DNA of 45,276 nt from an uncultured Ureaplasma sp. (GTDB lineage: Bacteria > Bacillota_I > Bacilli_A > Mycoplasmatales > Mycoplasmoidaceae). Shown here in pieces: positions 1 to 45,276 of this stretch. The number at the start of each line of letters is the position of its first letter. The stretch's first letter is position 1. The translations under genes and the position numbers were made by a program. The stretch spans positions 1-45,276 of the forward strand of contig CADCCU010000007.1 of the NCBI GenBank assembly GCA_902800015.1, given 5' to 3'. Under the pieces are notes generated by a model. The model was given only the letters and a program-made list of their open reading frames with translations, was not told where the DNA came from and did no database searches.

Positions 1-2
1 CA

Positions 3-395
3 AATAATGACGGGAGCATAGTACCAGATAAATCTAAATATGATAAATTAAGTCCAATTGAAGTTAAAAAATTAAAGCTATATTATTCAACTTACAAAAA
101 CAAGGAAACTGAAGAAGATAAAAAAACTCAATCACAAAAAGACTATGAGGAGTTTTTAAAATTAGATAATGAAGACCAAAATCTATACTCTTATCTTGAT
201 GATTATTCTAAAGAATTAATAATTGCAGGCATTGTTGTAGCATCTGTATTATCAATTTCTATATTGGTATATTGAACTTCAGCCACAATAGAATTATTTC
301 AAAACAAAAAAATCGTAAGTACTATTAAGGTTTTTGGAATTCTTTTAGCATCTGCTATTTTTGCTGTGCTAATTTTTTGCTCTACAATATGATAG
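3..395 (+). CDS. C-terminal part of a surface/membrane protein (5' end outside window)
   Basis: The frame is open from the window edge to TAG at 393-395, with two in-frame TGA (Trp) codons. The visible 130 residues are a charged Lys/Glu/Asp/Tyr-rich stretch followed by two hydrophobic membrane segments (about residues 73-92 and 103-125) and almost no tail. This layout, a hydrophilic domain and then paired C-terminal membrane helices, recalls the protein that leaves the other end of the window (43787-45276), so the two may be paralogues. No enzyme motif is visible. Function is not recognised; a cell-surface role is inferred from topology only. Confidence 0.6.
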
Positions 396-439
396 AGTAT
401 ATAAAAATCGAAAAAATCTCAAAAAAAGCGATGTATAGT

Positions 440-735
440 TTAAAGCACCCAATTAATTAAACTTAATTCATTATATCTTTCCTTTGCTGAATGGAATCTT
501 AATGTTTCCCGATAAATCTCATTAATTTTTTTAATTTCATTATCAATTTCATCTTGCGATATTGTGGAAAAATCAAAACCTTTTGGATAAATCTTTCTAA
601 TTAATCCATTAAAGTTTTCAAAACTCTTATATAAACAGGATACTTAAAGATAAAATTATCTTTATTCTTCTCAATTTTAGCTTTCAAAGCTTTTGATCTA
701 TTGCTTTGTTTCTTTTTCTTAACTTGTGATGCCAT
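440..735 (-). pseudogene. Frameshifted small hydrophilic gene
   Basis: An ATG at 733-735 opens a Lys-rich frame (MASQVKKKKQSNRSKALKAK...) that meets a stop after about 44 codons. A different frame then carries an equally gene-like sequence (YKSFENFNGLIRKIYPKG...) ending at 440-442, so a single frameshift near 615-630 splits what looks like a gene of about 97 codons. No family is recognised. It follows, with almost no gap, the other broken frame at 739-893, as if the two once formed an operon. A sequencing error is an alternative to true decay. Confidence 0.45.
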
Positions 736-738
736 ATT

Positions 739-893
739 CTACCTTTCCATTACTAAATTTTGTTCTGCCTGAATAGCTTGCTCATATGATATCTTATTTT
801 CTCTTAATAATTCATATATGTGTGTTCTTCTTTTTTCAACCTTTCAACAAAGTTTTCCAATCCAGCATTTTGTGCTTTACTAATTGTCGGCTA
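739..893 (-). pseudogene. Remnant of a small gene, truncated and frameshifted
   Basis: On the minus strand a gene-like peptide (TISKAQNAGLENFVERLKK) shifts frame near 830 into RRTHIYELLRENKISYEQ and stops at 739-741, three bases upstream of the ATG of the next remnant. The 5' end lacks a start codon: a stop lies just upstream in frame. The two-gene arrangement resembles a plasmid, phage or toxin-antitoxin type cassette, but no family is recognised. From 894 to about 950 nothing but AT-rich sequence is seen. Confidence 0.35.
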
Positions 894-952
894 AGTATAC
901 CCCACAGAACAACATTATTTAATATTTAATAAAAATAAAAACAGAAAATATG

Positions 953-958
953 TATAAT
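953..958 (+). promoter_or_regulatory. -10 element for rplK-rplA
   Basis: TATAAT preceded directly by TG lies 115 nt before the rplK start. No convincing -35 box is seen. The distance leaves a leader of about 110 nt, unusually long for this organism and consistent with ribosomal-protein autoregulation. Confidence 0.5.
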
Positions 959-999
959 AGGAAAGCTTTGAATTATTCAAAGTTATTTACGATTGTAGC

Positions 1000-1033
1000 A
1001 TGTGGAAGTGATTATTTTCACGTTAGACCACGT
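1000..1033 (+). promoter_or_regulatory. Stem-internal loop-stem in the rplK leader, possible L1 binding site
   Basis: ATGTGG (1000-1005) pairs with CCACGT (1028-1033), and inside it GTGA (1008-1011) pairs with TCAC (1018-1021), leaving an asymmetric internal loop (AA against GTTAGA). Two short helices around an asymmetric loop upstream of rplK-rplA is the known form of the L1 autoregulatory site. Identity as the L1 target is inference from position and shape. Confidence 0.4.
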
Positions 1034-1073
1034 AGAGTAAATATTTTCAAATATATTTTAGGAGGATATACTT

Positions 1074-1547
1074 GTGGCTGCAAAAAAGAAACAAATTGCA
1101 CGTATTGCCAAGATCCAATTAATTGGTGGTCAAGCAAAGCCTGGACCAGCATTAGCATCAATTGGTATCAACATGGGTGAATTTACAAAACAATTCAATG
1201 ATTTAACAAGGAAAGACCGTAATGGTGATGTAGTACCTTGTGTTATTACTGCTTATACTGATAAAAGTTTTACTTTTATCATTAAGACTACTCCAGCAAG
1301 CGTCTTATTGAAAAGAGTTGCTAAGATTGAAAAAGCAGGTAAAAACCAACTTACTGATACTGTAGCAACAATTACCAAAGAACAAGCATTAGAAATTGCT
1401 CGACAAAAAATGCCTGATTTAAATGCATATGATGAAGAAATGGCTTTAAGAATGATCGCTGGAACTGCTAAACAAATGGGCATTAAAATTAAAGATGTTG
1501 ATTTAACACCTCGAAAAACTGAAAAAGCTAAAAAAGGAGCTAACTAA
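1074..1547 (+). CDS. rplK: 50S ribosomal protein L11 (uL11)
   Basis: Component of the GTPase-associated centre of the 50S subunit, where it binds 23S rRNA with the L10/L12 stalk. The 157-residue product starts at GTG 1074, chosen because AGGAGG at 1060-1065 is well placed and because translation then begins [16 protein letters not shown], the expected L11 N-terminus, with the conserved [14 protein letters not shown] region following. It is longer than the usual 141 or so residues because of a Lys-rich C-terminal tail. rplA follows after 2 nt, the normal rplK-rplA operon. Confidence 0.97.
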
Positions 1548-1549
1548 TT

Positions 1550-2221
1550 ATGGCTGGAAAAAAATATATTACTGCTAAGAAATTAGTTGATTCTAAAAAA
1601 ATATACCCAATTGCTGAAGCAGTGAAACTTGCTAAAGAAACATCATATTCAAAATTCGATGCATCTATTGATATTGCTATTAAACTAAATGTTGATACAA
1701 CAAAAGCTGAACAACAATTAAGAGGTTCAATTGCTTTGCCTCATTATTATGGTAAAACATCTAGAATCTTAGTAATTGATGATTCAATTACAGCTGATCA
1801 AGCTAAAAAAGCTGGCGCAGAATTCTTTGGTGGTGATGAAAAGATTGCCGAAATTAAAGATGGATGACTTGATTTTGATGTATTAATTACTACACCAAAA
1901 TTTATGCCTAAATTAGCTAAATTAGGTAAAATTTTAGGTCCTAAAGGATTAATGCCAAACCCTAAACTAGGAACAGTAACTACAAAAGTAGTTGATACTA
2001 TTAAAGAATTTAAGGGTGGTAAATCTACATACCGTACAGATACATATGGAAATGTTCATATGATTATTGGTAAGAAGTCTGCAAAGAATGAAGATGTTGT
2101 TGAGAACATTGAAACTCTAATTAACTTCATCACTTCAAAGAGACCATCAACAATCAAAGGTGAATATATTAAATCAATTTATATCTCATCTACAATGGGT
2201 CCATCAATAAGAATTAAATAA
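1550..2221 (+). CDS. rplA: 50S ribosomal protein L1 (uL1)
   Basis: Forms the L1 stalk that moves deacylated tRNA out of the E site, and in many bacteria represses its own mRNA. The 223-residue frame contains one in-frame TGA (Trp, 1865-1867). The hallmark run LGKILGPKGLMPNPKLGTVT is present, as is the N-terminal KYITAKKLVDSKKIYPIAEA. The start is ATG 1550, 2 nt after the rplK stop. A strong terminator follows, so the operon ends here. Confidence 0.97.
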
Positions 2222-2244
2222 TAATTATCATAAATTTCAGAACT

Positions 2245-2275
2245 CCACTTTACTTTGTAAAGTGGTTTTCTTTTT
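2245..2275 (+). terminator. Intrinsic terminator of rplK-rplA
   Basis: CCACTTTA (2245-2252) pairs with TAAAGTGG (2258-2265), followed by a T-rich tract to about 2277. It lies 24 nt after the rplA stop. Confidence 0.85.
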
Positions 2276-2284
2276 TTAATATAA

Positions 2285-2311
2285 TTAGCACTTTAATGGT
2301 GAGAGTGCTAA
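2285..2311 (+). promoter_or_regulatory. CIRCE operator (HrcA binding site) before clpB
   Basis: TTAGCACTT, 9 nt spacer, GAGTGCTAA: this matches the CIRCE consensus TTAGCACTC-N9-GAGTGCTAA with one mismatch in the left arm. HrcA binding at CIRCE represses heat-shock genes. The -10 box begins 9 nt downstream, so a bound repressor would block the promoter. Confidence 0.93.
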
Positions 2312-2316
2312 TTTTA

Positions 2317-2325
2317 TGTTATAAT
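2317..2325 (+). promoter_or_regulatory. Extended -10 promoter of clpB
   Basis: TG-T-TATAAT (extended -10) directly after CIRCE. The predicted transcript start near 2332 leaves a short leader carrying the Shine-Dalgarno AAGGAGG at 2340-2346. Confidence 0.7.
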
Positions 2326-2353
2326 ATTGTAAATTTATCAAGGAGGAAATATT

Positions 2354-4489
2354 ATGGAATTCAACTTTAATCCAGCAGATGATGAAAAAGACGTCTTAAA
2401 CAAATATGGTAGAAATTTAAACCAAGAAGTTAAGGATAATAAAATTGATCCTATTATTGGTCGTGATGAAGAAGTAAGAAGAGTTATTGAGATTATTTCT
2501 AGGAAAACTAAAAATAATCCAGTTTTGATTGGTGAACCTGGTGTAGGTAAAACAGCTATCGTTGAAGGTCTTGCCCAAAGAATTGTTAATAATGATGTAC
2601 CGAGCAATTTAAAAGACAAAGTAATTTATGAAATATCTTTGCCAAGTATTATTGCTGGTGCAAGTTATCAAGGCCAATTTGAACAAAGACTTAATAGCAT
2701 TATTAAAGCTGTTAAAGAATCAAATGGCAAGATCATTCTTTTTATAGATGAAATCCATATGTTAATTGGTACTGGTAAAAATGGTAGTGGCTCATCAATG
2801 GATGCTGCTAATATTTTTAAACCAATGATGGCTCGTGGTGAAATGAAGATTATCGGTGCCACAACATTAAATGAATACCGTGAATATATTGAAAAAGATT
2901 CTGCATTAGAACGCCGTATGCAAAAGGTTTATGTTAAAGAACCAAGTAAAGAAGAAACTTTAACAATCATGCGTGGTCTAAAACAAAAATGAGAGATCTT
3001 TCACAATGTTAAAATTCATGACTCAGCATTAGTTGCTGCTGTCAAATTATCTGATCGCTATATCAATGATCGTTATCTTCCAGACAAAGCAATTGATTTA
3101 ATTGATGAAGCAGCTGCAAAAGTTAAAACCCAGATGTATTCTCTTCCTAGTGATTTAGATGAAGTAAATCATCAAGTTGTTTATTTAGAAACAGAGAAAG
3201 CAGCTTTGATAAATGAAAATGATGCTAAATCTAAAAAAGCATTAGAAGAAACTGAACAAAAATTAGAAACACTAAAGAAAAAGCAAAAGAAACTAAGAGA
3301 TAATTGACAAAAGCAAAAATCTGAACATGACATTCTAAATAATTTGAAGAAACAAGTTGAAGAAGATAAACAAAAAATTGACCGATACCAAATGGAAGGT
3401 GAATTTGTTAAAGCTAGTGAATTGCTTTATTCAACTATTCCTAATTTGCAAAAGCAAATTACTGATTTAGAAACCAAGATTAATGATGATCCAAAAAATA
3501 TGATTCATGATTCAGTTACAGCTAATGATGTATCTGAAGTAATATCTAAAGCAACAGGCATTCCTTTAGAAAAATTAATTGAATCAGATAAAAATAAATT
3601 GTTAAATCTTGAAAATGAATTAAAAAAACGTGTTAAAGGCCAAGATGAAGCAATTAAAATTGTTAGTGACGTAGTTTTAAGAAGTCGAGCTGGAATTAAT
3701 GATCCAAATCGTCCTATTGGTTCATTCTTATTTATTGGTCCAACAGGTGTTGGTAAAACTGAATTAGCTAAATCTTTAGCTAGTGCATTATTTAACAGTG
3801 AAAAAGCTATTGTTAGATTTGATATGAGTGAATTTATGGAAAAACACTCCGTATCAAAATTAGTTGGTGCACCTCCTGGATATGTAGGTTATGAGCAAGC
3901 TGGAGAATTAACCGAAGCTATTAGACGCCGACCTTATTCAGTAATTTTATTAGATGAAATTGAAAAGGCTCACCCTGATGTATTAAACTTGTTTTTACAA
4001 GTTTTAGATGATGGTCAATTAAGAGATTCTCAAGGACGTGAAGTCAACTTTAAAAATACAATTATCATTATGACATCTAATTTATGTAGTGAATTAATTG
4101 GTAAGAAAGATAAACAAAAAGTTATCGAGGAACTTTCACATTTTTTGAAAAAAGAATTTATCAATCGTATTGATGAAATTGTGCCATTTAATAAGTTAGG
4201 AACAAATGAAATTTTTGAAATTATCAAAAAAACATTAAATGATTTATCTACTCGCTTGTTAAATCAAGATATTAATGTAAGTTTTGATAAAAATGTGTAT
4301 AAGCATATTCAAGATTCTGCATATGATCCAGTTTTCGGTGCACGGCCAATTAAGCGTTTTATCCAAAAAGAAATTGAGAATTTAATTGCTAAAGCAATAG
4401 TTGATAATAAAGTAAAAAAAGAAAAAAAATATGTTGTGGAATTGAAAAGTGATAAAAAACTTACAATTCGTGAAATTAAATCAAATTAA
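2354..4489 (+). CDS. clpB: ATP-dependent chaperone ClpB lacking the N-terminal domain
   Basis: Hexameric AAA+ disaggregase that extracts proteins from aggregates together with DnaK. The 711 residues include in-frame TGA (Trp) codons. NBD1 has Walker A GEPGVGKT at residues 60-67 and Walker [11 protein letters not shown] coiled-coil middle domain spans about residues 270-380. NBD2 has Walker A GPTGVGKT near 462 and [14 protein letters not shown] near 530. The middle domain separates it from ClpA and ClpC. The start at ATG 2354 is fixed by the Shine-Dalgarno at 2340; only about 30 residues precede NBD1, so the usual substrate-binding N-domain (about 150 residues) is absent. It is controlled by CIRCE. 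Confidence 0.97.
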
Positions 4490-4589
4490 TAACAATAATG
4501 ATTTGAAACGATTATTTTAATAAGTTTATATTGTAACCATATAAAATATGCAAAAATAAGAAATCTAACATTCGTGATTGATATGTTTA

Positions 4590-4595
4590 TATAAT
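4590..4595 (+). promoter_or_regulatory. -10 element of the BspA-like lipoprotein gene
   Basis: TATAAT only 8 nt before the ATG at 4604, with no Shine-Dalgarno between them. The mRNA is predicted to be nearly leaderless. Confidence 0.5.
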
Positions 4596-5371
4596 TATTA
4601 AAAATGCATAAAATTAAATTATTAAAATCGATTTTAATTCCTACACTAGGAATCTCAACAATTAGTACAATTCCCGTTGTATCAATAAGTTGTAGTTGTG
4701 GATCAGAAAATCCAGAGATAATTCGTGTTACAAGTGTTTCATTAAATAAAACTTCTATAACTTTAGCTGTAGATGATAATGAAACTTTAACTGCAACTGT
4801 TTTGCCAGAAAATGCAACTAATAAAACAGTTACTTGAGGTTCAAGTGATACAAGTGTTGCCGCCGTTGATGCGAATGGAAAAATCACTGCTGTAGGATTA
4901 GGCAATGCAACCATTACTGTTACAACAAATGATGGTAATAAAACTGCAACTTGTGAAGTAAATGTAAACTCTCCATATGTAATCATTATTGCTAATGCGA
5001 ACTCAGCTTTAGCTTTAAATAATAAAGATGCAAATATCCCTGATTTACAATATTCAACAGATGATGGAGCTAGTTGAATCACATATAGCGAAGAAATAAA
5101 TATTGGTCAAGGCCAAACATTATACCTAAAAGGTAATAATCCTGATGGTTGGTCAAAATCAAATACAAATTATTCATATTTATCTATTACTGGTGATGTA
5201 TCCATCTCTGGTAATGTTATGGGATTATTAGATAACGGTGCAAAAACAAGTGAAAAAGGAGATATCACTGATATTCCATGTGATTATTGTTTTTGTAAAT
5301 TATTTGAAGGTTCAGCTGGAATAACAAGTGTTAGTGAAGATTTCTTACCTGCAATGACTTTAACAAATAAG

Positions 5372-5725
5372 TGTTATCAATATATGTTTTCTGGTTGTAC
5401 TTCTTTAACTACTGCGCCTGAGTTGCCTGCAACATCTTTAGCTGATAGTTGTTATTGAGCTATGTTTAATTATTGTACCTCTTTAATTGAAGCACCTGAA
5501 TTGCCTGCAACAACTTTAACACCATGTTGTTATGCTTATATGTTTGATGGTTGTACTTCTCTAACTGCTGGACCTGAGTTGCCTGCAACAACTTTGGCAA
5601 AAGACTGCTATAAAGTAATGTTTTTTGGTTGCACATCATTAACTACTGCGCCTGAGTTGCCTGCAACAACTTTGACAAATGGTTGTTATGCATATATGTT
5701 TTCTAGTTGTTCATCCTTGAATTCA
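5372..5725 (+). repeat. Array of 78-bp repeats (26-residue BspA-type units), first module
   Basis: Units begin at 5372, 5450, 5528, 5606 and 5684 (TGTTAT/TGCTAT in each), exactly 78 bp apart. Each encodes CY..MF..CTSL..APELPATTL plus four to five variable residues. The last unit is partial. Near-identical DNA between units (for example CCTGAGTTGCCTGCAACA) offers substrate for recombination and slippage. Confidence 0.9.
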
Positions 5726-6018
5726 ATTTGAATTGACTATATAGGTAATTATGATTCTACATATTTTGATCATTGAGTAGATAATGTTTCTGGTCATGGC
5801 ACATTCTATTATGATGGTGGCCAAACTGCACAGAATTTCCAATTACTTGCACTTTGAGTAACTACTGGACATAATTTTTTAGTTATTAATGCTAATACAA
5901 ACTCAACACTAACATTAAACAATGGTGGCGAAAACAATCCAAATTTACAATATTCAACAGATCGTACTAATTGATCTGCATACAACACAACAATAGATAT
6001 TCCTCAAGGTCTGAAAAT

Positions 6019-6092
6019 TTACCTAAAAGGTAATAACCCTACTGGTTGATCACATTTACCTAAAAGGTAATAACCCTACTGGTTGATCACAT
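6019..6092 (+). repeat. Exact 37-bp tandem duplication that breaks the reading frame
   Basis: Copy 1 is 6019-6055 and copy 2 is 6056-6092; they are identical, and two further flanking bases also match. As 37 is not a multiple of 3, the frame shifts and TAA at 6068-6070 ends translation. With one copy the frame continues from ...GNNPTGWSH straight into the second module. Confidence 0.95.
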
Positions 6093-6305
6093 TCAACTTT
6101 TTGTTTTTCAACCATATATATTTTAGGTAATATATCAATTTCTGGTAATGTTATGGCATTATTAGATAATGGAGCAAAGTCAGGAGAAGAAGGAGATATC
6201 ACAGATATTCCATGTGATTATTGTTTTTATGATCTATTTAGAGACTCAACTGGAATAACAAGTGTTACTCATCGTTTCTTGCCTGCAACAAGTATGACAT
6301 ATCTT

Positions 6306-6515
6306 TGTTATAGTGAGATGTTTAGTAATTGCACTTCTTTAACTATTCCACCTGAGTTGCCTGCAACAACTTTATCAGAATTATGTTATAATGGTATGTT
6401 TCACAACTGTTCATCATTAACTACTGCGCCTGAGTTGCCTGCAACAACATTAGCAACAGCGTGTTATAGCAGTATGTTTGATGGTTGTTCATCATTAAAT
6501 TCAATTAAAATTGGT
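6306..6515 (+). repeat. Array of 78-bp repeats, second module
   Basis: Units begin at 6306, 6384 and 6462, again 78 bp apart, with the same CY..MF..C(T/S)SL.. PELPATTL pattern. This module lies downstream of the frameshift and is not translated in the present state. Confidence 0.88.
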
Positions 6516-6723
6516 TATACAGGTAATTACAATTGAGCTTTTTTTATGAATTGAGTAAATGATGTTGCCTCTTCAGGTACGTTTTACTATAATGGTGGCG
6601 ATACTCTGACAAATTTTGGTTTCCTTTCAAGTTGAACAAAACAACCTTTTTAATTAAAACTATATAATTTATCTTATAAACAGTTTTTGTGTATCTAGTA
6701 CTTATATATGTAATATTTAAAAA

Positions 6724-7077
6724 CTATTCTTTTAAATTATTTTTAACAGCAAGATTATCAATACGTTTAACTAATGATTCAACTAAACTAAGAATTCGTT
6801 GGTTAAATTCTTGTTGCTCTTTTCAACGTTTGTCTTGATTAGACATAAACTTAACAACTTTTTGGTTAAATTCTCGTTGTTTATTTTCGAACTCAGTAAA
6901 TCATTCAGGTTTAGTGGTCATTGTATCGTTTTGGTTATCATCTGGCATTTTTTGCCATGTTGTTATATATAATACCATACTTTTTTCTAAATGTTCTGGT
7001 ATAGTAGCAATGTTACTGAAATCTTTAAAGTCACTTTCAGTAACTTTTATTTTCTTAGTATTTTTATTTATTTTCAT
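6724..7077 (-). CDS. Small coiled-coil protein of a duplicated family
   Basis: Intact frame of 117 residues with a TGA Trp codon in KPEWFTEFENKQ. The start at ATG 7077 follows a GGGAGG-like Shine-Dalgarno. The N-terminal third is basic (MKINKNTKKIKVTESDFKDF), the middle carries TTWQKMPDDNQND, and the C-terminal half is predicted coiled coil (RWKEQQEFNQRILSLVESLV). A frameshifted, shortened copy lies at 15341-15600, and about 70 bp upstream of the start are also conserved between the copies. Function is unknown. It faces the 3' end of the surface lipoprotein gene. Confidence 0.7.
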
Positions 7078-7301
7078 AAATAATAAATATACCTCCCATA
7101 TATTAAATTGGAAAATTTTGAGGGATTTTTCAAAAAATATTAAATTTTTGGAATAAATTTAGACGATAATAGATAAAAATATAAATTTATTAAAAACTAA
7201 CGGTAAACTGATATTGTTTTTTTGATTAAATTTACAAAATACATAAAATCTTAATTGAAATTAATATTAATGCACCATATAGTTTATTATTTATAATTTA
7301 G

Positions 7302-7307
7302 TATAAT
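7302..7307 (+). promoter_or_regulatory. -10 element for the membrane protein-hydrogenase pair
   Basis: TATAAT lies 16 nt before the ATG at 7324, with no clear Shine-Dalgarno. The rest of the 7078-7323 gap is AT-rich; its first 70 or so bases form the conserved leader of the gene at 6724-7077. Confidence 0.4.
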
Positions 7308-7323
7308 TAGGATAATAGTATTT

Positions 7324-7956
7324 ATGAATATAAATAGTTTATTCAAAAGAAATGAAGCCCAATTATTTGAGCTACAAAGATCATTTATTAAGTACTTAAT
7401 TTACTACTTAATTTTGTTTTTTATTCCCATTGTAATTCCTGCAATTTTAACAAATATTCCATATGTTAATTACATTAACAAATACAATCAAATAATTATT
7501 GGTGTTATTGTTAATATGACATTAATTAGAATGGCAATTACCTCTAAGCATTATGTACCATTAATTATTGGTTGTGCTTTACCTTCATTATCAGCTTTAC
7601 CATTTGGTTTAGTTGGAACAATTACTTTACCATTCATGTATTCATGTTTTATGATGCCTTTTATTTGATTAGGTAATTTAAGTTTGGTATTAATTTTTAA
7701 GATTTTATTTAGTAAGAGACAAATTAATTATGCATTAGTTTCAATAATTGCTTTAATAGTTAAAGTAATAATCATTTATGGATTCTTTTGCATCATTTCA
7801 TATGCAAGCGGAATAATTCCAGTTGATTATCTTGGATTTGGTAATATGCAATTAGCCATGAGTTTATATCAAGTTATTACTTTAATTACCGCAGAATCAT
7901 TAAATATTTATTTTGCAATTAAATTCAAAAAAATGAATAATTATGAGAGATTATAA
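7324..7956 (+). CDS. Polytopic membrane protein overlapping the hydrogenase gene
   Basis: 210 residues with about five or six hydrophobic segments and one TGA Trp codon. The N-terminus is short and cytoplasmic-like (MNINSLFKRNEAQLFELQRS). Loops contain ITSKHYVPLIIGCALPSLSA. No transporter signature is certain; overall size and helix number resemble small ECF-type S components or other five- to six-helix permease subunits, but that is a guess. Its 3' end overlaps the hydrogenase start by 14 nt, so the two are translationally coupled, which suggests a shared role such as transport or membrane attachment linked to hydrogen metabolism. Confidence 0.7.
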
Positions 7957-9295
7957 TCGTGAAGTATTAATGTCAGAACACAATGACGCATTAGTCAAAG
8001 AAGACAACAAATGTGTCACTTGTGGTTTGTGTAAAAAAATTTGTACTAATGATGTAACAGTTGCAAAAATGTTTGTAGTTGATCCAAACATTGAACCTAT
8101 TTGTATTAATTGTGGTCAATGTGCTAACATTTGTCCAACAAATGCTATTCATGAGATTTATCAATACCTTGAAATCAAAAACTTATTAACAAATAAAAAT
8201 AACAAGAAAATAATTATTTCTGTTGCTCCAGCTGTCCGAGTAGCATTAGGTGAAGCTTTAGGATTACCTGTTGGAGTTAATTTGGAATCAAGGATTCCAA
8301 ATATCATTCGTAAGATGGGTGCTGATTATGCATTTGATATTACTTTTGGTGCTGATTTAACCATTATGGAAGAAGCTATCGAATTAGTTGAAAGAATCAA
8401 ATCTAACCAAAGGTTGCCTCAATTTACTAGCTGTTGTCCTGCATGAGTTAAATATTGTGAAATTTTCTATCCACAATTATTAAATAATCTTTCTGAAGCA
8501 AAAAGTCCGATTGCAATGCAATCTTCGATAATTAAAACTTTTTTTGCAGATAAGATTAACACTAAACCAGAAGATATTGTTCATATTGTTGTTGCTCCGT
8601 GTACAGCTAAGAAATCAGAAGCAAATCGTAAAGAATTAAATGTATCTGCTAAAGACACCGATTATTTAATTACTACAAGAGAATTTGCTTTATTAATAAA
8701 AGAATTTAACATTGATGTTAATACTATTGAAGATAGTAAATTTGATTCTCCTATGCAATTAGGTTCAAGCTCTGGTGTTATTTTTGGTGTTTCCGGTGGA
8801 GTTTGTGAAGCTGGATTAAGAACTGCTTACTATTTTTTAACTGGTAAAGATTTACCAAAAGATAAACTAGTCTTTCAATCTATCAGAGGCATGAATGGTA
8901 TTAAAGAAGCCACTATTGAAATTGATGGACAAATAATAGTAAGGGCAGCAGTATGTAATGGTATGAATAATGCAGTAGCATTAATTGACCGTGTAATTAA
9001 AAATGAAGTTCATTATGATTGAATTGAGGTAATGAACTGCACTGGTGGTTGTATTTATGGTGGTGGACAACCAAAGATTAAAATTCCTTTTATTGCAAAT
9101 ACTCGACAAAAACGAATGGATGCATTATACCAAGAAGATGAACGTATGGAGGTTCGTTTGTGTCATAGGAATCCTGAAATCATTGCTTTATATGAGCAAT
9201 TTTTATCTAAACCAGGTTCACCAAAAGCAAAAGAAATCCTGCATACACATTATCAAGATAAATCATATTTAATTAAAGCTTATAATAAGGCTTAA
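7943..9295 (+). CDS. hydA: [FeFe] hydrogenase, catalytic subunit with ferredoxin-like domain
   Basis: Catalyses 2H+ + 2e- <-> H2, normally letting fermenters discard electrons from reduced ferredoxin. The 450 residues include TGA Trp codons. The N-terminal 2[4Fe-4S] domain has Cys24/27/30/34 and Cys54/57/60/64. H-cluster motifs are L1 TSCCPAW (162-168, relay Cys164 and ligand Cys165), L2 APCTAKKSE (218-226, ligand Cys220) and L3 EVMNCTGGCIYGGGQP (from 362, ligands Cys366 and Cys370). All cluster cysteines are present; the usual Met of L2 (MPC) is Ala218. This is the compact two-cluster form. It starts at ATG 7943, overlapping the membrane gene; ATG 7970 is an alternative. No maturation genes (hydE, hydF, hydG) lie in the window. 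Confidence 0.93.
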
Positions 9296-9300
9296 AAAGA

Positions 9301-9333
9301 AAAAGACTAAGTGTTATGACTTAGTCTTTTTTA
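9301..9333. terminator. Intrinsic terminator between hydA and tRNA-Leu
   Basis: AAAAGACTAAGT (9301-9312) pairs with ACTTAGTCTTTT (9319-9330), with a T tract on the plus strand and A's upstream, so it can serve both the hydrogenase transcript and, on the minus strand, the end of the tRNA-Leu transcript. Confidence 0.88.
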
Positions 9334-9417
9334 TGGTGCACATGAAGGGACTTGAACCCCCACTCACGAAGAATTAGATCCTAAGTCTAACGCGTCTGCC
9401 AGTTCCGCCACATGTGC
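9334..9417 (-). tRNA. tRNA-Leu (anticodon UAG), CCA encoded
   Basis: The acceptor arms GCACATG/CATGTGC pair fully; the anticodon loop is CTTAGGA on a TTAGA/TCTAA stem, giving UAG. A long variable arm (class II) and a TTCAAGT T-loop are present. The 84 nt include the encoded CCA. It lies just downstream of ung on the minus strand. Confidence 0.95.
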
Positions 9418-9449
9418 ATTATTGATATTATACAAACTTGATAATTAAA

Positions 9450-10109
9450 TTATCACTTAATTGGCTCACAATTATTCTTAATTAAATAATTATTAGCTTT
9501 TGAAAAAGGTTTAGAACCAAAAAAACTAACATGTGCACTTAATGGCGATGGATGTGAACTTGTTAATACAAGATTATTATCAAGATTGATTAATTGTTTT
9601 TTGCTTATAGCTTGATTGCCTCAAAGAATATAAACAACATGTTTTACATGCAGATTTAAATATTTAATTACAAAATCTGTAATCTTAGATCAATTTAAAT
9701 ATTTATGCGACATGGATTTGTTGGCTTCAACAGTAAGTGATTCGTTTAATAATAATACACCTTGTTTTGCTCAATCAGTAAGATTACCATTAGTTCTTTT
9801 AATGTTTAAATCACTTTGCAATTCTTTAAAAATATTAATTAATGATTTAGGTAATTTAACATTGTCATTAACACTAAATGCTAATCCATTAGCTTGGTTA
9901 GGTTTATAATATGGATCTTGACCAATAATTACTACTTTTGTATCTTTGATATTAAAAAAATTAAAACAAGCAAAAATATTTTGTTTATCTGGGTAAATAG
10001 TTTTAGTTTGATACAATGTATCAAGTTGATTTAATATGCAAATTAAATTATCCTTTATTTCTTGATCATTAAAAACTTTAGATCAATCAGTATTAATAAC
10101 AACATTCAT
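9450..10109 (-). CDS. ung: Uracil-DNA glycosylase, family 1
   Basis: Removes uracil from DNA to start base-excision repair. 219 residues, the usual length, with several TGA Trp codons. The water-activating motif GQDPYY lies at residues 63-68 (Asp65), and the HPSPLS loop begins near 186 (His186). The C-terminus ends IKW. ATG 10109 lies 2 nt after the stop of the upstream lipoprotein gene, making it the last gene of the rpsF-ssb-rpsR-rplI-dnaB cluster. Confidence 0.95.
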
Positions 10110-10111
10110 TA

Positions 10112-11992
10112 TTATTTATGGTTAATATAAAAAGAACTTGAGTTAACAGGGTCTGAATCATTGAATTTAATTGTTGCACCAGTATCTTTATAACCGCCAA
10201 ACATTCATCTAAAAATCATGTAAGGATCATTGATAAAAGCTTCATATGATGTACTGTATGTTGTTGTGTCAATTTTTGGAAGTTCAAATGAAGTCAAAGT
10301 TTTAATTATATTTATTCAATCTTTGTATAGTTTTGAATCCTCGGCAAAATCTAAAATCATATGATTATCATTTTCTTTGATACTATCGATTGGTGAATAA
10401 TAATCAGCATTGAATGCAAAATATGCTGGGATTATAGCACCAAAGCCACTAAAGTATGGCATTTTTGTCCGATAATTAACTTCATTACCATTAGTGTCAT
10501 AATATTTAAATGTAATATCCATTAAGCTATATTGTGCTAAAGCAATATAGTCACCTGGCTGAATTATATTGTTATTACATCAATTTTCAATAGTTGGATC
10601 AACATTCTTTGTGTCGAATTCCGGTGCTTTTCAATCTGCATAATCAATCTGTTGTGTATCATCACGAGCAACAAAATTTTGTGTAAATGAGACTGTGTCA
10701 ATTCCTGTATAACCATCAACATGATTTGTGAAATTTTTTCATTGTTTGTTATCAGTAATAACTTTATTAATATTGTTAATTTTTGTTGATGGGATTAGTC
10801 AATCATTAATATTAATAGAATTTGAAGCATTTGTTGGATTATAGTAACCATTATCAACGCCAGATAAATGGATAATAGTTGGAATATTAGCTATACCAAC
10901 GACATCAACAGGAGAACCCTCATGTTTTTTATCATCATTAGCATATGAATAAATACAATATGGTGACATTTCACTTGCAGGCTGTCATACATATTTTTTG
11001 TTTACAGTGTCATAAGTATATGTACCAGTAAAAGCAGTATTTGTTGGAATAAAATATGGCAATGATGCATTACGTTCATCATCAATATTAAATGGGTGAT
11101 TAGTATTATTTCTTAAATCTTGAACATCTAACTTAATAAATGGTGTATTATTCTTATCATCATCAGCAATAGTTAATCCTGAATCAACTCCAGAATATTC
11201 TTGATTTCAATTTACACGATAAGGACCAAATTTATATTGTGAATCACCAGTTGACATTAAATTAGCAGTATCATAACAAAATTGAAAGAAATTATAATTG
11301 TCTTCACTTGATCTGTTGCCATGATTAAATCCGGCACTTGCATAGGAATGAGTGAATACATTGTCTAATAATTCATTAACTTGATTATCATTAGGTTGAC
11401 TAATAATTTTGTTAACAAAATTATTCATGTAGTTAACCATAGTTAAAAAATTAAATGATACAGTATTAACAGCATTTGATGCAACATAATAAACTAAGTT
11501 TTGATAACTATTAAGCTTGCCATCTTTATTGATAAAACTTAGTTTTTTATCATCAGAAGTTATTCAATGTTTGTCATTGTATGTATTAATATCAATTTGA
11601 TATGGATTATCAGCATAATTCTTAGCATCCGCAATTTGAAAATTTGAATAACCATTAAATGAATAAAACTTATTAATTGTTAATTTAAATGAGTTATCAA
11701 AAGCAGATGTATATAAATATCTACTTGGCAAATAATTTTGGATATTAGTTAATGATGAATCAATAGAAATATTATCTTTATCTCTTGCATATTGTAAATA
11801 TGGATCTAATAAACTAAAGTAGGCTCCAGAATGATCATATCCATTTTGAAATGGATTATTTTGATCACCAGTTATAATTGGTGGACAATATTGAGAAATA
11901 GTTGAACAAGATGTTAAAGTAAGAATTGGGGCAATAGTAGTACAAATTAACACTCCTGAAATAACAAGTTTATTTTTAATATTTTTATTCAT
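10112..11992 (-). CDS. Large lipoprotein of unknown function, coupled to dnaB
   Basis: 626 residues with many TGA Trp codons. The N-terminus is a lipoprotein signal: MNKNIKNK basic start, hydrophobic core, TLTSC lipobox with Cys29. The mature part is rich in Asn, Asp, Tyr and Ser with no membrane segment, so it should sit outside the cell, held by lipid. No enzymatic motif or family is recognised. The ATG overlaps the dnaB stop codon region (DnaB ends at 11985, this gene starts at 11992), and GGAGG in the dnaB tail supplies its Shine-Dalgarno. ung follows 2 nt after its stop. A surface lipoprotein inside a replication and repair operon is odd. Confidence 0.85.
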
Positions 11993-13445
11993 ACTTACCT
12001 CCGAAACTATTTTCTACTTCTGAAAAATAACCATAGGCTTTAGTGAATCCTAAGGTTACACTACCTGTAGCACCGTTACGATGTTTTTCAATAATATACT
12101 CGATATCTTGTGAGCCTAATGGATTTTGCTGTATTTTTTTATTTTCAGTTTCATCATTGTCATTTGATTCCTCAACCTGATTTTTCTTGTAATATAAGAA
12201 AGAAACAATATCTGCATCTTGTTCAATGGCACCAGATTCACGAAGATCAGATAGTAATGGTCGAGGATTCGCACCATCAGCAGTTTTACCACGGTCTTCA
12301 ATTTTACGAGATAATTGAGCTAAAGCCATAATTGGAGTTTCGATTTCTCTTGCAGTAATTTTTAACATTCTTGAAATGTTAGCAACTTCTTGTTGACGAT
12401 TATTAACATTAGCTCGCTCACTGATTCCTTTTAATAATTGTAAGTAGTCAACAACTACCAATTTAATATCATAGTTAGCTTTAATTTGTCTTAATTTTGC
12501 TTGAATATCAAGAATTGATAAATTACTTGTATCATCAATAAAGATTGGTAAATTATGAATTTCACTTATATAGTTTTCTATTGATAATAATGCCGGACCA
12601 ACTAAATCACCACGTTTAATTTTTGTAATATTAACTTTTGATTCACAAGCTAGCATTCTTTCTATAACTTGTTTTTTGCTCATCTCAATTGAGAATAAAA
12701 CAACAGCTCCTGGTTTTTTATTTACGTCTTGTTTTTGTGATTTAATATCTTTTGCAGCATTAAGAACAAAATTTAATGCTAAAGCTGTTTTGCCTGTTCC
12801 AGGACGAGCAGCTAAAATAATCAAATCACCTTTTTGAAACCCATCAGTAATTCTATCAATATTTTTAAAACCACTACTAATTCCAGTTAACTTAGTATGA
12901 TCAGAATTGATCATGTTTGTTAATGAAATCTTGTAATCATTAATAATGTCGCTTATTGGTTCAACATTATCAACTTTTTTGGAATTAACAATTGCTGAGA
13001 ACTTGGTTAATCATTCAAATGATTGATCTTTAAATCTTGTAAAATCTGCAGGTTCATTAATTAATCAACCAGCAAAATCATTTAATTGACTTTTAATTGA
13101 AAACTCTTTAACAAGATCAATATAAGAACTCAAATTTATTGATGTGGTGTATGCATATGATAGTTCACATACATATGAATTAATGTCATCAATCATTGAT
13201 GACAATTCTTGATTTTTTGAAAGATATTCAATTACGGTATCGTTATTTACTGGTTTTGATTGATGATGGATATCGCTAATTGCTTGATACACACAACGAA
13301 GTTTTTGATCAAAGAAGTCTCTAATTGTAAGTTTAGCCAATACATCATCAATAACATTTGAATCATTTAACATACATGAGATGATATAACGTTCAAACTT
13401 TGTTTGTGATTTAAGATTACTTTGCTTTGATTTATTTGAATCCAT
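11985..13445 (-). CDS. dnaB: Replicative DNA helicase DnaB
   Basis: Hexameric 5'-3' helicase at the replication fork. 486 residues with TGA Trp codons. The N-terminal primase-interacting domain occupies about the first 120 residues (QTKFERYIISCMLNDSNVID...). The RecA-like motor has Walker A ARPGTGKT at about 213-220, followed by VVVDYLQLLKG and LSDLRESGAIEQDADIV, the classic DnaB motifs. The start at ATG 13445 lies 14 nt after rplI, in the common rplI-dnaB order. Its end overlaps the lipoprotein start by 8 nt. Confidence 0.97.
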
Positions 13446-13459
13446 AATTACCTTTAAAA

Positions 13460-13897
13460 TTAATCAGTAACAATAATGTGTAATTTAGCTTTGATATTTT
13501 TATAAATTTCTAATGCAATGTGAACATTACCAACTTTTAATGGTTGAAAATCATCAGCAAACATGTATTTTGTGATATCAATGTTTTCTTTTTTCAAATC
13601 ATCAATTATTTGCTTTTGGGAAATTGACCCAAAAATTTTACCATTATTAGATTTTAATTGGTAATGCAATGTTACCTTTTCAATCTTATTTTTTAATTCA
13701 TTAGCTTTAGCAACATTGAATGCTTCATCTTTAGCAATTTTAGCTAAATCTTTTTGTAAATGATCTTTAGCTGCATCAGTCGCAATAACAGCTAGTTGCT
13801 TCTTTGATAAAAAATTGAAAAAATAACCATCGCTAACTTCAACAACTTGGTTTTTCTTACCAATATTTTTAACATCTTGAAGCAAAATAACTTTCAT
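13460..13897 (-). CDS. rplI: 50S ribosomal protein L9 (bL9)
   Basis: 145 residues. The N-terminal globule MKVILLQDVKNIGKKNQVVE...DGYFFNFL is the conserved rRNA-binding part, followed by the long connecting helix and a C-terminal domain (KIFGSISQKQI). ATG 13897 lies 1 nt after the rpsR stop. Confidence 0.97.
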   Translation of the reverse strand: MKVILLQDVKNIGKKNQVVEVSDGYFFNFLSKKQLAVIATDAAKDHLQKDLAKIAKDEAFNVAKANELKNKIEKVTLHYQLKSNNGKIFGSISQKQIIDDLKKENIDITKYMFADDFQPLKVGNVHIALEIYKNIKAKLHIIVTD

Positions 13898-13898
13898 G

Positions 13899-14165
13899 CT
13901 ATTCCTTTACAAATGGCATTAAAGCAACGATACGCGCACGTTTAATAGCGTTAGTTACCATCTTTTGGTGTTTTGCACATAAACCGGTAATTCTCCTTGG
14001 AAGAATACGTCCATTATTTGCAATAAAACCATTTAATAGTTCAACGTCTTTATAATCAACATGGTTAATACCTTTAGCACAAAGCACACATGATTTTTTA
14101 AAATGTTTATTTATTTTTCGATTAAATTGTGATTTACCACTTTTATTTGTATTTTTAGCTGGCAT
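13899..14165 (-). CDS. rpsR: 30S ribosomal protein S18 (bS18)
   Basis: 88 residues. It pairs with S6 on the 30S platform. Conserved features include [29 protein letters not shown] and [12 protein letters not shown]. The Cys pair CVLC together with the later CAKH keeps the potential zinc-binding pattern seen in many bS18 proteins. It lies between ssb and rplI as in most bacteria. Confidence 0.96.
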
Positions 14166-14178
14166 ATTTAATTCCTTT

Positions 14179-14655
14179 CTATTTTGTTTGTTTATCTAAT
14201 TCATCAAATCACTCAAGATCATCATTTTCATCATATTTAGGTGATACAACTTTTTGTTCTGATGGTTCTAAATTATTAATTGAAGATTCAGGAAAGATTT
14301 CTGATACACTTGGTGTGTCATTAACTTCAGATTCAGCTTTAGGACCTAAAGCATTAATATTCTCAACAATCACTTCTGTAGCATATACTGTCTGGTTAGT
14401 TTGTTTAGAAATATAACTTCTTCGAGAAATTCTACCCTCAATACTTACTAGACTACCTTTTTTTAAATAACTTTGAACAAAGTTAGCTTGATTGCTTCAT
14501 GCAACACAAGGAACAAATGTTGTAGAATTTTGAGCATTAGTTCTTGCGTATGAAGTATTGCATGCAACAGTAAAGTTTGATACTTGCATGTTGCTTGCAG
14601 TAGTTCTTGCAGTAGGATCTGAAGCAATTCTACCAACTAATAAAACTTTATTCAT
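14179..14655 (-). CDS. ssb: Single-stranded DNA-binding protein
   Basis: 158 residues with one or more TGA Trp codons. The OB fold begins [19 protein letters not shown] and continues with VSNFTVACN and [12 protein letters not shown]. The linker is acidic and Ser/Glu-rich. The C-terminal acidic tail carries [14 protein letters not shown], so the partner-binding acidic/aromatic motif lies a few residues in from the end instead of forming the terminal DDDIPF-like tip. ATG 14655 overlaps the rpsF stop (ATGAATAA), so translation is coupled. Confidence 0.95.
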
Positions 14656-15097
14656 TAGTTTTTACCTCAGCATTTTGATTTTCAATTGTAGTTTTAACTT
14701 CAGTTGCAGCTTCTTTCATTAAAGCTTTATGTTCCATTTTTTTCTTGTAGAAAGTAGCTTGTTTCTTAGCTCTTTTTACTTTTTTAGGATTTGCTAGTGC
14801 TCGTGCGCCGTAATCTTTATCAAGGTTAATAATTAAGAATCTAATTACATCATTGTTAAGTTTTGCTAAACGGTCAAACTCTGAGATTTCAGATGGAATC
14901 TTAGTTGAAAAGTTTAGTTGAAAATATCAACCTTTTTCAAAACCATTAATCTTGTAAGCAAGATCCTTTTGACCTAATTCTGTTAACTTAAAGTCTTTAT
15001 TCTTATTAACAACTTTGATTAAATCTTTAATTGTATTTTTGGCTTCTTTTTCGCCTAAGTCGCCTTTAACGACTAATAATATTTCATAATTTGACAT
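14648..15097 (-). CDS. rpsF: 30S ribosomal protein S6 (bS6)
   Basis: 149 residues, with the ferredoxin-like S6 core in the first 95 or so (MSNYEILLVVKGDL...; LAYKINGFEKGWYFQLNF; VIRFLIINLD) and a basic Lys/Ala-rich C-terminal extension. AAGGAG precedes ATG 15097. It is the first gene of the rpsF-ssb-rpsR-rplI-dnaB operon and ends overlapping ssb by 8 nt. Confidence 0.96.
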
Positions 15098-15121
15098 AGT
15101 GTCTCCTTCACGGTTTTAAAA

Positions 15122-15141
15122 GTTTAATCAATAGATTAAAC
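15122..15141 (-). promoter_or_regulatory. Hairpin in the rpsF leader
   Basis: GTTTAAT and ATTAAAC pair around a 6-nt loop, and an ACCG sequence follows before the Shine-Dalgarno. S6:S18 complexes autoregulate rpsF leaders in many bacteria through a hairpin with a CCG motif; that role here is inferred. TATAAT occurs upstream on the minus strand (15185-15180), but the match to a full promoter is weak. Confidence 0.35.
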
Positions 15142-15340
15142 AAAGAAATACACCTATGCTAATGCATAAATGTAATAATATTATATATATTTAGTCAAAA
15201 AAACAATATCACTGTTTCGTTGTTCACTTTCTAATTAATTTAGATTTTTTTATTATTGTCCTAAATTTTAATAAAATTTAATATTTTTTGAAAATCCTTC
15301 AAATTTTTCCAATTAAATATATAGAGGTCTATTTTTAATT

Positions 15341-15600
15341 GTGAAAACAAATAAAAATACTAGAAAAATAAAAGTTACTGAAAATGATTTCAAAGATTTC
15401 AGCAGCATTGCTACTATACCGGAACATTTAGAAAAAGTGTGTTATTACATATAACAACATGGCAAAAAATGCCGGATGATAACCAAAACGATGCAATGAC
15501 TACTAAACCTGAATGATTTAATGAATTCGAAAATAAACAAGAACAACGTTGAAAAGAACAACAAGAATTTAATCAACAAATTCTTAGTCTGATAAGTTAA
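15341..15600 (+). pseudogene. Frameshifted, shortened copy of the coiled-coil gene at 6724-7077
   Basis: From GTG 15341 the product starts MKTNKNTRKIKVTENDFKDF, closely matching the intact copy. A missing base near 15433 sends it into a stop. The original frame resumes as TWQKMPDDNQNDAMTTKPEW but ends early at TAA 15598-15600 after NQQILSLIS, lacking the last 27 or so residues. An internal ATG at 15471 could still give a 43-residue fragment. About 70 bp upstream (15270-15340) also match the leader of the intact copy. Between 15142 and 15270 only AT-rich sequence is seen. Confidence 0.75.
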
Positions 15601-15613
15601 TTATACACGTTTA

Positions 15614-16924
15614 CTAATCAATATAAAATATTTTTTTAATAGCTTTAAATTGTTGAGGCTTTTTTGAAGAAATCTTAATACATTTTAAAATACGATTAGA
15701 TATTTCTTTTTTGTCAATTGATTTTGAACTATAACATGTCACTAAATTTTCATCTTTTTTAACTTTGTCACCTCATTTGTAGTGTCAAATCATACCAGCG
15801 TGGAAATCAACAGGATCTGTTTTTAAAACTCTTCCAGCACCTAAATATACACTTACCATGCCAACTGCATCATTAGATGTGAAACTTAAATATCCATTAG
15901 TTGGTGCTTTAAATTCAAATTTATATTTTGGTTTAAAATATGTTTTATTTTTTAAGACTTTAATATCAGCACCTTGAATGCTTAATCATTCGTAAAATTT
16001 ATTCAAAGCAGTTTTAGAATTGACAATTTTTTCTACCTTACTGTATGCAGTTTTGTATGATAAAGTTTTATCATTGGCCATGAAAATAATAGCCGCTGAT
16101 TCATATATAAGTTCTTTTAAATCTTTAGCGCATTTTTTATCACCATCTAAAAAGTTCTGTGATTCTAAAACTTCTAATGCATTACCAACATTTCTTCCAA
16201 GTGGTTGCTCCATGCTTGTAACAAAAATAGTTAATACCCGATTCATTTTTTTAGCAATTGCTATCAGGTATCTAATAAGTTCTTTAGCTTCCGAATAATT
16301 TTTGCAGAAGGCACCTGAACCATATTTAACATCTAAAAAAACATGTGTTCCTAAAATAGAAAACTTCTTTGATAAAATTGAACTTGCAATTAATCCATAA
16401 TTTTTAACTGTTCCAGTTACATCTCTTAATGCATATAAAGTTTTATCAGCAGGAACTAAATCATTAGTTTGTCCAGCAATAAAAATCTTGTGTCTTTTTA
16501 ACTGATCAAGCATTTGTTGTTTAGTTAAATTAACATTTACACCTACTGATTCAAGCTTATCAATTGTACCTCCAGTAAAACCTAAACCTCGTCCAGATAG
16601 TTTAGCTACAGGAATACCTGCTGCAGCAACAATTGGTAATAAAGTTAAACTAACCTTGTCACCAACACCCCCTGTAGAATGCTTATCGATAATATTTTGA
16701 CCAACTTTTGTTAAATCAATGTGAATTGAGTGAGCTCACATCGCTTTAGTCAAATAATAAGCTTCATTGATAGACAAACCACGGATATAAACGGCGGTTA
16801 ATCAAGAAGTAATTAAATAATCAGGAATAGTTTTATCAACTATTCCTTTAACTATATAATCGATTTCTTTTTCTGTTAATCGTTTACAATCGATTTTTTT
16901 ATGAATAATGTCAACAATTTGCAT
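15614..16924 (-). CDS. deoA: Thymidine phosphorylase (pyrimidine-nucleoside phosphorylase)
   Basis: Splits thymidine with phosphate into thymine and deoxyribose 1-phosphate; part of nucleoside salvage. 436 residues with TGA Trp codons. The family signature LSGRGLGFTGGTIDKLES is intact, as is the phosphate loop KHSTGGVGDK; the C-terminal alpha/beta domain (FKAPTNGYL... GAGRVL... DFHAGMIWHYKWGDKV) is complete. ATG 16924 was chosen because MQIVDIIHKKIDCKRLTEKE matches the family N-terminus. It lies downstream of tRNA-Trp. Confidence 0.95.
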
Positions 16925-16942
16925 ATTTGTTTAATAATATTA

Positions 16943-17017
16943 TGGCAGGGGTGGCAGGACTCGAACCCACAACAGTCGGTTTTGAAGACCGAAGTTCTAC
17001 CATTGAACTACACCCCT
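16943..17017 (-). tRNA. tRNA-Trp (anticodon UCA) that reads UGA
   Basis: 75 nt with encoded CCA; acceptor AGGGGTG/CACCCCT. The anticodon loop CTTCAAA on a TCGGT/ACCGA stem gives UCA. With normal arm lengths it is not a selenocysteine tRNA. It accounts for the in-frame TGA codons in conserved genes across the window. Confidence 0.95.
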
Positions 17018-17026
17018 TAATATTTT

Positions 17027-17272
17027 TTACTTTTTGTTTATAGCTTCTTCAATAGCAACAACAAGTTTATCTAATGTTTGAATTTTACCTAATGTTTCAT
17101 CTGAAATATAAATCTTTAATTCATTTTCAAGTTTAACAATAAGACCAATAACAGCTAATGAATCTAAACCTAGTTCTTTTAAACTTTTATCTTTATTAGC
17201 AATAGATAAATCAACATTTAATTTTTGCTCTTTAGCAATTTTTTTAATTTTTTCAAGTATTTCCTTGTTCAT
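17027..17272 (-). CDS. acpP: Acyl carrier protein
   Basis: 81 residues. The phosphopantetheine site is Ser38 in ELGLDSLAVIGLIVKLE. The start at ATG 17272 was preferred over ATG 17305 because MNKEILEKIKKI aligns with ACP N-termini and because a TATAAT lies between the two, about 10 nt before the chosen ATG. Mollicutes that lack fatty acid synthesis still keep ACP, probably for lipid handling. It lies between an unknown three-gene unit and tRNA-Trp. Confidence 0.93.
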   Translation of the reverse strand: MNKEILEKIKKIAKEQKLNVDLSIANKDKSLKELGLDSLAVIGLIVKLENELKIYISDETLGKIQTLDKLVVAIEEAINKK

Positions 17273-17308
17273 GATGCTTATAATTATATATTTAATAATT
17301 ACCAACAG

Positions 17309-17770
17309 TTAACATAATGTCAATTTAATTTGATCATAATAATGATAGTTATTGTTAGGCAATTGTCATACAACATCTAAAAATAAACCAGTGTCATCGT
17401 TAAATAATTGATAGTGAAATTCAAACTCGAAATTGTCGGCATTTATTTCAAATTTGCTTATTGATTTAAACATATTTCGAAACTTATATTTAAAAAAATT
17501 TTTTAGTTTTGATTCTTCTATATAACGAATATACTTACCATTTTCAAATTTAGCATTAATAATTTGGTGTAAATCATTATTTGTTAATAATCACTTTCGT
17601 AATTGAAAATGTTCATAGTTTTTGCCTCTATTTAACGGTCTGTCATAATCAATAGTATCAATGTCTTTATTATTAATGATTAAGTTGGCTACTAATAAAG
17701 TTATAGAGCTTATTAACAAAACAGAAATTGAACATGCAGTGAAAAACATTAATCTCTTATCTTTATTCAT
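17309..17770 (-). CDS. Single-pass membrane-anchored protein of unknown function
   Basis: 153 residues with TGA Trp codons. One N-terminal hydrophobic segment (about residues 8-32) is followed by an outer domain rich in Asn, Phe and Tyr (DYDRPLNRGKNYEHFQLRKW...). No lipobox and no known domain. It starts 5 nt after the stop of the 344-residue gene upstream and is the third gene of a unit beginning at 19125. Confidence 0.65.
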
Positions 17771-17774
17771 TTGC

Positions 17775-18809
17775 TTATATGTTATACTGCTGAAAATTAT
17801 CTATATTATTTATCCAATATTCTTCACATTTAAAATATTCATCTATAGATGAATTAACAAAATTAAAAGGCTTAGTTAACTTAATTACTGCATATTTTCT
17901 GCTTGTTAAGATTTGAATAGTTAATGTGTAATATCCAATAGCAGCAACAGGAATATAAAACCCGTTTTGATAACCGGGAATGTTAATAACTTCTTTCTTA
18001 GATTCATCATAGCTTGTAGCATAAGGATAAGATAAATTAAAGACATTTTTACAATATTGTGGATCATCTATAGTAACTGATAAAGTTTTTATTGGACTAT
18101 TATCAATTGAATAGTTAAAACTAATGTTATAACCAACTACCGTGAAAAAATCATCAATTTGTAATGAACATAAAGAACTAATAGGGTTAGCACAATCAAT
18201 GGTTTCTTCATTTAAAATATATTCAACATTTGAATAATGTGTTATATATCAATTGTTATTTTCTATATGGAATTGATCAGCAATTTTTAATTTTTGATTT
18301 TCATCTCCATTATAAAAGTTGGTATATTGGATAAAATTATTTAAATAAAGTGAATTAAATTCTGACATAAAAGTATCAATTTCATATGGATTATTTTCAA
18401 GATTTGCTGAGTTAATAGCTTCTTCATTAACTTTAAAAAACGTGCTAAAATTAAAAGGATAGTTAATAAATTTATTATTAAAAAAATCAGAAGAAGATGT
18501 ATCTATAACAAATTTCGCTTTATAAAGATTACATGTTGTTTTATCAATTACAAAGTCTGGAAATTTTGCAGTTTGTGAAACAAATATCGTTATATCTGAT
18601 ATTTGTGCAAATGGTGTATTATAATTGATTAAAAAACTATTAGGTGGTAAATACAAATTATGATTAATGTAGAAGTTTAAATCAAACTCTCATTTATTTT
18701 CATAAATTGTAATGTCCCCATCACAACCTGACAAGTAGACATATTGATTATTATTTACAGGGTTATGATTTATTTTTTTCAAATAATATGGTGAACTATA
18801 AATGGTCAT
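17775..18809 (-). CDS. Protein of unknown function, 344 residues
   Basis: Open from ATG 18809 to TAA 17775 with TGA Trp codons. It begins MTIYSSPYYLKKINHNPVNN, with no signal peptide or membrane segment at the N-terminus, and is Asn/Tyr/Phe/Asp-rich with beta-like segments (YLSGCDGDITIYENKWEF; VVGYNISFNYSIDNSPIKTL). The composition is like mollicute surface proteins, yet no export signal is visible, so its location is unclear. The start overlaps the upstream gene by 14 nt, and the downstream gene follows after 4 nt, indicating tight coupling. Confidence 0.6.
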
Positions 18810-19125
18810 AAATATCTTCGTAGTAATCAAAGAAATTTAAAACTGCCTTTTTTCGATGATCATAATAACAACTACGACTATAACCTAATGCAGTTCAATC
18901 ACATCTTAAAATATAAAGTTTACGAATAATTTCGGCATTATCTGTATCCATTACTTCAAGTATTTTATTGACATAATTTAAATATAAACGATATTGCTTC
19001 AAATCTTTTTTATTGTTATTAGTTAAATTCTGATTTTTAAGTCTAAATGAGTAAATACAATATTTTGACATTAAAAGACTTAGTTTTTCTTTTAAATAAT
19101 TGAAATTTTTATAATCTTTTTTCAT
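18796..19125 (-). CDS. Small protein with sigma-region-4/ArpU-like C-terminus
   Basis: 109 residues; ATG 19125 follows GGAGGA (19131-19136). The N-terminal part is helical and basic (MKKDYKNFNYLKEKLSLL). The C-terminal part reads IIRKLYILRCDWTALGYS then SCYYDHRKKAVLNFFDYY, with a Trp from TGA. The W-x-x-LGYS-x-x-x-YYDHRKKA pattern resembles the helix-turn-helix of ArpU/RinA-like phage regulators and sigma region 4. That assignment is by eye only. It is the first gene of a three-gene unit and could regulate it. Confidence 0.5.
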
Positions 19126-19220
19126 ATTGTTCCTCCAATTTTGAGTATATTGAAAATTTGATGAAAAAATTACGACCAAATTTAAAATTTTAATTTTACA
19201 AAATTTGTAAATTTGGGATT

Positions 19221-19255
19221 TTTAAAAATTGGAGAGAAATTATATTAATCTCTCC
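19221..19255 (-). terminator. Intrinsic terminator of metK
   Basis: On the minus strand GGAGAGA (19255-19249) pairs with TCTCTCC (19237-19231), followed by AATTTTTAAA. It lies 28 nt after the metK stop and separates metK from the 19125 unit. Confidence 0.7.
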
Positions 19256-19282
19256 ACTATATTAAAATTGGAAAATTTTTTA

Positions 19283-20440
19283 CTATTTTGAAATTTTTTG
19301 AATTTTTTCTACTTGATCTAACTTTTCTCAAGGCTTAGAACATGTAATTTCAGCGAAATGGCCATACAATGTATAGTTTGAGTATGGTAAGTTTGGCATA
19401 TCAAATTTTTTGATCATATATGATAAGTTTAAGTTGAATACTTTATTAATGATTTCATAAACTTTATCCATTGATATTTTATTGGTATTAAAACAATCAA
19501 CATTAATTGATTCAGGATATTCTGAACCAATGTTGTAACACATTTGTACTTCCATAATATCAGCAATTCCAGCTGCTACCATATTTTTAGCAATATATCT
19601 TGCAATGTATGCGCCAGTACGATCAACTTTAGTGTAATCTTTGCCACTAAATGCACCACCGCCATGGTGAGCAATAGTTCCATATGTATCAACCATTAAT
19701 TTTCTTCCAGTTAATCCTGTATCACCGAATGGTCCACCTAAAACAAAGGTACCACCATTATTAATATTAAAAGTAAAATCATCATTTAAGTCATATGATT
19801 TAACGATTGGTAAAACTACTAATTTTTTTACATCAGTAAATAATTTTTTTAAGTTGGCATCTTTTTTGTGTTGTAGAGAAATAATTATTGAATCAATACC
19901 AACTGGTTTATGATGTTCATTATAAAAACATGTAACTTGACATTTTGAATCATAATTTGCACCAAGTAATTTGTTTTGTTTAGTTAATGTGTTAACTTTA
20001 TACATAATCTTACTTGCAATAATGTAAGGTAAAGGTAAATATTCTTTAGTTTCATTAGTTGCATAACCATATACAATACCGATATCACCAGCACCAAAAC
20101 TATTTCTTTTATTTACATGTTGTGAAATTTCAGCTGATTGTTTATTAATGTTTGATAAGATTGTAAAATCACTCTCACTATATCCTAATGGCAATAAAAC
20201 ATCCCATGCAGTTTTTACTGCGTCAACATATGCTTTAGTAGCAATTTCACCACCGATAACAATTAAATGGTTACTTGCAAATACTTCACAAGCTACCCGA
20301 CTATTTTTATCTATTTGTAAACATGCAGTTAAAATTCGATCAGAAATTTGGTCACAGATTTTATCAGGGTGACCAACACCTACAGATTCACATGTAATTA
20401 AAGACAAATGTTCATTTTTACTAATATTATTTTTTGCCAT
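19283..20440 (-). CDS. metK: S-adenosylmethionine synthase
   Basis: Makes SAM from methionine and ATP. 385 residues, including a short tail after a TGA Trp codon (KPWEKLDQVEKIQK). The ATP motif GHPDK lies at 23-27. The second signature reads GAGDIGIVYGYATNE, so the Gln usual in GAGDQG is Ile here. GGGAFSGKDYTKVDRT is intact. ATG 20440 lies close behind a TATACT box. It is transcribed alone and closed by its own terminator. Confidence 0.96.
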
Positions 20441-20539
20441 ATACTATAAGTATAAATATTAAGTAACATTTATGAAAATTTTATGTTGCGAAATAGATAT
20501 ATAATATAACATGTTAATATAATGTGAAAAGGAGAAAAA

Positions 20540-20782
20540 ATGAGTAAATTATCACGTTGAATTATCTTATCTATTTCAGTTGCACTTCTAGTTTGTGTCA
20601 CATTCTTAACTTGTGTAATGTTTGATGCATTTAGTGATGTTGCAACAGAAGAAAATGTAAATGCTGAAATTGCATTTACAGTAGTTTCATCTGTAATGTT
20701 TGCTTGCGAAATTATCGGAACTTTTTTGATTTGAAGAAGTAAAAAAATTCCAGATATTACTGTTGACAAACCAAGTAAATAA
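20540..20782 (+). CDS. Small two-helix membrane protein
   Basis: 80 residues with two TGA Trp codons; AAGGAG lies directly before ATG 20540. Two hydrophobic segments (about residues 7-29 and 41-63) flank a short acidic loop (DVATEENVNAE), with a basic tail (RSKKIPDITVDKPSK). No family recognised. A very strong terminator follows, so it is its own transcription unit. The open frame on the opposite strand (20470-20841) is a shadow. Confidence 0.7.
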
Positions 20783-20820
20783 AAATAAACAATTAATAAA
20801 AATTTCAACTTATATTCATA

Positions 20821-20860
20821 AATCTTCATATGTTTCTGCATATGAAGATTTTATTTTTCT
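20821..20860 (+). terminator. Intrinsic terminator after the small membrane protein
   Basis: AATCTTCATATG (20821-20832) pairs perfectly with CATATGAAGATT (20839-20850), followed by TTATTTTTCT. Confidence 0.88.
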
Positions 20861-20883
20861 AAGTGCTTCAATTAACTTTTATA

Positions 20884-20889
20884 TATAAT
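20884..20889 (+). promoter_or_regulatory. -10 element of rplU-prp-rpmA
   Basis: TATAAT 113 nt before rplU; no good -35. It leaves a leader of about 105 nt. Confidence 0.45.
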
Positions 20890-20895
20890 ACATAC

Positions 20896-20965
20896 GTTGT
20901 ATTCCCTAGAATGAGTATACAACCGTTTTATCTGGGTTAATAAATTTAGATCCCTAATACCTAAT
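20896..20965 (+). ncRNA. Structured rplU leader, probable L21 autoregulatory leader
   Basis: GTTGTAT (20896-20902) pairs with ATACAAC (20917-20923); further down CTGGG and a later CCCT can pair. The long, folded 5' leader of rplU fits the known L21 leader class found in low-GC Gram-positives. Assignment rests on position and pairing only. Confidence 0.45.
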
Positions 20966-21002
20966 GATAAACGAGTCTGATTTTTTCTATAAGGAGTAAA
21001 AT

Positions 21003-21302
21003 ATGTTTGCAATTATTGAAGTTGGTGGTAAGCAATATAAAGTTGCTGAAAACGACGAAATATATGTTGAAAAATTAACCAATAAAGTTGGTGAAAAAGT
21101 AAAACTTGATAAAGTTTTAATGATTGATGATAAGATTGGAACTCCATATCTTAAAAATGCCTATGTTGAATGTGAAGTACTAAAACAAGGTAAACAACCT
21201 AAAGTTACAATTATCCATCATATTAGTCAAAAACATCACACAAGGAAATATGGCCATCGTCAACCATATACTAAATTGGTTGTTAAAGCAATTAAAGCAT
21301 AA
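21003..21302 (+). CDS. rplU: 50S ribosomal protein L21 (bL21)
   Basis: 99 residues beginning [20 protein letters not shown], the standard L21 start, with [26 protein letters not shown] near the C-terminus. AAGGAG precedes ATG 21003. First gene of rplU-prp-rpmA. Confidence 0.97.
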
Positions 21303-21304
21303 AA

Positions 21305-21607
21305 ATGATAAAAGTTACTTGACATAAAAATAGCTTAGCAATACAAGGTCATGCTAATTGTAAAACCAAAGGAAAAGATTTAGTTTGTTGTGCAGCAAGT
21401 GCAATAATCCAAACTGCAACAGCTTGATTTAATAAAGATGACATTGAAATCATTGATGATGAACAAATTCCAATATTCATAATTAAATTGATTAAAAAAA
21501 CTAAACTAAATCAAAAATATCTTGAATTAATCTATAGACAATTAGCTTGTTTAGCTAAACACAATAAAAAATATATGTCATGTAAAAAACAAAATAATGA
21601 AAGGTAA
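21305..21607 (+). CDS. prp: Ribosomal-processing cysteine protease Prp
   Basis: 100 residues with TGA Trp codons. It cleaves the N-terminal extension of L27. The catalytic His lies in IQGHANC (His21) and the catalytic Cys in [14 protein letters not shown], about 12 residues on. It starts 2 nt after rplU and ends 4 nt before rpmA, the typical place. Its substrate site is visible in the neighbouring L27. Confidence 0.93.
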
Positions 21608-21611
21608 TATT

Positions 21612-21908
21612 ATGAAATTCAATATTAATAAAATCAATTTACAATTATTTGCAAGTAAAAAAGGTGTAGGTTCAACTAAGAACGGTAGAGACTCACAACC
21701 TAAATTTTTAGGTGCTAAGATTGGTGATGGTCAATTTGCAAAAGCTGGTCAAATTATTTATCGACAAAGAGGTAATCGCATTTATCCAGGAGCTAATGTA
21801 GCCCAAGGCCGTGACCATACATTATTTGCAAAAGTTTCTGGTATTGTTAAATATTCAACTTTTAAAGGTGATAAGAAAAAAGTTGAGATTGTAGTAAATA
21901 GCAAATAA
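21612..21908 (+). CDS. rpmA: 50S ribosomal protein L27 (bL27) with cleavable N-terminal extension
   Basis: 98 residues from ATG 21612, preferred over ATG 21597 because AAAGG is then correctly spaced. The N-terminus [18 protein letters not shown] contains the Prp site: cleavage after Phe-Ala would leave [14 protein letters not shown], the mature L27 start. The conserved [20 protein letters not shown] follows. Confidence 0.96.
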
Positions 21909-21929
21909 CAATTTAAACTTTAATGTAAT

Positions 21930-22132
21930 TTATAAAAATATCAAATAATCCAACAAAACATATAAAACAACTATAATACCTATTTCACAAATTGGTATTA
22001 AAATATCAGCATTTGGGTTTTTATATTTCTTATTAATATAAAAGAAGAAAATAAAAGATGTCTATATGAAAATACACCTTTAAATCTAATGTCATTGTTA
22101 AATGTTCTATCAATTAATTTGATATGTTTCAT
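21930..22132 (-). pseudogene. Possible remnant of a small membrane protein
   Basis: From ATG 22132 the frame runs MKHIKLIDRTFNNDIRFKGV and then stops; another frame continues with a gene-like KKYKNPNADILIPICEIG and a hydrophobic C-terminus ending at 21930-21932. One frameshift would join them into about 67 residues. No family recognised; it could also be chance in AT-rich DNA. Confidence 0.25.
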
Positions 22133-22141
22133 TCAAAAAAA

Positions 22142-23419
22142 TTATTTTTTTAATAAAGCAAACATATTCTTTTTATATGATTCAACACCTGGTTGATCAA
22201 ACGGATTTACTTTTAATAAGTAGGCACTCATCATAGCAGCATGTGCTAATCATATAAATAAATATCCATAATGATACTCATCACTTTTTGAAAGTGTAAT
22301 AACTAGGTTATTAACTTTTCCAATTTCACTATGAGCAGTAATTGTACCTTCAAAAGCCTGTTTATTAATAAAGTCTAAATTTCTTTGATTTAAATATTTT
22401 AATCCATCATTATTGTCTTCAATATTTAAACGAATGTCATCTTTTGGTTTTTCTACAAATAATGTTGTTTCAAAGAAGCTTCTTGTACCTTGTTGTAAAT
22501 ATTGACCCAATGCATGTAAATCAGTTGTAAATAAACTATATGTAGGGTACAAAGCTCGATTTTGCTTACCTTCACTTTCACCAAATAATTGTTGTCATTG
22601 ACATGCAATCATTGTTAATGTTGGATCATAAACAATGAAGTTTTCGACTTGAATTTTCTTAATAGTGTAGAAATAGTGGCGATATGTTGCATATAAAAAT
22701 GCAGAATTAGTTCGTAAATTAAAATCGCTTAAGTCTTCTATTGCTTGCATTGCTCCCTTAAATATTTTTGTATGATCAATGCCCGCTAAAATCATAGGAA
22801 AAATACCAACAGCTGTTAATGTTGAATATCTACCACCAATATTATTAGGAATAGGAAACATAGTATAACCTTTAGCTTGGGCAAAGTTATGTAATGTCCC
22901 TTTTTCTTGGTCGGTAATAGCTACAATAAACTTTGCTGCCTTTTCACGTCCAATATTACTTTCTAATAATTTTCTAAAGATTCTAAAACCAATTGCTGGT
23001 TCAAGAGTAGTACCTGATTTAGAAATTACAACTATACCAAACTTTTGTTTATCTAACTCTTTAATTTTAGCTGTAATAAAGTTAGGATGAATGTTGTGAA
23101 TAAAATGTATTTTCATTTTAGTGTTGTCACCTAAAATCATATCAATAGCAGCTTTAATACCAATGTATGAACCACCAATACCAATAACTACAACATTTTT
23201 AATTTTATGTGTTTCTCATTCTTTGGCTTTCTTAACCATTACGGTAATTAATTTTTGATTAACTACTTCTGTTGGCTTAAGTCATCCAGTCATCTCGCAA
23301 CCTAATGCGGTCTTGTCAGCAATTTTTTTGTAAATACCTGAAACAATTTTTTGGTATTTTTTGATCATATTATTTTTTGATATTTTTTGGTTTAAATAAC
23401 TTGTGTCAAAATCTAACAT
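22142..23419 (-). CDS. pgi: Glucose-6-phosphate isomerase
   Basis: Interconverts glucose 6-phosphate and fructose 6-phosphate in glycolysis. 425 residues with TGA Trp codons. It shows [16 protein letters not shown] (sugar-phosphate binding), [16 protein letters not shown], and the C-terminal block [16 protein letters not shown] with the catalytic-region Lys. ATG 23419 gives [11 protein letters not shown]; a TATAAT lies on the minus strand at 23452-23447, about 30 nt before it. Confidence 0.96.
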
Positions 23420-23477
23420 ATTTTTACCTATTATTTTCAAATATGAATTATATACATTTTATTTAAATATGCAATAA

Positions 23478-24338
23478 TTATTTTCAACGATTATCAAGCT
23501 GCATAATGTAATTATTCAATATTGGATTAATAATTAAAACAATTGAACAAAAAAATAGTGATTCAATAGGAACTTTTATTGTCTGAACTATAACTCGAGG
23601 AACAAAATAAATTAATAATCCATATTTCATATAATTTGCAGGATATTCACCATTTAAATATTTCAAATATTCAATTGATGCAATAGGTCCTAATAAAAAT
23701 GAAAACAATACAATAATAATAGAAATCAGTGTAATTGCATACAAAAATAATAAATACCGCTTATCATTCTTATTCATTTTTTTCAAATAAATTCACATAA
23801 AGCATTCGATCGCAATAAAATAAACTATTGACAAAGAAATAGAAATATATTTATATGAATTGTAATAATCAAGAACATTACCATTTACTCAAAGCAATAT
23901 TCCTAATAAACTAGATGTTGTAAAACAAAATAAAATAATTTGTGCTATAAAAAAATCATAAATATTTTCTTTATTATCTTGGCTTCTTATTTCATAGATT
24001 GATCTAGCAAGTCCTGAAGTTAAACCAACAATAGGCTCTTGAATTGCATACATTCAATATCATAAATATGTTGGTGATATTAAATAACAAACACTATCTG
24101 TGATAAACCCAAACACCAAACCATGAACTGGCCCATAAATTCAACCCATAATCATTACTGGTACTCATGAAAATGAAATAACTATATTTGCACCAGGAAT
24201 AGGAACACTAATAAAATTTAGAATAATTCTTAATGCTAATAAAACAGCAATAATAATTAGTAATTTTGTAGATTTAAAAACACGATATGGATGTAAAGGA
24301 AATAAAAACTTTATAAATCTTTTAGATTTTATATTCAT
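23478..24338 (-). CDS. ECF transporter S component, folate (FolT)-like
   Basis: 286 residues, many TGA Trp codons. The N-terminal half matches the FolT-type S subunit pattern: LALRIILNF then PGANIVISFSWVPVMIMGWI then YGPVHGLVFGFITDSVCYLI. It would bind its vitamin substrate and work with a shared EcfA/A'/T module encoded elsewhere. The C-terminal third adds further hydrophobic segments, making it longer than the usual 180 or so residues. It starts 1 nt after the stop of the 397-residue gene. Folate specificity is inferred. Confidence 0.7.
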
Positions 24339-24339
24339 A

Positions 24340-25533
24340 TTAATTCTTTAATTCCGTAGAAGTTGGTTTATCAGGAGTTAAATCAATCGGTTTGTCAGTT
24401 GGAGAATTTGCTTCATTAATAACTCTATTTATTTCATCATATAGAAGTTTCTTAATCTTATTTTCATCTTGTTGTGGTTTTTTGGCAATCAAAATAATAC
24501 CTGTTATTGATAATAATAAACTTAGAGTTAACATTAAACCGATAGCAGCAGACATCAAAATAACACAAACCTTGGTTAAATCATCATATTCAGCACCATA
24601 AACACTAATATATTGGAATATTGTTTTTGCACCACCACCAATTACTGGTCACATCATATATATTGAGAAAAGTACACTAAATCCTGATGCAAAACCAATA
24701 TATGTTGGAATTACAGAATATATACCATTTTCAGATGGTTTAGTTTTATTTCTCTTAGCAAGAATATAAGGATATATATTAGTAATGCCAAAATATGAAA
24801 AAATAAAACTAAAAATTATTAAAAATATAGGGTTTCAATAACCAAACAAAATATTTTGACCACTAGCAGAAACAATACCTGTTGGCCTATTAGCAATCAT
24901 AAATCATACTATTGCTAAGAAAAATAATGCAAAAGTAAATGATAACATTAAAGAACAGTAAACTATTTTTAATATTTTTATAATTTTCGGTTTTGATTTG
25001 TAAATAAAAATTTCATCATTCTTAAGTTTTTTACGGATACGTTCTTGAGCTTCTCTTAAAACAAAAGGATTAATGTTTTGATAATTGTCCTGAAAAGTAG
25101 TTTGCCAATCTTCACTTCTATTATCATTAGCACCTAATGGTTCTTTTGCTTCAATTTTAACATCTTGAAATTTTTTAGGATCAGTTATTGCAGCATCAAT
25201 GTCGAATTGAAGAATATTTTTAACATAAACTTTTAAATAATTTGCATAATCAACCATTTCATCTTCATTCTTAATGGTCAATTCATCTTTTAAATCTAAC
25301 TTATTAGGCAAACAAATGCCATTATACTTATCAACTAAATCATGTAATTGATTTTTATCTTTTTTCTTACTACTTAAAAAATGATTTAAGATTAATAATT
25401 CAGTCTTAATTATTTTTTGAAAATTCTTATCAGTTTTTAAGAAACTAACACATTGTTTGTTATTTAACAAAAATGTTAAATATTTAATTAGTTGTTCTTC
25501 AATATTTGGCGTTTCAGGTTTTTTAGATTTCAT
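24340..25533 (-). CDS. Membrane protein with cytoplasmic N-terminal domain, unknown
   Basis: 397 residues once TGA codons are read as Trp. About 190 hydrophilic N-terminal residues (MKSKKPETPNIEEQLIKYLT... including NPFVLREAQERIRKKL) precede about five membrane segments and a C-terminal tail rich in Pro, Thr and Lys (TDKPIDLTPDKPTSTELKN). No recognised domain. It lies directly after holA (2-nt gap) and 1 nt before the FolT-like gene, so the three are probably co-transcribed. Confidence 0.65.
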
Positions 25534-25535
25534 TA

Positions 25536-26453
25536 TTAATTCTCCATGATTAGCATCTTAATAGCTACATCACCTATAAGTAAATTATTTTTTATATTAT
25601 AGTCTAATAATAATAATGACTTTAACAACTTTTCAATCTTTGATAATGATGTATTATTTAAAATTTTTAAATTCATCATGATTAAATAAGAGTTAATGCC
25701 TAAAACTTCTTGCACATGATAAATATTTTTATATTTCATTAAATACATTTTTTGCAACTTAAGATTAAATAATTGTGTAGCCATAACTTGGATACAAGTA
25801 ATGGGTTGAGTCTTTCTTTTCATTAGATTGTCAAACAAATCCAATGCTTTAGATTTTTCGTTCAATAAAATGAAATTAATTAAATCAAAAACACTATTAT
25901 TTGTATTTTGTGTTATCAAATTGTTGATAGAATTAGTATCAAACTCATTATCTAAAGAATAATTTGAAGCTTTAATTACCTCATTAATAATTAAATATGG
26001 ATCATTTGATAAAGCATCAATAAAACTAGTTTTTGTGGTTTCACAATCAAAATTTATTGGATATGTTTTTAATAAGTTATTGATTAGTTTAATTTTATCT
26101 TTATCATTTAACTTACTTGCCTTAATAAATTCCACTTTCTTATTGTTTTGCAATAATGGATTAAAAGAATTTAAATTTCTAGCAGCAAGAATACAAATAA
26201 TTTCATCTTTAACACCTAGCAAATTTTGAATAAAATCAGTTACTTTTTTAGTTTTATTTGTTAAAAAATTTGCGTGATTAATTAAATAATTAAATTTTGA
26301 ATCATCATCTAATAAACTAATTTGATTTACAGAAGACAAAATTTGATCGTAATTTTCATTAAAATCAAATTTTTGTTTAAATTTTAGATTATTAGTAAAT
26401 AAACACGCATATGATTTAGCTACATCATATGAGGATCCGTAAATTATTTTCAT
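25536..26453 (-). CDS. holA: DNA polymerase III delta subunit (HolA), divergent
   Basis: 305 residues. The delta subunit opens the sliding clamp in the clamp-loader complex. Supporting features are the short start MKIIYGSSYDVAKSYACLF, an all-helical C-terminal part (ITCIQVMATQLFNLKLQKMY), and an ending typical of delta proteins, LLLLDYNIKNNLLIGDVAIKML. Divergence is high, as in other mollicutes. It sits between two unknown membrane protein genes. Confidence 0.75.
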   Translation of the reverse strand: MKIIYGSSYDVAKSYACLFTNNLKFKQKFDFNENYDQILSSVNQISLLDDDSKFNYLINHANFLTNKTKKVTDFIQNLLGVKDEIICILAARNLNSFNPLLQNNKKVEFIKASKLNDKDKIKLINNLLKTYPINFDCETTKTSFIDALSNDPYLIINEVIKASNYSLDNEFDTNSINNLITQNTNNSVFDLINFILLNEKSKALDLFDNLMKRKTQPITCIQVMATQLFNLKLQKMYLMKYKNIYHVQEVLGINSYLIMMNLKILNNTSLSKIEKLLKSLLLLDYNIKNNLLIGDVAIKMLIMEN

Positions 26454-26464
26454 ACAGTGTTAGA

Positions 26465-27190
26465 TTATTTAATGATTAATGAAATAGCGGTAGGAAAAGG
26501 AGTAAATTTAGCGTTTAGAACAATTACATAGCTGCCTAAAGGAATAGCAACAATAACAAATAATAGTCCTAATATCAAACAAATCCATAAAAAGAAGTGA
26601 AATTGACGAGAACGATAAACACCATTAATACCAACCATTACTGTAACTAATAAATAAAATAGTGGTAAAATTACAATTCCAATTGCTAAACCAGTAAATA
26701 CATTATTACATAATGCAATAGCTTTAAAACTATCTAAATTTCACATACCTTGAGTTGTTGCTGCTTGTTCAATACATACAAATGCTAAAAATAGAATTGC
26801 AACAGCAAGAATTATTCCAATAATGGTCCCTGCAATTCCTCAAATAATATGCATAGTATGATCATTTCTTAATCATGTATCTAGCTTAATTGAAAAAGCA
26901 TTTTTCGCATGCTTAAAAGCACGTCTTTTTTTAGTTTTTTTAAATTTTTCAAAGTCAACCTTTTTATCTTCTTCACGAATTGAACCTAACTTATTAGAAG
27001 ATTTTTCAATTAATATTTCATTATCAATTTGTGAAATTGGATCCTTACTTGGATCGAAATCATTATCAAAACTACCAACGTTTTTATTAACATTGATTGA
27101 TTCATTATGAACTGATTCATTGTTGACTTTAATATCAAGTGAACTGCTTTTTTCTTGTGCTTGGTTTTTTTCGTTTTTATTATCTGCCAT
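26465..27190 (-). CDS. Four-helix membrane protein with charged N-terminal tail
   Basis: 241 residues with TGA Trp codons. The first 100 or so residues are hydrophilic and rich in Asn, Lys, Asp and Ser (MADNKNEKNQAQEKSSSLDI; VDFEKFKKTKKRRAFKHAKN). Three or four hydrophobic segments follow, ending with VLNAKFTPFPTAISLIIK. No family recognised. It is divergent from the YwaF-like gene at 27272, with an 81-bp shared upstream region. Confidence 0.65.
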
Positions 27191-27271
27191 AATAATGTAT
27201 CTTATTTTAATTTTACTTATATATAAACGTTTTTCAATATTATTTATAAAATTATATATATAAATCAGCAG

Positions 27272-28084
27272 ATGGATTGACTTCGTGAATTCTTTGGTTT
27301 CGGTGGATATAAAAGAGAGCCAGAAGGTTACTTATCTTGGCAACATTTACTTTTTGTATCTTCATTGATGGTAATAATGATTAGTTTGGCCATTGTTCTT
27401 GGACTTAAGCAACGAAAAAAAGATCTAAAAAAGAAAAATAAAGTTTTGATTTGATCAGCTATTTTAATTGATTCTTTTGAAATATTTAAATGAATTATTT
27501 TTTGTACAAGAGAAAATAGTGCAAGACCAATGCTGATTATGCTACCTCTATTTATGTGTAGCATTCAATTAATTACCATTCCACTTGCCGCATTTACAAA
27601 AGGTAGAATCAAAGAAGCATCTTTAGATTTTGTGTTTATTTTTGGCGCATTAGGAGCAGTTCTAGGAACTTATTTTGCAGGCAACAATTATGCAAGTTAT
27701 CCCGTTATTTCATTTGATAATGTTAATTCTGGTATTACTCATGCAATATCTGGTTTTGCAGCACTATATATTGGAATAGCGGGTTTAACTAGCATGAAAG
27801 TTAAAAATATTTGAATTTCTTTCATCATTATTCTAACTTTTTGTGTGTTTGCTTATATTGCAGATATATTCATTCCATATAACTACATGTTTTTAATTAA
27901 TGGTGACGGTACACCTTATGATTTAATTTACAACTTAGTTCATGGTAACAAAATTGCTTATCCAATCTGTGTTGTCTTACTTTTCTTAATATATGTCTCG
28001 TTGTTTTATCTAGTATTCTTTAGTATTCGTAAGGCAAAGAATAAAAAGAATATTAAAAATCAACAAAAACAAATAAAAACATAA
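27272..28084 (+). CDS. YwaF/TIGR02206-type integral membrane protein
   Basis: 270 residues with TGA Trp codons, six or seven membrane segments and a Lys/Gln-rich tail. It begins MDWLREFFGFGGYKREPEGY; conserved-looking features are KWIIFCTRENSARPMLIMLP and ADIFIPYNYMFLINGDGTPYD, close to the late NYMYL...P block of the YwaF family. Family function is not known. Its stop codon lies inside the stem of a bidirectional terminator shared with rbfA. Confidence 0.65.
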
Positions 28085-28098
28085 CCTATAGGTTATGT
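28077..28098. terminator. Bidirectional terminator between the YwaF-like gene and rbfA
   Basis: AAACATAACC and GGTTATGTTT form a perfect palindrome with T's on the right and A's on the left, serving both convergent genes. It contains the plus-strand stop codon and nearly touches the rbfA stop. Confidence 0.8.
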
Positions 28099-28455
28099 TT
28101 ATTTTTTATTAATTTTATCTAATAATTCTTCAATTTTAAGACTATTATCGATAGTTGCATCTTTATAAAAAGTAATTTGTGGTGCTTTGTAAAGATTTGT
28201 TTTATTAGCTACTGCTGTACGGAACACACCTTTGGCATTGTTAAGTCGATTAACAACGCTTTCAATCTTACTACGATCTCAATAGTCAACATAAACATCT
28301 AGAAAAGAATTATCTCCACTTAGTCTTACATATGTAAAAGACACATTTTTTAGTTTATCATCAATGATTTCACACTTTAAAGTGTTATTCAAAATATTTA
28401 GCATTAATGATTCTTTTTGGAGATGTTTATACTTAGATTTACCACTAAATGCCAT
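28099..28455 (-). CDS. rbfA: Ribosome-binding factor A
   Basis: 118 residues; a late 30S maturation factor. The KH-like fold region FTYVRLSGDNSFLDVYVDYW is recognisable, as are LNNAKGVFRTAVANKTNLYK and the ending NSLKIEELLDKINKK. It starts 2 nt after infB on the minus strand, in the common nusA-infB-rbfA order. Confidence 0.92.
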
Positions 28456-28457
28456 AA

Positions 28458-30284
28458 TTATTTCTTTTGGATAGTTCGATAAGTTTGAATAATGTCACCA
28501 ATACGAATATCATTTTGATTTTCAAGAGTTATTCCACATTCTTTACCAGCTGAACAACTATTGATATCATCTTTTTGATGACGCATTGAAGCAATTTTAG
28601 TCTTATAAACAACAACACCATCACGTAATAAACGAGCATTGTCATTTCGATGCATTTCACCAGAAGTTACCACACATCCACCAATTACACCAATCTTAGT
28701 GTGTTTTCAAATATTTTTAATTTCAGCTTCACCAGTATCTTCATCTACATAAACTGGGTCAAGTTTACCTTTCATAATATTTTCAATTTCTTCAGCTAGA
28801 TGATAAATAACATCAAAAAAGAAAATTTGTACTTTTTGGTTATTAGCTAAATCTTTGATAGATTTAATAGGTTTAACATTAAAACCTATAATGATACCAT
28901 TACTTGCTTTTGCAAGTTCAACATCAGATTTAGTAATACCACCTGTTGCAGCTCTTAAAATTACAAGTGAAACACCTTCAACATGAGTTTTAGTTAAAAC
29001 GTTTTTAATAGCTTCAAGTGAACCGTGAACATCAGTTTTTAAAATAATAACTAATTTCTTAGTATTGAATTTTGTATCTTTAGTTAAAATGTCATGTTCA
29101 GCATTTTGTAATTGAATTTGATGCAAACGAATCTTCTCTGCAATTTCTTTAATATCTTTCTCATTATTACTAATTGCAAAATGGTCTCCTGCTGAAGGCA
29201 CATTATTTAAACCAGTAATTTTTACGGGTTGAGATGGTTTAGCAATTTGAACTTCTTTACCGTTTTCATCAAACATTGCTCGAATACGTCCATAACTACT
29301 GCCGGCAATCATCATATCACCTTTAACAACACTTCCATTTTTAACAATTATTGTAGCCACAGGACCTAAACCTTTATCCAAACTAGATTCAATAACAACA
29401 CCTATACCTAAACGATTTGGATTAGCTTTTAATTCTTGGATTTCACTTGTAGCAATAATTGCTCCAAGTAATTTATCAATATTCTTACCCGTTAGAGCGC
29501 TACCCATAATTGTAATAGTTTGTCCGCCTCATTCTTCACAAGTTAAATCATATTCAGATAATTGTGTTAATACATTGTCAGGTTTAACATTAGGTTTGTC
29601 ACATTTATTAACAAAAACAATAATTGGTGCATTAGCAGCTCGTGCATGATCAATAGCTTCAATTGTTTGAGGTTTAATACCATCATCAGCAGCTACTACT
29701 AAAACAACAATATCAGTAACATTAGCTCCACGTGCACGCATTTCCGTAAATGCTGCATGTCCTGGAGTGTCAATAAAAGTAATCTTATCATTTTTATAAG
29801 CAATTTGGTAAGCACCGATTGATTGGGTAATACCGCCAGCTTCTCCTTTTGCTACACTAGTTTTACGAATATAGTCTAATAATGTTGTTTTACCGTGGTC
29901 TACGTGGCCCATTACAGTAACAATAGGCGGTCGAGATACTAATGATTTTTCATCATCTTTAATATTTAAATTTGTTAATACATTAGTTTCATCAACTTCA
30001 GTTCTTTTTTCAAAATCAAAGTTATATTCTAAACATAACTCACCTATTTCATTTTCATCTAATACTGTGTTAATGTTTTTCATTTTTCCTTTTAGGAAAA
30101 AATATTTAATAATTTCAGATGATGTTTTATTCAATTTTGATGCAATTTGTTCGATTGTTAGAGGATGTGAAAAAATAAAGACCCCATTTTTAACTCCAGT
30201 ATCAACTTTTTTAAATTGTGCTTTTAAATCAAGATTTTGTCTAGTATCTACCTTTTTAAAATTTTTATTTTTTTTCTTATTCAT
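28458..30284 (-). CDS. infB: Translation initiation factor IF-2
   Basis: 608 residues with TGA Trp codons. GTPase that places initiator tRNA on the ribosome. The short N-domain includes [19 protein letters not shown]; the G domain has [24 protein letters not shown] and NKCD; then domains II, III and IV ([33 protein letters not shown]). ATG 30284 was chosen over the upstream GTG/ATG because GGGGTGA is then spaced correctly and the protein begins MNKKKNK. Genes ylxR and ylxQ, often found between nusA and infB, are absent here. Confidence 0.96.
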
Positions 30285-30322
30285 GTACATCACCCCATTT
30301 CATTTTTAGTTAAAAAAGAAAA

Positions 30323-32011
30323 TTATTTTTCTTCGTAATCGTAATTTGAATCTAATTCATCTTCTTCATATTGACGATTTTCATTTTCTTGAGATAGTTC
30401 GTCAAGAATAGATTCAGTATCAAGATTTTTGAATTGTTCTAGAATAGATTCAGATTTTACACTGTTATTCTCAATTGTTTGTTGTCTATTTTTTGAATTT
30501 TTACGATCTCTCTTTGGTTGTTTTTGAGTTGTTGGTTTGTCAATATTCAATTCAAGATCACTAATTTTAGAAGATTGTTGTCTCTCTTGCTCATTAGCTT
30601 TTAATTGTTCAAAAATATCTTGTTTGTTTTCAGTAGATTTTTGTGCAACTGATATTGTAGCCTTTGAATCACTTGATTCTTCACTATAATTGAAATTATC
30701 AATTTTATCTAATAGAGAAATAGTTGAATGGATATTTTCATGTTTTTTGAATTTGTTTGTATTTTTTTCTTCAACATCTGTTGTAGTTGATGTTTTATTT
30801 ACCATTTCTGCTGTAGGTTTGTTGAACTCGCTCATTGAGTAATCACTACCATAACGATTCTTTTCTAGAATACGATCAAATTTTCTTTGTTTTAATGATT
30901 TAATCTCTAGATGTGTGTATTGTAAATCTTCATATTTAGCGTCTTCAGGAGTTTTAACATCAACATCGGCTTTTAACAATTTTGCGACAAGTTGAATATT
31001 TTGTCCTTTTTTACCAATTAATAATGCTAATTGATCACCTGGAACAACAATAATTAATTGTTTCTTATGTTCTGAAGTTTCTTCATTAACAATTTTATAA
31101 CCTTTAATTGTGGCAGGAGAACAAACATCAATTAAATATGACTCAAAATTATCTGAATATTCAATAACTTCTATTCTTTCACCATAAATAGCATTACTGA
31201 TAGCTTGAATCCTTACACCTCTTGCACCAATAACACTACCACATGGTTCAACACCTGGTTGATGAGAAATTAATGCAACCTTAGTCTTAAATCCAGGAGC
31301 ACGTGCTATATCAACAATTTCAATAATTTTTTCTTGAATTTCAGGAACTTCAAGAGTTAATAAACCTTTTACTAATCTTTCATCAGCACGTGATAAAATA
31401 ATAGGCCAACCAGATGATTGCTGTTTAACTTCTTTGATTAAGAAGTTATATTTATGACCAGGAATTAATTTTTCTCCTGGAATACCTTCACGAGCTGACA
31501 TAAAACCATATTGACCATTTTCTAAATTTACAAAAATACCATGATCATCTTTTTCAACTTCAGCAAAAACAATTTCACCAACACGATCTTTTCATTCATT
31601 AAAAATTTCATTATTTGCTTGCATAGTTATGCTTTGCTTGAAAATTTGCATAATATGGTTAACAATTTTCTTTGGTAATTTATCTAATTGTACAGGCTTA
31701 TTAACAAGATCGCCTAATTTAACTTCTTTATCAATCTTTAGGTGTTTGTAATAATCTTTAGCATCTTGTAATGAAACTTCACAATAATCATTTAATTCTT
31801 CAGATTCTTCAACAACTGTAAATTGTCGATTTACATTTAATGTTGCATTATCAATATTAATTTCTACATTAATAACTTCTTCTGGGTATTCCTTTACATA
31901 TGCTTTAGTAATTGCATCTCTTAGTGCATCGGCTACTGCATCTCGGGGAATTTTCTTTTCATCAGCAATTAGTTTAATTGCTGAAATTAATTGTTCATTT
32001 AATTGATTCAT
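30323..32011 (-). CDS. nusA: Transcription factor NusA with long acidic C-terminal extension
   Basis: 562 residues with TGA Trp codons. The N-terminal RNA-polymerase-binding domain starts MNQLNEQLISAIKLIADEKK; the S1 domain has GIFVNLENGQYGFMSAREGI; KH1 and KH2 follow (GVEPCGSVIGARGVRIQAIS; ALLIGKKGQNIQLVAKLL). After about residue 345 comes some 215 residues of low-complexity Ser/Glu/Asn/Lys sequence ending in an acidic tail, an extension known in other mollicutes. ATG 32011 follows AGGAGAG. A terminator-like hairpin lies in its leader. Confidence 0.95.
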
Positions 32012-32013
32012 AT

Positions 32014-32057
32014 CTCTCCTATAAAATAAGGACAACACCACAATCGGTGTTGCCCTT
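32014..32057 (-). promoter_or_regulatory. Terminator-like hairpin plus Shine-Dalgarno in the nusA leader
   Basis: In the minus-strand RNA, AAGGGCAACACC and GGUGUUGUCCUU form a 12-bp stem with one G-U pair around a 6-nt loop, followed by AUUUUAU and then the AGGAGAG of nusA. No minus-strand gene lies upstream (the next gene is on the plus strand), so it is not the terminator of another gene; it can act as an attenuator of nusA itself. Confidence 0.6.
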
Positions 32058-32159
32058 TATCTCTATATACTATACAAAATAAAAATAATATTTTAAATAA
32101 AGTTATACAAATTGCAAAATATAATAAACATTATTAAGTTTTAAAACAAATATAAAATT

Positions 32160-32801
32160 ATGAAAAAAAATATAATTCCCAATCCAAATATTATCCATCC
32201 CGTTAAAAATCACTATGATGTAATCTATATCAAAAATGTTAATGATAGCAAAAGGATTAGCATTGGTGATTTTAGTTATATTAGTGAAACAAATTTTAAA
32301 AATAATGTTTTAGGTAATTATGGTTTTAGTAATAGCAAATTAATAATTGGAAAATTTTGTCAAATAGCTAAAGGTGTAAAATTTATGTTAGATGATGTAA
32401 ATCATGAAATGAATTGTCTTTCAACATTTCCTTTTTATATCTTTGATGATTGACATGAACAAAAACCTGATATAAAAGCATTTAAAATGAAAGGTGATAT
32501 TGTAATTGGTAACGATGTTTGGGTCGGACAAAATGTTACTATTATGCCAGGAGTTAAAATTGGTAATGGCGCTATAATTGGTGCTAATAGCACAGTAGGT
32601 AGCGATATCCCTGACTATGCAATTGCTGTAGGTAATCCTTGCAAAGTAGTTAAATATCGTTTTAACAAGAAAATCATAAATGAACTTAATAAAATCAAAT
32701 GGTGAGATCTACCAATAGAAAAAATTAAACAAATCACGCCTTTATTAAAATTACCTGATGTTAATGAAGCAATTGTTAAAATCAAAAAGAAATTAAGTTA
32801 A
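32160..32801 (+). CDS. Hexapeptide-repeat acyltransferase of the XAT (Vat/CatB-like) family
   Basis: 213 residues with TGA Trp codons. The left-handed beta-helix pattern is clear: KLIIGKFCQIAKGVKFMLDD, then NHEMNCLSTFPFYIF (with the catalytic His of the family), then VIGNDVWVGQNVTIMPGVKI and GAIIGANSTVGSDIPDYAIA then VGNPCKVVKYRF, and a C-terminal WW motif. The family transfers acetyl or other acyl groups from CoA to small hydroxylated compounds or cell-surface sugars. Resemblance to Vat and CatB is of fold and motif only; resistance activity cannot be claimed. It begins an accessory island. Confidence 0.9.
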
Positions 32802-32816
32802 AATTGAAGAATTAGA

Positions 32817-32843
32817 GCAACATTACTCACATTATTCTATGAT
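32817..32843 (+). repeat. Upstream copy of a 27-bp promoter-like direct repeat
   Basis: GCAACATTACTCA then 14 nt ending TATGAT matches 33678-33704 (which ends TATAAT) at 23 of 27 positions with no gap. The two copies flank the NERD gene, 861 bp apart. Here the sequence after the -10-like hexamer is replaced by an IS end. Confidence 0.7.
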
Positions 32844-32882
32844 TTAGTTAAGTTAGGCGAACATTTTGGGACTTAACTCTAA
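32844..32882 (+). mobile_element. Solo right end of an IS256/IS1249-type element
   Basis: 39 bp identical except for one base to 42921-42959, the right end of the element at 41961-42960 (core TAAGTTAGGCGAACATTTTG). No transposase accompanies it here, so it is a scar of an insertion or recombination. Confidence 0.85.
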
Positions 32883-32897
32883 GTTTTTTAATTTTAC

Positions 32898-32903
32898 TAT
32901 AAT
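32898..32903 (+). promoter_or_regulatory. -10 element of the NERD gene
   Basis: TATAAT 12 nt before ATG 32916 and 15 nt after the IS scar; no Shine-Dalgarno. The IS end may have supplied upstream promoter sequence. Confidence 0.45.
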
Positions 32904-32915
32904 TTTTAATTAGAT

Positions 32916-33620
32916 ATGTGATGAGTAATTTTAATTTCTATCCTTATACCAGTAATAATTTTTGGTATTTTAGCTGCTTTAATAATTGTTTCTAAAATTA
33001 AACATGACCGTGGTGATTACAATGATGGTGGTGGGAAACATATTGGTGTTGATCAAAAAGTTTCTTTTTTTACTCCAGCTAATGACAAAGCAGGAATAAT
33101 TGGAGAAAGAAGAGTGAGTTACCATCTTGAACCACTTTTAAGAAATGATGAATATTTACTAACAAATTTATTATTACCATTTATAAATGGTAAAAATACA
33201 GAGATAGATTGTATTCTTATATCACGTAAAGGAATTTTTTGTATTGAAATAAAACATTGAGTTGGTCATATTAGTGGGAATGATGAAGATGAATATTGAC
33301 TTCAGGAGTATGATGATCCCAGTTTAGATGATCGAAGGCATAAAAATCCGGTTAAACATAATAATTGACGCTGTTCTATATTAAAGAAAAAACTTAATAA
33401 TCGTTATTATGTAAATAATGTTGTTATTTTTTATGGTTTAGAAGATGGATATGGAATTAATTCAAAATATACTTATTCTCTTAAAGAATTTAGAGATTAT
33501 TATCGTAAATTAAATGATAACGTTATACCAGCAAATTTTCTAGAAAAAAATTATCAAATATTAAAACCATACATTGCAACTTTAGAGCAATTACAGAGAC
33601 ATAGAGAGGTTAATAAATAA
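32916..33620 (+). CDS. Membrane-anchored NERD-domain (nuclease-related) protein
   Basis: 234 residues with several TGA Trp codons. One N-terminal membrane segment (MWWVILISILIPVIIFGILA) is followed by the NERD core: AGIIGERRVSYHLEPLL, NTEIDCILISRKGIFCIEIK and a conserved W-V-G-H-I-S-G, then HKNPVKHNNW. The E..V...L, EIDCIL and IEIKHW residues match the NERD fold, related to Holliday-junction and restriction-type nucleases; NERD proteins are often carried by plasmids and islands. ATG 32916 is the only upstream start in frame; TGA-TGA follows it. It is flanked by an IS scar and promoter-like repeats. Activity is unknown. Confidence 0.85.
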
Positions 33621-33675
33621 TAAATGAGTTTCTATTTATGTAAATGCCTCCATTAATTGAAAGAACAGATAGATT

Positions 33676-33704
33676 TTGCAACATTACTCATATTTTTGTA
33701 TAAT
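33676..33704 (+). promoter_or_regulatory. Promoter P1 of the tandem-repeat RNA
   Basis: TTGCAA (33676-33681), 17-nt spacer, TATAAT (33699-33704): the best complete promoter in the window. The predicted start near 33711 lies just before the first 45-bp repeat. Confidence 0.75.
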
Positions 33705-33715
33705 AGGTATGTAAA

Positions 33716-33805
33716 ATTAGTGGTACGGGTGAACCGCATATAAACAGCCTAGATTAAAAAATTAGTGGTACGGGTGAACCACATATAAACAGCCTAGATT
33801 AAAAA
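33716..33805 (+). repeat. Two tandem 45-bp repeats, one mismatch
   Basis: Copies 33716-33760 and 33761-33805 differ only at 33736 (G) versus 33781 (A). The unit starts ATTAGTGGTACGGGTGAACC and ends CAGCCTAGATTAAAAA. Confidence 0.95.
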
Positions 33806-33810
33806 ATAAA

Positions 33811-33837
33811 AGCACAGCAGAAATGTTGTGCTTTTTT
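33811..33837 (+). terminator. Intrinsic terminator directly after the tandem repeats
   Basis: AGCACAGCA (33811-33819), GAAA tetraloop, TGTTGTGCT (33824-33832; one G-U), then TTTTT. It lies 19 nt before the tig start. Confidence 0.9.
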
Positions 33838-33842
33838 CTTTG

Positions 33843-33848
33843 TATAAT
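33843..33848 (+). promoter_or_regulatory. Promoter P2 (-10) of tig
   Basis: TATAAT 8 nt before ATG 33857 and after the terminator, which would give a leaderless tig mRNA independent of P1. Its -35 region would overlap the terminator stem. Confidence 0.5.
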
Positions 33849-33856
33849 AACTCATT

Positions 33857-35182
33857 ATGAAAATCATTGATACTAAAAAAGAAAATAACAAAGTTATTAT
33901 GACAATCAAAGCTGATTCTGAACTTTGATCAAAAGAATTAGCAAAAACTAAAAAACAATTAGCAAAAAATTTATCAATTCCTGGTTTTAGAAAAGGTCAT
34001 GCACCACAAAAAATAATTGATGAACATATTACTATAAACCAAGTAATTTCTGAAACTGTTAACAAGTATGTTAACCAATTAATAGATAAATTTATACATG
34101 AAGAAGCAAAAAAATATGCTGACATTATTGTTAATTCATTAAAAGTAGATTTAGTAGAAATTGATTCTGAAAAATTAACATTAAAATTTGAATTTGAAAA
34201 GCAACCAATTATTCAATTAGATGGTTATGATGCAATGGAACTTGCTTATATAGACCCAGAAGTAACTGATAAAGAAATTGAGTTTGAAATTAAAAATGCC
34301 ATTAAGAATGATTACATGCTATCTGCGAAAGAAGATGGAGTCATTGCTAAAGGTGATATGGTTAAATTTGATTTTGAAGGTTTCATTGGTGATAAAGCTA
34401 TTGATGATGGAGCAGCTAAAGATTATGAATTAGAAATAGGTTCAGGATTATTTATCCCTGGATTTGAAGACCAAATGATTGGACTAAAAAAAGGTGAAAA
34501 GAAAACCATAGAAGTTACTTTTCCTAAAAATTACCCAGTCGAAGAGTATCGCAACAAAAAAGCTAAATTTAATTTATTAATTAAAGAAGTAAGCAAAATT
34601 ACATACCCAACATTAGATAAAGTTTACTTAGCTAAATTTAATCTTCCAAATGTAGAAAACGAAACACAATTCAGAGACTACATTAAGAAAGAAATTAAAA
34701 GGGTTAAGGGTACAACTAAACGTCAAGAACTAATAAAGATAATTCGTGATTGAGTTGTTAAAAATATTAAGATTGATTATATTCCAGATTACTTTATTAA
34801 ATCAGAAACTAATGCTATCAAGCAAGATTATGAACTCCAAGCTAAAAATAAATTTAATAAAAAACTTGAAGATGCAGTTGTCGATTTAGGTTTTAAATCT
34901 ATGGATGATTTTAACAAACAAATTCATGACAAAGTTGTTAATAACATTAAGTTCAGTTTAGGAATGGATAAACTAATAACAGCTTTAGCTATTAATGTAA
35001 CTAAAGAAGAAATTGAAAAAGAAATCACAGACACTGCTAGAAAAATTAACATGAATGTTAATGAATTGTTAAATAATCAAAATATTTTGAATAGTATTAA
35101 ACAATATATGTTGAACGACAAAATTGTTCAAAAATTACTAGAAGTAAATAAGAAACAAACAAAAAATATTGAAAAGAAATAA
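33857..35182 (+). CDS. tig: Trigger factor
   Basis: Ribosome-bound chaperone and peptidyl-prolyl isomerase. 441 residues with TGA Trp codons. The ribosome-binding signature reads IPGFRKGHAPQKIIDEH; the FKBP-type domain spans about residues 160-240 (GDMVKFDFEGFIGDKAIDDG; LFIPGFEDQMIGLKKGEKKT); a helical C-terminal chaperone domain follows. No Shine-Dalgarno precedes ATG 33857. Its stop lies next to the convergent recO stop, with no terminator between. Confidence 0.96.
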
Positions 35183-35887
35183 TTAGTACTTAAACAATGT
35201 ATCTAATTTAATTCCTAAATTTACATCAATATATTCTTTTAAAAGCTTAATTGCAAAATCAAAATCAGCGCTGAACATGCTGGTTTTTTTATATTCATTA
35301 TTAAACAAATAATGAAATAATTTAGTTTCATCTAAAGTGTAAGCTTTTTCAACATGTGGGTCATAATGAACATTACAAACCATACCATGTTTTTTAAAAC
35401 TAATAGTTTTCAACATATGTGAACCACAAATAACACACTTATTTACTTCTAAATTTAAACCATTTAAAATACAAAATTTTTGCATGATAATTAAATCTAG
35501 CTGTTTCATTGAATATTCATTTTTTAAAATCATTTGCATGAGTTTAGTTCAAAATATATAGTTAATTTTGCCGGTTGTATTAGTTTTATTAATACATTCG
35601 CAAAGCAAATTGAACGGTTCAAAATTAGCAAGTTGTCAATTAACTTGATTTATAGCATTACACTTTTTTAAACGACTTAATTTATTTTCAGTTCTTGCCA
35701 TAAAGATTTCAAATTCACAGAAATTTCCTAAAAACAAATTGCGTCCGTTTTTACTAATTATTTTACGACTACCTAATGAAATGCAAGAAATCAGTTGACC
35801 ATTCTCAGTAAGAATGGTAATGATTTCATCATTAAGTTGATAATCCATTCTTTTAACGATATAACCTTTAACAATTTGTGCAGCCAT
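35183..35887 (-). CDS. recO: DNA repair protein RecO
   Basis: 234 residues with TGA Trp codons. The N-terminal OB fold begins MAAQIVKGYIVKRMDYQLND; a zinc-binding-like CVICGSHM precedes a C-terminal helical region. RecO loads RecA on gaps with RecR. Its ATG overlaps the era stop (TAATG), the usual era-recO order. Confidence 0.9.
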
Positions 35888-36765
35888 TAGATATAACCGC
35901 CATCTTTTAATACTGATTCATTATTCCTTCAATTTTCTTTAACAACAACAAAAAGATGAAGCACAATTTTACAATCATAATAATTATTTAATTTTTTTCG
36001 AGCATCAGTACCAATCTTTTTAATCATATTTCCACCATGACCTACAACAATAGGCCTTTGTGATTCTTTTTCAACAATAATATCAGCATAAATCTCAAAA
36101 ACATTTTCTTTTTGATTATAATTCTTTTTCTTAATACATACACATGTTGCGTAAGGCAATTCTTGATAAAGATTTTTAATGATTTGTTCACGAATTATTT
36201 CACTAATAATATAGTTATCAGAATTAGTCTCTTGTAATACAACTTGATCGTTTGATAGGTATTTACTAATAGTATCAATTAACATATCTATGTTAATACC
36301 TTTTAATGCACTGATTTCTAATATATCATCGACTTTAATTAGCTGATTAATTTTATCTTTATAGATTTGAACATCTTGTTTTTTAGGTGAATCAATTTTA
36401 TTAAAAATAAGAATTACATGACTTACACCAAAATTATTAATCATCTTAATAACTTCTAAATCCTCATCATTAATTTCTCTTGTTAAATCAATTAACAATA
36501 AAGCAATATTGGCATATTTATATGAATTTTTAATTTGTAAATTTAAATAGTCATCTAATTTATTTCTTGAGAAATGAAAACCCGGAGTATCAATGAAAGC
36601 AATTTCTCTTTTATCATCTTGATAAATATAGTTAATTTGGTTTCTGGTTGTTTGCGGTTTTTTAGAAATAATTGCTACTTCTTTTTTTGCAAGTGAATTA
36701 ATTAATGTTGATTTGCCAACATTGGGTTTCCCAGTAATAACAACAGTTCCGTATTTTTTATCCAT
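35887..36765 (-). CDS. era: GTPase Era
   Basis: 292 residues including a TGA Trp codon near the C-terminus. It assists 30S maturation by binding the 3' end of 16S rRNA. The G domain has GKPNVGKSTLINSL, KPQTTRNQI, DTPGF and NKID; the KH domain has IVEKESQRPIVVGHGGNMIK. The C-terminus ends KENWRNNESVLKDGGYI. It follows ybeY after 1 nt. Confidence 0.96.
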
Positions 36766-36766
36766 G

Positions 36767-37138
36767 TTAAAATTTAATCTTATTTAAAATTTTATTTTGT
36801 AAGTTGAACATTATTTTTTCTTCTTTTTTACTTTCATGATTATATGACAAAAGATGTAATATTCCATGAATATATGTCAAGATAAATTCTTTAATAAAAT
36901 TGCTTTTAGTTATTCTGTGAATATAATCAGGATCTAAATATATTTCACCTAATAAATTGACTTTAATAGATATGTTTGCGTCTCGTAAAGCAAAGGAGAT
37001 CACATCAGTTGGTTTATTGATATGACGAAATTTATTATTTATCTTTTGCATTTGTTTATTATCAACAATAATAACGTCAAAATATAAATAATCTTTAATC
37101 TTTAATTCATTACTAATTTTTTTATCAGCGATATTCAT
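36767..37138 (-). CDS. ybeY: Endoribonuclease YbeY
   Basis: 123 residues. The metal-binding motif HGILHLLSYNHESKKE gives the three histidines (H-x3-H-x5-H), and NKFRHINKPTDVISFALR is the other conserved block. ATG 37138 was chosen over the TTG one codon earlier. It acts in rRNA processing and quality control; first gene of ybeY-era-recO. Confidence 0.94.
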   Translation of the reverse strand: MNIADKKISNELKIKDYLYFDVIIVDNKQMQKINNKFRHINKPTDVISFALRDANISIKVNLLGEIYLDPDYIHRITKSNFIKEFILTYIHGILHLLSYNHESKKEEKIMFNLQNKILNKIKF

Positions 37139-37191
37139 CAAAGTGATAACATCTTTAGTTATAAGCTTTGATTTATATCAAAATATGGTAT

Positions 37192-37217
37192 CATGCTTTA
37201 GCATGAAAATATTATAT
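37192..37217 (-). promoter_or_regulatory. -10 box and 5'-terminal hairpin of ybeY-era-recO
   Basis: On the minus strand TATAAT (37217-37212) is followed within 5 nt by TCATGC-TAAA-GCATGA, a 6-bp hairpin. Transcription from this box would place the hairpin at the very 5' end of the mRNA, where it may slow decay. It overlaps the end of the upstream gene. Confidence 0.35.
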
Positions 37218-37218
37218 A

Positions 37219-37602
37219 TTAGTTAAAATACATAAAATATTCGTATATTTTGACTTGATTAAAATTCAAGCTAGTGTTATATATTCCATTAGGAAGTAGG
37301 CTACCATCTGTTAAATTACAGTAGTAACTATAGTCATTATTAACTATTTGACAAAATACTAAAAAACATTTTACATTGATTGATTTATTAACATCTTTTA
37401 TTTGATAAGTTTTGCTTCCTGTTTGCTTTTGAAGATATTTATGAATCTTTTTATCAACTAAAACAATTTGACTATTTCCATCAGCAATAACTACTTCAGA
37501 TTTAATCACTTCGATTTTAACTGAAAAAATAATAATTAGTATAACACCAAGCAACAATAGAATAATAGAAGATAAAATTAAAATTTTACGATTTATAGTC
37601 AT
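37219..37602 (-). CDS. Small single-pass membrane protein, unknown
   Basis: 127 residues: a hydrophobic segment at about 8-28 (ILILSSIILLLLGVILIIIF) followed by an outside-facing beta-rich domain (KIEVIKSEVVIADGNSQIVL ... YYCNLTDGSLLPNGIYNTSL). There is no lipobox. It lies between engB (27 nt downstream of its stop) and ybeY. No family recognised; a membrane-fusion-like accessory role is only a guess. Confidence 0.55.
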   Translation of the reverse strand: MTINRKILILSSIILLLLGVILIIIFSVKIEVIKSEVVIADGNSQIVLVDKKIHKYLQKQTGSKTYQIKDVNKSINVKCFLVFCQIVNNDYSYYCNLTDGSLLPNGIYNTSLNFNQVKIYEYFMYFN

Positions 37603-37629
37603 CCCATATATTTAATATGAAAAAAATTT

Positions 37630-38193
37630 TTAAAAATTTAAAAGATTTTTTATAGTCTGTCGTAAAACATCTATATTTTCGTTTTTCTTGGCACTAACAA
37701 AAATGATATGTTCTTTATCAATATTTAAATACTTAGCTATTTTGTCAAGTTTTGATAAATAAATTTTTATAGGTTGCTTATCGGTTTTATTCAAAACAAT
37801 ATAACAGTTAGCAAACTTCCTTGCAAGATATTTGTGTATTTTCACATCTTCTTCTGTAACAACATTAGCATCACAGATTTGGAAAAATGCAAAAATATTT
37901 TTCCGATAATTAAATACATCATCAATAATATTAATTAAATCAATTTTCTTTGATTTATTAACCTTAGCATAACCATAACCTGGTAAATCTATAATTCTGT
38001 ATTTATCAAAATCATAAAAATTAGCTAATTGCGTTCTCCCAGGTGACTTGGAAGTTACAGCAATTTTTTGTTTTGCTAAAGCATTAATTAATGATGATTT
38101 ACCTACATTGCTACGACCAATGAAAGCAATTTCATCAACATTATCATTAATTCAATCAGTTATATTTTTTGCCGATTTAACGAATTTCGCCAT
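37630..38193 (-). CDS. engB: Ribosome biogenesis GTP-binding protein EngB (YihA/YsxC)
   Basis: 187 residues with a TGA Trp codon. It shows [39 protein letters not shown] and NKTD, the EngB pattern. Needed for 50S assembly. Its ATG overlaps the yneF stop (TAATG). Confidence 0.96.
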
Positions 38194-38438
38194 TATTTCT
38201 TTTCATTAACTTTGCGTTTAAAGTTATTCATAATTTGACGAATTTGTTGTTCACTAGGTTTTCTACCCATTTGTGCATACATTGCACGAATTTGTTCCTC
38301 AGTAATTGGTGGATTTTCTTCCAATTGTTTTTTAGTCATTTTATTAGCAATTCTAAATCCAATAACAATACCAAGAATAATGGCACCTAAAAATACTCCA
38401 ATAATAGCTCCAACAAATGCTCCAATACTAATACTCAT
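38193..38438 (-). CDS. yneF: UPF0154 family membrane protein YneF
   Basis: 81 residues: one N-terminal membrane helix (GAFVGAIIGVFLGAIILGIV) and the conserved cytoplasmic motif NPPITEEQIRAMYAQMGRKP followed by SEQQIRQIMNNFK. Function unknown. It lies between tkt and engB, 2 nt after the tkt stop. Confidence 0.92.
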   Translation of the reverse strand: MSISIGAFVGAIIGVFLGAIILGIVIGFRIANKMTKKQLEENPPITEEQIRAMYAQMGRKPSEQQIRQIMNNFKRKVNEKK

Positions 38439-38440
38439 AA

Positions 38441-40426
38441 TTAACCTCTAACTTTCTTTTTCTTTATAAATAAAGAATTCATTATTTTTTTAACAATATT
38501 TGCAGGTGCAAGTTCAAATTTTTTCACTACTTCTTGTGCCTTTGCACTGCAACCAAATTGATCAATACCAATTGGCAAATCAACATATTTATATCATGGA
38601 CTTGTTGCACCAAACTCAATTGAAACAATTGGCTTTTTTCCTAAAATATTATTAATATATTTTTTGTCTTGCTTATCAAATAATTCCAAGCAAGGTGCAG
38701 ATACAACACGTGAGTTAATATTTTTAGCTTTTAGTAATTCTTGTACTTTAATAGCTGTAGCAACTTCACTACCTGTAGCAATAATTGTTAATTCATAATT
38801 TTTATTAGAATTAGAAATAATGTATGCACCCTTGTCAATATCATTTGATGTAACTTCAATTTTATCAAAACCACCACGAGATGTAATAATACTTACTGGT
38901 GATATATTTGAATTTATAGCAAATTTTAATGCAGCAATACATTCAGCAACATTATATGGTCTAAAAGTATAGTGATTAGGAATTAATCTTAATGAACTAA
39001 TTTGCTCAATTGGTTGATGTGTTGGTCCATCTTCACCAACTGTGATACTATCATGACTATATACATTAATTGATGGGATGCGACCAACTGCAGCTAATCG
39101 AATTGCTGGTTTACCATAATCCATAAATGTTAAGAATGTTGATCCAATAGCTTTAATTCCGCCATGAGCTGTTAGTCCATTAACAATTCCAGTCATTGCA
39201 AATTCTCTTACACCATAATTAATTCTTTGTCCAGAATAACTTGCATCACTAAATGTAAGCATTTTATTCGAACCAATTTTTGTAGAACTGCTTACATCAG
39301 CTGATCCAACCATTAATGTAGGAATATTTTTGGTTAAAACATCTACTAACTGACCAACTATTTCTCTTGTTGCAGCATTTTGTTTAAACTGCAAATCTTT
39401 AAATCATTTAACATTAAAATTATATTTTGAGTTAATAGAATCAATGAACAAATTATATAGATTAATATCTTTTGCTTCAAGAATATTCAGTTCTTGATAA
39501 AATTTTCTCAAAAAAGAATTACTACGTTTTTTAATTACATTTGTAAAATCTGTTTCTACTGATTTTGGGATAACAAATGGAGAATAGTTATATTTCCATT
39601 CTTCCTTCATAGCTTTTACTTCTTCTTTTGTAAAAGGAGAGCCATGACAAGTATTCATGCCAGCTTTTGGTGAACCATATCCAATAATGGTATTTATTTG
39701 AATAACTGTAGGTTTTTGTGAACATTTAGCAATTCTAATTGCATTATTTATTGATGAAACATCATTGCCATTTTTAACATAAATATGATTTCATCCGCAA
39801 GAATGGAAAAATTTTCTTACATTCATGCATGTAGAATCAGCAACTTGACCATCAAGTTGAATTTTATTTGAGTCATATAATAAAATTAATTTGTTAAGTT
39901 TTAACCTACTAGCAATATTTATTGCTTCATAAGCAATACCTTCTTCCAAACATCCATCACCATGAAAACAATATGTGTAGTGGTCAATTAATGGACCATA
40001 TACATTAAATATTTTAGATAGCTTCTTTTCGGCAATTGCCATTCCAACAGCTGCAGCAATTCCTTGTCCTAAAGGACCTGATGTTATTTCAATACCAGGT
40101 ATTAAACTTGGTTCAGGATGACCGGCTGTTATTGAATTAAATTTACGAAATTTTTTTAAATCATTTAAACTTATACTTTTATAGCCTGCACATACCATAG
40201 TAGCGTATAGTAAAGAACTTACATGTCCTGCACTAACGACAAAACGATCATGATTAAAAAAATCAGGAGTATTAGGACAAATATTTAAATGATATTTAAA
40301 TAATGTATAGAAAATTGTTGCAGAACCTAATGCAATACCAGGGTGTCCTGATTGCGCTTCGGCAATTTCATCAAGCGATAAGGCTCTTAAGCAATTAATA
40401 GTCGTTTTAGAATTCGAAGTACTCAT
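38441..40426 (-). CDS. tkt: Transketolase
   Basis: 661 residues with TGA Trp codons. It moves two-carbon units between sugar phosphates using thiamine diphosphate. TPP/Mg motif HGDGCLEEGIAYEA; N-terminal QSGHPGIALGSATIFYTLFK; pyrimidine domain FRPYNVAECIAALKF and THQPIEQISSLR; C-terminal domain intact (LPIGIDQFGCSAKAQEVV). It supplies the non-oxidative pentose route alongside pgi and the deoxyribose from DeoA. Confidence 0.97.
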
Positions 40427-40464
40427 TTAGTCTCCTAATAATTAATATGTATATTATTTTATAT

Positions 40465-40470
40465 TATAAT
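40465..40470 (+). promoter_or_regulatory. -10 element of the Ald-like gene
   Basis: TATAAT 11 nt before ATG 40482; no Shine-Dalgarno. A nearly leaderless mRNA is predicted. Confidence 0.5.
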
Positions 40471-40481
40471 TACCCTACAAC

Positions 40482-41648
40482 ATGAAAATATTAATTACAT
40501 CAAATAAAAATTCAAAGCGGGTGTCATTAGTACCTAATGATGTAAACAAACTAGTTGCGAATAACATAGAAATTTACATAACAAGTAATACAACAAAATT
40601 ATGTGGTTTTTCTGATAATGATTACATTAAAGCGGGTGCACATATTGTTAATAAATTAACAGCAGAGTTCATCAAAACTATTGACATAGTTTCTTTTATT
40701 GATTTTCCTGATAATAAAGTAATTATTAACAATGCGACTCCAAATCAAATTTTTTGAGGGTTTTTGTTTTTAGTAAATAATCCTAAAAATTTATTTACAG
40801 CACTAAAAAAAGGGTTAACAACAATAGGTGTAGAAGCAATTAATGATAATGATGTTTATGAATATTTTTTACCAATGGAACAAATCAAAGCTGGAAGCGT
40901 GTTAAATCTTGCTAATAAAGCCATTGCGACATATAAAAATTCTAAACAAAGACAATCTAAAAAGAAAAATAATGAGATTGTTAACAATAATGAATTAAAA
41001 AATAATGTGTTAATCTTAAACTACTCATACTCAGGATACTATGCTGCTAAAAATGCTTTAGCTAACAAGTACAATGTTATGTATTTAGAAAAAGATAATA
41101 CATTAGCTAATGAATTAAGAGCTGATCATGATTTACAATCATTAATTATTAAAAATGGTTGTCATTTTAATGTTATTGATGCAAGTTATGATAATTTAAT
41201 TGACAAAATTAAAAATACAGACATTTTAATTACAACTAACCAATTGCCAACAACTAAAACATCAATAAGAATTACTAAAGATATGATTGATTCTATGCCT
41301 CGAGGTAGTGTATTCATTAATCTTGATGCTGAAACTGGATTTGCAAGTAATTCTGAAAAGAAACCAACAATAATTGACAAACCTTGAATTATAGATAATA
41401 ATATTAGCTATATATCTATTGAAAATATGTGTGATATGTTTCCAATAGATACATCAAGTATCATTAGCAAATTAAATACAAAAAATTTTATGGCATTAGC
41501 TAGTGATGCAGATTTTCATAAAATGTTAACAACTAACAATAAGTTTAAACATGCAATAATGACATACAAGCATTGTTTAACAAATAAAGAAATTGCAAGT
41601 AGTCTACATTTAAAATATACATTTATTGACATAATAAAAAAGATATAA
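40482..41648 (+). CDS. Alanine dehydrogenase/transhydrogenase-family protein, probable pseudoenzyme
   Basis: 388 residues with TGA Trp codons, about the length of alanine dehydrogenase. The N-terminal AlaDh/PNT pattern is kept: SKRVSLVPNDVNKLVANN, CGFSDNDYIKAGAHIV; the C-terminal block DSMPRGSVFINLDAETG is also family-like. The catalytic Lys of the usual KVKEP is Phe72 (SFIDFP), the catalytic His of YLHL is Leu95 (FWGFLFL), and the nucleotide-binding GxGxxG is NYSYSG in VLILNYSYSGYYAAKNAL. The frame is open over its whole length, so it is likely translated but without the ancestral reaction. A Lys-rich insertion precedes the Rossmann part. Confidence 0.65.
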
Positions 41649-41649
41649 T
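41644..41649 (+). promoter_or_regulatory. -10 element of rpsU
   Basis: TATAAT overlapping the stop codon of the Ald-like gene, 31 nt before ATG 41681; GGAGGTGA at 41668-41675 follows. Confidence 0.5.
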
Positions 41650-41680
41650 ATACATGTCTTAAGAATGGAGGTGAATAATA

Positions 41681-41857
41681 ATGGCAAAAGTAATCGTTAA
41701 AGATGACAATCTAAATGATGCAATGAAAAAGTTCTCACGTATTATGGTTGAAACTAAAAAAGTTGCTCGTGCTCATGAATATTATTTGCGTCCAGGTTTA
41801 AAAGCTAAAGAAAAGCAAAAAGCTGCTGCAAGATACAAAAGCAAAAGAAAATATTAA
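41681..41857 (+). CDS. rpsU: 30S ribosomal protein S21 (bS21)
   Basis: 58 residues, MAKVIVKDDNLNDAMKKFSR followed by the basic tail AAARYKSKRKY, typical of S21. A strong Shine-Dalgarno (GGAGGTGA) precedes ATG 41681. The next element downstream is the IS at 41961; the gap between them (41858-41960) holds an ACTAATAC-ATTT-GTATTAGT hairpin near 41930-41955 and nothing coding. Confidence 0.95.
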   Translation: MAKVIVKDDNLNDAMKKFSRIMVETKKVARAHEYYLRPGLKAKEKQKAAARYKSKRKY

Positions 41858-41960
41858 TTAATAAAACGAAAAAGGAGTAAAGTCTCAAAAAATTTGCTTT
41901 TTTGACTAATATTTGTGTTAACCACTAATACATTTGTATTAGTGAAACTTGAAAAATCCG

Positions 41961-42960
41961 CCTAACTTATACTAATATGAGATTAAGTTATGGTAAATTA
42001 TGGAAGAAAAAATGCAAAATTTGTGGTGATAAATTAATCAAAAAAGGCTTTGATACAGCTAATAATCAAATTTGATATTGTAAGCATTGTCATAAACATT
42101 ATGTTTTTAAAAGAAAAGATAATCATGATAGATTATGGATATATAGATACATAGATTTTCTTTCAGAAAATAAAAAAATAGAAGATTTTAATGTTAGTAA
42201 ATCAACATTTTATAGAAAGATAAGTAAATTTAGGAATACTAATATATTTTTACCAGGAAATAGGCAACAATATAATCAAGTATTTGTTGATGCTTTATGG
42301 TTGAAAAGGAAATGTTGCTATTTATTAGCAAGAACTAGTGAAAATGTAATTGGTTTTGCTAGATATGATTCCGAATGTTTTGATTCATGATTAGATTTCT
42401 TAAAGAAATTCAAAGCACCTAAATATGTTGTTTGCGATGGACAAAATGGTTTACTAAAAGCAATCAATAAAGCTTGACCTAAAACATTAGTTTAACATTG
42501 CCAATTTCATATTATTATGAATGTTAGACAAAAACTTACTAAACATCCCAAACCATTCAAGGCAAGCAGTTAAGAAAATTATCTTTAAGAATAAGCAATA
42601 TTCATTCACCATCAAGTGCAACTAGATGAGGCAATGACTTAAAGAAATTCATTGAAAATAATCTCGATTATTTGTTAACTAAATCATCTAAAAACGAAGA
42701 AGAGTGATATACACACAAAAGAGTTAAATCATATGCATTTCAGTTATTAAAAGTATATTCTTCTGGAAATTTATTTAGATGTGTATATGAGAATAATTTT
42801 CTTGAAGGTGGAATTAATTCACCTATTAGAAGATTATTAAATCTTCATCATGGGATGAAATATGAACATCAAATGCAATTAGTTGAGTTGTATTTATTTA
42901 AGCGAAGCAAACTGTATAATTTAGCTAAGTTAGGCGAACATTTTGGGACTTAACTCTAAA
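41961..42960 (+). mobile_element. Degenerate IS256-family (IS1249-like) insertion sequence
   Basis: The left end CGCCTAACTTA (41961-41971) is the reverse complement of TAAGTTAGGCG (42927-42937) at the right end. Between them lies one transposase gene that reads through the right repeat. The outer limits beyond the 11-bp core are uncertain because the ends have diverged. The right 39 bp recur alone at 32844-32882. Confidence 0.8.
41977..42953 (+). pseudogene. IS256/IS1249-type transposase, inactivated
   Basis: ATG 41977 opens a frame with a zinc ribbon (CKICGDKLIKKG... YCKHCHKHYV), a helix-turn-helix (VSKSTFYRKISKF) and the DDE core: Asp in VFVDALWLK, Asp in VVCDGQNGLLKAIN, Glu in NNFLEGGINSPIRRLL. 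A CAA-to-TAA change ends it at 42493-42495 (family expects Gln before HCQFHI), and a frameshift follows near 42560. Beyond that the rest is intact to TAA 42951-42953. Confidence 0.85.
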
Positions 42961-43819
42961 AATTGGTAAAAATCATAAAAAGAAAAAATTAAAAACCAAA
43001 TTATGGTTATTCAAATACTTTGAATATCTTACCCATTCAAAGAAAATGTCTGAGTATGGTTATCATAGATCGACATTTTGAAGGAACACTAAGATATTTA
43101 AAAATAGGAACATTTTTATTCCTGAATCAAAAGATAGACATCTTGTTATTTATCTTGATGGTTTAAGAGTCAATAAGAAAACATACTTAATAGCAAGCAA
43201 TGGTAAATATGTTATCGGTTTTTGTTTAGTTGATTATAATCATCAAACAATTGAAGAAATTTTCTTAAAAGCTTTAATGAACCTGAATATGTAGTTTGTG
43301 ATGGTCAGAATGGTTTAATTAAATCAATATGATTTAATACAAAAATTCAAAGATGCTAACCCCATGTTTGGATCAATGTTAGATAAAAACTAACTTTAGA
43401 TCCTGAAACACAAGCTGGTCAAGAATTATTAAGTTTATCTAGAGAGCTGTTAAAAATTAAATGTATTGAACACGCAAATAATTGACAATTTAAGTTCAAA
43501 ATTTGAAAGGACAAATATTATGAATTTATTAGTCAAAAAAGTGTTAATCCTGAAACTGGTGAAATTTGATTTACTATAATTTAGGAAAACTAAACTAAAC
43601 AAAACTTTATTTAGTTTTCTTGATAATTGTGAAGTAAAGAGTATGAATAATGTTCTTGAGGGTGGAATTAATTCTCCTATAAGACGCTTGTTAAATTGCC
43701 ATAGAAATACAAACTTTACTTCCCAACAAAAAATAGTTGAAATTTATTTGTTAAAAAGAAGCATGTTTTGAAACAAAATTTCTATGCTACAAAGTGAAAA
43801 TCAAAAATCTTTTGAATAA
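42961..43819 (+). pseudogene. Second, divergent IS1249-type transposase, decayed
   Basis: Same orientation and family: HRSTFWRNTKIFKNRNIFIP, VIYLDGLRVNKKTYLIASNG (first Asp), EYVVCDGQNGLIKSIWF (second Asp, in a shifted frame), a WKDKYYEF region, and NNVLEGGINSPIRRLLNCHR (Glu). Several frameshifts separate these blocks and the N-terminal zinc ribbon is missing, so it is a truncated remnant abutting the first element. It ends at TAA 43817-43819, inside the 3' end of the surface gene on the other strand. Confidence 0.8.
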
Positions 43820-45276
43820 ATTTCAATACCAATTTTTTATACAAAATCAACGTTCTACCCCAAAAAGAGCTTCACCTTTCATAATGTGTGTATATTCATA
43901 AGGACCATCACCAATAATTATATTATTAAAATCATTTTTGTTGTCTCTAATAATGATATTTTTACCATCAATTGCTTTTTGCAACTCTGTTCCATCAACA
44001 TATTCATTATCCTTTATAATGTTATGACTCCTTAGACCACCCTGAACCACATCTATATTCGTATGTAGTTGTAATTTAACATTTTTATTATAGGAACGTA
44101 TTGCAGAAATAAGGCATAAACAGATTGACATAAATACGATACAATCAATTATGATTACTGTAGTAAATCGCCAACTGACATCAACAAGAATATTATTAAC
44201 TTCATCAATTTTTTTCATGCTATTTCTAAACATTCCATATGGAGTATCTTTGTATTTATCTGGATTTTCTTCATAATCAGCTGGCTTGTTTTTACACTGT
44301 TCGTAAAATCATTTTTTTTCTTTCACCTTACTAATAGATAAATTATTAAATTCTTTTTGACATTTTTCATCCGTTTCTCCACTAGTTGATATAAAATATT
44401 TTTGATCATCGAATATTTTTTGAAAGAATTTATCACTGCCCTCTGCAGGTGTATCTCATTGTTTTTTTAAATTTTCAATTTTTTCTATCTTGTCTAAATT
44501 AATATTTAATTCATTGCATATAAGCAAACCATTTGAGATTCCTATAAGAATTAAACCAACTATAGAAATTAATATAGATAATGCCTTTTTAGTTTTTGAA
44601 CTTTCTCCATACTGTCTAAAGAGATAAAAGAATAATAGCACCGTTGCAGTAACGTTTGCAACCGTAAGGACTCCTACAGTTATGCCTATTTTTACTTTTA
44701 AATTGAAATTGTCATTTGAAGTATCACTTACATATTCGTTAGTTAATATTTTCAAAATATCCAGTGTTGTGCCGACTGAAAGATAATTACCTTTAATGTT
44801 TTTATATAAGTTATTTGAAAAACGTGCCGTTACACCAGAATCATTGTTTATTGCATTGCTAATAGCTTCTTTAGTATCTGAATTTGAAACTGTAAATGTG
44901 TTTTTAGAATTTTTGTAACTGATGATGATATTGTTGATAAGGATTTCACCTTTTTTGCCGTCTTTATTAGCATCATAATCATTTTCAGTGTAATCTAAAC
45001 TAAAATTAACATTATTAACAAAATCTATCAATTTTTGGTTAATTGTATCTTCATCATATAATGCATCTTTTATAGCATAATTAAGATTTCCAGTATTTTC
45101 TGATTGTTGTTCAGAAGAAATAGTTAAAGTGATTAAAGGTGATTGTATTTTTGTTTCCTTGTAAATAGCCAACACAGAAAAGTTATATGTACCAGCTTCA
45201 ATTTGATCTGTTCATGACACAACGCCATCATTGATTTTTATAGAGTCGGGTAAATTAGCTGTTGTTGCAGAAACTA
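43787..45276 (-). CDS. Large surface membrane protein with Ig-like domain (5' end outside window)
   Basis: 495 codons are visible, with several TGA Trp codons. The N-terminal visible part is an Ig/PKD-like repeat (LPDSIKINDGVVSWTDQIEA then GTYNFSVLAIYKE ... PLITLTISS). A hydrophilic Asn/Asp-rich region follows, then two membrane segments (GVLTVANVTATVLLFFYLF; ALSILISIVGLILIGISNGL), a charged stretch with ETDEKCQKEF, and a third segment (FTTVIIIDCIVFMSICLCLI). The last 22 residues overlap the decayed transposase on the other strand, so the original 3' end was probably lost by IS insertion. Layout resembles the protein at 3-395. Confidence 0.65.

What the first reader, a model, noticed from the sequence alone, without database searches (positions are those of the whole stretch)
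33676..33857. Promoter, two tandem 45-bp structured RNA domains and a terminator just upstream of trigger factor
Seen: TTGCAA-N17-TATAAT, then two 45-bp units differing by one base, then a GAAA-capped terminator with a T-run, then a separate TATAAT and the tig ATG. The one difference changes U-G to U-A in a 5-bp stem (GUGGU/ACCRC), which preserves pairing. The loop ACGGGUGA can form a pseudoknot with the downstream GCCU next to an A-rich linker. Inference: either an abundant small RNA of about 120 nt or a tandem riboswitch or attenuator class not recognised here. Two promoters around one terminator would let the element switch extra tig transcription.
Basis: partly seen in the sequence, partly recalled or inferred. 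Interest (0 to 1): 0.8.

Follow-up and report, generated by a model that had tools for sequence, protein, structure and literature searches.

The report
Toxinless RNA antitoxin beside tig
Just upstream of the trigger factor gene of a ruminant-gut mycoplasma relative sits a small RNA gene that looks like the RNA antidote of a bacterial self-poisoning (type III toxin-antitoxin) system, but without the toxin gene that should follow it.

Summary
The sequence observation is correct: a sigma-70-like promoter (33676-33704), two 45-bp units with one difference (U-G to U-A in a 5-bp stem), a GAAA-capped terminator (33808-33835), then a separate TATAAT and tig. The interpretation needs changing. Rfam has no match. 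The element has the anatomy of a type III antitoxin RNA gene: promoter, tandem H-type pseudoknot units, terminator. A related two-unit array lies directly upstream of an AbiQ/ToxN-family toxin in a sister genus (G053). The window unit resembles that unit more than all but 1 of 30,052 other window segments do, and pairing changes by compensation. Three arrays have no toxin downstream: the window's, a second one in the same genome between polC and whiA, and one in G028. The window and G028 arrays both follow an orthologous NERD-domain gene. The genome also carries a decayed remnant of a G053-type ToxN and a ToxN C-terminus cut by a contig end. Three close relatives lack the array at tig, and tig keeps its own TATAAT, so a tig riboswitch is unlikely. 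Best reading: a solitary type III-like RNA antitoxin acting on ToxN in trans, or a relic of one. Caveat: a covariance model built without the window units does not recover them.

The parts
33676..33704 (+). promoter P1, TTGCAA-N17-TATAAT; its -35 region TTGCAACATTACTC is a 14-mer repeated elsewhere in this genome
33713..33757 (+). antitoxin-like unit 1 (45 nt): stem 33720-33724/33733-33737, pseudoknot 33727-33730/33747-33750, A-rich linker
33758..33802 (+). antitoxin-like unit 2: stem 33765-33769/33778-33782, pseudoknot 33772-33775/33792-33795; differs from unit 1 only at A33781
33808..33839 (+). intrinsic terminator, 12 pairs, GAAA loop, T-run
33843..33848 (+). TATAAT of tig; a TATAAT also precedes tig in relatives that have no array
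33857..35182 (+). tig (trigger factor), where a toxin gene would be expected in a complete type III locus
32916..33620 (+). NERD-domain gene directly upstream; its ortholog in G028 also precedes a solitary unit of the family
32817..32828 (+). GCAACATTACTC, exact direct repeat of 33678-33689; together they flank the NERD gene

Best explanation
A solitary type III-like antitoxin RNA gene. P1 drives an RNA of roughly 125 nt, ended by the terminator, which folds into two H-type pseudoknots joined by an A-rich linker. By analogy with ToxIN/CptIN/AbiQ, a ToxN-type endoribonuclease would cut the linker, bind the released pseudoknots and be held inactive. No toxin gene follows here, so the RNA most likely acts in trans, against the ToxN whose end is on contig C3 or against ToxN arriving on mobile elements (anti-addiction); a relic of a locus that lost its toxin is possible. 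tig is a bystander with its own promoter. Shown by sequence: layout, relationship to a ToxN-linked array, absence of a toxin downstream, absence of the array at tig in three relatives. Inferred: transcription, processing, binding, neutralisation.
For: Layout promoter - 2 units - terminator. G053 has the same layout directly followed by a 172-aa toxin that matches ToxN of B. thuringiensis (4ato, E 1.2e-16) and AbiQ (E 2.3e-26). Window unit core against the G053 unit: only 1 of 30,052 other segments of the window scores as high, 0 of 4,073 GC-matched; 1-7 of 4,000 dinucleotide shuffles reach the score, and 30-77 of 4,000 after taking the best of 12 arrays. Pairing kept through changes: stem pairs G-C/A-U and U-G/U-A/G-U/G-C, pseudoknot G-C/A-U (hand alignment). 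Synteny: the window array and the G028 array both follow orthologous NERD genes (67% identity). The same genome has a second toxinless two-unit array between polC and whiA, a site that is empty in G026. It has a decayed remnant similar only to the G053-type ToxN (0 of 3,000 shuffles) and a ToxN C-terminus cut by a contig end. ToxN genes occur elsewhere in the genus (8 of 36 genomes over the cut-off).
Against: The model built only from non-window units (R2) does not find the window units in the window, even with filters off and E up to 10. Linker sequences differ (AUUAAAAAAUU in the window, AGUGUAAAGAUU in G053), so cutting specificity may differ. The one intact toxin-linked example is in a sister genus. 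The covariation rests on about four independent sequences aligned by hand. No complete ToxN gene is in the 94%-complete assembly. No transcript data.
Confidence: 0.7

Rival explanations
1. Pure relic: a complete antitoxin-toxin locus inserted upstream of tig, the toxin gene was deleted (perhaps by recombination at the shared TATAAT), and the array is decaying without function.
For: Toxin decay is seen in the same lineages: G050 toxin reading frame broken by 10 in-frame TAA/TAG, remnant on G000 C8. G028 keeps one unit with a broken stem pair.
Against: Both window units are intact and nearly identical, with a good promoter and terminator. The one base change keeps pairing. Two toxinless arrays in one genome, with no toxin trace next to either, is more than one accident.
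Confidence: 0.3
2. The RNA partners the NERD-domain protein (a NERD + RNA module) rather than ToxN.
For: The array follows NERD orthologs in both the window and G028, although full-length NERD orthologs are found in only 3 of 36 genus genomes. The NERD protein resembles part of the PglW defence protein (E 8e-10).
Against: The G000 C5 array and the G053 array have no NERD gene next to them, and the G001 NERD gene has no array within the sequence read. Co-location may reflect one shared mobile segment.
Confidence: 0.15
3. Tandem riboswitch or attenuator of tig.
For: A terminator stands between two promoter-like sites, and an H-type pseudoknot with an A-rich linker also occurs in small riboswitches such as preQ1-I and SAM-II (own knowledge).
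Against: No Rfam match; no competing antiterminator was seen in the predicted fold; tig in three close relatives lacks it; relatives of the RNA precede ToxN or stand alone.
Confidence: 0.06
4. Dispersed DNA repeat without RNA function.
For: The -35 region TTGCAACATTACTC is itself a dispersed 14-mer.
Against: The unit itself occurs only here with up to 3 mismatches, comes with a TATAAT and a terminator in relatives too, and keeps pairing through changes.
Confidence: 0.04

Closest known systems
ToxIN / AbiQ (type III toxin-antitoxin; PF13958 ToxN, PADLOC AbiQ)
   Same: Promoter, tandem short units that can form H-type pseudoknots, A-rich joint, intrinsic terminator; related array directly upstream of an AbiQ/ToxN-type toxin in G053
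   Different: Toxin gene missing, tig in its place; units 45 nt rather than 34-36 nt (PMC5086642); Rfam has no match
CptIN (type III, Eubacterium rectale)
   Same: 45-nt unit with an A-rich second loop; one repeat is enough for antitoxicity (PMC4627078)
   Different: Unit sequence differs; the linked toxin in G053 is of the ToxN/AbiQ kind; no CptN next to the window array
Pseudo-ToxI of phage PhiTE (PMC3475682)
   Same: ToxI-like repeats without a toxin gene, able to block ToxN in trans once expanded
   Different: Phage-borne and selected in the laboratory; here chromosomal, at core-gene sites
Orphan (anti-addiction) antitoxins of type II systems (PMC7354431)
   Same: Antitoxin without a partner toxin, proposed to neutralise incoming toxins
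   Different: Protein antitoxins; here the candidate is an RNA

Membership tests
Type III toxin-antitoxin locus | tandem array of short repeats behind a promoter | tested here: met
Type III toxin-antitoxin locus | repeats fold as pseudoknots | tested here: inconclusive
   stem and pseudoknot pairs kept through compensatory changes in about four independent sequences, hand alignment; no probing data
Type III toxin-antitoxin locus | intrinsic terminator after the array | tested here: met
Type III toxin-antitoxin locus | ToxN/CptN/TenpN toxin gene directly downstream | tested here: not met
   tig follows; so not a complete type III locus
Type III antitoxin RNA (as RNA family) | sequence relationship to an array linked with ToxN | tested here: inconclusive
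   significant by alignment against shuffles and genome segments, supported by NERD synteny; but model R2 built without the window units fails to recover them
Type III antitoxin RNA (as RNA family) | neutralises and is processed by the toxin | not testable with these tools
   needs expression experiments
Rfam riboswitch families (preQ1-I, SAM-II and others) | match to the covariance model | tested here: not met

The most novel reading that the evidence does not exclude
Ruminant-gut mycoplasma relatives carry free-standing RNA antitoxin genes at core-gene sites, spread without toxins, that immunise the cell against ToxN-bearing mobile elements: an RNA version of anti-addiction.
Probability: 0.35. 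Interest if true: 0.75.

Novelty: new variant of a known kind. Interest (0 to 1): 0.52.

Why it matters
Type III systems are recognised by starting from the toxin gene, so antitoxin RNAs without a toxin would be missed. Chromosomal toxinless arrays would show that RNA antitoxins can be gained, moved and kept on their own, as orphan protein antitoxins are, and would offer a simple test of RNA-based anti-addiction. The library searches returned no paper on toxinless type III antitoxins, and no title on type III systems in mollicutes; that library is incomplete.

Tried and rejected
Rfam at the gathering threshold and at E up to 10: nothing credible. Genus search with the 141-nt element found only itself and a chance 28-nt match. 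Loose 16-mer pattern: hits in relatives were few, 2 mismatches each, none resembling the whole unit. Viral contigs: exact 16-mer hits did not extend to the unit, and longer patterns found nothing. Own-genome search with the ToxN of G007 found nothing; only C-terminal pieces of ToxN are in the assembly. The covariance model without window units (R2) failed on the window; this is reported as evidence against. My first pairwise test with harsh gap costs was not significant; milder costs and a genome-segment control, chosen afterwards, were. Single-unit leaders of a second ToxN subtype (L060-L063) are no more like the window unit than chance. A fourth protein typed into one search was a mistake and is ignored.

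Full report
Observation. The unit is unique in the genome with up to 3 mismatches. The predicted fold shows both unit hairpins and the terminator (z -2.27). Rfam gives nothing credible.

Where it is. The window is contig C7 of a 568-kb, 94%-complete genome in a genus of 36 small genomes. Family members that could be named are ruminant-gut genomes: uncultured Ureaplasma sp. RUG13511 and RUG13716, and goat reticulum isolate RGIG3423. In the three genomes with the most similar tig (G026, G027, G028; 61-67% identity), the acetyltransferase gene is followed directly by tig with its own TATAAT (TATAGAATATATA in G028). NERD gene and array are absent there, so about 1 kb was gained here or lost there.

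What it is. The layout recalls type III toxin-antitoxin loci, defined as promoter, tandem repeats, Rho-independent terminator, toxin (PMC5086642, PMC8860590). ToxN (PF13958) is present over its cut-off in 8 of 36 genus genomes and 11 of 95 family genomes. In G053 (sister genus) a promoter, two units of about 43 nt and a terminator lead straight into a 172-aa protein. That protein matches ToxN of B. thuringiensis (4ato, E 1.2e-16) and the AbiQ model (E 2.3e-26), and it stands among defence-like genes. G050 has one unit and a decayed toxin.

How good the relationship is. Window and G053 units share loop ACGGRUGA, then CC, then ACAG and a C-rich arm, in the same order. With the A-tail removed, only 1 of 30,052 other window segments aligns to the G053 unit as well as the real unit does; for the C5 and G028 units it is 7 each. 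Arrays of the other ToxN subtype look random against it. Dinucleotide shuffles give about 0.0002-0.005, and 0.008-0.02 after taking the best of 12 arrays. On a hand alignment the stem and pseudoknot stay paired through changes: stem pair 1 G-C/A-U, pair 2 U-G/U-A/G-U/G-C with one break in G028, pseudoknot pair 3 G-C/A-U; the fifth stem pair of the window is not kept. Against this, a covariance model from the six non-window units does not recover the window units. That model is narrow, but the failure stands.

Independent support from position. A profile that included the window units (R1), run over 320 genomes of the order, gave strong hits only in G000, G028, G050 and G053. One hit was new: a second two-unit array in G000, contig C5, with its own TATAAT and terminator, between polC and whiA, without a toxin. 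In G026 polC and whiA are adjacent with no array. In G028 a single unit with promoter and terminator and no toxin lies about 0.5 kb after an ortholog (67%) of the window's NERD gene, separated by a 115-aa ORF. The window array also follows that NERD gene. This shared neighbour, in a genus where few genomes have the gene, is evidence independent of the unit sequence.

Where the toxin may be. C8 of G000 carries a frameshifted remnant (about 60 codons) that aligns with the C-terminus of the G053 ToxN (score 56, 0 of 3,000 shuffles) and not with other ToxN subtypes. The end of C3 carries an in-frame 45-aa ToxN C-terminus whose 5' part is beyond the contig. So this genome had at least two ToxN genes, and one may be intact outside the assembly.

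How it works, most likely. Shown: layout, relationship, missing toxin. Inferred: P1 makes an RNA of about 125 nt; each unit folds as an H-type pseudoknot; a ToxN-type RNase cuts the A-rich linker and is held inactive. Without a toxin next to it, the array would act in trans. Extra ToxI or pseudo-ToxI supplied from another replicon does suppress ToxN action (PMC3475682), and a single CptI repeat suffices for CptN (PMC4627078). Orphan protein antitoxins are discussed as anti-addiction modules (PMC7354431). A non-functional relic is the main rival. Type III antitoxins can be selective for their own toxin (PMC5086642), and the window linkers differ from those of G053, so the cognate toxin may be another ToxN. 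Leak through the terminator into tig is possible but there is no sign that it is regulated.

Noticed in passing
window 33676-33689 and 32817-32828; G000 C1:65517, C2:302, C3:62041, C9:4003, C10:206, C8:293: TTGCAACATTACTC, often preceded by ACCAACTTTTTTT, occurs 6 times exactly in 568 kb, with a variant GCAACATAGCTC. What follows varies: a lipoprotein-like gene, a tRNA-like sequence, the ToxN remnant, the window array. Possibly a recombination junction or shared promoter part.
   Followed up: partly
L060, L061, L062, L063, L064, L069 (upstream of ToxN): A second ToxN subtype in the genus is led by a single unit that can form a pseudoknot with an inserted hairpin (for example CCCAA with UUGGG in L063), with no terminator seen before the toxin.
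   Followed up: no
L125 / L102, L108 (G217 C1:74100-75900): Two adjacent type III-like loci in a complete genome of another family, with arrays of 2 and 4 units whose loop and downstream arm change together (CCCAC/GGTGG against TTCGC/GCGAA).
   Followed up: no
L143 3110-7962 (G053): The ToxN-linked array lies among defence-like genes: a DUF262-like 607-aa protein, a PAPS-reductase-like 399-aa protein and an OLD-like ATPase fragment.
   Followed up: partly
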